Shown here: in pieces, positions 1 to 44,050 of the stretch | How the letters are laid out: each line of letters begins with the position of its first letter | How positions within the stretch are numbered: the stretch's first letter is position 1 | NCBI GenBank assembly: GCA_018240325.1 | Contig: JAFEFZ010000305.1 | Location: forward strand, 1 to 44,050 | Direction: 5' to 3' | Source: Pseudomonadota bacterium | GTDB lineage: Bacteria; Pseudomonadota; Gammaproteobacteria; Burkholderiales; Burkholderiaceae_C | DNA: 44,050 nucleotides | Notes under the pieces: model-generated | Databases searched by the model: none | What the model saw: the letters and a program-made list of their open reading frames with translations, nothing else | What the model was told of the DNA's origin: nothing | Program-made: the position numbers and the translations under genes

Positions 1-797
1 CGCTGGTCCGCGAGTTGGAGGAGGCCCTCGGACTGCGGCTGTTCGACCGGCATACCCGGATGCTGCGACTGACGGAGGCCGGCGCCGAGATCCTGCCGTT
101 GGCGCGGCGCGCGATGAGCGACCTCGACCACGTGATCGGCAGCGCGAGCGAGCTGAGCACGCTCGGCCGCGGCCGTGTGTCCATCGCCGCGGCGTCGCTG
201 CAGGCGGCGATGCTGCTGCCGCGCTTCATCCGCCGCTTCTGCGACGCGTACCCAGGCGTTAAGGTCGCGCTGCACGACTTGACCGAGCACGAGGTGATCG
301 AGCAGGTGCGTCGCGGCGAGGTCGACTTCGGTCTCGGCTCGGCGCTCGCCACCCACCAGGATATCGCCGCCCGATTGCTGACTTCCGACGTGTTCGTCGC
401 GGTCATGCCGGCGGATCATGCGCTCGCGAGACACCGCACGTTGCAGTGGCATGCACTGACCGAAATCCCGCTGATCGGGCCTCCGCCGGACAATGCAGTG
501 CGCGCACAGCTCGACTTCGCGCTCGCGCGCGAGGGCATCTCGCTGGTCCGCCGCTACGAGGTGGCGCTTCCGCTGACGATTCTCGGCATGGTCGAGGCGG
601 GGCTCGGCATTGCGGTGATGACCTCGGCGATGTCGCGCCTGGCGCATGCACTGGGGCTCGTGACCCGACAGGTGGTCGACCCATTGATTCGCAGAGAGAT
701 GTCCTTGCTGTTCCATGCCGAACGCTCGCTCTCGCCGGCGGCGCTGAACTTCCGCGACCTGCTGCTGCGCCGGCGCGACCTGCTCGACAGCGCCTGA
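1..797 (+). CDS. LysR-family transcriptional regulator, 5' end missing
   Basis: The gene enters from the left edge. The first readable residues, LVRELEEALGLRLFDRHTRM, are the end of the LysR winged-helix domain (recognition helix and wing), so roughly the first 35-40 residues lie outside the window. The rest, about 265 residues, is the periplasmic-binding-protein-like effector domain with the usual segments (SELSTLGRGRVSIAAA, the FGLGSA hinge, ILGMVEAGLGIAVM near the end). The family binds DNA as tetramers and responds to a small molecule. The ligand and target genes cannot be told from here; the divergent neighbour that usually gives the clue is outside the window. No partner gene follows in the same transcript: rnm has its own promoter-like box. 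Base composition looks somewhat lower in GC than the genes downstream (38 of 60 bases in 421-480). Confidence 0.93.
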   Translation, partial: LVRELEEALGLRLFDRHTRMLRLTEAGAEILPLARRAMSDLDHVIGSASELSTLGRGRVSIAAASLQAAMLLPRFIRRFCDAYPGVKVALHDLTEHEVIEQVRRGEVDFGLGSALATHQDIAARLLTSDVFVAVMPADHALARHRTLQWHALTEIPLIGPPPDNAVRAQLDFALAREGISLVRRYEVALPLTILGMVEAGLGIAVMTSAMSRLAHALGLVTRQVVDPLIRREMSLLFHAERSLSPAALNFRDLLLRRRDLLDSA

Positions 798-836
798 ACC
801 GGCAGTCCGATCCGATCCCGCTGCCGGAGTGCTTCC

Positions 837-842
837 TACAAT
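837..842 (+). promoter_or_regulatory. -10 box TACAAT of rnm
   Basis: TACAAT sits 7 bases upstream of the GTG at 850. A start of transcription about 7 bases after the box falls on or next to that GTG, so the mRNA is probably leaderless. This decides the start in favour of 850 over the GTG at 829, which lies upstream of the box. No good -35 is visible. Confidence 0.5.
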
Positions 843-849
843 TCACCGC

Positions 850-1707
850 GTGCACACGATCAACGCCGACCTCCATTGCCACAGCACCGTCTCCGACGGC
901 ACGCTCGAACCCGAAGCCCTGGCCGCACGCGCCGCACGCAACGGCGTGCAGTTGTGGGCGCTGACCGATCACGACGAAGTCGGCGGCCAGGCGCGCGCCG
1001 CGGCGGCCGCACGCGCGCAGGGGCTCGACTACCTCACCGGCGTCGAGGTGTCGGTCACTTTCGCCGGCGTGTCGGTGCACGTCGTCGGCCTGGGGTTCGA
1101 CCCTGCGGACGCGCGCCTGCGCGAAGGCCTGGCGCGCACCCGCGACGGCCGCGGCGAGCGCGCGCACCAGATCGCGGCCGAGCTGGCCAAGGCCGGCATC
1201 GACGGCGCCTACGAAGGCGCGCTCGCGCATGCCGGCAACCCGCGGATGATCGCGCGCACGCACTTCGCGCGCTTCCTGGTCGATGCCGGCGTGTGCGCCG
1301 ATACCGACCAGGTCTTCCGCCGCTACCTGGTCGAAGGCAAGCCGGGCTACGTGCCGCACCGCTGGGCGGCGCTGGGCGACGCGGTGCGCTGGATCGTGGA
1401 TGCCGGCGGCGTGGCGGTGGTCGCCCACCCGGGGCGCTGTCGCTTCACGCCCACCGAGGAGTACGCGCTGTTCAGCGAATTCGCCGCCCACGGCGGCCGC
1501 GGCGTCGAGGTGGTCACCGGCAGCCACACGCCGGCCGAATACGCGAAGTACGCCGACGTGGCGCAGGAGTTCGGCCTGCTGGCGTCGCGCGGCAGCGATT
1601 TCCACGCGCCCGCCGAAAGCCGCATCGACCTGGGTACGCTGCCGCCGCTGCCGCCGCCGCTCACCCCCGTGTGGGCCGAGCTGCAGCACCGCGTGCAGCG
1701 CGCCTGA
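850..1707 (+). CDS. rnm: PHP-domain phosphatase, RNase AM / 3',5'-nucleoside bisphosphate phosphatase
   Basis: This 285-residue protein is a PHP-domain hydrolase of the YciV/TrpH type. The N-terminus INADLHCHSTVSDGTL carries the metal-binding HxH and the following D. TDHDEV around residue 38, VEVS near 71, VAHPGR near 193 and SDFHAP near 256 supply the remaining His/Asp metal ligands. Characterised members remove the 3' phosphate of 3',5'-bisphosphonucleotides and trim the 5' ends of rRNAs and short oligonucleotides as RNase AM. The next gene, 19 bases on, is yciO; the same pair is adjacent in E. coli, which supports the assignment. The start chosen is GTG at 850 because of the -10 box just upstream. 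An alternative is a generic PHP phosphoesterase of unknown substrate. Confidence 0.9.
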   Translation: MHTINADLHCHSTVSDGTLEPEALAARAARNGVQLWALTDHDEVGGQARAAAAARAQGLDYLTGVEVSVTFAGVSVHVVGLGFDPADARLREGLARTRDGRGERAHQIAAELAKAGIDGAYEGALAHAGNPRMIARTHFARFLVDAGVCADTDQVFRRYLVEGKPGYVPHRWAALGDAVRWIVDAGGVAVVAHPGRCRFTPTEEYALFSEFAAHGGRGVEVVTGSHTPAEYAKYADVAQEFGLLASRGSDFHAPAESRIDLGTLPPLPPPLTPVWAELQHRVQRA

Positions 1708-1726
1708 GGGCGCAGCGGCGGGCCGC

Positions 1727-2359
1727 ATGGCGCAGCACTTCGAAGTCCACCCCGACAACCCGCAGCCGCGGCTGCTGAAGCAGGCGGCGCAGATCCTGCA
1801 CGGCGGCGGCGTGGCCGCGGTGCCCACCGACTCGAGCTACGCGCTCGCCTGCCGGCTCGACGACAAGGACGCGGTGCAGCAGCTGCGCCGGCTGCGCGGC
1901 GTCGACGACAAGCATCACCTGACCCTGCTGTGCCGCGACCTGAGCGAACTGGCCGTCTACGCGCGCGTGGACAACCGCCAGTACCGGCTGCTCAAGCTCG
2001 GCACGCCCGGGCCCTACACCTTCATCCTCGAAGCCACCAAGGAAGTGCCGCGCCGGCTGAGCCACCCGTCGCGGCGCACGATCGGGCTGCGCGTGCCGGC
2101 GCACCGCGTGCTGCAGGCGCTGCTGGCCGAGTTCGGCGAGCCGCTGCTGGGCGCCACGCTGATCGCGCCCGGCGACACCGAGCCGCTGAACGACGCGCAG
2201 GCGATCCTCGAGCGCTTCCACAAGCAGCTGCAGGCGGTGATCGACGCCGGTGCCTGCCCGATGCAGCCGACCACCGTGATCGACCTGAGCGGCCCCGAGC
2301 CGCTGGTGTTGCGCAGCGGCCGCGGCGAGCTGCGCGCGCTGGGCCTGAGCGCCGGTTGA
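1727..2359 (+). CDS. yciO: YciO-type threonylcarbamoyl-AMP synthase family protein
   Basis: This 210-residue protein belongs to the Sua5/YrdC/YciO family, whose members TsaC/Sua5 make threonylcarbamoyl-AMP for the t6A modification of tRNA. It resembles E. coli YciO over its whole length: HPDNPQ at the start, VPTDSSYALACRLDDKDA, LTLLCRDLSELAVY, TPGPYTFILEATKEVPRRL, RTIGLRVP and PTTVIDL near the end. YciO is a paralogue whose contribution to t6A is weaker and less clear than that of TsaC, so the precise role is left open. ATG at 1727 follows the rnm stop by 19 bases and the two are probably cotranscribed. There is no Sua5 C-terminal domain, as expected for this short form. Confidence 0.9.
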   Translation: MAQHFEVHPDNPQPRLLKQAAQILHGGGVAAVPTDSSYALACRLDDKDAVQQLRRLRGVDDKHHLTLLCRDLSELAVYARVDNRQYRLLKLGTPGPYTFILEATKEVPRRLSHPSRRTIGLRVPAHRVLQALLAEFGEPLLGATLIAPGDTEPLNDAQAILERFHKQLQAVIDAGACPMQPTTVIDLSGPEPLVLRSGRGELRALGLSAG

Positions 2360-2366
2360 AGATCGG

Positions 2367-2387
2367 CGCTGGCGGCCGGCGCCAGCG
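2367..2387. terminator. GC-rich hairpin after yciO
   Basis: CGCTGGCG and CGCCAGCG pair perfectly around a five-base loop GCCGG, beginning 8 bases after the yciO stop. There is no T tract, so this is not a standard intrinsic terminator; it may protect the mRNA 3' end or act with Rho. The remainder of the gap up to 2575 shows nothing else convincing. Confidence 0.35.
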
Positions 2388-2575
2388 GGCAGCCCGTCCC
2401 TACGCTCGGCCGCCGCGGCGGCGGCAGCAGCGGCAGATCGGGTCGGCGGCGTCTGCACCCCGAGGTGACGTGCGTCAACACGGCCAGCCGCGCACGGGCC
2501 TAAGGTGCGGCCCTCGCGACCCGGCGCCGCATCGGCCGGGCGATCCGGCAAGCCGCCACAGGTGGGGGAGACGAC

Positions 2576-4009
2576 ATGACCAGGACGCCATTGCGCGGCC
2601 GCAGCCCGCGCGCCGCGATGTTGATTGCCTTCGGCCTGGCCGGCAGCGGCGCGCCGGCGCTGGGCGGCGGGTTCGCGCTGCAGGAGAACTCGGGCAGCGG
2701 CCTGGGCAACGCCTACGCCGGCGGCGCCGCTGCGGCGCAGGACGCGTCGACCGTCTGGTCCAACCCGGCGGGCATGGCGCGGCTCGGCCGCGGCCAGGTG
2801 GCCGGCGCGCTGAACCTGATCCAGCCGTCGCTGAAGTTCAGCAACGCCAACTCGGTGGCCGCGGCGCAGCAGCCGCTGGGCAACAACGGCGGCAACGCCG
2901 GCAGCCTGGCCGCGGTGCCGAACCTGTACTTCACGATGCCGGTCGCGCCGCAGTGGACCGCCGGCATCGGGCTGAATGCGCCCTTCGGCCTGACGAGCGA
3001 CTACGGCGAAGGCTGGATCGGCCGCTTCCAGGGGCTGAAGTCGGAAGTGAAGACGATCAACGTCAACCCGGCGGTGTCATGGCAGCCGCTGGCGAACCTG
3101 GCGGTCGGCGCGGGCCTGAACTACCAGTACCTGGACGCCACCTTCACCAGCAACGCCAACTACTCGGCCGCGCTGCTGGCAGCCGCGGCGGCGAACGGCA
3201 TCGCGCCCGGATCGCCGCTCTACAACGCGATCGCGCAGGCCACGCCCGGGCTGCAGAGCAACGTCGATGTCAGCGGCAGCGACCGCGCCTGGGGCTGGAA
3301 CCTGGGCGTGCTGTTCGACATCACGCCGGACCACCGCATCGGCGTGCACTACCGCTCGGCGCTGAAGTACACCGTGTCGGGCCAGGTCACGTTCGCGAAC
3401 CCGGCCCTGCCCGCGCTGGCGCCGCCGCTGGCGGCCGTCGTCGGCCAACTCGCGGCCGGCGTGAATTCGCACGCGCTGTACGACTCGGGCGCGGCCTCGC
3501 GGATCAAGCTGCCCGAGATCGTCAACCTGTCGTACTTCGGCCGGCTGAACGAGCGCTGGGACCTGATGGCCGACCTGCAGTACACCGGCTGGAGCTCGAT
3601 CCAGCAGCTGGCCTTCACGCGCAGCGACGGCAGCCCGCTGCAATCGACCGCCGAGAACTTCGACGACGCCTGGCGCTTTGCCGTCGGCGTCAACTATCGC
3701 CACGACGCCCGCTGGCTGTTCCGCGGCGGCCTGGCCTACGACCAGTCGCCGGTGCAGGACGCGTTCCGCACGGTGCGCCTGCCCGATTCCCCCAAGACCT
3801 GGCTCGCCGGCGGCGCGCGCTGCCAGATCAACCCGCAGCTGTGGGTCGACGTCGGCGTGGCCTACCTGTGGGTGCGCAGCGCCCCCATCGACGACATCGG
3901 CTCGAGCAACCTGGGCCTGCCGCCGAGCGCCGTGACGAGCGGGCGCGTCAACGGCAGCTACGACAACCGCACCGTCATCATCTCGGGCCAGTTGACCTAC
4001 GCCTTCTGA
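2576..4009 (+). CDS. FadL/TodX (OMPP1) family outer-membrane transporter
   Basis: This 477-residue protein is an outer-membrane transporter of the FadL family, whose members carry long-chain fatty acids or other hydrophobic compounds across the outer membrane. A signal peptide is followed by the family's diagnostic N-terminal stretch GGGFALQENSGSGLGNAYAG, then AAQDASTVWSNPAGMARL, which forms the hatch. The rest is amphipathic beta-barrel sequence ending in YDNRTVIISGQLTYAF, with the terminal aromatic residue used for barrel insertion. GGGGGAG shortly upstream of ATG 2576 is a strong ribosome site. The gene stands alone: 216 bases separate it from yciO and it converges on the RidA gene. The transported compound is unknown; the strain's lipid genes nearby are housekeeping and give no hint. 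Confidence 0.92.
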   Translation: MTRTPLRGRSPRAAMLIAFGLAGSGAPALGGGFALQENSGSGLGNAYAGGAAAAQDASTVWSNPAGMARLGRGQVAGALNLIQPSLKFSNANSVAAAQQPLGNNGGNAGSLAAVPNLYFTMPVAPQWTAGIGLNAPFGLTSDYGEGWIGRFQGLKSEVKTINVNPAVSWQPLANLAVGAGLNYQYLDATFTSNANYSAALLAAAAANGIAPGSPLYNAIAQATPGLQSNVDVSGSDRAWGWNLGVLFDITPDHRIGVHYRSALKYTVSGQVTFANPALPALAPPLAAVVGQLAAGVNSHALYDSGAASRIKLPEIVNLSYFGRLNERWDLMADLQYTGWSSIQQLAFTRSDGSPLQSTAENFDDAWRFAVGVNYRHDARWLFRGGLAYDQSPVQDAFRTVRLPDSPKTWLAGGARCQINPQLWVDVGVAYLWVRSAPIDDIGSSNLGLPPSAVTSGRVNGSYDNRTVIISGQLTYAF

Positions 4010-4049
4010 TCGCCCCGGGCCGGCCCTGCCGCTGCGGCGGCGCGGCCGT

Positions 4050-4397
4050 TCATGCCGTGGCCGCGGTGACCACGATCTCGAGCTTCCACTCCGCCTTGGC
4101 GAGCTTCGCGAGCACGGTCGCGCGCGGCGGCGCCGCACCGGCCGGCACCCAGGCGTCCCAGACCTCGTTCATCCCGGCGAAATCGCTCACGTCGGCAAGG
4201 AAGACCTGGCACATCAGGATGCGGCTCTTGTCGCTGCCGGCGCGCGCCAGCAGCGCGTCGATCGCAGCCAGCACCTGGCGCGTCTGGCCGCGGATGTCTT
4301 GCGACGCGTCGTCGGGCACCTGGCCCGCGAGATAGGCCACGCCGTTGTGCACGGCCATCTCCGACAGCCGCGATCCGACGTCGAAACGCTGCACCAT
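4050..4397 (-). CDS. RidA/YjgF-family protein
   Basis: A 115-residue RidA (YjgF/YER057c/UK114) family protein. Canonical members are trimeric deaminases that release reactive enamine/imine intermediates of PLP enzymes; many paralogues have other or unknown substrates. Visible family features are NGVAYLAGQVPDD, QTRQVLAAIDALLARAGSDKSRILMCQVFLAD, and near the C-terminus PPRATV with the conserved arginine that binds the substrate carboxylate. The start is ATG at 4397 because AAAGGA lies just upstream; an earlier in-frame codon at 4430 has no such site. It converges on the FadL gene and lies directly downstream of plsY, whose stop at 4399 leaves one base between them, so cotranscription with plsY is likely. 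Confidence 0.88.
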   Translation of the reverse strand: MVQRFDVGSRLSEMAVHNGVAYLAGQVPDDASQDIRGQTRQVLAAIDALLARAGSDKSRILMCQVFLADVSDFAGMNEVWDAWVPAGAAPPRATVLAKLAKAEWKLEIVVTAATA

Positions 4398-4398
4398 G

Positions 4399-5106
4399 TC
4401 AAGGTCCTTTCTTCTGGTGGCCGCGCGCACGCGCGCGCGGCCGGTCGGGATGCTGGTTCACCGGATGCCTGGGCGTCGGCCCCGCGGCAGCGCTCGCCTT
4501 CGTGCCGATGCGCGACTCGGTTCCGGCCACGAGCTTGCGGATGTTGCCCTGGTGGCGCCACAGCAGCAGCACGCACATCGCGGCGATCGCCGGCAATGCC
4601 GGCGTCAGGCCCCAGATCAGCAGCTGGTAGAAGGGCGCGAACACGGCGGCGGCGATCGACGCCAGCGACGAGTAGCGGAAGAACGCGGCGACGATCACCC
4701 AGGTCAGCAGCGTCGCCGCGCCCAGCCACGGGTTCAGCGCCAGCAGCGCGCCCGCGGCGGTGGCCACGCCCTTGCCGCCCTGGAAGCGGAAGAACACCGG
4801 CCACAGGTGGCCGGCGAAGGCCGCCAGCGCCGCCGCTGCCGCGCTGCCCTCGCCCAGCCCGAAGCGCGGGCCGAAGGCCTGCACCGCCAGCACCGGCACG
4901 AAGCCCTTGAGCGCGTCGAATGCCAGCGTCAGCGCCGCTGCAGCGCGGTGGCCCGAGCGCAGCACGTTGGTGGCGCCCGGGTTGCCCGAACCGTAGCTGC
5001 GCGGGTCGGCCAGGCCGAAGCCGCGGCTGACGATCACCGCAAACGACAGCGAGCCCACCAGATAGGCGCCGATCACGGCAACAGCGGCGGCGGCGAACCC
5101 GTTCAT
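4399..5106 (-). CDS. plsY: Glycerol-3-phosphate acyltransferase PlsY
   Basis: This 235-residue inner-membrane protein transfers the acyl group from acyl-phosphate to sn-glycerol-3-phosphate, the first step of phospholipid synthesis. The acyl-phosphate is made by PlsX, encoded at 33842-34930. The three cytoplasmic PlsY motifs are present: GSGNPGATNVLR near residue 40, FRFQGGKGVATA near 105-118, and WRHQGNIRKLVAGTE near 185-198. Five hydrophobic segments separate them. The C-terminal tail after residue 200 (TPRHPVNQHPDRPRARARGHQKKGP) is basic and longer than usual. Start ATG 5106. The next gene on this strand, for a RidA-family protein, begins one base after its stop; ybaK lies upstream across an 11-base gap, so the three are likely one transcript. 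Confidence 0.95.
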   Translation of the reverse strand: MNGFAAAAVAVIGAYLVGSLSFAVIVSRGFGLADPRSYGSGNPGATNVLRSGHRAAAALTLAFDALKGFVPVLAVQAFGPRFGLGEGSAAAAALAAFAGHLWPVFFRFQGGKGVATAAGALLALNPWLGAATLLTWVIVAAFFRYSSLASIAAAVFAPFYQLLIWGLTPALPAIAAMCVLLLWRHQGNIRKLVAGTESRIGTKASAAAGPTPRHPVNQHPDRPRARARGHQKKGP

Positions 5107-5117
5107 GGCCGGCGAGT

Positions 5118-5612
5118 CTATGCCGCGAGCGCGCAGGCCACCGGCTTCGCGCCCAGCTTCGCGTCGAGCACCGCCGGGTCGATGCCGACGAGGAAGCCGC
5201 GCCGGCCGCCGTTGATCCAGATGCGCGGCAGCGCGAGCACGCTGCGCTCGACGTACACCGGCAGCGGCTTGCGCGTGCCGAAGGGCGAGGTGCCGCCCAC
5301 CTGGCAGCCGCTGTGGCGCTGCGCGACATCGACCGCGCAGGGCTCGATCGCCTTGACGCCCAGCTCGCGCGCCAGCTGCTTGGTGCTGACCTGGCGGTCG
5401 CCGTGCATCAGCACCAGCAGCGGCCGGGCGCGCTCGTCCTGCATCACCAGCGTCTTGACGACCGCATGCTCGTCCAGGCCGAGCTGGCGCGCCGATTCGG
5501 CGGTGCCGCCGTGTTCCACGTAGTCGTACGGGTGCTCGCTGAAGGCCACGCCGTGGCGGCGCAGCCAGGCCGTGGCCGGCGTCTGGCTGACATGGCGCTC
5601 GTGCCGGGCCAC
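5118..5612 (-). CDS. ybaK: Cys-tRNA(Pro)/Cys-tRNA(Cys) deacylase YbaK/EbsC
   Basis: A 164-residue protein of the YbaK/ProX editing-domain family, which hydrolyses Cys mischarged on tRNA(Pro) and so protects translation fidelity in trans. Recognisable segments are the N-terminal TPATAWLRRHGVAFSEHPYDY, EHAVVKTLV with the conserved catalytic lysine, LVLMHGDRQVSTKQLAREL, and VGGTSPFGTRKPLPVYVE with the GTSPFG substrate-pocket loop. The length fits the family (about 155-165). It lies 11 bases upstream of plsY on the same strand. ATG 5612 is used; no better start is seen further in. There is no functional link to plsY beyond shared transcription. Confidence 0.92.
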   Translation of the reverse strand: MARHERHVSQTPATAWLRRHGVAFSEHPYDYVEHGGTAESARQLGLDEHAVVKTLVMQDERARPLLVLMHGDRQVSTKQLARELGVKAIEPCAVDVAQRHSGCQVGGTSPFGTRKPLPVYVERSVLALPRIWINGGRRGFLVGIDPAVLDAKLGAKPVACALAA

Positions 5613-5758
5613 CGGGCTCTCAGTCTCTCAGCCGTTCGCGCGGCACCGCGCAGCAGCAGCGATACCTGCGCGCGGCCGCACCGGCCGTGCCGGCCGCCAT
5701 CCGGATCGCAGGGCCCGGACCATCGCGGCCGCACGCGCCGCAGCGCCCGGCACGCGCG

Positions 5759-6412
5759 TCAACGGAAGCGCGACTGCGCGACGGTCGCGACCTCGCCCGG
5801 CAGCGAGCCGATGTAGTCGGCCAGCGCGCGCAGCTCCTTGGAGCTGAACTGCTGGACCTGCGCGGCCATGATCGGGTTGCCGCGGCCGACCATCGGGTTG
5901 CCCACGGTCTTGTAGGCCGTCAGCGCGGCGTACAGGTAGTCGGGATACTGGCCCGCGATCTTGGGATAGCTGCCGTCGATCGGCTTGGCGAAGTTGGCGC
6001 CATGGCACGACGCGCACGCGCCGCGGGTCAGCAGATCGGCCACGGCTGCGGGCGGCTGCAACGCCGGCACCTCGGGCACGGCAGCGGCCTTGTACTCGGC
6101 GCCGTAGTAGGCCGCGAGATCGGCGATGTCCTGATCGCTGAGCGAACCGGCCACGGCGCGCATCGTCGGGTGCTTGCGGTCGCCCTTGCGGTAGGCCTCG
6201 AGTGCGGCCAGGATGTACTTGGGGTTCTGCCCGCCGATCGCCGGCACGTGGTAGACCTGCGGGAAGCTCGACTTGTAGTCGGCGATTCCGTGGCAGCCGA
6301 TGCAGGTGTCGTTGATCTTGCTGCCGCGCTCGGCATTGCCCTCGAGATCCTGCGCCTGGGCGAACGGGACGAAGCCGCACAGGGCGAGCAGCAAGACAAA
6401 GGTGTTCTTCAT
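5759..6412 (-). CDS. Di-haem cytochrome c4 family protein
   Basis: A 217-residue periplasmic cytochrome with two haem c domains. A signal peptide (MKNTFVLLLALCGFVPFAQAQ) precedes CIGCH at about residue 37 and CASCH at about 132, each in a separate cytochrome c domain with downstream methionines suitable as axial ligands (HPTMRAVAG near 82, NPMVGRGNPIM near 175). Cytochrome c4 passes electrons from the bc1 complex or nitrogen-oxide pathways to terminal oxidases. The length and two-domain plan match that family. It has its own TATAAT box at 6484-6489, about 70 bases upstream, and is transcribed divergently from the MoxR gene. Downstream, 146 bases separate it from ybaK. Confidence 0.93.
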   Translation of the reverse strand: MKNTFVLLLALCGFVPFAQAQDLEGNAERGSKINDTCIGCHGIADYKSSFPQVYHVPAIGGQNPKYILAALEAYRKGDRKHPTMRAVAGSLSDQDIADLAAYYGAEYKAAAVPEVPALQPPAAVADLLTRGACASCHGANFAKPIDGSYPKIAGQYPDYLYAALTAYKTVGNPMVGRGNPIMAAQVQQFSSKELRALADYIGSLPGEVATVAQSRFR

Positions 6413-6483
6413 TCCGGCGGGGGCTGCAGTGGGGGTCGCGAAGGGCGCGGCAACGAAGGTGTGTCACCGGCGGGGCGGCGGCG

Positions 6484-6489
6484 ATTATA
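6484..6489 (-). promoter_or_regulatory. -10 box TATAAT of the cytochrome c4 gene
   Basis: On the minus strand this is a perfect TATAAT followed by CGCC. Transcription would start near 6477, giving a leader of about 65 bases to ATG 6412. The -35 region is not obvious. It lies only 10 bases from the -10 candidate that faces the other way. Confidence 0.5.
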
Positions 6490-6499
6490 GGTGGCCCCT

Positions 6500-6505
6500 T
6501 ATACT
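6500..6505 (+). promoter_or_regulatory. -10 box TATACT of the MoxR gene
   Basis: TATACT followed by GACC would give a start near 6512 and a leader of about 93 bases. The stretch 6487-6504 is an imperfect inverted repeat, so the two facing promoters may be occupied exclusively. Confidence 0.35.
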
Positions 6506-6604
6506 GACCTTCACTGTGTAGGCGTATTGCCGGCCTTCGGCGCGCCGCGCTTTCCAACCCCCGCCGGCGGCCCTGCGCCGCAGCGGCACCGCCTGCCCCG
6601 CGCC

Positions 6605-7459
6605 ATGCAAGCACCCCCGAAATTCACCGGCACCGACACCTACATCGCAACCCAGGATCTGATGCTCGCGGTGAACGCTGCCGTCACGCTCAAGCGCCCG
6701 CTGCTGGTCAAGGGCGAGCCCGGCACCGGCAAGACGATGCTGGCCGAGGAGGCCGCCGCGGCGATGGGCATGCCGCTGCTGCAATGGCACATCAAGAGCA
6801 CCACCAAGGCGCAGCAGGGCCTGTACGAGTACGACGCCGTCAGCCGGCTGCGCGACAGCCAGCTCGGCGACGAGAAGGTGCGCGACATCCACAACTACAT
6901 CGTGCGCGGCACGCTGTGGCAGGCCTTCACGTCGCAGCAGCCGGTGGCGCTGCTGATCGACGAGATCGACAAGGCCGACATCGAGTTCCCGAACGACCTG
7001 CTGCGCGAGCTCGACCGGATGGAGTTCTACGTCTACGAGACGCGCGAGCTGGTCAAGGCGCGCCACCGGCCGGTGGTGTTCATCACCAGCAACAACGAGA
7101 AGGAGCTGCCCGACGCCTTCCTGCGCCGCTGCTTCTTCCACTACATCAAGTTTCCCGACGCCGACACGATGAAGCGGATCGTCGACGTCCACTTCCCCGG
7201 CCTGAAGCAGTCGCTGCTCGGCGCCGCGCTCAAGACCTTCTACGACGTGCGCGGCCTGCCCGGGCTGAAGAAGAAGCCCTCGACCTCCGAGCTGCTCGAC
7301 TGGCTGAAGCTGCTGGTGGCCGAGGACATCCCGCTCGAGGCGCTGCAGAGCAAGGACGAGAAGGTCAGCGTCCCGCCGCTGGTGGGCGCGCTGCTCAAGA
7401 ACGAGCAGGACGTGACGCTGTTCGAGAAGCTGGTGTTCATGCAGCGCCACAACCGATGA
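6605..7459 (+). CDS. MoxR-family AAA+ ATPase
   Basis: A 284-residue AAA+ ATPase of the MoxR group, proteins that act as chaperone-like activators and are usually encoded next to a VWA-domain partner. Walker A GEPGTGKT is at residues 37-44, Walker B LLIDEIDKAD around 117-126, sensor 1 in VVFITSNNEKELPDAFLRRC around 157-176, with FLRRCFF as the arginine-finger region. ATG 6605 is chosen because the homology starts right there (MQAPPKFTGTDTYIATQDL); upstream in-frame sequence up to 6491 is promoter and leader. The VWA partner is at 8190-9362, with one GNAT gene between, on the same strand. The substrate complex is unknown. Confidence 0.93.
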   Translation: MQAPPKFTGTDTYIATQDLMLAVNAAVTLKRPLLVKGEPGTGKTMLAEEAAAAMGMPLLQWHIKSTTKAQQGLYEYDAVSRLRDSQLGDEKVRDIHNYIVRGTLWQAFTSQQPVALLIDEIDKADIEFPNDLLRELDRMEFYVYETRELVKARHRPVVFITSNNEKELPDAFLRRCFFHYIKFPDADTMKRIVDVHFPGLKQSLLGAALKTFYDVRGLPGLKKKPSTSELLDWLKLLVAEDIPLEALQSKDEKVSVPPLVGALLKNEQDVTLFEKLVFMQRHNR

Positions 7460-7518
7460 GCGCGCAGCGCCGGCCGGAGCCGCAATCGCGCCGACGCTGA
7501 AGCCAAGGCACGCGGACC

Positions 7519-8109
7519 ATGCCGTTTCTTCATCCCGTCACGCTCGCCGGCCGGCACGCGTCGCTGGTGCCGCTGGCGCCCGGGCATCTCGCCGGCCTGC
7601 AGCAGGCCACGCGCGACGGCGACCTGAGCACGCTGTGGTACACGGCGGTGCCCGCGCCCGAGTCGATGGCCGCCGAGATCGAGCGCCGCCTGGGCCTGCT
7701 CGCGCAGGACTCGATGCTGCCCTTCACCGTGCTCGACGCCGAAGGCCGCGTCGCCGGCATGACGACATACATGAACGTCGACGCCGCCAACCGCCGCGTC
7801 GAGATCGGCTCCACCTGGTACGCGCGGCGGGTGCAGCGCACGCCGCTGAACACCGAGTGCAAGCTGATGCTGCTGACGCATGCCTTCGACACGCTGGGCT
7901 GCATCGCGGTGGAGTTCCGCACCCACCGGTTGAACACCCAGAGCCGGCGCGCGATCGAGCGCCTGGGCGCGCAGCTCGACGGCATCCTGCGCAGCCACCA
8001 GATCGGCGCCGGCGGCACCCTGCGCGACACCGCGGTCTACAGCATCACCGCTGCCGAGTGGCCGACGGTGCGGCTGCACCTGCGCTTCCAGCTCGAGCGC
8101 GCGCGCTGA
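7519..8109 (+). CDS. GNAT-family N-acetyltransferase (RimJ/RimL-like)
   Basis: A 196-residue acetyltransferase of the RimJ/RimL-like GNAT group, which move acetyl from acetyl-CoA to an amine. The sheet and acetyl-CoA-binding part is visible: LPFTVLDAEGRVAGMTTYMNVDAANRRVEIGSTWYARRVQRTPLNTECKLMLLTHAFDTLGCIAVEF, then FRTHRLNTQSRRAIERLGAQLDGILRSH, which is the family's C-terminal helix with N-x-xS-R. The substrate is unknown. It sits between the MoxR gene (60 bases upstream) and the VWA gene (80 bases downstream) on the same strand. MoxR and VWA proteins normally pair, so this gene looks inserted between them or may modify one of them. ATG 7519 has only a weak ribosome site. Confidence 0.88.
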   Translation: MPFLHPVTLAGRHASLVPLAPGHLAGLQQATRDGDLSTLWYTAVPAPESMAAEIERRLGLLAQDSMLPFTVLDAEGRVAGMTTYMNVDAANRRVEIGSTWYARRVQRTPLNTECKLMLLTHAFDTLGCIAVEFRTHRLNTQSRRAIERLGAQLDGILRSHQIGAGGTLRDTAVYSITAAEWPTVRLHLRFQLERAR

Positions 8110-8189
8110 CGCGCCGCCGGCCCGGCGGCCGGCTATGCTCGTGCCGTGGGCCGGCCCGGGCGCATCCCGCCCCAACGAAGGTTCGAGTC

Positions 8190-9362
8190 ATGTTGATCAA
8201 CTTCTTCTACACGCTGCGCGCGGCCAAGCTGCCCGTGTCGGTCAAGGAATACCTGACGCTGCTCGACGCGATCAAGCACGGCGTGATCGGCCCGTCGGTC
8301 GACGACTTCTACTACCTGGCACGCACCGCGCTGGTCAAGGACGAGGCGCACTTCGACAAGTTCGACCGCGCCTTCGCCGCCTACTTCAAGGGCGTGGAGA
8401 TGCTCGCCGACTTCACCAGGGATCTGCCGCTGGAGTGGCTGCGCAAGAACCTGGAGCTCGAGCTCAGCGCCGAAGACAAGGCGAAGATCGAGAAGATGGG
8501 CTGGGACGAGCTGATGGAGACGCTGAAGAAGCGCTTCGAGGAGCAGAAGAAGCGCCACGAGGGCGGCAGCAAGATGATCGGCACCGGCGGCACCAGCCCC
8601 TTCGGCGCCTACGGCTACAACCCGCAGGGGATCCGCATCGGCCAGGACAAGGGCCGCAACCGCTCGGCGGTCAAGGTCTGGGACCAGCGCGCCTACAAGG
8701 ACTACGACGACACGCTCGAACTCGGCACGCGCAACATCAAGGTCGCGCTGCGGCGGCTGCGCCGCTTCGCGCGCGAGGGCAACGAGCTCGAGCTCGACCT
8801 CGACGACACGATCCACAGCACCGCGGCCAACGCCGGCATGCTCGACATCAAGATGATCCCCGAGCGCCACAACAAGGTGAAGGTGCTGCTGCTGATGGAC
8901 GTGGGCGGCACGATGGACGAGCACATCCACCGCGTCGAGGAGCTGTTCAGCGCCGCCAAGAACGAATTCAAGCACCTCGAGTTCTACTACTTCCACAACT
9001 GCGTCTACGACTTCATGTGGAAGAACAACCGGCGGCGCTTCAGCGAGAAGTTCAGCACCTGGGACGTGATCCGCAAGTACAACAAGGACTACAAGCTGAT
9101 CTTCGTGGGCGACGCGACGATGAGCCCCTACGAGATCCTGCAGCCCGGCGGCAGCGTCGAATACAACAACGAGGAGCCCGGCGCCGAATGGCTGCAGCGG
9201 CTGACCCACGCCTTCCCGAAGTACGCGTGGATCAACCCCGAACCGCAGGGCGTGTGGCAGTACCGGCAGAGCATCGCGGTCGTGCAGCAGCTGATGAACC
9301 AGCGCATGTTCCCGCTGACCCTGGCAGGCCTCGAAGGCGCGATGCGGCTGCTCAGCAAATGA
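8190..9362 (+). CDS. VWA-domain protein (CoxE-like, COG3552 type)
   Basis: A 390-residue cytoplasmic protein with a C-terminal von Willebrand A domain, the usual partner of MoxR ATPases. The start MLINFFYTLRAAKLPVSVKEYLTLLDAI is typical of the group; a charged, lysine/glutamate-rich segment follows around 95-130 (LSAEDKAKIEKMGWDELMETLKKRFEEQKKRHEGG). The metal-site strand reads LLLMDVGGTMDEH with Asp at 237; the canonical DxSxS motif is reduced to DxGxT here. The distal acidic part of the site is in IFVGDATMSPYE. It ends in ATGA, overlapping the tamA start by four bases, so translation of the two is probably coupled. No signal peptide or membrane segment is seen. Confidence 0.9.
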   Translation: MLINFFYTLRAAKLPVSVKEYLTLLDAIKHGVIGPSVDDFYYLARTALVKDEAHFDKFDRAFAAYFKGVEMLADFTRDLPLEWLRKNLELELSAEDKAKIEKMGWDELMETLKKRFEEQKKRHEGGSKMIGTGGTSPFGAYGYNPQGIRIGQDKGRNRSAVKVWDQRAYKDYDDTLELGTRNIKVALRRLRRFAREGNELELDLDDTIHSTAANAGMLDIKMIPERHNKVKVLLLMDVGGTMDEHIHRVEELFSAAKNEFKHLEFYYFHNCVYDFMWKNNRRRFSEKFSTWDVIRKYNKDYKLIFVGDATMSPYEILQPGGSVEYNNEEPGAEWLQRLTHAFPKYAWINPEPQGVWQYRQSIAVVQQLMNQRMFPLTLAGLEGAMRLLSK

Positions 9363-11227
9363 GCTTCCGCGCAGCGCTGCGGCTGGCGCTGTGGTTGGGG
9401 CTGGCGATGCTCGCGGGCGGTTGTGCGCAGTTGCCCTTCTTCGGCGGCAAGGCGGCCGCCGAGCCCGGCCAGCCGCCGCCCGCGCCGCCGCAGTTCCGCC
9501 TGGAGGTGCAGGCGCCGCCGGCACTGCGCACGCTGCTGCTGCAGCACCTGGACCTGGCGCGGCTGCAGCAGGCGGCCGGGGTCGAAGACCTGACGCCGGG
9601 CGAGATCGACCGCCTGATCGGCGCAGCCGCCGCCCAGGCGAGGTCGCTGCTCGAGACCGAGGGCTACTTCAACGCCGAGGTCGCGGTGCGCCGCGCCGAC
9701 GACGGCCGCCTGCCGCCGCTGCTGCGCATGACGGTCGAGCCCGGGCCACGTGCGCACATCGACCGCCTGACCTTCGAGGTGCAGGGCGGCCTGTACGACG
9801 AAGCCGCGCGCGGCGACGCGGCGGCGCTGGCGCTTGAGCGCGCGCTGCGGGACGAATGGGCGTTGCAGCCGGGCCAGCCCTTCACGCAGGCGGCGTGGGA
9901 CGCGTCGAAGAACCGCGTGCTCGCCACGCTGCGCAGCAACGGCTACCTCGCCGCGCAGTGGAGCGGCACCGCCGCGCAGGTCGACGCCGAGCGCTCCACC
10001 GTGCGGCTGTTCGTGGTGGCCGACAGCGGCGCGCTGTTCCGCGTCGGCGAGATCCAGATCGCGGGGCTGCAGCGCCACGACGAATCGGCGGTGATGGCGA
10101 CGGCGCGCGAACTGGTCGGCCAGGCGGCCACCGAGATGCGGATCCGCGACGTTCAGGACCGCATCCTCGCGCTCGGCCTGTTCGACAGCGCCTTGATCAA
10201 CGTGGACCCCGCGTCGCCCGACCCGGCCCATGCGCCGGCGCTGCTGGCGCTGCGCGAACTGCAACGCCAGCAGGCGACGCTGGGCGTGGGCTACGCCGAC
10301 AACACCGGCCTGCAGGCCTCGCTCGAATACACCGACCGCAGCGTGTTCGGCAGCGCGTGGACGGCGCTGACGAAGCTGCAGGTCGGCCAGATCCAGAGCA
10401 CCTTCAACGGCGAGCTGATCTCGCACCTGCGCGACGACGGTTGGCGCACGCTCTTCGCCGGGCAGCTCGAGCGGCTGAGCGGCAACGACGAAGTCCGAAC
10501 GTCGTGGTATCTGCGCGCCGGCAGCACCCGCGACACGATCCGGATCTCGCGGCTGTACTACGCCGAGTACGCCAGCGCCCGGCTGGACACCGCCGGCGGC
10601 GTCAACGACAGCGACGCGCTGTCGGCCAACTACCACTGGATGTGGCGCGACGTGGACGACCTGCGCAGCCCCACCCGCGGCTCGGTGTGGTCGCTGCAAG
10701 GCGCAGGGGGCTACGCGCGCGGCACCACCACGCCGATCGGCGGCGCGGCGCCGACCGAGGACAGCGGCCCGTTCGTGCGCGCCTACGGCCGGGTCGAGGG
10801 CTACCGGCCGCTGGGCGATTCGTGGCTCGGCTCGGCGCGGCTGGAGCTCGGCCAGGTGTTCGTGAACGAATCGCTCGCCGTGCCCGATACGCTGCTGTTC
10901 CGCGCCGGCGGCACGGATTCGGTGCGCGGCTACGCGTACCGCTCGCTCGCGCCGAAACTCAACGGCGTCGAGGTCGGCGGCACCGTGCTCGCCACCGCCA
11001 GCCTGCAGGTGGCGCGGCCGATCTTTGCCGACCGCCCCGAGTTCCTCTGGGCGGTGTTCGTCGATGCCGGCAACGCGGCCGACAGCTGGGGCAGCATGCG
11101 GCCCGCATACGGCTACGGCGTCGGCCTGCACTGGCGCAGCCCGGTCGGGCCGCTGCGCATCGACCTGGCCTACGGCCAGGAAGTGCGCGCGCTGCGCCTG
11201 CACTTCGGCGTCGGCGTGGTGTTCTGA
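9359..11227 (+). CDS. tamA: Outer-membrane translocation and assembly factor TamA
   Basis: This 622-residue Omp85-family protein works with TamB to insert outer-membrane proteins and in lipid homeostasis. An N-terminal signal is followed by POTRA domains (about residues 40-270, with FNAEVAVRR, FEVQGGLYDE, YLAAQWSGTAAQVDAE and FRVGEIQIAGLQRHDESAV) and a 16-strand barrel. The RGxD-like loop 6 motif is FRAGGTDSVRGYAYRSL near residue 515, and the last strand ends LHFGVGVVF. It starts inside the stop of the VWA gene and its own stop overlaps the tamB start by one base, so the two form a tight operon. Unusually, the signal ends LAGGCAQLP, resembling a lipobox with Cys near residue 22. Confidence 0.95.
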   Translation: MSFRAALRLALWLGLAMLAGGCAQLPFFGGKAAAEPGQPPPAPPQFRLEVQAPPALRTLLLQHLDLARLQQAAGVEDLTPGEIDRLIGAAAAQARSLLETEGYFNAEVAVRRADDGRLPPLLRMTVEPGPRAHIDRLTFEVQGGLYDEAARGDAAALALERALRDEWALQPGQPFTQAAWDASKNRVLATLRSNGYLAAQWSGTAAQVDAERSTVRLFVVADSGALFRVGEIQIAGLQRHDESAVMATARELVGQAATEMRIRDVQDRILALGLFDSALINVDPASPDPAHAPALLALRELQRQQATLGVGYADNTGLQASLEYTDRSVFGSAWTALTKLQVGQIQSTFNGELISHLRDDGWRTLFAGQLERLSGNDEVRTSWYLRAGSTRDTIRISRLYYAEYASARLDTAGGVNDSDALSANYHWMWRDVDDLRSPTRGSVWSLQGAGGYARGTTTPIGGAAPTEDSGPFVRAYGRVEGYRPLGDSWLGSARLELGQVFVNESLAVPDTLLFRAGGTDSVRGYAYRSLAPKLNGVEVGGTVLATASLQVARPIFADRPEFLWAVFVDAGNAADSWGSMRPAYGYGVGLHWRSPVGPLRIDLAYGQEVRALRLHFGVGVVF

Positions 11228-14200
11228 TGATGGCCAAGGCCCCCACTGATCCCGCGGCGTCCGCCGCGCCGCCCGGCGCACCCGGCGCCGCGGCGCCGCC
11301 GCCGCGCCGCCGCGGCTGGCTCGGCCGGCTGCTGCGCAGCCTGAGCGCCTATCTGCTCGGCGTGGCCGCGGTGCTGGGGCTGCTGGCCGGCGCGCTGGGG
11401 TGGCTGCTGTACACCGAGGCCGGCACCGGCTGGCTGCTGGCGCGCGTGCCGGGGCTGAAGCTCGAGGGCCAGACCGGCAGCCTGCTCGGCGGCTTCGGCG
11501 CGCAGCAGGTGGAGCTGCCGCTGCCCGGCGAAGGCGCGCGGCTGCAGCTGCACGACCTGCGCTGGAGCCCGCCGCGCCTGCGCGCCGGCAGCGGCAGCGT
11601 GTGGCTGCGCGTCGGGATCGACGAGCTGCAGGCGCGCCGCATCGACCTGCGCCTGGCCGAAGGCCCGAGCACCGCCAGCGAGCCGCCGGCTTCGCTGGCG
11701 CTGCCGGTGGGTCTGGACGTGGCCGCGCTGCAAGTGGACGCGCTGCACATCGACGGGCTCGACACGCCGCTGCGCGGGCTGCACGCGCGCGTCGGCCTGG
11801 GCGTCGACGGCGGCGCCCGACATCGCGTCGACGCGCTGCGGGGCCAGTGGGACCGCCTGCACTTCAGCGGCCAGGCGCAGGTGGGCACGGGCGGGCGGCT
11901 GCCGCTGGCGGCGGCGCTGCAGCTGACCCAGGCACCGGGCAGCGCCGGCGACTGGGGCGCGGCGCTGCAACTGCAAGGCCCGCTGGCCGAGCCGACGCTG
12001 CAGGCGCAGCTGCGCGGCCGCAGTTCGCCCGAGCGGCCGGCGCAGGCGCTCGATGCCAGCGCCGTGCTGCATCCCTTCGCCGCCTGGCCGCTGGGCGAGC
12101 TGCAGGCGCAGGCGCGTGCGCTCGACCTGTCGGCACTGCACGCCGACGCGCCGCGCACCGCGCTCGACCTCGACGCCAGCGCCCGCACCGACGGCTTCGA
12201 CCAGCCGGCCGCGATGGAACTGGCGCTGGACAACCACGACGCCGGGCGCTGGAACGAAGGGCGGCTGCCGCTGCGCCGGCTGCGGCTGGCGGCACAGGCG
12301 CGCCCCGACGACCCCACGCGGCTCGAGTTGAGCGCCTTCGACGCCGAACTGGGCAGCGCGCGCGCCGCCGCCGGCCGGATCACCGGCAGCGGCCAATGGG
12401 CCCCAGCCGACTGGCACTTCGACACCCATCTGAGCGCGCTGCAGCCTTCGCTGCTGGATGCGCGCGCGCCGCGGATGCGGCTGGACGGGCGGGTGCAGCT
12501 GACCGGCAGCGGCTTCGACAGCCCGGACCGCGACCAGGCTGCGGTGGCGGTGCGCGGCCAGCTCGACGGCCGGCTGCTGGACCGCGCCACCGCGCCGCCG
12601 GTGCAGCTGCGGCTGGACGGGCGCGCGCAGGCGCTGCGCATCGAGCTGCGCGAGCTGCTGGCGCAATCCGGCGGCGCGCGCGCGAGCCTGGACGGCACGC
12701 TGACGCGCGCGTCGCGCAGCGCCGGCTGGGCGGCGCGCGGCCGGGCCAGCCTGCGCGACTTCGACCCGCTGCCCTGGTGGCCCGGGCCCGAGGATTCGGC
12801 GTGGCGGCGCGGGCCGCACCGGCTCAATGCCAAGGGCGACTTCGATCTGGCGCTGCCTGCGGGTGGCACCGGCGCGGCGCTGCAGCAGCTGGCCCGCCTG
12901 CGCGGGCGCGCCGAGATCGGCGTGGAGCCCAGCCTGCTGGCCGGCGTGCCGCTCAGCGGCCGGCTCGCCTGGCAGGGCGCACCCGACGGCAGCGCGCAGG
13001 GGCAGCTGCAACTGCTGGCCGACGACAACCGCCTGCAGGCCGAAGCCCAACTGGATCAGCGCAATGCCGGCGCGGCCGACCGCTGGACGGTCAAGGCCGA
13101 TCTGCCGGCCCTGAAGCGGCTGCAGCCGATCTGGGCGCTGCTGCCGGGCCACGACGGCCCGGCGAAGCTGGCCGGCAAGCTCAACGCCGACGCGCGCTTC
13201 GACGGCCGCTGGCCGGCGCTCAGCACCCAGGGGCGCCTGCAGGCCGACGCGCTGCAGCTCGACACGCTGAAGATCGAACACGTCGAGTCCCGCTGGACCC
13301 TGGGCAGCCGCAGCGATTCGCCGCTGGATGCACAGCTGCTGGCGCAGCGGCTGCGCGTCGGCGAGCGCTCCGCCGAGCAGATCGAGATCCAACTGAAAGG
13401 CACGCCGGGTGCGCACCGGCTGGCCTTCAGCGCCGAATCGAAGGCGCTGCCGCCGGCCTGGGTGGAGGCGATCCAGGCCGCGCCGGCGGGCACCGCCGCC
13501 AAGCGCACGCTGGCGCGGCTCGAGCTGCAGGGCGGCGCCGTCGCGGCCGCGGGCGGCTGGCGCGGCTGGCGCGGCGCCTTGAAGGCCGCTGAACTGCGCG
13601 GCGATGCCAAGGCTGCACCGCCGTGGGCGCAGCTCGAGCCCTTCGACTTCGAGCTGCTGTGGGCCGATGGCCCGCTGCGCCTGAAGGCCGGCGCCGGCCG
13701 CGCGACGCTGCTGGGCGCCGCGCTGAAGTGGAGCCGCATCGCCTGGAGCGCCGCCGACGGCGCCGCCCCGGCGCGGCTGGATGCCGACGCCAAGCTCGAG
13801 CCGCTGGACGTGGCGCCGCTGCTGGCGCGTGCGCAGCCGGCGTTCGGCTGGGGCGGCGACCTGCGCATCGGCGGCCACTTGGTGCTGCAGAGCGCGCCCG
13901 CGTTCAGCGCCGACATCGTCTTCGAGCGCGCGTCGGGCGACCTGAGCGTCACCGACGATGCCGGCACGCGCACGCTCGGCCTGTCGGACCTGCGCATCGG
14001 CCTGAATGCGCACGACGGCCTGTGGAGCTTCACCGCCGGCCTGGCCGGCAAGACGCTGGGCGCCGCCGCCGCCGCGCTGGTGGTGCACAGCACGCCGCAG
14101 GCGATCTGGCCCGGCCGCGACGCGCCGGCCGAAGGTGTGCTCGAACTGCAGGTCGCCGATCTCGGCACCTGGGGCCCGTGGCTGCCGCCCGGCTGGCGCC

Positions 14201-15402
14201 TGAGCGGCGCCATGCATACGAGCGCGGCCCTCGGCGGGCGCTTCGGCGCACCGGCGATCACCGGCGAGCTCACGGGCAGCGGCATCGGCGTGCGCAACGT
14301 GCTGCAAGGCGTGGAGGTGCGCGACGGCGAGGTCCGCGTCACCCTGCTGGGCGACAGCGCGCGCATCGAGAAGTTTGCCGCCAGCGCCGGCAAGGGCCGG
14401 CTCACGCTGCGGGGCGACGCGAGCCTGGGCGCTGCACCGCATGCCGAGCTGGCGCTGAACCTCGACCAGTTCCAGCTGCTCGGCCGCGTCGACCGCCGCA
14501 TCATCGCCAGCGGCGACGCCACCCTGAAGCTGGGCCGCGACACGCTGGCGCTGAACGGCGACTTCCGCGTCGACGAAGGCCTGATCGACTTCAGCCGCAG
14601 CGAAGCGCCGCGCCTGTCGGACGACGTCGTCGTGCACCGCGGCGGCGGCGAGTTGCCGGACATGCTGCAGACGGCCGAAGCCGAGGCCGAGCGCAGCCGG
14701 CGCGCCGCGCTGGACCTGCAGGTGCATCTGGGCGAGAAGCTGCGCATCCGCGGCCGCGGGCTCGACGCCGGCCTGCGCGGCGACCTGCGGCTGACGGCGC
14801 CGCAGGGGCGGCTGCGCGTGGACGGCAGCGTGCGCACCGCGGACGGCACCTACCGCGCCTACCGGCAGCGGCTGGACATCGTGCGCGGCCTGCTGGTGTT
14901 CAACGGCCCGATCGAGAACCCGCAGCTCGACATCGAGGCGATCCGCCCGAACCTGGACGTGCGCGTCGGCGTGGCCGTCACCGGCACGGTGCTGGTGCCG
15001 CGGGTGCGGTTGTTCTCCGAGCCCGAGATGTCCGACGCCGAGAAGCTGAGCTGGCTGCTGCGCGGGCGCGCCAGCGAAGGCCCCGGCAGCGGCGACGCGG
15101 CGCTGCTGCAGGCCGCCGCCACGGCGCTGCTGGCCGGCGAAGACACGACGCCACTGGACCAGTTGTTCGACCTATTCGGGCTGGACGAATTCTCGATCCG
15201 CCCCGGCGACGGCAGCAGCGGCACCGTCGTGTCCGTCGGCAAGCAGCTGTCGCGCAACTGGTACGTGGGCTACGCACGCGGCCTGAACGCCACCACCGGC
15301 AACTGGCAGCTGATCTACCGCGTCGCGCAACGCTTCACGGTGCGCGCGCAGTCGGGCGAGCACACCTCGATCGACCTGATCTGGACCTGGCGCTGGAACT
15401 GA
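11227..15402 (+). CDS. tamB: Translocation and assembly module protein TamB
   Basis: A very large (1,391 residues) inner-membrane-anchored, beta-rich protein that spans the periplasm and partners TamA; the family is related to AsmA and to lipid-bridge proteins. A proline/alanine-rich cytoplasmic start with an RRRGWLGRLLRS basic patch is followed by one membrane segment (about 40-63) and then more than a thousand residues of repeating beta strands. The conserved DUF490 C-terminal domain is clear in the last 350 residues (LRIRGRGLDAGLRGDLRL, GTYRAYRQRLDIVRGLLVFNG, then SWLLRGRASEG and VGKQLSRNWYVGYARGL). ATG 11227 overlaps the tamA stop by one base (TGATG); ATG 11230 is also possible. Internal alanine/leucine/glutamine bias and high GC produce long spurious frames on both strands. 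Confidence 0.95.
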   Translation: MMAKAPTDPAASAAPPGAPGAAAPPPRRRGWLGRLLRSLSAYLLGVAAVLGLLAGALGWLLYTEAGTGWLLARVPGLKLEGQTGSLLGGFGAQQVELPLPGEGARLQLHDLRWSPPRLRAGSGSVWLRVGIDELQARRIDLRLAEGPSTASEPPASLALPVGLDVAALQVDALHIDGLDTPLRGLHARVGLGVDGGARHRVDALRGQWDRLHFSGQAQVGTGGRLPLAAALQLTQAPGSAGDWGAALQLQGPLAEPTLQAQLRGRSSPERPAQALDASAVLHPFAAWPLGELQAQARALDLSALHADAPRTALDLDASARTDGFDQPAAMELALDNHDAGRWNEGRLPLRRLRLAAQARPDDPTRLELSAFDAELGSARAAAGRITGSGQWAPADWHFDTHLSALQPSLLDARAPRMRLDGRVQLTGSGFDSPDRDQAAVAVRGQLDGRLLDRATAPPVQLRLDGRAQALRIELRELLAQSGGARASLDGTLTRASRSAGWAARGRASLRDFDPLPWWPGPEDSAWRRGPHRLNAKGDFDLALPAGGTGAALQQLARLRGRAEIGVEPSLLAGVPLSGRLAWQGAPDGSAQGQLQLLADDNRLQAEAQLDQRNAGAADRWTVKADLPALKRLQPIWALLPGHDGPAKLAGKLNADARFDGRWPALSTQGRLQADALQLDTLKIEHVESRWTLGSRSDSPLDAQLLAQRLRVGERSAEQIEIQLKGTPGAHRLAFSAESKALPPAWVEAIQAAPAGTAAKRTLARLELQGGAVAAAGGWRGWRGALKAAELRGDAKAAPPWAQLEPFDFELLWADGPLRLKAGAGRATLLGAALKWSRIAWSAADGAAPARLDADAKLEPLDVAPLLARAQPAFGWGGDLRIGGHLVLQSAPAFSADIVFERASGDLSVTDDAGTRTLGLSDLRIGLNAHDGLWSFTAGLAGKTLGAAAAALVVHSTPQAIWPGRDAPAEGVLELQVADLGTWGPWLPPGWRLSGAMHTSAALGGRFGAPAITGELTGSGIGVRNVLQGVEVRDGEVRVTLLGDSARIEKFAASAGKGRLTLRGDASLGAAPHAELALNLDQFQLLGRVDRRIIASGDATLKLGRDTLALNGDFRVDEGLIDFSRSEAPRLSDDVVVHRGGGELPDMLQTAEAEAERSRRAALDLQVHLGEKLRIRGRGLDAGLRGDLRLTAPQGRLRVDGSVRTADGTYRAYRQRLDIVRGLLVFNGPIENPQLDIEAIRPNLDVRVGVAVTGTVLVPRVRLFSEPEMSDAEKLSWLLRGRASEGPGSGDAALLQAAATALLAGEDTTPLDQLFDLFGLDEFSIRPGDGSSGTVVSVGKQLSRNWYVGYARGLNATTGNWQLIYRVAQRFTVRAQSGEHTSIDLIWTWRWN

Positions 15403-15454
15403 AGCCCGCGCGGCGCAGGCCTGCCGGCAGGGCCGCTGCACGGTGCGCGCATGC

Positions 15455-15460
15455 CAGAAT
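15455..15460 (+). promoter_or_regulatory. -10 box CAGAAT of tRNA-Arg
   Basis: CAGAATC lies 10 bases before the tRNA and resembles the TAGAATC boxes at other promoters in this window. The position is right for a short 5' leader. The -35 is not clear. Confidence 0.4.
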
Positions 15461-15470
15461 CGCGGCCGCT

Positions 15471-15545
15471 CCCGCCGTAGTTCAATGGATAGAACGGGCG
15501 CCTCCTAAGCGCCAGATGCAGGTTCGATTCCTGCCGGGGGGGCCA
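15471..15545 (+). tRNA. tRNA-Arg, anticodon CCU
   Basis: The cloverleaf can be drawn by hand: D stem GTTC/GAAC, anticodon stem GGCGC/GCGCC with loop CTCCTAA (anticodon CCT at 15504-15506), T stem GCAGG/CCTGC with loop TTCGATT, and an encoded CCA at 15543-15545. The acceptor arms CCCGCCG and CGGGGGG pair except for one internal G-G mismatch at the fourth pair (positions 4 and 69). The tRNA reads the AGG arginine codon, which is rare in such a genome. It lies alone between tamB and thrH. Confidence 0.93.
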
Positions 15546-15595
15546 GCCGATGCGCCGCGGGGGCATCGTCCTTTCACTAGCCACGTCAACCCACG

Positions 15596-16207
15596 ATGCA
15601 GGTGCTGTGCCTCGACCTCGAAGGTGTGCTCGTCCCCGAGATCTGGATCGAGTTCTCGCAGCGCACCGGCATCGCCGAGTTTCGCCGCACGACGCGCGAC
15701 GAGCCCGACTACGACAAGCTGATGCGCTTTCGCCTCGCGCTGCTCGCGCAGCACGGGCTGAAGCTGGCCGACATCCAGCAGGTGATCGGCGGCATGGCGC
15801 CGCTGCCGGGCGCGCGCGAATTCCTCGACGCGATGCGCGAGCGCTTCCAGGTGATCGTGCTGTCGGACACCTTCTACGAGTTCGCCGACCCGCTGATGCG
15901 CCAGCTCGGGCGGCCGACGCTGTTCTGCCACCGGCTGCTGACCGACGGCGAAGGCCGTGTCAGCGACTACCGGCTGCGCCAGCCCGACCAGAAGCGCATG
16001 GCGGTGCAGGCGCTGCAGAGCCTGAACTTCCGCGTGCTCGCGGCCGGCGACTCGTACAACGACACCGGCATGCTCGCCGCCGCCGACGCCGGCTTCCTGA
16101 TCCACGCGCCGGCGGCGATCGAGGCGCAGTTTCCGCAGTTCCCGGCCACGCACAGCTACGCCGAGCTGCGCGCCGCGATCGACGACGCAGTGCGCGGCTG
16201 GGGTTGA
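15596..16207 (+). CDS. thrH: Bifunctional phosphoserine phosphatase / homoserine phosphotransferase ThrH
   Basis: A 203-residue HAD-superfamily enzyme. Characterised ThrH dephosphorylates phosphoserine and can transfer the phosphate to homoserine, linking serine and threonine synthesis. Motif I DLEGVLVPE (residues 7-15, with the nucleophile Asp and the Glu in the family's DxExV variant), motif II LSDTFYEF near 90, the lysine in PDQKRMAVQAL near 136, and motif III/IV AAGDSYNDTGML near 150 are all present. The length matches the family. ATG 15596 follows the tRNA by 50 bases. The protein converges on nagZ across a 37-base gap that holds a hairpin. Confidence 0.93.
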   Translation: MQVLCLDLEGVLVPEIWIEFSQRTGIAEFRRTTRDEPDYDKLMRFRLALLAQHGLKLADIQQVIGGMAPLPGAREFLDAMRERFQVIVLSDTFYEFADPLMRQLGRPTLFCHRLLTDGEGRVSDYRLRQPDQKRMAVQALQSLNFRVLAAGDSYNDTGMLAAADAGFLIHAPAAIEAQFPQFPATHSYAELRAAIDDAVRGWG

Positions 16208-16210
16208 AGT

Positions 16211-16229
16211 CCGGGCGCTGCACGCCCGG
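16211..16229. terminator. Hairpin between convergent thrH and nagZ
   Basis: CCGGGCG and CGCCCGG pair around the loop CTGCA, four bases after the thrH stop and 16 bases beyond the nagZ stop. It is symmetrical and could serve both directions. There is no T tract on either side, so termination efficiency is uncertain. Confidence 0.45.
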
Positions 16230-16244
16230 GCGCGCACGGCCGGA

Positions 16245-17327
16245 TCAGCCGATCAGCGCCAGCGCACGCCGGTACGCCGGGCTGCGCTGCAGCGCGTCCC
16301 AGTCGGGCGCGGGCTGCGCCGGCAGCAGCTGCCGGCGGCGCGCTTCGCTCGCCGCATCGGGCTGCCAGCAGCGGTCGGCGCGCGCGCGCTCCAGTCCTTC
16401 GAGCAACGCATCGATCGGTGCGCCGCCGCCGCTCGACTGGTTGCACAGCAGCACCAGGTCGCAGCCGGCTTGCAGCGCCAGCAGCGCCGCGTCGGCGTAG
16501 GCCAGTTCGCGGCCGCCGATGCGGCGCGCGCCTTCCATGCTCAGGTCGTCGCTGAAGATCGCACCGTCGAAGCCCAGCCGGCCGCGCAGGATCGCGCGCA
16601 GCCAGCGCGCCGAGAAGCCGGCCGGCAACGAGTCGACCTTCGGATAGATCACGTGCGCCGGCATCACACTGGCGAGGCAACTGCGCAGCCAGCCGTAGGG
16701 CGCGGCGTCGTCGGCGAGGATCGCGCGCAGCGAGCGCCGGTCCACCGGCACCGCCACGTGGCTGTCGGCGCGCACGAAGCCGTGGCCGGGAAAGTGCTTG
16801 CCGCAGTTGGCCATGCCGGCCTGAAGCAGCCCGTGCATCAGGCTCTTCGCCAGCAGCGCCACGGTGCGCGGGTCGCGCGCGAAGGCGCGGTCGCCGATCA
16901 CGGCGCTGGCGCCGTGGTCGAGGTCGAGCACCGGCGTGAAGCTGAAGTCGACGCCGCAGGCGCGCAGCTCGGCGCCCAGCACGTAGCCGGCGGCGGTGGC
17001 CGCGTCGCAGGCGCGCAGCACGCCGCTGCCGGGCGCTGCGCCGGCGTCGTCGCTCCACAGCGCGCCGAAGCGGCGCATCGGCGGCAGGTGGGTGAAGCCG
17101 TCGCTGCGCAGGCGCTGCACGCGCCCGCCTTCGTGGTCGATGCAGATCAGCAGGTCGGGCCGCAGCGACTTCAGCTCGCGGGTGAGCTCGCCGAGCTGGC
17201 GCCGGTCCTGCCAGTTGCGCGCGAACAGGATCAGCCCGCCGACCAGCGGGTGGCGCACGCGCCGGCGGTCGGCGTCGTCGAGCGCGAGCCCGGCGATGTC
17301 GAGCACCACGGGGGCATGGGCGGTCAT
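16245..17327 (-). CDS. nagZ: Beta-N-acetylglucosaminidase NagZ
   Basis: A 360-residue cytoplasmic family 3 glycoside hydrolase that removes N-acetylglucosamine from anhydromuropeptides in cell-wall recycling. The family signature CGKHFPGHG is at residues 176-183 (the general acid His lies in the loop that follows), [11 protein letters not shown] near 63-73 binds the sugar, and the nucleophile is in [11 protein letters not shown] (Asp 260 or 261). The length is close to the usual 340-360. ATG 17327 overlaps the acpS stop by four bases, closing a chain of such overlaps that begins at recO. It is the last gene of the long minus-strand series and converges on thrH. Confidence 0.96.
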
Positions 17328-17721
17328 CGGTGTTGCCCGGATTCGACGACGACGAAGGACGCGGCGTAGTCGCTCTCGTCAGTCAGGCTCAGGTGCGCGA
17401 CCCAGCCGCGCGCGTCGAACCATTCGGCCAGCGCGCCGTTCAGCCGGATCTGCGGCCGCCCGCCGGGCGCATTGACGACTTCACAGGCGCGCCAGGTCAT
17501 CGGCATGCGCAGCCCCAGGCCGATCGCCTTGCTGAAGGCTTCCTTGGCCGAGAAGCGCGTGGCCAGGTAGCGCACGCCGCGCGCTGCCACGCGCGCGCGC
17601 CGGTCGCGGAACACCTGCAGCTCGTGCGCGCCGAGCACGCGCGCGGGGAAGCGCTCGCCGTGGCGCGCGAGCGCCGCCTCGATGCGGCGCACGTCGACGA
17701 TGTCGGTGCCGATGCCGACGA

Positions 17722-17725
<4 letters not shown>
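17324..17725 (-). CDS. acpS: Holo-[acyl-carrier-protein] synthase AcpS
   Basis: A 133-residue phosphopantetheinyl transferase that converts apo-ACP to holo-ACP; its substrate protein AcpP is encoded at 30848-31087 on the same strand. Visible signatures are [12 protein letters not shown] at the very N-terminus (metal-binding Asp 8) and [13 protein letters not shown] near 57-69 (Glu 62). The length is typical (about 125-135). The start is GTG at 17725: the conserved IVGIGTDI begins right there and it forms a GTGA overlap with the pdxJ stop. In-frame sequence further upstream is inside pdxJ and is not part of the protein. Confidence 0.96.
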
Positions 17726-18527
<802 letters not shown>

Positions 18528-18531
<4 letters not shown>

Positions 18532-19331
18532 GGGCTTCGGTCGAGCAGCCGGTGCACGTCGGCCATCAACTGGCGGGTGCGCATCACCGGCGAGCCCAGA
18601 TGATAGTGAAGCAGCGCGCGCAGCACGCCGCGCAGGGCCGGCCCGGCGGCGGCGCAGGCGGCCTGCAGCGCGGCGGCGTCGTCGGCATCGAGCGCCGCGT
18701 GCAGCGCCAGCAGCACGGCACCGTCGATGCCGGGGCCGCTGCTGCTGGCGCACACGCCGGCTTCCGGCTGCAGCGTGTAGCCGCTGCCGGCGCGCAGCGG
18801 CTGCTGCGTCAGCGTCACGCGCGCCAGTTCGGGCAGCACGCCGGTCTCGCGCAGCAGCCGCAGCTCGAAGGCGCGCAGCACCGGCTGCCACCCGGCCTCG
18901 TCGGCCGCAGCCAGCAGCGTCAGCGCGTGCGCGTAGGCGTCGAACAGCGCCGGGTGCGGATCCTCGCGCGCGAGCAGGCGCAGCAGCAGCTCGTTCAGGT
19001 AGAAGCCGGGCAGCAGCGCGGCGCCGCCGGGCATCGCCGCGCCGCCCGCCCATTCGGCGCCGCGCAGCAGGTGGACTTCGGCCTGGGCGTCGTCGGCCGC
19101 ACGGCCGAGCGTGACCTGCAGCCGCTGGAACGGCAGCAGCACGCCGCGCAGCTGCGAATAGGGCCGCTTCGCGCCCTTGGCCACCGCCGCCAGCCGGCCG
19201 CGCTCGCGCGTGAACAGCTCGAGCACGAGGCTGCTTTCGCTCCAGTCGTAGTGGTGCAGCACGTAGGCCGCCAGCGGCGCCGCCGCGGCGCGGCGCGCGC
19301 CCGCCCGGCGCGCCGCCGCAGGCGCGCTCAT
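18528..19331 (-). CDS. recO: DNA repair protein RecO
   Basis: A 267-residue RecO, which with RecR loads RecA on single-stranded DNA coated by SSB (RecFOR pathway). The N-terminal OB-fold is recognisable in [50 protein letters not shown], and the helical part has [31 protein letters not shown] and [15 protein letters not shown]. The zinc-finger cysteines of some RecO proteins are missing, as in many proteobacteria. The N-terminus carries an alanine/arginine-rich extension of about 20 residues. It lies 58 bases downstream of era; its stop overlaps the pdxJ start. Confidence 0.95.
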
Positions 19332-19389
19332 TGAACTGCCCTGCGCACTGCGTGCTCCGGAATTCGCGCTCGGCAGCGGCCCGGCGCGC

Positions 19390-20304
19390 TCATTCGTAGC
19401 CCCAGCTGCGCAGGTGCGCCTCGTCGTCGGCCCAGCCGGCGCGCACCTTGACCCACAGCTCGAGGAAGACCCGGGCGCCGAGCAGCCGTTCCAGCTCCTG
19501 GCGTGCCTCGCTGCCGATGCGCTTCAGGCGCTCGCCGCCGGCGCCCAGCACCATGCCCTTGTGCGCGTCGCGCTCGACCACGATGGTCGCCGCGATGCGC
19601 CGCAGCCCGCCCTCGCCGCCTTCCTCGTCGAAGCGGTCGATCAGCACGGTGCAGCCGTAGGGCAGCTCGTCGCCGGTCAGGCGGAACAGCTTCTCGCGGA
19701 TCAGCTCGGCGGCGAGGAAGCGCTCGCTGCGGTCGGTGAGCGCGTCGGCGTCGTGCAGCCACGGCGCTTCGGGCAGGTACGGCGCGACCACGCCGAGCAG
19801 CCGCTCGACATCGGCGGCGCGGGTGGCCGACATCGGCACGTATTCGGCGAAGGGGTGGCGCTGCTGCATCGCCGCGAGCCACGGCAGCACGTCGTCGCGG
19901 CGGCGCAGCGCATCGAGCTTGTTGGCCACCAGCAGCGCCGGTTTGCCCGGCGGCAGCAGCGCCAGCACCTGGGCATCGGCGGCGCCGAAGCGGCCGGCCT
20001 CGCACACGAACAGCACCACGTCCACGTCGGCCAGCGCCGCGACCACGCTGCGGTTCAGGTGCCGGTGCAGCGCGCCGGCGTGGCGCGTCTGGAAGCCGGG
20101 GGTGTCGACGAACACGAACTGCGCGTGGCCCAGCGTGCGGATGCCGGTGATGCGGTGGCGCGTGGTCTGCGCCTTGGCCGAGGTGATGCTGATCTTCTGG
20201 CCGACCAGCGCGTTCAGCAGCGTGGATTTGCCGACGTTGGGCCGGCCGACGATCGCCACCAGCCCGCAGCGTGGCGGCGGCGCCGGTGCGGCAGGCGCGT
20301 CCAT
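19390..20304 (-). CDS. era: Ribosome-assembly GTPase Era
   Basis: A 304-residue GTPase that binds the 3' end of 16S rRNA during 30S maturation. G1 GRPNVGKST is at residues 20-28, the switch II region is FVDTPGF, G4 is NKLD, and G5 is MSATRAAD. The C-terminal KH domain contains [45 protein letters not shown]. The alanine/proline-rich leader [12 protein letters not shown] is longer than in E. coli. It begins 16 bases after the rnc stop, as in the classic lepB-rnc-era-recO order. Confidence 0.97.
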
Positions 20305-20320
20305 GGCCGGCGGCTGCCTG

Positions 20321-21025
20321 CTACGACCGCAGCGGGCTGCCCGGCCGGTCGCTGGCCTTCAGCCCTTCGAGCAGGCGCTGCGCCGCCTGCTGCTCGGCCG
20401 CGCGGCGCGAGCGGCCCTCGCCGCGCTCGGCCAGCCCGAGCGCGGCCACGCTGCACTCGACCTCGAAGGTCTGCGCGTGCGCCTGGCCGCGCGCCGCGAC
20501 GATGCGGTAGGCCGGCACCGGCAGCCGGCGCGCCTGCAGCCATTCCTGCAGCTCGGTCTTCGGATCCTTGGTCCAGCTGTCGATCGTGGTGGTGGCGATC
20601 AGCTCGCCGAACAGCGCGCGCACCACCTGCTGCGCGGCGTCGTAGCCGCCGTCGAGGAAGGCCGCGCCGATCAGCGCCTCGAGCGCATCGGCCAGGATCG
20701 ACGCGCGCTGCGCGCCGCCGCCGCGCGCCTCGCCCTCCGACAGGCGCAACACCTGCGGCAACCCGATCGCCAGCGCCGCGCGATGCAGGCTGTCCTCGCG
20801 CACCAGGTGCGCGCGCACCCGGGTCAGGTCGCCCTCGTCGGAGCCGGCGAAGCGCTGGTACAGCAGCGCCGACACCACCAGGTTCAGCACCGCATCGCCG
20901 AGGAACTCGAGCCGCTCGTTGTGCTCGACGCCCCAGCTGCGGTGCGTGAGCGCGCGCAGCAGCAGCGCCGGCTGCGCGAAGCGGTGGCCGAGCCGCTGCT
21001 GCAGCGGGGCGAGGTCGGCGTTCAT
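20321..21025 (-). CDS. rnc: Ribonuclease III
   Basis: A 234-residue double-strand-specific endoribonuclease that processes rRNA precursors and many structured mRNAs. The signature [12 protein letters not shown] (residues 36-47) and the second acidic pair in [18 protein letters not shown] near 110-127 form the catalytic site. A dsRNA-binding domain follows ([40 protein letters not shown] and [19 protein letters not shown]). The tail [10 protein letters not shown] is a little longer than usual. It lies between the DUF4845 gene and era. Confidence 0.97.
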
Positions 21026-21053
21026 CGTGCGGTGGGCGGGCCGGTGCGCGGGC

Positions 21054-21428
21054 CTACTTGGATTCGCCGCGGAACTTGATCAGCAGGAACACCGGCTCGA
21101 CGATCGGGATCTCCTTGTCGTAGGCGAAGCGGATCACGAGCTTCTCGTTCTCCTTGGTGACCTCCAGGTCCTTGCCCGAGATCGACGAGATCGAGTATTC
21201 GATGTCCTTCTGCCGGTCGAAGGCGCGGCGCACCTCGGCCACCGTGGGCGGCGCCTCCTGCGCGACGCGGTTGACCGCGCGCTGGATCGTCAGGAACTCG
21301 TTGATCGCCGGCAGCACGCGCACGCCGACGTAGGCGACGAAGCCGATGATGATGGCCCAGGTCAGCAGGCCGAAGAGCGTGACGCCGCGCTGCGCACGGC
21401 GGGTCGACAGGCTTGGGCGGTGGAGCAT
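21054..21428 (-). CDS. DUF4845 family membrane protein
   Basis: A 124-residue protein of unknown function, typical of the slot between lepB and rnc in beta- and gammaproteobacteria. The N-terminus RRAQRGVTLFGLLTWAIIIGFVAYVGVRVLPAINEF looks like a type IV prepilin start (basic leader, Gly, then a long hydrophobic helix), although the usual Glu at position 5 is missing. The rest is a small soluble domain (FLTIQRAVNRVAQ, DIEYSISSISGKDLEVTKENEKLVIRFAYDKEIPI). ATG 21428 is preferred because AGAGG stands five bases upstream; GTG at 21434 is the alternative. The family's job is not established. Confidence 0.85.
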   Translation of the reverse strand: MLHRPSLSTRRAQRGVTLFGLLTWAIIIGFVAYVGVRVLPAINEFLTIQRAVNRVAQEAPPTVAEVRRAFDRQKDIEYSISSISGKDLEVTKENEKLVIRFAYDKEIPIVEPVFLLIKFRGESK

Positions 21429-21464
21429 CTGCACCTCTGGTCGCGCGGCCGGCGGCCGCGAGTG

Positions 21465-22432
21465 CTAGTGGAAGGACCCGATGCGGCGCGGGTTGCCGAA
21501 GTTCATCCAGACGAAGAAGGCGCGGCCGACGATGTTGGCGTCGGGCACGAAGCCCCAGTAGCGCGAATCCTGCGAGTTGTCGCGGTTGTCGCCCATCACG
21601 AAGTAGTGCCCCGGCGGCACCTTGCAGACCACGCCGTCGGGCTGGTAGCGGCAGTTCTCGCCGTACGGGAAGCTCTTCGTGCCGCTGCCGTAGAAGGCCT
21701 GCCGGCGCGGGTCGACCAGGATGCGGTGGCTGACGGCGCCGAGCTGCTCCTGGAACATCGGCACGTAGCGCAGACTGTCCTCGTCGTAGTACTCGCCGAT
21801 CGGCTCGATCGGCACCTCCTGGCCGTTGATCGCGAGCCGCTGGTTCCGGAACGCGACTTCGTCGCCGGGCACGCCGACCACGCGCTTGATGTAGTCGATG
21901 CGCGGATCCACCGGGTAGCGGAACACCATCACGTCGCCGCGCTGCGGGTCGTGGTTGTCGACCACCTTCTTGTTCAACACCGGCAGCCGGATGCCGTAGT
22001 GGAACTTGTTCACCAGGATCAGGTCGCCCACGGTCAGCGTCGGCAGCATCGAACCCGACGGGATCTTGAAGGGCTCGTACAGGAACGAGCGCAGCAGGAA
22101 CACCACCAGGATCACCGGGAACAGCCCGGCCGTCCAGTCGAGCCACCAGGGCTGCGCGAGCAGCCGGCGCTTGGCCTGCTCGACGTCGCCGTCGACCTGC
22201 GCGATGCCCTGGCGCGCGAGCACGGCGCGGCGCTGCGCATCCTGCTGCTCGAGTGCGGCGGCCGCCGCCTCGCGCGCCGGCCGGAAGCGCCAGCGCTCGG
22301 CCACCCAGTAGCCGAAGGTCAGCACCGTCAGCGTGAACAGCAGCAGCGCGAAGTTGCCGGTCCACAGGCCGAAGAACCAGCCGCCCAGGTACACGGCGAG
22401 CGCGCCGTACAGCACCGCAGTCAACGCGCTCA

Positions 22433-22436
<4 letters not shown>
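21465..22436 (-). CDS. lepB: Signal peptidase I
   Basis: A 323-residue inner-membrane serine protease that cuts signal peptides from exported proteins. Two N-terminal membrane segments (about 5-45 and 100-118) are separated by a cytoplasmic loop. The catalytic serine is Ser 129 in [10 protein letters not shown] and the lysine is Lys 184 in [14 protein letters not shown]; box E is [17 protein letters not shown] near 270. ATG 22436 (or the adjacent ATG 22433) overlaps the lepA stop. The lepA-lepB pair is the common arrangement in proteobacteria. Confidence 0.96.
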
Positions 22437-24241
<1,805 letters not shown>

Positions 24242-24298
24242 GGACGCGGATGCAGTCGCTTGCGCCGGGGCAGCACGGCGCCGCGGTTTCAGCGCGAG

Positions 24299-24652
24299 CT
24301 CAACTCGCGCAGCGATGTGGGGGCGCGCGGCGATGTGAAGGCGCGCAGCGCCGTGCTGGAAGCACAACGGCAACGCCGTTGCGGTGAAGGCTCATGTCGC
24401 GCAGCGATGTGAAGACGCGCAGCGCCGTGCTGGAAGCACAACGGCAACGCCGTTGCGGTGAAGGCTCATATCGCGCAGCGATGTGAAGGCGCGCAGCGTC
24501 GTGCTGGAAGCACAACGGCCATGCCGTTGCGGTGAAGGCTCATATCGCGCAGCGATGTGAAGGCGCGAAGCGCCGTGCTGGAAGCACAACGGCAACGCCG
24601 TTGCGGTGAAGGCTCATATCGCGCAGCGATGTGAAGGCGCGAAGCGCCGTGC
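24299..24652. repeat. Tandem array of a 74-base hairpin-rich repeat
   Basis: Five copies in a row: 24299-24390 (92 bases, with an internal 18-base partial duplication), 24391-24464, 24465-24538, 24539-24612 (each exactly 74) and a partial copy 24613-24652. Each unit read on the minus strand folds into four small hairpins: CAACGGC-GTT-GCCGTTG, TGCT-TCC-AGCA, GGCGC-TGC-GCGCC and ATCGC-TGC-GCGAT. Because 74 is not a multiple of three and the unit lacks stops in several frames, overlapping open frames cross the array; these are by-products. The array begins 57 bases upstream of lepA, in the position of its 5' leader. No other copy is seen in this window. Confidence 0.95.
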
Positions 24653-24659
24653 CGAAACC

Positions 24660-24691
24660 AAAAAAAAGGCACGTCGAAGTGTTGACGTGCC
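24660..24691 (-). terminator. Intrinsic terminator on the minus strand
   Basis: On the minus strand GGCACGTC pairs with GACGTGCC (8 base pairs, loop of 8) and is followed immediately by eight T residues (A8 at 24660-24667 on the plus strand). This is the only textbook intrinsic terminator in the window. It stands between mucD and lepA and separates transcripts arriving from upstream from the lepA leader. Confidence 0.85.
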
Positions 24692-24723
24692 CTCCAACAG
24701 AACGTTTGGCAACTGCTTGTTGG
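24660..24723 (-). ncRNA. Candidate small RNA, about 64 nt
   Basis: A TACAAT box on the minus strand (24730-24735) predicts a start near 24723, and the intrinsic terminator ends the transcript at about 24660. The product would be roughly 64 nt: an unstructured A/C-rich 5' part (AAGCCCAACAAGCAGTTGCC region) followed by the terminator hairpin and U tract, the plan of many Hfq-binding small RNAs. The surrounding bases are much less GC-rich than the genes (29 of 60 in 24661-24720). No known RNA family is recognised. A longer transcript from the box at 24911 is also possible. Confidence 0.45.
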
Positions 24724-24729
24724 GCTTTC

Positions 24730-24735
24730 ATTGTA
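24730..24735 (-). promoter_or_regulatory. -10 box TACAAT before the candidate small RNA
   Basis: CTACAAT on the minus strand, the same motif as at the rnm and EPS-regulator promoters. A weak -35 (CTTGCA, 24752-24757) stands 16 bases upstream. Confidence 0.45.
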
Positions 24736-24910
24736 GTCAAAAGGACCTGGCTGCAAGCCGCGCCAGTGCTTGTTTCCAGGCCGTTGCGCAACGTCTACAG
24801 GAGGATGTTGTCAACAGCTTGTCCACATATCTGGTTACCCATCCAGCCTGCTTCGGATTCGATCCGGAATCGGCGCCTCCAGGGCGCTAAAGCAGTGCAG
24901 GCGAGCGGCG

Positions 24911-24916
24911 ATTCTA
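24911..24916 (-). promoter_or_regulatory. Second -10 box, TAGAAT, in the mucD-lepA gap
   Basis: CTAGAATC on the minus strand matches the boxes before acpP and the EPS genes. Transcription from here would start near 24904 and could run about 245 nt to the terminator at 24660. The stretch between contains small hairpins, for example GCGCC-CTGGA-GGCGC, and no convincing gene. Confidence 0.4.
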
Positions 24917-25102
24917 GCTGGCGGCCCACCCAATCCTCGCCCACAGCCAATCGAAGTAACAGGTCACTAACCCGGCGGCAGGTCGGGGGCAGCGGGCCCA
25001 CGTCGCGTGTGGTGCATCAGATTTCCGCAACATGCAATGACCCGATAGTGAGGTCGGGAACTCGGTCCGGCCAGGCTCGTCGGAGCAACCCCGGCCGCAC
25101 TC

Positions 25103-25151
25103 GCCGCCCGCCGCCCGCCGCCCGCCGCCCGCCGCCCGCCGCCCGCCGCCC
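25103..25151. repeat. Seven tandem copies of the heptamer GCCGCCC
   Basis: A perfect 7 x 7 base array about 100 bases downstream of the mucD stop. Heptamer arrays expand and contract by slippage, so the copy number may differ between isolates. It lies in non-coding sequence, within the 1,011-base gap between lepA and mucD; the rest of the gap between this array and 24917 shows nothing that looks like a gene. Confidence 0.9.
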
Positions 25152-25252
25152 GCAGGCCGCGGGCCGCGGGGCAGCCGCGGCGCCCGAAGCCTCCCGAATT
25201 CCCGCCGCCGCGACCGCGGGCCGGGGCCGACCCGGCTCCTGGCACGAAGCGG

Positions 25253-26686
25253 TCAGCGTTGCGGCCGGATCACCACGAAGTTGACGGCGTCGCCGCGGCG
25301 CACCAGCACGTTCAGCGGCTTGGTCTTGTCGGCGCGCTGCACCAGCTGGCCGAACTGCCGGGCGTCGCTGATCTCGGTGTTGTCCAGCGACAGGATCACG
25401 TCGCCCTCGCGCAGCCCGGCGCGCGCCGCCGGCCCATCGACCGCCTCGACGCGCACGCCGCCCTTCACGCGCAGTTCGCGCTTTTGCGCGTCGCTCAGGT
25501 CGGTGATGCTCAGGCCGAGCGCGTTCTTGACCGGCGCCGGCGCAGCGCCGGAGTCGCTGGCGCGCCGCGCCGGCTTGTCGGCCTCGAATTCGGCCACGGT
25601 GACGCTCAGATCCTTGGTCGCGCCGCGGCGGAACACTTGCAGCGTGACCTTGCTGCCGGGCTTGGTGCTGCCGATCATGCGCGGCAGGTCGCCCGCCTTC
25701 TCGACCGCCTTGCCGTCGACCTTGGTGATGATGTCGCCCGCCTCGATGCCGGCCTTGTCGGCCGGACCGCCGGCCTCGGCGTTCTGCACCAGCGCGCCGA
25801 CGGGCTTGCCCAGGCCGATCGACTCGGCCACTTCCTTGGTCACCGGCGCGATCTGCACGCCGATGCGGCCGCGGATCACCCGCCCGGTGCTGCGCAACTG
25901 CTCCGACACGCGCATCGCGTCGTTGATCGGGATCGCGAAGGCGATGCCCATGTAGCCGCCCGAGCGGCTGAAGATCTGCGAGTTGACGCCCACGACTTCG
26001 CCGCGCAGGTTGAGCAGCGGGCCGCCGGAGTTGCCCGGGTTGATCGCCGCGTCGGTCTGGATGAACGGCAGGTAGTCGCCGGTGTCGCGCCCCTTGGCGC
26101 TGACGATGCCGGCGGTGACGGTGTTCTCGAGCCCGAAGGGCGAGCCGATCGCCACCACCCACTCGCCGACCTTCAGCCGGTCGCTGTCGCCGATTCTCAC
26201 CACCGGCAGCCCGGTGGCTTCGACCTTGACCAGCGCGATGTCGGTGCGCCGGTCGGTGCCGACGATGCGCGCCTTCAGCTCGCGCTTGTCGGTCAGCGTG
26301 ACGATCACCTCGTCGGCGCCCTCGACCACGTGGGCGTTGGTCATCACGTAGCCGTCGGCGCTCAGGATGAAGCCCGAGCCGATGCCGCGCTGCATCGGCT
26401 CGTCGTCGCCGCGCGGGCCGCGGCGCGGCCCCGGCAGCGGGATGCCGAAGCGGCGCAGGAACTCCTCCATGTTCGGATCGACGTCGACGCCGCCCTGGCG
26501 CGCGCGCTCGAGCGTGCGGATGTTGACCACCGCCGGGCCGACGCGCTCGACCAGTTCGGTGAAGTCGGGCAGCGACTGGGCGCGCGCCATCGCCGGCAGC
26601 GCCGACAGCGCGATCAGCAGCCAGGCCGTCAGCAGCAGCATGGCGGCACGGGGCAGGCCGGCCATCGGGGTCGCTCGGGTACGCAT
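25253..26686 (-). CDS. mucD: Periplasmic Do-like serine protease MucD/DegP
   Basis: A 477-residue HtrA-family protease/chaperone of the periplasm. The signal peptide (about residues 1-36) is followed by a trypsin-like domain with His 119 (TNAHVV), Asp 149 (TDIALV) and Ser 220 (GNSGGP), then two PDZ domains (about 265-360 and 395-475). A glycine/proline/arginine segment PGPRRGPRGDDEP sits in the loop before the protease core. It is the fourth gene of the rpoE-rseA-rseB-mucD operon, 51 bases after rseB, with GGAG before ATG 26686. In Pseudomonas MucD degrades misfolded envelope proteins and restrains the sigma-E (AlgU) response; the same role is inferred here. Confidence 0.95.
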   Translation of the reverse strand: MRTRATPMAGLPRAAMLLLTAWLLIALSALPAMARAQSLPDFTELVERVGPAVVNIRTLERARQGGVDVDPNMEEFLRRFGIPLPGPRRGPRGDDEPMQRGIGSGFILSADGYVMTNAHVVEGADEVIVTLTDKRELKARIVGTDRRTDIALVKVEATGLPVVRIGDSDRLKVGEWVVAIGSPFGLENTVTAGIVSAKGRDTGDYLPFIQTDAAINPGNSGGPLLNLRGEVVGVNSQIFSRSGGYMGIAFAIPINDAMRVSEQLRSTGRVIRGRIGVQIAPVTKEVAESIGLGKPVGALVQNAEAGGPADKAGIEAGDIITKVDGKAVEKAGDLPRMIGSTKPGSKVTLQVFRRGATKDLSVTVAEFEADKPARRASDSGAAPAPVKNALGLSITDLSDAQKRELRVKGGVRVEAVDGPAARAGLREGDVILSLDNTEISDARQFGQLVQRADKTKPLNVLVRRGDAVNFVVIRPQR

Positions 26687-26737
26687 GAAGGCTCCTCGGC
26701 AAGGGGGGTGGCGGCGCGGCGGCCGCGGCGATGATGA

Positions 26738-27841
26738 TCAGTCTCGTCGTTGCAGCGCCTGCACGAACTGGCGCAGCGTCGCCGCCGGCACGTCGCCGAC
26801 GGCAGTGATCCACCAGTCGGCGCCATGCGGCTGCATCAGCGTGTGCGTCGCGCCGCTGTGGCCCTGCATCGGCTGGCGCGCACGCTGGCCCGACGCCGGC
26901 TCGATGAACAATGACACGTGCGTGATGCCGTCGGAGAAGGCCAGCTGCAGCACGGCCGCATCGGCGCCGGCGGGGTCCAGGCTGCGACGCGCGCAGCCGG
27001 TGAGCTCGAAGCCGGCGGCCAGCGGCGCCAGCGTCCAACCCTCCTGCGCCAGATGGGCCGCCGTCTGGCGGGGCCGCACGCGGCGCCAGCCGTCGAGCTG
27101 GCGCATCGGCTGCAGCACGCTCTGCGGCCGCGGCTTGACACCGATCTCGACCTGCGAGAACGCGCTCGATTCGAGCACGCGGTCGGCCGCATCCAGCACG
27201 TCGGTGCGCAGCACCAGCGCGGTGCGCGCGTCGACCCACAGGCGCCGCGCGAAGCGCAGCGCATCGGCCGGGTCGAGCCGCAACACCGTCGCCTCGCGCC
27301 CGGCGACGAGTCCGCCGCCCTGGTCGTACACACGATAGAACTCCCGGGCGCGCGGATCCAGCACCTGCCGCAGCGACGCGAGCCGCGAGTCGCGCTGCTC
27401 GATCAACGCGACCCTGCGGGCCGGCCACAGCGTCGCGACCTGGTCGTTGTGGCGGTAGATCCGCTGCATCCGGCCGTCCAGCACCTCCAGCCGCTCGAAG
27501 GAGCCGGCGGCCGTGTGGAAATGCGCGACCTGCGCGCTCGACAGCACGCCGTCGGCGCTGAACACCAGCGTGCCCTGGTAGTTGAGTTGCTGCGCGGCCA
27601 CATGGATGCGCGCGAACCAGCGCCGCACCTCGGCGTCGCCGAGCGGCCGGCCGCCCTGCCCCGCCCGCTGCGGTGCGTCGGGCGCCGCCTGCACCGGCTG
27701 CCAGGCCGCGAGCCCCGCCGCGAGCAGCACCGCCGCCAGCTGCAGCGCCGCCGCGCGCACGGCGAGCCACCCCGCGACGCCCGCGCGCGCGCACGGCGCC
27801 CTGCGGTGCCGGCTGCGCCTGAGACGGCCCAGCGCGATCAT
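26738..27841 (-). CDS. rseB: Sigma-E regulatory protein RseB/MucB
   Basis: A 367-residue periplasmic protein that binds the anti-sigma factor RseA and shields it from proteolysis. A long basic start and signal-like hydrophobic stretch (LQLAAVLLAAGLAAW, about 33-48) precede the MucB/RseB domain: AQQLNYQGTLVF, AHFHTAAGSFERLEVLDG, NDQVATLWPARR, YRVYDQGGGLVAGREATVLRLDPADALRFARRLWVDARTALVLRTDVL. The C-terminal domain ends WWITAVGDVPAATLRQFVQAL. ATG 27841 overlaps the rseA stop by one base (TGATG). The N-terminus before the signal is unusually long and arginine-rich. Confidence 0.92.
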   Translation of the reverse strand: MIALGRLRRSRHRRAPCARAGVAGWLAVRAAALQLAAVLLAAGLAAWQPVQAAPDAPQRAGQGGRPLGDAEVRRWFARIHVAAQQLNYQGTLVFSADGVLSSAQVAHFHTAAGSFERLEVLDGRMQRIYRHNDQVATLWPARRVALIEQRDSRLASLRQVLDPRAREFYRVYDQGGGLVAGREATVLRLDPADALRFARRLWVDARTALVLRTDVLDAADRVLESSAFSQVEIGVKPRPQSVLQPMRQLDGWRRVRPRQTAAHLAQEGWTLAPLAAGFELTGCARRSLDPAGADAAVLQLAFSDGITHVSLFIEPASGQRARQPMQGHSGATHTLMQPHGADWWITAVGDVPAATLRQFVQALQRRD

Positions 27842-28470
27842 CAACGGCCGTACACCGCGGGCATGAAGTCGTACTGCGCCGCCAGCGGCAGCGACACCGG
27901 CTGCGCTGCCGTGTAGTCGCGGTGCGCGCGCAGGTAGCGGTCGAACTGCGCTTCGCGCAGCAGATCCGCGCCGGCGTTGGCGGGCGCAGCCGCCGCCACC
28001 GCGTCGGCCGCGCCCGCAGCAACCGGCGCGGCCGCGGCCAGACGCTGCTCGGGCGCAGCGCCCGTGCCGGCGCCGCGCTGCACGACCAGCGCCGTGCCCA
28101 GCGCCATCACGCCGGCCGCCAGGCCGACCGGCCAGACCCAGCGGGCGCGCGAAGGCGCACGCGCCCGCAGCGCCGCGACCGGCGCCGGCTCAGCCGACAG
28201 CACCGCGACCGGCGCCGGCTCGGCCGCCAGCCGCAGCTGCAACGCCGCCAGGAACTGCTGGTCGTGCCCCGGCGGGCTGGCCAGCTCGCCGCTGCGCAGC
28301 ACGTCGCCGATCAGGTGGTAGCTGTGCCAGCTGGCGCGCGCCGCCGCATCGCCCGCCGCCCATGCAGCCAGGCCGCGGGCGCAGTCGGCCGGCAGCCCCT
28401 CGCCGTCGGCCAGCGCGGAAATCGACCAGCGCGGATCGTCGGGGTCCGGGGCAACGGGTTCGCGGTTCAT
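27841..28470 (-). CDS. rseA: Sigma-E anti-sigma factor RseA/MucA
   Basis: A 209-residue single-pass inner-membrane anti-sigma factor. The N-terminal cytoplasmic domain (DDPRWSISALADGEGLPADCARGLAAWAAGDAAARASWHSYHLIGDVLRSGEL) holds RpoE inactive; the membrane segment is WVWPVGLAAGVMALGTALVV near 108-127; the periplasmic part is alanine-rich. Between the two lies an exact-frame duplication, AEPAPVAVLS then AEPAPVAALR. ATG 28470 has AAGGAG just upstream and starts the homology; the frame stays open further upstream into rpoE. It lies 23 bases downstream of rpoE and overlaps rseB. Confidence 0.92.
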   Translation of the reverse strand: MNREPVAPDPDDPRWSISALADGEGLPADCARGLAAWAAGDAAARASWHSYHLIGDVLRSGELASPPGHDQQFLAALQLRLAAEPAPVAVLSAEPAPVAALRARAPSRARWVWPVGLAAGVMALGTALVVQRGAGTGAAPEQRLAAAAPVAAGAADAVAAAAPANAGADLLREAQFDRYLRAHRDYTAAQPVSLPLAAQYDFMPAVYGR

Positions 28471-28493
28471 CGCTGACTCCTTCTTGGGCAAGC

Positions 28494-29102
28494 TCACCAG
28501 CGCCGGCCGGCGCGCGGCTCCAGGTGCGGGCGCAAGGCCGACGCGATCGCCTCGCGCGCGCGGAAGATGCGCGAGCGCACGGTTCCGATCGGGCAATCCA
28601 TCGCTTCGGCGATCTCCTCGTAGCTCAGGCCTTCGATCTCGCGCAGCGTGATCGCCTGGCGCAGATCCTCGGACAGCGCCTCGACGGCGGCATTCACGGC
28701 GGCCGCGATCTCGCGGCTCGCAAGCAGCGATTCCGGGGTCTCGCCGTCGCTTAGTTCAGCCGGGCGGCGGGAAGTTTCGTCATCGTCGTCGTGGGCGCCG
28801 AGCGCCGATTCGGTGATGACCGGATCGCGCCTGGCTTCGGTCAGCGCCTTCTTCGCGGAATTGACCGCGATCCGGTACAGCCAGGTGTAGAAGGCGCTGT
28901 CGCCGCGGAACTGCGGCAGTGCGCGGTAGGCGCGCACGAAGGTCTCCTGCGCGATGTCGGGCACCAGGTCGACGTCGCGCACCATGCGCGCGATCAGCCG
29001 CTCGATCCGCCGCTGGTACTTGACCACCAGCATCTCGAAGGCGCGCACGTCGCCCTGCTTGAAGCGCTCGACCAGCAGCGCGTCGGCGTCGGCAGCGCTC
29101 AT
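28494..29102 (-). CDS. rpoE: RNA polymerase sigma-E factor
   Basis: A 202-residue ECF sigma factor for envelope stress. Region 2 is ERFKQGDVRAFEMLVVKYQRRIERLIARMVRD followed by LVPDIAQETFVRAYRALPQFRGDSAFYTWLYRIAVNSAKKAL; region 4 is LREIEGLSYEEIAEAMDCPIGTVRSRIFRAREAI. The linker carries a run of acidic residues (GAHDDDDETSRR). ATG 29102 overlaps the stop of the upstream YgfX-like gene by four bases. The genes that follow, rseA-rseB-mucD, are its own regulators, so the operon is self-limiting. No clear sigma-E promoter (GGAACTT/TCTGA) was found just upstream. Confidence 0.96.
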   Translation of the reverse strand: MSAADADALLVERFKQGDVRAFEMLVVKYQRRIERLIARMVRDVDLVPDIAQETFVRAYRALPQFRGDSAFYTWLYRIAVNSAKKALTEARRDPVITESALGAHDDDDETSRRPAELSDGETPESLLASREIAAAVNAAVEALSEDLRQAITLREIEGLSYEEIAEAMDCPIGTVRSRIFRAREAIASALRPHLEPRAGRRW

Positions 29103-29554
29103 GGTGCGGACGGCGTGTCGCCGCCGGCAGCCGGGCCCGCGAACACCGCTGCGCGCAGCGCCGGCCACGCCGCCGGCTGCAAGGCGCGGCCGACCGGCAG
29201 CCACTGCGCGGCGCCGCCGGCCGCCGGATCGAAGCGCAGCAGCAGCCAGATGCCCAGATCGAGCGCCGCGCGGATGCTGCCCGCCGCGAAGTCGCCTTCG
29301 GTCGCGGCCAGCGCCCACTGCGCGCCGTCCCACCGCAGCCGCCGCGGCGGCGCCGGCGCACAGCGCGCATGCAGCACGGCCGTGATCAACCCGGCGGCCG
29401 CGGCAGCAGCGGCCGCAGGCCCAGCGGTACCGCCGAGCCGGCGCGCCGACCACGCGGCAGCGGCCATGGCCGCGAGCGCGTACAGGCTGCGGCGCGCCGC
29501 GCGCCACCCGCTGCCGTCCGCCGCGACCACCAGAACCGCGGGAGCAGCGCGCAT
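29099..29554 (-). CDS. Small membrane protein, probably YgfX (CptA) family
   Basis: A 151-residue protein with one or two hydrophobic segments (about 22-37 and 46-62), then RLRWDGAQWALAA, IWLLLRFDPAAGGAAQWLPVGRALQPAAWPALRAAVFA. The order of features matches E. coli YgfX/CptA: an N-terminal membrane hairpin, an RLRWxGQEW-like strand, a LRLR-like strand, a WL-x3-S/R segment and a final WxxLR. YgfX has been proposed as a toxin-like or cell-division-related membrane protein; its role is disputed. It is translationally coupled to rpoE through an ATGA overlap and starts 28 bases after fabF. Assignment is by eye only and could be wrong. Confidence 0.6.
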   Translation of the reverse strand: MRAAPAVLVVAADGSGWRAARRSLYALAAMAAAAWSARRLGGTAGPAAAAAAAAGLITAVLHARCAPAPPRRLRWDGAQWALAATEGDFAAGSIRAALDLGIWLLLRFDPAAGGAAQWLPVGRALQPAAWPALRAAVFAGPAAGGDTPSAP

Positions 29555-29560
29555 GCACGG

Positions 29561-29580
29561 CGGCAGTCGGGCGACTGCCG
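29561..29580. terminator. Hairpin between fabF and the YgfX-like gene
   Basis: CGGCAGTC and GACTGCCG pair perfectly around GGGC, two bases after the fabF stop and six before the next start codon. No T tract follows on the minus strand. It may mark the end of the fab transcripts or attenuate read-through into the sigma-E operon. Confidence 0.4.
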
Positions 29581-29582
29581 GA

Positions 29583-30827
29583 TCAGACCCGGCGGAAGAC
29601 CAGCGTGCCGTTGGTGCCGCCGAAGCCGAAGTTGTTCTTCACCGCGTACTCGATCTTCATCTCGCGCGCCGCGTTGGCGCAGTAGTCCAGGTCGCACTGC
29701 GGATCCTGGTCGAAGATGTTGATCGTCGGCGGGCTGACCTGGTGGTGCAGCGCCAGCACCGAGAACACCGATTCGATGCCGCCGGCACCGCCCAGCAGGT
29801 GGCCGGTCATCGACTTGGTGGAGTTGACCACCAGCCGCTTCGCGTGCTCGCCGAAGGCCAGCTTGATCGCGTTGGTCTCGTTGATGTCGCCCAGCGGCGT
29901 GGAGGTGCCGTGCGCGTTCAGGTACTGCACCTGGTCGGCGTCGATGCCGGCGTTGCGCAGCGCCGCGCGCATCGCGCGCTTCGGGCCGTCGACGTTGGGC
30001 GCGGTCATGTGGAAGGCATCGGCGCCCATGCCGAAGCCGGCCAGTTCGGCATAGATCTTCGCGCCGCGGCGCTTCGCGTGCTCGTACTCCTCGAGCACCA
30101 TCGCGCCGCCGCCCTCGCCGAGCACGAAACCGTCGCGGTCCTTGTCCCAGGGGCGCGACGCGGTCTCGGGCGAATCGTTGCGCGTGGACAGCGCGCGCGC
30201 CGCCGCGAAGCCGCCCACGCCCAGCGGCGATACGGTGGCTTCGGCGCCGCCGGCGATCATCACGTCGGCGTCGCCGTACTCGATCAGCCGGCCGGCCTCG
30301 CCGATGCAGTGCAGACCGGTGGTGCAGGCGGTGGCGATCGCCAGGTTCGGGCCGGTGAAGCCGAAGCGGATCGACAGGTGCCCCGAGATCATGTTGACGA
30401 TCGACGCCGGCACGAAGAACGGCGAGATGCGGCGCGGGCCGCGCTCGCGGTACTCGCCGTCGGTGGCCTCGATCATCGGCAGACCGCCGATGCCCGAGCC
30501 CATCAGGCAGCCGATGCGCTCGGCCGTCTCCTCGTTCAGCGCGTCGCCGGTGGGCAGGCCCGCGTCCTGCACCGCCTGGATCGAAGCCGCCAGGCCGAAG
30601 TGGATGAAGCCGTCCATGTGCCGGGCTTCCTTGCCCGGCAGGTAGGCCTCGACGTCGAAGCCCTTGACCTCGCCGGCGAAGCGGCAGGCGAAGGCCGACG
30701 CGTCGAAACGCGTGATCGGCGCGATGCCGCTGCGGCCGGCCACCAGGTTGGCCCAACCCTCGGCCACCGTGTTGCCGACCGGGCTGACCAGCCCGAGGCC
30801 GGTGACGACGACTCTGCGGCGCGCCAT
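29583..30827 (-). CDS. fabF: Beta-ketoacyl-ACP synthase II (FabF)
   Basis: A 414-residue condensing enzyme that elongates acyl-ACP with malonyl-ACP in type II fatty acid synthesis. The catalytic triad is Cys 168 in [13 protein letters not shown], His 306 in [11 protein letters not shown] and His 343 in [15 protein letters not shown]. The length is as expected (about 412). It begins 20 bases after the acpP stop; the acpP-fabF pair is nearly universal in proteobacteria. ATG 30827. Confidence 0.97.
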
Positions 30828-30847
30828 GTTCGCGGACCGGCAGGCCT

Positions 30848-31087
30848 TCAGGCCTTCTGGTGTTCGGTGGCGTACTTGACCGCCAGCGCGACCGTGGTGA
30901 TCTTCTCGGCCTCCTCGTCTGGGATCTCGATGCCGAACTCGTCCTCGAGCGCCATCACCAGTTCCACCGTGTCGAGCGAATCCGCGCCCAGGTCGGCGAC
31001 GAAGGCCTTCTCGCTGGTGACGTCGGACTCGGGCACGCCGAGTTGCTCGGCAATGATCTTCTTGACACGCGCTTCGATATCGCTCAT
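30848..31087 (-). CDS. acpP: Acyl carrier protein
   Basis: A 79-residue acidic carrier that holds growing acyl chains as thioesters. The phosphopantetheine attachment site is Ser 37 in [20 protein letters not shown], modified by AcpS (17324-17725). The family length and helix pattern are standard. GGAGGAG before ATG 31087 is a very strong ribosome site, and a TAGAAT box at 31124-31129 gives it a promoter of its own, in keeping with its high demand. fabG lies upstream and fabF downstream. Confidence 0.98.
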
Positions 31088-31123
31088 GACTCCTCCGGGA
31101 GTGGATTCGGTAACCGGGACGGG

Positions 31124-31129
31124 ATTCTA
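31124..31129 (-). promoter_or_regulatory. -10 box TAGAAT of acpP
   Basis: CTAGAATCC on the minus strand, 36 bases upstream of ATG. A perfect 7-base-pair hairpin (GCGCGGG/CCCGCGC, 31141-31160) lies just upstream, after the fabG stop at 31170, and could end transcripts from fabG before acpP is started anew. Confidence 0.5.
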
Positions 31130-31140
31130 GCGGCGCACCT

Positions 31141-31160
31141 GCGCGGGGCCGAGCCCGCGC
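31141..31160. terminator. Hairpin between fabG and acpP
   Basis: GCGCGGG pairs with CCCGCGC across a six-base loop, nine bases beyond the fabG stop. It lacks a T tract, so it may only weaken read-through or protect the 3' end. Confidence 0.35.
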
Positions 31161-31169
31161 CGCAAGCGC

Positions 31170-31910
31170 TCAGCTCATGTACATGCCGCCGTTGACGCTC
31201 AGCTCGGTGCCGGTGATGTAGCCGGCGCCGGGGCTCGCGAGGAAGGCCACCGCGTGCGCCACCTCGTCGGCGGTGCCCAGGCGGCCCAGCGGGATCTGCT
31301 GCAGCAGCGCCGCGCGCTGGGCTTCGGGCAGCGCGTCGGTCATGTCGGTGGCGATGAAGCCCGGCGCCACGCAGTTGACGGTGATGTTGCGGCTGCCCAG
31401 CTCGCGCGCCAGCGCGCGCGTCATGCCGGCCACGCCGGCCTTGGCGGCCGCGTAGTTGGCCTGGCCCGGGTTGCCGCTCATCCCCACCACCGAGGTGATG
31501 TTGACGATGCGCCCGAAGCGCTGCTTCATCATCGGCCGGATCGCCGCGCGGCACAGCCGGAACACCGCCTTCAGGTTGGTGTCGAGCACCGCGTCCCAGT
31601 CGTCGTCCTTCAGGCGCATCGCCAGCTGGTCGCGGGTGATGCCGGCGTTGTTGACCAGCACCTGCAGGCCGCCGTCGGCCTTGACGATCGCCTCGACCAG
31701 CGCGTCGGCCGCGGCCGCGTCGTTGACGTCGAGCACCGCGCCGCGGCAGCCCGGCCAGGCCGCCAGCGCCGCGCCGACCGCCTGCGCACCGGCGTCGGTG
31801 GTGGCGGTGCCGATCACCCGCGAGCCCTGCGCGGCCAGCGCCGCGGCGATCGCCCGACCGATGCCGCGCGACGCACCGGTGACCAGCGCGACCGATGGGT
31901 CCGCGCTCAT
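31170..31910 (-). CDS. fabG: 3-oxoacyl-ACP reductase FabG
   Basis: A 246-residue short-chain dehydrogenase that reduces beta-ketoacyl-ACP with NADPH. The Rossmann motif TGASRGIG (residues 12-19), NNAGIT near 87-92, the catalytic Ser in ITSVVGMSG near 137-140 and YAAAK near 153-157 are all present, and the end GYITGTELSVNGGMYMS matches the family. ATG 31910 overlaps the fabD stop by four bases. Confidence 0.97.
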   Translation of the reverse strand: MSADPSVALVTGASRGIGRAIAAALAAQGSRVIGTATTDAGAQAVGAALAAWPGCRGAVLDVNDAAAADALVEAIVKADGGLQVLVNNAGITRDQLAMRLKDDDWDAVLDTNLKAVFRLCRAAIRPMMKQRFGRIVNITSVVGMSGNPGQANYAAAKAGVAGMTRALARELGSRNITVNCVAPGFIATDMTDALPEAQRAALLQQIPLGRLGTADEVAHAVAFLASPGAGYITGTELSVNGGMYMS

Positions 31911-32842
31911 GCCAGCAGTTCCTTGCAGTCGGCCAGGCTGGGCGGGTCGAACAGCGCGCCGACCTTCAGCTGCGGGTCGATGCGGCCGACCATGCCGGCC
32001 AGCACCTTGCCCGGGCCGCACTCGACCACGTGGGTCACGCCGCGCGCGCGCAGCGCGTGCACGGTGTCGACCCAGCGCACCGCGCCGAAGGCCTGGCGGT
32101 AGAGCGCGTCGCGGATCGCCGCGGGGTCGTCCACCACCGCGACGTCGACGTTGTTGACCAGCGCGATTCGCGGCGCCGCGAAGGCCACCGCCGCCAGCCG
32201 CTCGCGCAGCGCCTCGGCCGCCGGGCGCATCAGCGCGCAGTGGAAAGGCGCCGACACCGGCAGCGGGATCGCGCGCTTGGCGCCCAGCGCCTTGAGCACC
32301 TCGCGCGCCTTCTCCACACCGGCCGCCGAGCCCGAGATCACCGTCTGGCGCGGGTCGTTGAAGTTGGCCGCCTGCACCACCTCGCCCGATTCGGCGGCCG
32401 CCTGCGCGCAGCCCTCGGCCACCTTGGCCGGGTCCAGGCCGATCACTGCGGCCATCGCGCCGGCGCCCACCGGCACCGCGTCCTGCATCGCCTGCGCGCG
32501 AAAGCGCACCAGCGGCAGCGCGTCGGCCAGGCGCAGCGCGCCGGCGGCGACGAGCGCGCTGTATTCGCCCAGCGAGTGGCCCGCCACCGCCGCCGGCTCG
32601 GCGCCGCCCTCGGCGCGCCACGCCTGCCAGCAGGCGATGCCGGCGGTGAGCATCACCGGCTGGGTGTTGGTGGTCAGGTCGAGCCGCTCCTGCGGGCCGT
32701 TCTTGATCAGCGCGGCCATGTCCTCGCCGAGCGCGGCCGATGCCTCGTCGAGCACGGCGCGCACCGCCGGGTGGTCGCCCCACGCATTGAGCATGCCGAC
32801 GGCCTGCGAGCCCTGGCCCGGAAAGACGAATGCGAGTGCCAT
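31907..32842 (-). CDS. fabD: Malonyl-CoA:ACP transacylase FabD
   Basis: A 311-residue acyltransferase that moves malonyl from CoA to ACP, supplying the extender for FabH and FabF. FVFPGQGSQ opens the protein, the nucleophile is Ser 90 in GHSLGEYSAL, and the active-site His is in VSAPFHCALM near 200. The length is typical. It begins 13 bases after the fabH stop; its stop overlaps the fabG start. Confidence 0.97.
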   Translation of the reverse strand: MALAFVFPGQGSQAVGMLNAWGDHPAVRAVLDEASAALGEDMAALIKNGPQERLDLTTNTQPVMLTAGIACWQAWRAEGGAEPAAVAGHSLGEYSALVAAGALRLADALPLVRFRAQAMQDAVPVGAGAMAAVIGLDPAKVAEGCAQAAAESGEVVQAANFNDPRQTVISGSAAGVEKAREVLKALGAKRAIPLPVSAPFHCALMRPAAEALRERLAAVAFAAPRIALVNNVDVAVVDDPAAIRDALYRQAFGAVRWVDTVHALRARGVTHVVECGPGKVLAGMVGRIDPQLKVGALFDPPSLADCKELLA

Positions 32843-32855
32843 GGTGGTGGTGGTT

Positions 32856-33845
32856 TCAGTAGTCGAGCAGCACCGCGCCCCAGGTGAAGCCGCCGCCCAC
32901 GCCCTCGAGCAGCAGCGTGTCGCCGCGGCGGATGCGGCCGTCGCGCACGGCTGCGTCCAGCGCCAGCGGGATCGACGCCGCCGAGGTGTTGCCGTGCTGG
33001 TCGACGGTGACGACGAGCCGCTCGGGCGGCAGGCGCAGCTTGCGCGCCGCCGACTGCATGATGCGGATGTTGGCCTGGTGCGGGATCAGCCAGTCGACGT
33101 CTTCGGCGCGGCGGCCGGCCTTGGCCAGCACCGTGCGCGCCGCACTGTCGAGCACCCCGACCGCGAGCTTGAACACGGCCTGGCCGTCCATCTTGAGCAG
33201 CGGATCGCCGAGCACCCGGCCGCCCGACACGGTGCCGGGCACGCACAGGATGCCCACGTGGCGGCCGTCGGCGTGCAGGTCGGTGGCCAGCAGGCCGGGC
33301 GCATCGGCCGCCTCGAGCACGACCGCGCCGGCGCCGTCGCCGAACAGCACGCAGGTGGTGCGGTCGTCGAAGTCGAGGATGCGCGAGAACACCTCGGAGC
33401 CGATCACCAGCGCGCGCCGGGCGCTGCCGGTGCGGATCAGCGCGTCGGCCACGGTCAGCGCATAGACGAAGCCCGAGCACACCGCCTGCACGTCGAAGGC
33501 CGGGCAGCCGTGCGCGCCGAGCTTGGCCTGCACGATGCACGCGGTGGACGGGAACACCATGTCCGGCGTGGAGGTGGCCACGATGATCAGGTCCACGTCC
33601 TCGGCGCGGCAGCCGGCGGCTTCGAGCGCCTGGCGCGCCGCCGCCGCCGCCAGGTCGCTGGCGGCGACGCCGTCGCCGGCGAAGTGGCGCGCGCGGATGC
33701 CGGTGCGCTCGACGATCCAGTCGTCGCTGGTCTCGATGCCGCGCGCGGCCAGCTGCGCCACCAGGTCGGCGTTGGTCAGCCGGCGCGGCGGCAGATGGCT
33801 GCCGGTGCCGGCGATGCGGGTGTGGAGGTTCGGCGAAGCGGTCAT
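32856..33845 (-). CDS. fabH: Beta-ketoacyl-ACP synthase III (FabH)
   Basis: A 329-residue enzyme that starts fatty acid synthesis by condensing acetyl-CoA with malonyl-ACP. The active-site Cys is residue 123 in [13 protein letters not shown], the His is in [11 protein letters not shown] near 257 and the Asn in [12 protein letters not shown] near 287. The length is slightly above the E. coli enzyme (317). ATG 33845 overlaps the plsX stop by four bases, and plsX-fabH-fabD-fabG follow each other closely. Confidence 0.97.
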
Positions 33846-34930
33846 GCGGCCTGGGCGTTGCCGGCGGCGGCGACTTCGTCGTGCGGTGCGGCAAGTGCGA
33901 TACGGTCGCGCACGCGGTCGGTCAGCCGGTTGCGGGCCGCATCATAAGCGCGCGCCAGCGCCTGCTCGAAGGCGAAGGCGTCGGCCGAGCCGTGGCTCTT
34001 GAACACCAGCCCGCGCAGGCCCAGCAGCGCGGCGCCGTTGTAGCCGCGCGGATCGACGCGGCGCCGGAAGCTGCGCAGCACCGGCAGCGCGATCAGGCCC
34101 GCCAGCTTGGTGGCCAGGTTGCGGGTGAACTCCTGGCGGATGAATTCGCTGATCATCGTCGCCAGCCCCTCGGCCGCCTTGAGCAGCACGTTGCCGACGA
34201 AGCCGTCGCACACCACGATGTCGGTGGTGCCGGCGAAGATGTCGTTGCCTTCGACGTTGCCGTGGAAGTTGATCTGGCCGCCGTCGGCCGCGGCGCGCAG
34301 CAGCTCGCCGGCCTGCTTGATCGTGTCGCTGCCCTTGATCGCCTCGGCACCGATGTTCAGCAGGCCCACCGTCGGCTCGTCCCGCCCCTCCACCGCCGAG
34401 ACCAGCGCGCTGCCCAGCAGCGCGAACTGCAGCAGGTGCTCGGGCGTGCAGTCGACATTGGCGCCCAGGTCGAGCACGGTGGTGAAGCGGCCGGCGCGGT
34501 TGGGCATCACGGTGGCGATCGCCGGCCGGTCGATGCCGTCGAGCGTCTTGAGCAGGTAGCGCGCCAGCGCCATCAGCGCGCCGGTGTTGCCGGCCGACAC
34601 GCAGGCGTGCGCGGCCGGCGCGTCGCCGTCGCGGCCCACCAGTTGGCTGATCGCGACCGGCATCGACGATTCCTTCTTGCGGCGCAGCGCCGTCTCCACC
34701 GGATCGTCCATCGTCACGACCTCGGTCGCCGTCACCGGCGTGCAGCGCGGCCAGTCGCGCGCGGCGGCCAGCGCCTCGGCGGTGCCGACCAGGCGCAGCG
34801 ACGCCTGCGGGTGTGATTCGAGAAACGCGCGGCAGGCCGGCAGCGTGACGGCCGCGCCGTGGTCGCCGCCCATGCAGTCCACGGCCAGGCAGACTTCGGC
34901 CAGCGGCTCGGGTGCGGGTGGGTGGCTCAC
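33842..34930 (-). CDS. plsX: Acyl-ACP:phosphate acyltransferase PlsX
   Basis: A 362-residue peripheral membrane enzyme that makes acyl-phosphate from acyl-ACP for PlsY (encoded at 4399-5106). Conserved stretches are [16 protein letters not shown] near residue 17, [10 protein letters not shown]-like and [70 protein letters not shown], and [19 protein letters not shown] short proline-rich leader precedes the family start, and the tail is alanine-rich. It lies 192 bases downstream of rpmF; that gap holds two small GC-rich hairpins and nothing else obvious. Confidence 0.96.
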
Positions 34931-35102
34931 GGCGGGCGCGGCGCGTTCAAGCGTTCAGGTCTTCAGCGTGCGGCCGCAGCGGCGACCCGGCTGCCGGCAC
35001 TGCACGGTAGGGGAAGGGCGCGGCCGGCGCAACCCTGGGTTGCACGCGGCGGGAGCGGGCGGGTCGAGCCGCCGGCGGCGGCGATGCCGGCGCGCTCGCC
35101 GC

Positions 35103-35117
35103 GCGCACGGCAACCGT
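35103..35117. terminator. Small hairpin after rpmF
   Basis: GCACGG-CAA-CCGTGC begins 6 bases after the rpmF stop on the minus strand. No T tract. A second one, GCAACC-CTG-GGTTGC, is at 35029-35043. They may reduce read-through from rpmF to plsX, but this is only structural. Confidence 0.25.
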
Positions 35118-35122
35118 GCCGC

Positions 35123-35305
35123 TCAGGCGTCGGTCTTCGACTTCAGCACCTTGCGGCCGCGATAGAAGCCGGTCGGGCTGATGTGGTGGCGCAGGTGCAC
35201 TTCGCCGGTGGTCGGCTCGATCGCCGTGCCGGGGCGGCTCAGCGCATTGTGCGAGCGGTGCATGCCGCGCTTGGACGGCGACTTCTTGTTCTGCTGGACG
35301 GCCAT
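35123..35305 (-). CDS. rpmF: 50S ribosomal protein L32
   Basis: A 60-residue basic ribosomal protein. [22 protein letters not shown] is the universal start, and [15 protein letters not shown] the typical end; the zinc-binding cysteines of some L32 proteins are absent, as in most betaproteobacteria. AGGAG precedes ATG 35305 at a slightly long distance. A TATAAT box at 35464-35469 would give a leader of about 150 bases that is rich in inverted repeats. The yceD-rpmF-plsX-fab order is classical. Confidence 0.97.
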
Positions 35306-35418
35306 GGTTCACGACTCCTGTTCCGGCGGCGGCGGGCCGGACACCTGCGGCGGCCGCAACCGGCCGCCGGCGCCCCGCTGCCCGAAACGGCCGGCGATGC
35401 GCTGACTGCTGCCGTTCT

Positions 35419-35452
35419 GGGCAGCGCTGCCCCGGCGCAGGCGCGCGCCGGG
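35419..35452. repeat. Inverted repeats in the rpmF leader
   Basis: GGGCAGCGCTGCCC (35419-35432) is a perfect 14-base palindrome and is followed by a CCCGGCGC/GCGCCGGG stem ending at 35452. Both fall in the predicted untranslated leader of rpmF, so they would be alternative RNA stems. A regulatory role is unproven. Confidence 0.4.
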
Positions 35453-35463
35453 CAAAGCCGGGC

Positions 35464-35469
35464 ATTATA
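35464..35469 (-). promoter_or_regulatory. -10 box TATAAT of the rpmF-plsX-fab genes
   Basis: A perfect TATAAT on the minus strand, 43 bases after the yceD stop. The -35 zone is occupied by a perfect 16-base palindrome, CCGGCCTCGAGGCCGG at 35474-35489, only four bases from the box. Confidence 0.55.
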
Positions 35470-35511
35470 GCGGCCGGCCTCGAGGCCGGGCTGGCTGGCT
35501 GCCGCAACGCG

Positions 35512-36048
35512 TCACGTCGGATCGCGCCGACGCAGCGCTTCCAGCGCGGCGAACGGATGCGCGCGCGCGAGCCCGTCGCCGGCATCGGCGCCTGCCGGCA
35601 GGCTGCAGTCGTCGTGCCGCGGCACCAGCGGCAATGCGAGGATCAGCTCGTCTTCGACCAGCGCGTGCAGGTCGAGCGCCGGCTCGAGCGCGAGCACGTC
35701 GTCGTCGCTGTCGGCATCCAGCCGCTCGGCCTCGGCCTCGCCCTCGACGAAGCGCAGACGGCGATCGACGTCGATCGGCACCGCCAGCGGCTGCAGGCAG
35801 CGCTGGCAGCGCAGTTCGACCGCCGCGTGCGCGCGCAGGCGCAGCCACAGCTGCGGCTCGCTGCCGGCCGCCTGCCGGCACTCGCCCTGCGCCGACCAGC
35901 CCACCACGGCCTCAGCTTGCGGCGCAGGCTGCGCGTCGGCCAGCAGGCGGCCGAAGCCGGCCAGCGGCCATTCGCCTTGCAGCGCGCCGCCGGCGCGCGC
36001 GAAAGCGGCGATGTCGAGACGGCGGGGATCGAAGGCGCTGGCGTCCAT
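35512..36048 (-). CDS. yceD: YceD/DUF177 family protein (23S rRNA accumulation)
   Basis: A 178-residue protein of the YceD (DUF177) family, needed for normal 23S rRNA accumulation in E. coli and plants. The family's CxxC is visible in LRCQRCLQPLAVPID near 98-112, followed by the acidic LRFVEGEAEAERLDADSDDDVLALEPALDLHALVEDELILALPLVPRHDDC. ATG 36048 begins the homology (MDASAFDPRRLDIAAFARAG); a TACACT box 8 bases upstream suggests a leaderless transcript. It lies upstream of rpmF, as in E. coli, and is divergent from the Maf gene, also as in E. coli (yceF-yceD). Confidence 0.93.
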   Translation of the reverse strand: MDASAFDPRRLDIAAFARAGGALQGEWPLAGFGRLLADAQPAPQAEAVVGWSAQGECRQAAGSEPQLWLRLRAHAAVELRCQRCLQPLAVPIDVDRRLRFVEGEAEAERLDADSDDDVLALEPALDLHALVEDELILALPLVPRHDDCSLPAGADAGDGLARAHPFAALEALRRRDPT

Positions 36049-36055
36049 CGCGGGC

Positions 36056-36061
36056 AGTGTA
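36056..36061 (-). promoter_or_regulatory. -10 box TACACT of yceD
   Basis: On the minus strand CTACACT ends 7 bases before ATG 36048, so the transcript would begin at or next to the start codon. No convincing -35. Confidence 0.4.
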
Positions 36062-36106
36062 GCGGCCGAGGGGCGCGCAGCGACGCCGCAGCGCCGCGAT
36101 GCCGCC

Positions 36107-36162
36107 GTGCGGCCGTCCGAGCGCAACCGTCCGGGCGCAACCGTCCGGGCGCTGCCGTCAGG
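36107..36162. repeat. Four degenerate 14-base direct repeats in the yceD-maf gap
   Basis: The unit GCGCAACCGTCCGG occurs at 36121 and 36135 exactly and in altered form at 36107 and 36149, a steady period of 14 bases. The repeats lie between the two divergent -10 boxes. They may be binding sites or simple slippage products. Confidence 0.7.
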
Positions 36163-36187
36163 GCACGGCGATGCCGGCGAAGCTTGG

Positions 36188-36193
36188 GACAAT
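36188..36193 (+). promoter_or_regulatory. -10-like box GACAAT of the Maf gene
   Basis: GACAATC ends seven bases before ATG 36201, the same spacing as the other probable leaderless starts in this window. The first base departs from the consensus. Confidence 0.35.
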
Positions 36194-36200
36194 CGCCGCG

Positions 36201-36797
36201 ATGAATCCGCCCCTGATCCTGGCTTCGACCTCGCCGTACCGGCGCGACCTGCTGCAGCGGCTGCGCCTGCCCTTCGAGGTGCGTGCGCCGCAGGTGGACG
36301 AGACACCGCTGCCTGACGAGCCGCCGGCGGCGCTGGCGCAGCGGCTGGCGCTGGCCAAGGCGCGCGCCGTCGCGGCGCTGCAGCCGCAGGCGGTGGTGAT
36401 CGGCTCCGACCAGGTGGCCGAACTCGACGGCGGCGCGATCGGCAAGCCGGGCACGCACGCGCGCGCGGCGGCGCAGCTGCAGCGCATGAGCGGCCGGCTC
36501 GTCATCTTCCACACCGCGGTGGCGGTGGCGCACGCGGCCGCCGGCTTCGAGCAGGTGCGGCTGGCGCCGGTGCGCGTGCGCTTTCGCCGCCTCGCCGACG
36601 CCGAGATCGAGTGCTACCTGCGCGCCGAGCAGCCCTACGACTGCGCCGGCGCCGCCAAGTGCGAGGCGCTGGGCATCGCGCTGCTCGGCGCGATCGAGTC
36701 CGACGACCCGACCGCGCTCGTCGGCCTGCCGTTGATCCGCACCTGCGAGCTGCTGCGCCTGGCCGGCATCGAGCCGTTGCGCAGCGGCGCGGCATGA
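36201..36797 (+). CDS. yceF: Maf-family nucleotide pyrophosphatase, YceF (7-methyl-GTP) type
   Basis: A 198-residue Maf/HAM1-like pyrophosphatase. The start LILASTSPYRRDLLQRLRLPFEVRAPQVDETP and SDQVAELDGGAIGKPG match the YceF subgroup, which hydrolyses 7-methyl-GTP and related modified nucleotides; the YhdE (dTTP/UTP) subgroup has ASRSPRR instead. The C-terminal YDCAGAAKCEALGIALLGAIESDDPTALVGLPL also fits. In E. coli yceF is divergent from yceD-rpmF, exactly as here. It overlaps the next gene by four bases. Confidence 0.93.
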   Translation: MNPPLILASTSPYRRDLLQRLRLPFEVRAPQVDETPLPDEPPAALAQRLALAKARAVAALQPQAVVIGSDQVAELDGGAIGKPGTHARAAAQLQRMSGRLVIFHTAVAVAHAAAGFEQVRLAPVRVRFRRLADAEIECYLRAEQPYDCAGAAKCEALGIALLGAIESDDPTALVGLPLIRTCELLRLAGIEPLRSGAA

Positions 36798-37558
36798 AGG
36801 CAGCCACCGGCCGGCTGCTGCTGGTGCCCAACGCGCTCGACCACGGCGCCGAGCCGCTGCCGATCACCGAGCTGCTGCCGCACGGCGTGCTGCAGCAAGC
36901 CGCCGCGCTCGCCCACTGGGTGGTCGAGGACGCGCGCAGCGCGCGCGCACTGCTCAAGCGCGTGCAGGCGGTGGTGCCGCTGGCGCTGCCGCTGCAGGCG
37001 ATCGACATCCGCGAGCTGCCGCGCCCGCCCAAGGGCGGCGCCGCCGCGCGCGCGCCGGCGCCCGACTGGCGCGGCCTGCTGGCACCGGCGCTGGCCGGGC
37101 GCGACCTGGGGTTGCTGAGCGAAGCCGGGCTGCCCGGCGTGGCCGACCCCGGCGCCGCGCTGGTGGCCGCGGCCCACGCCGCGGGCGTGCCGGTGCTGCC
37201 GCTGCCCGGCGCCAGCGCGATCGTGCTGGCGCTGGCCGCCAGCGGCCTGGACGGCCAGAGCTTCGCCTTCGTCGGCTACCTGCCGCAGGAGCCGGCGGCG
37301 CGCGCGGCGCGCATCCGCGAGCTGCAGACCGCGTCGCGCCGGCTCGGCCAGACGCAGCTGATGATCGAGACGCCCTACCGCAACGCGGCGCTGCTGCGGG
37401 CGCTGCTCGACACACTGGATGCCGGCACCCGGCTGTCGGTTAGCTGCGGGTTGACGCTGCCGGCGGGCTTCACCCGCAGCGCCACGGTCGCCGCCTGGCG
37501 CGTCGCGCCGCAAACGCTGCCCGACCGGCTGCCCGCGGTGTTTGCGTTGCTGGCCTGA
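36794..37558 (+). CDS. RsmI-like SAM-dependent methyltransferase (tetrapyrrole methylase fold)
   Basis: A 254-residue protein of the tetrapyrrole methylase fold, the group that includes RsmI (16S rRNA C1402 ribose methyltransferase). Related features are the start RLLLVPNAL, VVEDARSARALLKRV (compare EDTRxxxxLL in RsmI), LGLLSEAGLPGVADPGAALVAAAHAAGVPVLPLPGASAIVLALAASGL, and FVGYLPQ. It lacks the canonical N-terminal TPIGNL motif and is divergent, so it is a paralogue rather than RsmI itself. The target is unknown. ATG 36794 overlaps the yceF stop by four bases. Confidence 0.85.
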   Translation: MKAATGRLLLVPNALDHGAEPLPITELLPHGVLQQAAALAHWVVEDARSARALLKRVQAVVPLALPLQAIDIRELPRPPKGGAAARAPAPDWRGLLAPALAGRDLGLLSEAGLPGVADPGAALVAAAHAAGVPVLPLPGASAIVLALAASGLDGQSFAFVGYLPQEPAARAARIRELQTASRRLGQTQLMIETPYRNAALLRALLDTLDAGTRLSVSCGLTLPAGFTRSATVAAWRVAPQTLPDRLPAVFALLA

Positions 37559-37580
37559 AGCCGCGGCAGCCGTGATGCGC

Positions 37581-37597
37581 GGCCGCAGGGTGCGGCC
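37581..37597. terminator. Hairpin between convergent methyltransferase and helicase genes
   Basis: GGCCGCA and TGCGGCC pair perfectly around GGG, 22 bases after the methyltransferase stop, followed by only two T residues. It is plausible as a shared 3' end. Confidence 0.4.
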
Positions 37598-37655
37598 TTC
37601 AGCGGCCTCGGGCGGCGTTCAGCAGCCTTGGACGGCCGTCGCCGGAGGGCGTCCT

Positions 37656-39149
37656 TCAGCCGTTGCCGCCCAGCAGCGCCGGCGTCTTGCGCCGCGCACG
37701 GATGTTGGCCGAGCCCGGCCGGTGTGCGGCGGGGGCTGCCGACATGGCCGCATGGGCAAGCTCCCAGGCCGGCGTGTCGGCGGCCGCGGGCTCGTAGGGC
37801 CGGTCGAAGAACGGGTCGGCAATCACCGGCGCCGGCGGCGGCTCCCAGCGGCTGCGGCGCTCGCGGTCGCGGCGCTCGTCGTCGCGGCCGCGGCGGTCAT
37901 CGTCACGCCCGCGGCGCTCGTCGTCGGCGCTGCGCCGCGGCCGGCGCGGGCGGTCGTCTTCGAGCTCGAAGGCCTCGATCTCGATCTTGCGCTTGATCAG
38001 CTTCTCGATCTCGGCCACGCCGCGCAGGTCGTCGCGCGACACCAGCGTGACCGCCAGCCCCGAAGCGCCGGCGCGGCCGGTGCGGCCGATGCGGTGCACG
38101 TAGTCTTCCGCGTTGAAGGGCACGTCGAAGTTGAACACCGCCGGCAGGTCGGCGATGTCCAGCCCGCGCGCCGCCACGTCGGTGGCCACGAGCACGTCGA
38201 CCTCGCCGCGCTTGAAGGCGTCCAGCGCCTTCAGCCGCTCGTCCTGCGACTTGTCGCCGTGCAGCGCGTTGGTGCGCAGGCCGTCGCGCTCGAAGGAGCG
38301 CGCCAGCCGCGCGCAGCCGAGCTTGCTGTTGACGAACACCAGCGCCTGCGCCAGCTCGCGCTGGCGCAGAACCTGGCGCACCGCGGCGCGCTTGTCGTCG
38401 TCGGCGACGCTGTAGAAGTGCTGCTCGACGGTGGAGGCGGTGGCGTTGGGCCGCGCCACTTCCACCGTCACCGGATCCTGCAGGTAGCTCTGCGCCAGCC
38501 GCTTGATCTCGGGCGAGAAGGTGGCCGAGAACAGCAGCGTCTGGCGCTGCCTGGGCAGGTAGGCCAGGATGCGCTGCAGGTCGGGCAGGAAGCCGATGTC
38601 GAGCATGCGGTCGGCTTCGTCGAGCACCACGTACTCGACCTGGTTGAGCACGCAGTTCTTGGCCTCGATGTGGTCGAGCAGCCGGCCCGGCGTGGCCACC
38701 AGCACCTCGGCGCCGGCCTTCAGCTGCAGCGTCTGCGGCTTCATGTCGATGCCGCCGAAGACCACCGCGCTGCGCAGCCGGGTGTGCTTGGCGTAGGCGA
38801 GCACGTTGGCCGCCACCTGGTCGGCCAGCTCGCGCGTGGGCGCCAGCACCAGCGCGCGCACCGGGTGGCGCGCGGGCGACATGCTGGCGTTTTCGTGGCG
38901 CAGCATCTTCTGCAGCAGCGGCAGCGAGAAGGCCGCCGTCTTGCCGGTGCCGGTCTGGGCGGCGCCCATCACGTCGCGCCCGGCCAGCACCACCGGGATG
39001 GCCTTGGCCTGGATCGGCGTCATCGAGGTGTAGCCCTGGTCGGACACTGCCTGCAGCAGTTTGGCGTCGAGCGCCAGGGTGTCGAAGCGGGGGGCCGGTG
39101 CGGCCTCGCCCGCATTGCCGGGCGTACCGGCTTGGTTTGAATCAGTCAT
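37656..39149 (-). CDS. rhlE: DEAD-box RNA helicase, RhlE type
   Basis: A 497-residue ATP-dependent RNA helicase. The Q motif (TPIQAKAIP), motif I AQTGTGKTAAF, Ia PTRELADQV, Ib TPGRLLDH, DEAD at motif II (VLDEADRML), SAT at motif III, motif V TDVAARGLDI and motif VI HRIGRTGRAG are in order over residues 25-380. The C-terminal tail after 400 is a low-complexity RGRDDDRRGRDDERRDRERR stretch, the RNA-binding type of tail seen in RhlE proteins. ATG 39149. The gene is single and convergent with the methyltransferase; RhlE, DbpA and SrmB-like roles in ribosome assembly or cold adaptation are known for the family. Confidence 0.93.
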   Translation of the reverse strand: MTDSNQAGTPGNAGEAAPAPRFDTLALDAKLLQAVSDQGYTSMTPIQAKAIPVVLAGRDVMGAAQTGTGKTAAFSLPLLQKMLRHENASMSPARHPVRALVLAPTRELADQVAANVLAYAKHTRLRSAVVFGGIDMKPQTLQLKAGAEVLVATPGRLLDHIEAKNCVLNQVEYVVLDEADRMLDIGFLPDLQRILAYLPRQRQTLLFSATFSPEIKRLAQSYLQDPVTVEVARPNATASTVEQHFYSVADDDKRAAVRQVLRQRELAQALVFVNSKLGCARLARSFERDGLRTNALHGDKSQDERLKALDAFKRGEVDVLVATDVAARGLDIADLPAVFNFDVPFNAEDYVHRIGRTGRAGASGLAVTLVSRDDLRGVAEIEKLIKRKIEIEAFELEDDRPRRPRRSADDERRGRDDDRRGRDDERRDRERRSRWEPPPAPVIADPFFDRPYEPAAADTPAWELAHAAMSAAPAAHRPGSANIRARRKTPALLGGNG

Positions 39150-39211
39150 GCAAGGCGGATTATCCGCTGCCGCCTTACACGGCGTTGAGGAGCAGCCCCC
39201 AGCAGCCGCCT

Positions 39212-40303
39212 TCAGCGGCGGAACACCATCCAGCGCGGCGAGCGGAAGCGCACGATGCGCCAGTACAGCGCCACGTAGGTGAAGCCGAACAGCACGATCA
39301 TCACCATCAGCACCGGCGTGTTGTCCCAAAACAACACTGCCGGGATTGCCGCGAACATGCACAGCAGCCACAGGTACGGGCTGGTCATCGAGTTGCGCCG
39401 CGTCAGCGCCTTGGCGCTGCGGTTGCCCACCGCCCAGCGCATCACGCGGCGGTAGATCAGCGAATGCAGGTGGATGCCGTCGGGCATGCTCGAAGGCTGC
39501 GCACGCAGCACGCGGCGGCGGTAGATCGAGAACACCGTCTCGAACACCGGGTAGATGCACAGCAGCAGCGGGAACATCGGCGACACCAGCGGGTTGCGGT
39601 GCAGCAGCAGGATCGCGATCTCGGCGATGTAGAAGCCCACGAAGTAGGCGCCGCCGTCGCCCAGGAAGATCAGCCCCGCGGGGAAGTTCCACACGAAGAA
39701 GCCGAGCATCGCGCCCGCGCCGGCCAGCGCCAGCCAGGCGATGTGCAGGTCGTCGACCTGGAAGCCGACATAGGCCAGGCACAGCAGGATCAGCACCGCG
39801 CACATCGACGCCAGGCCGTTGAAGCCGTCGATGATGTTCACCGAATTGGCCACGCCGGTGACCGCGAAGGTCGTGACCAGTGCGGCGCCGATCGGGAACG
39901 ACACGATCCAGTCGAGCCCGGGGATTGCGGTGCGCTCGATCACGCCGTCGATCCACCACACCGCCAGCAGCGCCGACACCGCGGTGGCCAGCAGCCGGCG
40001 CAGCGGGCTCACCGCCTTGGTCAGGTCTTCGGTGACGCCGGCCGCGAAGGCCGGCAGCCCGCAGGCCAGCAGCGCGAAGGCCAGCCGGCCGGCCGCCGCA
40101 TCGTGCAGCGCGATGGCGCCGGCGCCGGCGGCCAGGCCGGCGGCGATGCCCACGCCGCCGATGCGCGGCACCGGCTTGGCGTGGAACTTCTGCGGGCCCG
40201 ACAGGTCGCTGTCGTGCGACAGATGGGCGTGCACGTTGGCCGAGTGCACGAGCAGCAGCGTCAGCCCGAGCGAGACCACGAACGCCACGATCAGGATCAG
40301 CAT
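39212..40303 (-). CDS. Polyprenyl-phosphate sugar-1-phosphate transferase (WecA/MraY superfamily)
   Basis: A 363-residue polytopic membrane enzyme of glycosyltransferase family 4, which moves a sugar-1-phosphate from its nucleotide to undecaprenyl phosphate and thereby starts a polysaccharide repeat unit. The superfamily motifs are PQKFHAKPVPRIGG near 41-54, VANSVNIIDGFNGLAS near 150-165, IFLGDGGAYFVGF near 208-220 and GIHLHSLIYRR near 273-283. About ten membrane segments are visible. The sugar (GlcNAc, GalNAc or another) cannot be inferred. ATG 40303 begins 8 bases after a TAGAAT box, so the mRNA is probably leaderless. It is divergent from the EPS export genes. Confidence 0.9.
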   Translation of the reverse strand: MLILIVAFVVSLGLTLLLVHSANVHAHLSHDSDLSGPQKFHAKPVPRIGGVGIAAGLAAGAGAIALHDAAAGRLAFALLACGLPAFAAGVTEDLTKAVSPLRRLLATAVSALLAVWWIDGVIERTAIPGLDWIVSFPIGAALVTTFAVTGVANSVNIIDGFNGLASMCAVLILLCLAYVGFQVDDLHIAWLALAGAGAMLGFFVWNFPAGLIFLGDGGAYFVGFYIAEIAILLLHRNPLVSPMFPLLLCIYPVFETVFSIYRRRVLRAQPSSMPDGIHLHSLIYRRVMRWAVGNRSAKALTRRNSMTSPYLWLLCMFAAIPAVLFWDNTPVLMVMIVLFGFTYVALYWRIVRFRSPRWMVFRR

Positions 40304-40308
40304 GCCCG

Positions 40309-40353
40309 GGATTCTAGGAGCCCGGGGCGCTGCGCCCGGCGCCGCTAGAATCC
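40309..40353. promoter_or_regulatory. Divergent promoter with inverted TAGAAT boxes
   Basis: GGATTCTAG (40309-40317) and CTAGAATCC (40345-40353) form a perfect 9-base inverted repeat around a 27-base GC-rich centre. Each arm contains a -10 box: 40311-40316 for the sugar transferase on the minus strand and 40346-40351 for the export gene on the plus strand. Both polymerases would contact the same centre. Confidence 0.5.
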
Positions 40354-40491
40354 GCTCCCGGCCATGGCCCCGGCCGTGGTTCCGGCCGCTCCGCGGCCGC
40401 CGCGGCACCAACCGCCGCCGCACGTGTCCGCATCCGCCCGCGCCCGCCGCGGCCCCCTGCGGCCGCCGCCCGCCGCCATCCGCCCCCGCGC

Positions 40492-42510
40492 ATGACCCCA
40501 GCATCGACCGCCCCCACCTGCCCTGCCCTGCCCTTGCGCGCCAGCCTGCGGCGCGGACTGGTCGCCACCGCGCTGGCGCTTGCCGGCCTTGCAGCCTGGG
40601 CGCAGATCGATCCGTCGCGCCAGACTGCCGCCGACACCGGCAACGCGATGCAGGGCAGCGCCGACACCGGCGTCCAGGGGCCGGTGCGGCTGCGCGAGGC
40701 GGCGCCGCAGCCCTCGGCCGCGACCCGGTCGCAGGCAGCCGGCCGATCGGCCTTCGACCTACAACTGATGGAGCCGCTGCCGGCGCCGCAACCGCCCAGC
40801 GAGTTCGAGATCTACGTGAACCGCATCGCCGGCGTGCCCGACCTGCTGGCCCTGCCGGGCGGCCAGCCGGGCGCCCAGCAGGTGCTGGTGGCGCCCGGCG
40901 CGACGCCGCCGCCGGCGCGCATCCGCCGCCTGGGCGCCGACCTGATGACCGCCACCGTGCGCGGCGCCGATGCCATCGACTACAACCCGCTGGTGCCGCC
41001 CGACTACGTGATCTCGGCCGGCGACGAGATCGTGCTGACGATCTGGGGGTCGGTGGATGCCGACCTGCGCCTGTTCGTCGACCGCTCGGGCCGCATCACC
41101 GTGCCGCGCGTGGGCGCGATCATGGTCTCGGGCGTGCGCTACGCGGAGCTGCCGGCGGTGATCTCCAAGCGCGTCGCGCAAACCTTCCGCAACTTCGAGC
41201 TGAGCGTGTCGCTGGGCCAGCTGCGCGGCGTGCGCGTGTTCGTCACCGGTTTCGCCGTGCGCCCGGGCGCCTACACGATGACGGCGCTGTCGAGCGTGGC
41301 CAACGCGGTGGTCAAGGCCGGCGGGCCGGCGGCTTCGGGCAGCTTCCGCCAGATCACGCTGCGCCGCGGCGGCCAGGTGGTGAGCACGCTCGACTTCTAC
41401 GACCTGCTGCTCAAGGGCGACCGCAGCGGCGACCGCCTGCTGCAGGCCGAGGACGTGGTGCACGTCGGCCCGATCGGGCCGCAGACGGCGGCGATCGGCA
41501 GCGTCAACCGCGCGGCGATCTTCGAGCTGAAGCCGGGCGAGACCGTGGCCGACGTGCTGCGCATGGCCGGCGGCACCTCGCCGGTGGCCCTGACCTCGAA
41601 GTTCTCGATCGAGCGCATGGACGAGCGCGCCACCGTGCGCGTGGTCGAGGTGGAAGCCGCGCAGGCCGCCAAGACCGAGCTGCGCAACGGCGACGTGCTG
41701 CGCGCCTTCAACATGGCCAACGTGGCCGCGCCGCTGCTGCGCCAGAACAAGCGCGTGCGGGTGGAAGGCGAAGTGGCGCGCCCGGGCGACTACGTGCTGC
41801 CGCCGCAGAGCACGATCGCCGATGCGCTGGCCGCCGCCGGCGGCTTCACCCCCGGCGCCTTCGTGTTCGGCACCGATTTCACGCGCGAGAGCGTGCGCCT
41901 GACCCAGCAGGAGAACTACGAGCGCGCGCTGCGCAACCTCGAGACCGACATCTCCCTGGCCACCTCGACCCAGCGTGTGGCCAGCGCCGACGAGGCCGCC
42001 GCGCAGGCCGGCCGGGTGGCAGGCACGCAGCGGCTGCTGGAGCGCCTGCGCGCGATCCGGCCGACCGGGCGCGTGGTGCTGCAGATTCCGCCCGACAGCC
42101 GCGAACTGCCCAACCTGGTGCTGGAAGACGGCGACCGGCTGCTGGTGCCATCGGAGCCCACCAGCGTGGGCGTGTTCGGCAGCGTGTTCAACGCCGGCAA
42201 CTACCTGCGCGAGCCCGGCCGCAACCTGGCCGACTACCTGCGCATGGCCGGCGGCCCCACCGGCGGCGCCGACAAGGGCGGCACCTTCGTGCTGCGCGCC
42301 AACGGCACGGTGGTCAGCAACCTGCAGGTCAAGACCTGGGGCAGCGGGCTGAGCGACCAGTTCGAGCGCACGCCGGCGCTGCCCGGCGACACCCTGTTCG
42401 TGCCCGAGCAGCTCGACAAGACCACCGTGATCCAGAACGTGAAGGACTGGACGCAGATCCTGTACCAGTTTGCACTGGGCGTGGCGGCGTTCGTGACGTT
42501 GACGAATTGA
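40492..42510 (+). CDS. Polysaccharide export protein (OPX/Wza-like) with multiple SLBB domains
   Basis: A 672-residue outer-membrane or periplasmic polysaccharide export protein. A signal peptide (to about residue 37, AWAQ) lacks a lipobox. The Poly_export (PF02563-type) domain spans about 165-255 (PPDYVISAGDEIVLTIWG, RITVPRVGAIMVSG), and SLBB domains follow near 250-330, 334-395, 418-490 and 556-650 (each ending in an xLRMAGG- or ALAAAGG-like turn). The final segment ILYQFALGVAAFVTLT is a hydrophobic C-terminal helix, where Wza has the helix that crosses the outer membrane. The protein is much longer than Wza (379). ATG 40492; the stop overlaps the next start by one base. Confidence 0.92.
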   Translation: MTPASTAPTCPALPLRASLRRGLVATALALAGLAAWAQIDPSRQTAADTGNAMQGSADTGVQGPVRLREAAPQPSAATRSQAAGRSAFDLQLMEPLPAPQPPSEFEIYVNRIAGVPDLLALPGGQPGAQQVLVAPGATPPPARIRRLGADLMTATVRGADAIDYNPLVPPDYVISAGDEIVLTIWGSVDADLRLFVDRSGRITVPRVGAIMVSGVRYAELPAVISKRVAQTFRNFELSVSLGQLRGVRVFVTGFAVRPGAYTMTALSSVANAVVKAGGPAASGSFRQITLRRGGQVVSTLDFYDLLLKGDRSGDRLLQAEDVVHVGPIGPQTAAIGSVNRAAIFELKPGETVADVLRMAGGTSPVALTSKFSIERMDERATVRVVEVEAAQAAKTELRNGDVLRAFNMANVAAPLLRQNKRVRVEGEVARPGDYVLPPQSTIADALAAAGGFTPGAFVFGTDFTRESVRLTQQENYERALRNLETDISLATSTQRVASADEAAAQAGRVAGTQRLLERLRAIRPTGRVVLQIPPDSRELPNLVLEDGDRLLVPSEPTSVGVFGSVFNAGNYLREPGRNLADYLRMAGGPTGGADKGGTFVLRANGTVVSNLQVKTWGSGLSDQFERTPALPGDTLFVPEQLDKTTVIQNVKDWTQILYQFALGVAAFVTLTN

Positions 42511-43691
42511 TGCCGAACAACCGCCCCGCGATGACATCCCGCCCCGACGACACGGAATTCGAAACCCCCGAGGACGACGGCGTGCAGCTGCTCGACCTGC
42601 TGCTGCCGCTGCTCGCGCACTGGAAGCTGCTCGTCTTCGGCTCGCTGGCCGCCGGACTGCTGGCGCTGGGCGTCGCATTCATCGTGCCGGTGACCTACAC
42701 GGCGCGGACGACCATGCTGCCGCCGCAGCAGCAGCAAAGCGGCCTAACCGCCGCGCTGCAGTCGCTGGGGGGGCTGGCCGGGCTGGCAGGCGCCGGCGGC
42801 AGTCTCAAGAGCCCGGCCGACCAGTACGTCGCGCTGATGCAGAGTGTGAATGCCACCGACCGGATGGTGGACCAGTTCGACCTGATGCGGGTCTACAAAG
42901 CCGACTACCGCTTCCAGGCCAGGAACGCACTCGAAGCCCACACGCGTATCACGATCGGCAAGAAGGACGGGCTGATCACGATCGAAGTCGATGATCACGA
43001 GGCCCAGCGCGCGGCCGACCTGGCGAACACGTACGTCGAGGAACTGAAGCGCCTCACCTCGGTGCTGGCCGTCAGCGAGGCGCAGCAGCGCCGGGCCTTC
43101 TTCGAGAAGGAGCTCAAGGAAGCGCGCGACAACCTCGCCAAGGCGCAGAAGGCGCTGCAAGCGACCGGCTTCGACGTGGCTGCGATGCGCGCCGAGCCGA
43201 AGGCGGCCGCCGAAAGCTACGCTCGCCTCAAGGCCCAGATCACCTCTGCCGAGGTGCGCGCGCAAGTGCTGCGCAGCACGCTCGCAGACGGTGCCCCTGA
43301 GTTGCGGCAGCAACTCGACGAACTCGCGGCGCTGCGCTCCCAGCTGGCGCGGCTGGAAGCCGCCAGCGAGAAGGGCGAGGCCACCGACTACATCTCCAAC
43401 TACCGCGAGTTCAAGTACCGCGAGGCGCTTTTCGAACTGTTTGCACGCCAGTACGAGCTGGCCCGGGTGGACGAAAGCCGCGAAGGTGCGCTGATCCAGG
43501 TGGTCGACCCTGCGACGACGCCGGAATACAAGAGCAAACCCAAGCGGGCCCTGATGGCGGTGGGCAGCACGTTCGTCGCCTTCATGCTGCTCGCCGTCTT
43601 CGTCCTGATCCGGCACAAGTGGCGCGAGGCGGGTCGCGACCCTGCCGCCGCGCCGGAAGTGGCACGGCTGCGGGCGGCACTCGGCCGCTGA
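42510..43691 (+). CDS. Polysaccharide chain-length determinant / Wzz-type co-polymerase
   Basis: A 393-residue inner-membrane protein of the Wzz/GNVR family, which sets chain length and partners the export channel. Two membrane segments flank a large periplasmic coiled-coil part: LLVFGSLAAGLLALGVAFIVP (about 45-65) and RALMAVGSTFVAFMLLAVFVLI (about 352-372). Long helical stretches such as AQQRRAFFEKELKEARDNLAKAQKAL lie between. There is no fused tyrosine-kinase domain. ATG 42510 overlaps the stop of the export gene (TGATG). GC looks lower here than elsewhere in the window (38 of 60 bases in 42901-42960). Confidence 0.92.
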   Translation: MPNNRPAMTSRPDDTEFETPEDDGVQLLDLLLPLLAHWKLLVFGSLAAGLLALGVAFIVPVTYTARTTMLPPQQQQSGLTAALQSLGGLAGLAGAGGSLKSPADQYVALMQSVNATDRMVDQFDLMRVYKADYRFQARNALEAHTRITIGKKDGLITIEVDDHEAQRAADLANTYVEELKRLTSVLAVSEAQQRRAFFEKELKEARDNLAKAQKALQATGFDVAAMRAEPKAAAESYARLKAQITSAEVRAQVLRSTLADGAPELRQQLDELAALRSQLARLEAASEKGEATDYISNYREFKYREALFELFARQYELARVDESREGALIQVVDPATTPEYKSKPKRALMAVGSTFVAFMLLAVFVLIRHKWREAGRDPAAAPEVARLRAALGR

Positions 43692-43737
43692 CCTTGTGCC
43701 GCCTGCCGCAGGGTGGGTTCCTCTTTCACGCTGGCCG

Positions 43738-43770
43738 GGACGCAGAAGATTGGCGGCGCGCCTTGCGTCC
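43738..43770. terminator. Hairpin after the Wzz-type gene
   Basis: GGACGCA and TGCGTCC pair over a loop of about 19 bases that can fold further. No T tract follows. It lies just before the next promoter. Confidence 0.3.
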
Positions 43771-43796
43771 TGACGCGGCAGCCGGCGGCGCTGCCC

Positions 43797-43802
43797 TACA
43801 AT
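43797..43802 (+). promoter_or_regulatory. -10 box TACAAT of the EPS-associated regulator
   Basis: CTACAATCC ends 10 bases before ATG 43813. Transcription would begin within about three bases of the start codon, so the mRNA is essentially leaderless. Confidence 0.5.
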
Positions 43803-43812
43803 CCGCTGTTCA

Positions 43813-44050
43813 ATGATTGAACGCCGAAGCGACGACCCGCCGATTGCCGTTGCGCATGGTGATGCCGAAGCCGCCAAACTGGCCGTGCTGCGGCTGCTGG
43901 AGCAACAGCCCGAGCTGTCGCAACGGGAGCTTTCCGACACCCTGGGCCTGAGCCTGGGCAAGACCCACTACGTGCTGCATTCCCTGCTCGACCGCGGCCT
44001 GGTCAAGGCCGGCAACTTCCGCCGCAGCGACCGCAAGCTGGCGTACGCCT
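43813..44050 (+). CDS. MarR-family EPS-associated transcriptional regulator, 3' end missing
   Basis: Only the first 79 codons are inside the window. They encode a winged-helix start: AKLAVLRLLEQQPELSQRELSDTLGLSLGKTHYVLHSLLDRGLVKAGNFRRSDRKLAYA, which matches the MarR-like regulators found beside exopolysaccharide clusters in betaproteobacteria. The acidic leader MIERRSDDPPIAVAHGDAE precedes the helix-turn-helix. It probably controls the EPS genes beginning at 40492 and those to the right of the window. The effector is unknown. Confidence 0.85.
   Translation, partial: MIERRSDDPPIAVAHGDAEAAKLAVLRLLEQQPELSQRELSDTLGLSLGKTHYVLHSLLDRGLVKAGNFRRSDRKLAYA

Follow-up and report, generated by a model that had tools for sequence, protein, structure and literature searches.

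A tandem array before lepA in a Burkholderiales genome, probably a local amplification of a dispersed, folded and formerly mobile short repeat

Bacterial MITEs of the Correia, ERIC and RU types are short, non-autonomous elements that insert with target duplication; their terminal inverted repeats are fixed, and their target duplications are short (2–10 bp). Islands that integrate at tRNA genes also restore the end of the gene they enter, but they are large, code for an integrase and use fixed sites. REPs are palindromes of 20–40 bp, most of which are tagged with GTAG or CGTC, and the CGTC-tagged repeats are not associated with transposase genes, according to PMC3733652; some REPs lie close to stop codons (PMC3733652 and PMC12306157), and PMC2817692 gives more than 100 REP copies per genome as the usual number and describes the copies in BIMEs as alternating in orientation.

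Here we describe a tandem array before lepA, each unit of which consists of an element of ~55 nt, called E, and a hairpin of 19 nt. With a probability of about 0.68, this array arose when one member of a Burkholderiales-wide family of short, non-coding and formerly mobile repeats with long target duplications was amplified in tandem on the spot. REPs, BIMEs and REPINs with their RAYTs resemble E in being short, intergenic, folded, dispersed and at times clustered; unlike the REP, which is a single tagged palindrome, E has two distinct arms and a 3 × 3 internal loop, and it differs further from the REP/RAYT system in having long target duplications and in that the loci examined show no association with Y1 transposases. 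The figure of more than 100 REP copies per genome can be set beside at least 24 R1 matches in the genome of the window (E-value ≤ 1) and about 80 copies, by extrapolation, in another genome (G330); as both are lower bounds, the copy numbers may or may not differ. The units of the window, furthermore, are arranged head to tail and all on the same strand (model R1), whereas BIME copies alternate. The CGTC-tagged repeats are similar to E in their reported lack of a transposase association, but they are tagged palindromes, and we know of no such repeats with gene-end duplication. The likeness to MITEs lies in the target duplication, which was seen at 35 of 63 single non-lepA copies of E and at 0 of 14 copies at lepA; the duplications of E, however, are 27–96 nt in alignment, and its inverted arms are locus-specific. 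Also, a gene entered by E would stay whole through a supplied copy of its end, as with the tRNA-gene islands, while E is ~55 nt long, non-coding and present at many genes.

The window, i.e., the whole stretch of 44,050 nt that was analysed, is contig C228 of a 4.18-Mb assembly with a completeness of 98.8%, and the closest name-bearing relatives of its degP gene are Rubrivivax-labelled and other Burkholderiales MAGs. The degP–lepA interval holds a conserved promoter-like/terminator block and the tandem array. Since R1, a model from sixteen lepA-leader units, was trained partly on the window units, its scores for these units in the following list are high by construction.

25253..26686, minus strand: degP/mucD-type serine endopeptidase, the gene upstream of lepA (TIGR02037, 499.3 bits)
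24660..24735, minus strand: conserved block with TACAAT (−10-like), a hairpin, a terminator hairpin and T8 (alignment, motif listing, terminator scan)
24299..24652, minus strand: tandem array of 74-bp units, each an E core with a third hairpin (TRF and model R1)
24580..24659, minus strand: unit 1, the best preserved (R1 98.6 bits, R2 87.5 bits)
24506..24585, minus strand: unit 2 (R1 93 bits)
24432..24511, minus strand: unit 3 (R1 88.4 bits)
24358..24437, minus strand: unit 4 (R1 86.3 bits)
24266..24363, minus strand: unit 5, a degenerate copy that contains an 18-bp duplication (24306–24350; R1 44.5 bits)
24585..24605, minus strand: third hairpin, CAACGGC-GTT-GCCGTTG, repeated at 24511–24531, 24437–24457 and 24363–24383
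22433..24241, minus strand: lepA (elongation factor 4; TIGR01393, 965.7 bits), with the ATG read at 24241

The tandem array that a preliminary description had reported before lepA was recovered both by TRF (24324–24652, period 74, 4.4 copies, 95% matches, 0% indels, score 602) and by R1, which gave four full units and a degenerate fifth. The period of 74 bp stood, but the unit of 92 bases in that description is 74 bp plus a separate 18-bp repeat at 24306–24350 (TRF, period 18). Its distance of 57 bases to lepA is correct (array end at 24299, ATG at 24241), and the array does lie downstream of a terminator-like hairpin with T8, which adjoins it; unit 1 begins directly after T8. The placement in the lepA leader agrees, furthermore, with the promoter-like/terminator block upstream and with a related unit at the same place in some relatives. 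Among the lepA leaders displayed, four full copies were seen in the genome of the window only. None of 4227 Rfam models matched, two chance-level rows (E-values of 1.7 and 2.7) aside, and the tRNA gene at 15471–15542 was the sole match at gathering score inside the window; nor was E described in Rfam or in the accessible text of the literature searched, which included PMC6006769. A promoter scan of 24000–25300 found no sigma-70 consensus. Between degP and the lepA leader, a perfect 7-bp repeat (CGCCGCC, 7.4 copies) was noticed by TRF at 25102–25153.

The 501-nt lepA leader including the terminator has a folding z of −4.23, which none of 100 shuffled sequences equalled, and a single unit has a z of −2.2 to −3.1, as RNA or DNA and on either strand. 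Each unit had been described as four consecutive hairpins; small stems with three-base loops are indeed present, but comparison with relatives favours a single three-way junction, in which a closing stem with a 3 × 3 internal loop bears hp1 and hp2, followed by a third hairpin. The GTGCT/AGCAC hairpin counted as part of the unit forms solely at unit–unit boundaries. In this anatomy, which covariation supports, E is built of a closing stem (GGC/RCC) and an inner stem (GGC/GCC), with the conserved 3 × 3 internal loop (UNC/UGC) between them, and of the arms hp1 and hp2; across the 75 aligned copies of alignment A2, the near-constant GGCUNCGGC and AGCCUGCRCCG bracket the two variable arms. In A2, 95.4% of cells are paired, two-sided changes occur in 15 of 20 pairs, and 166 two-sided cells compare with 41.5 ± 4.9 after shuffling (reached in 0 of 500 shuffles), where the counts lean because the alignment was fitted to a related structure and where kin copies inflate the shuffle controls. 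Shifting the pairing partners abolishes the pairing signal. Among the 16 lepA-leader units, 10 of 25 pairs show two-sided changes, a number reached in 0 of 500 shuffles; further pair types, one of five covariation measures, are not above control. RNAalifold folded these units in much the same way, and its covariation term was small (−0.65). Exact three-base UNC loops close hp1 in 36 and hp2 in 40 of the 75 copies, and GNA loops were found in 0 of 75 in the same sense; the opposite strand would thus carry GNA triloops, which would be unusually stable. In a strand test, A–C exceeded G–U overall; this excess came from two columns, and the balance was reversed once both were set aside. A longer closing stem (columns 2–4 with 114–118) was weakly supported and has been superseded by a later stem assignment.

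The preliminary description proposed that, if the unit were absent elsewhere, the array would be a recent local duplication, but the unit is found elsewhere in its own genome and in other genera. Indeed, the raw array has dispersed matches in its own genome and matches at an E-value ≤ 0.001 in 30 of 61 genomes, its own included, while R1 marks 24 places there at an E-value ≤ 1, five of which are the array, and has matches at an E-value ≤ 0.01 in 27 of 41 genus genomes, again with its own. At an E-value ≤ 1e-4, R2 matched at least 90 of the 250 genomes taken from the family (in 60 of 141 genera) and at least 36 of the 150 taken from the order (in 29 of 92 genera), own genome included in both, and in the class only that genome itself among 143, namely 0 of the 142 others sampled; all these are lower bounds, since 18–32 candidates per genome were scored under strict filters. 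The complete 2.72-Mb genome G330 had 12 copies at an E-value ≤ 0.001 in 400 kb, from which about 80 were extrapolated, and G056 had 23 R2 matches. At lepA, the multiplication to four full copies is a local event. Separately, seven compound repeats in the genome of the window (L003–L009, on contigs C240, C180, C14, C191, C173, C102 and C236) share a 31-nt stretch, identical in six and 97% in one, that comprises hp2 and the closing stem but not hp1; they seem to be a one-arm subtype that was amplified recently.

Gene ends are where many of the dispersed copies of E are found. Among 83 copies, from which the known lepA loci were excluded and in which orthologues were counted separately and genes called mechanically, 43 have a stop codon on the opposite strand no more than 100 nt from their right edge, and 14 have one on the same strand no more than 100 nt from their left edge (p = 1.5e-4). 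One of the 83, at a contig end (L213), is probably one more lepA leader. The neighbouring genes that passed NCBIfam cut-offs included metK, groES, ftsW, murG, argF, ruvC, proB, apaH, pheS, nuoD, homoserine dehydrogenase, glmS and rplT; AlaXM-like and RlmI-like matches fell below the cut-offs, and groEL, nuoC and cytochrome c were assigned by reading the sequences. The orientation of E relative to transcription varies among loci. By eye, a one-arm copy in the genome of the window (L010, around 1501–1547 of contig C240) was also read between two tRNA-Ser gene ends (AAGACCGGTGCAATCG..CCACTCTGCCACGCTTCC), a gene-end duplication as elsewhere but here at an RNA gene.

A direct duplication of the neighbouring gene end (score ≥ 15) flanks 35 of 63 single non-lepA copies, and these 35, not being independent loci, represent at most about 18 sites as read by eye; the other 28 have no such duplication. 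Cross-locus controls scored 9 at the median and 13, 26 and 42 at the 95%, 99% and 99.9% points, where same-gene pairs inflate the tail. In 30 of the 35, the start of the far copy is at most 6 nt away from the edge of the repeat, and the upper length of the duplications, 96 nt, is a floor because the comparison window was 100 nt. These counts come from 77 loci, 9 of them labelled lepA, kept after two duplicate loci, tandem loci and those with short flanks had been left out; the 68 non-lepA loci as scripted became 63 once L278, L279, L280, L282 and L319 had been recognised as lepA leaders. In a first version, from which ten lepA loci, second copies per locus and short-flank loci were excluded, 31 of 52 lay above the 95th percentile of the control of that version. 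The copies in lepA leaders scored 6–13 (control median 9), and 0 of 14 reached the threshold, so that lepA itself gives no sign of insertion.

The edges have a pattern of their own. At 85 loci, which still contain the five lepA leaders just named, the left edge is T-rich, with T at 95% at −1, 53% at −2 and 81% at −3 and −4 against a background of 20%; at the right edge, G stands at +1 in 98% and is mostly followed by A. The outer flanks of 75 copies, furthermore, are complementary at 8.05 of 12 positions versus 6.24, the maximum of 200 cross-locus controls being 6.75. Where this is clearest, the first 10–13 nt of the far copy recur in inverted form on the other side; at many loci the inverted copy is short or missing, and the inverted arms differ by locus.

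The boundary of ftsW and murG offers sites with and without the repeat. For 30 loci viewed, from 39 genomes with a murG match and classified by eye together with a repeat scan allowing two mismatches, 18 are repeat-free, with the ftsW stop overlapping the murG start; four carry an intact repeat (G034, G022, G062 and G036), three a reduced repeat with duplication (G011, G020 and G029), four another insert (G026, G027, G009 and G004), and the genome of the window a remnant-like insert with no second copy. A direct repeat of at least 30 nt is present in 6 of the 30, and the longest in the other 24 is 12–15 nt; G036, whose repeat is present with diverged flanking copies, is among the 24. In the gap of G026 (L330), G009 (L342) and G027 (L347), we noticed a different, GC-rich insert of the type CCCC[CG].CGGGGGGC, which is perhaps another repeat family using gene ends, and in G004 (L351) a further, shorter insert.

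Copies that different genomes carry at one and the same gene have an average stem likeness of 0.833, compared with 0.752 for those at other genes in other genomes and 0.760 within the same genome (label permutation, 0 of 500). Orthologous copies are thus more alike than copies of the same genome, which argues that two-armed copies have not moved recently in the genus; the copies of E are for the most part inherited in place. The groES group is an exception (0.732, below background), and the lepA group, over the whole core, is barely above background (0.736 versus 0.729). Homogenisation of two-armed copies within a genome was not seen; the one-arm compound copies in the genome of the window are near-identical.

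A match to R1 before lepA was read by eye, contig breaks not being allowed for, in 11 of the 41 genus genomes: that of the window, G005, G013, G016, G017, G019, G028, G029, G031, G036 and G062, several of which supplied sequences for R1. A related unit lies behind the T8 run and before lepA at some genus loci and in L050–L053, of which L052 has two, one degenerate, and five lepA leaders of other genera carry it: L278, L279, L280 and L282 with one each, and L319 with two at 74-bp spacing, although TRF reported no array in L319. When R2 was run over 80 degP-relative loci, six matches at an E-value < 1e-6 were obtained, each of them before lepA. The structure of the unit is conserved where it is present; many leaders are without it or have a replacement, that is, a different sequence or nearly nothing. 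In L151 (G061), only 4 nt separate the T8 run from lepA, and the unit is hence dispensable there.

Taken together, E is best explained as a short non-autonomous element that was inserted, long ago at most sites, with unusually long target duplications. At many loci other than lepA, it begins behind a T-rich edge (TTNT) and has a direct copy of the adjacent gene end on either side; the duplicated stretch runs to or past that end and would leave the gene whole. Because the duplication would restore the gene, surviving copies would be those at gene ends, and their location could be explained without any function. As for the movement itself, our guess is that a folded single-strand intermediate might anneal at a T-rich template and then be extended. 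The lepA copy is old and common to several genera, with its duplication either gone or never there. In this species, the unit of E and the 19-nt hairpin was multiplied to four full copies and a remnant, most likely through replication slippage, for which the third hairpin between copies would supply the homology; the copy number of the unit may possibly affect lepA expression. Whether E stands for a new class of mobile element, namely a tiny, folded, non-coding repeat that uses T-rich sites close to gene ends, is order-wide, leaves gene-restoring duplications and depends on machinery other than Y1, is a bolder claim, which we offer tentatively and hold to be somewhat less probable than its negation. 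If this is right, a mobile element has been overlooked in a large group of environmental bacteria, and the mark of its insertion, a long target duplication that restores the gene, fits no mechanism for short bacterial repeats that we know of. This would also explain repeats located exactly at the ends of essential genes and make the search for a mobiliser concrete, and, in Burkholderiales genomes, gene ends present twice and contigs that break at repeats may then be signs of E.

The same data can be read in other ways. The unit might be a functional RNA of the lepA leader, i.e., a stabiliser, a part of an attenuator or a protein site, with the dispersed look-alikes being structures at the 3′-ends of mRNAs or between cistrons. 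Such an RNA would fit with the two-sided changes that relatives show at the lepA position, the unit at the same position in several genera, recurrence beside housekeeping genes (groES, ftsW–murG, rplT–pheS and nuoD), the higher average likeness of orthologous copies and the stop-codon orientation bias (43 versus 14 of 83, p = 1.5e-4). We nonetheless consider it rather unlikely, given that an R1 match precedes lepA in only 11 of the 41 genus genomes, that the 4 nt of L151 make the unit dispensable there, that orientation with respect to transcription varies and that gene-end duplications are unexpected of a cis element. The duplications, on the other hand, might have arisen from slippage or template switching at a pre-existing stable hairpin rather than from insertion. 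By eye, array units elsewhere include the neighbouring gene end with its stop codon (in G056, 145 bp; G288, 157 bp; and G369, 224 bp), and the hairpin could provoke such events; indeed, a tandem duplication of gene end and repeat followed by loss could mimic a target duplication, and no mobiliser was found for the insertion that we prefer. Slippage, however, leaves unexplained the conserved sequence at unrelated genes in many genera, the single copies with a far copy at the edge of the repeat and the repeat-free ftsW–murG sites, and we regard it as an unlikely source. How far these counts carry depends on the material as well, most relatives being assemblies, many of them fragmented, with loci that are not independent and gene starts that were called mechanically.

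Of the three guesses in the preliminary description, that of a mobile REP/BIME-like element comes closest, as the unit does belong to a dispersed structured family; a link to Y1, a tagged palindrome and alternating copies were not seen, and long target duplications occur at other loci. A REP/RAYT or BIME system proper, in which palindromes are spread by a REP-associated tyrosine transposase, would account for a short, folded, intergenic, dispersed and sometimes tandem E, and matches to Y1_Tnp (PF01797) occur in 21 of the 41 genus genomes. The genome of the window (98.8% complete), however, has 0 such matches, and other element-carrying genomes have one in 7 of 12 and none in 5 of 12, G056 among the latter. 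For 29 of the 39 Y1 matches, with flanks searched up to about 1.5 kb and less at contig ends, no E was found nearby, the best E-value being 0.08 and thus nothing falling below 0.05; a RAYT-driven REP was rejected on this ground. As E is also two-armed and has long target duplications, we judge such a system to be very improbable. A purely local lepA minisatellite with no wider family, to which the confinement of the four-full-copy array to one genome among the lepA leaders displayed might point, is refuted by the units of the same kind at other places in this genome and in further genera and is scarcely conceivable.

The upstream block at 24660–24735 is a matter separate from the array. It has a mean column identity of 77% in an alignment of 16 sequences from chosen loci, has no Rfam match, and is kept beyond the genus, in Rubrivivax-type loci and in several labelled Comamonadaceae and Thiomonas. 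The block motif is missing from 25 loci, mostly more distant ones, and a few motif matches fall within genes. In some relatives, 4 to about 40 nt lie between block and lepA, so that lepA would have to be transcribed through the block; with such read-through, the block is a candidate attenuator of lepA or a candidate small RNA with read-through.
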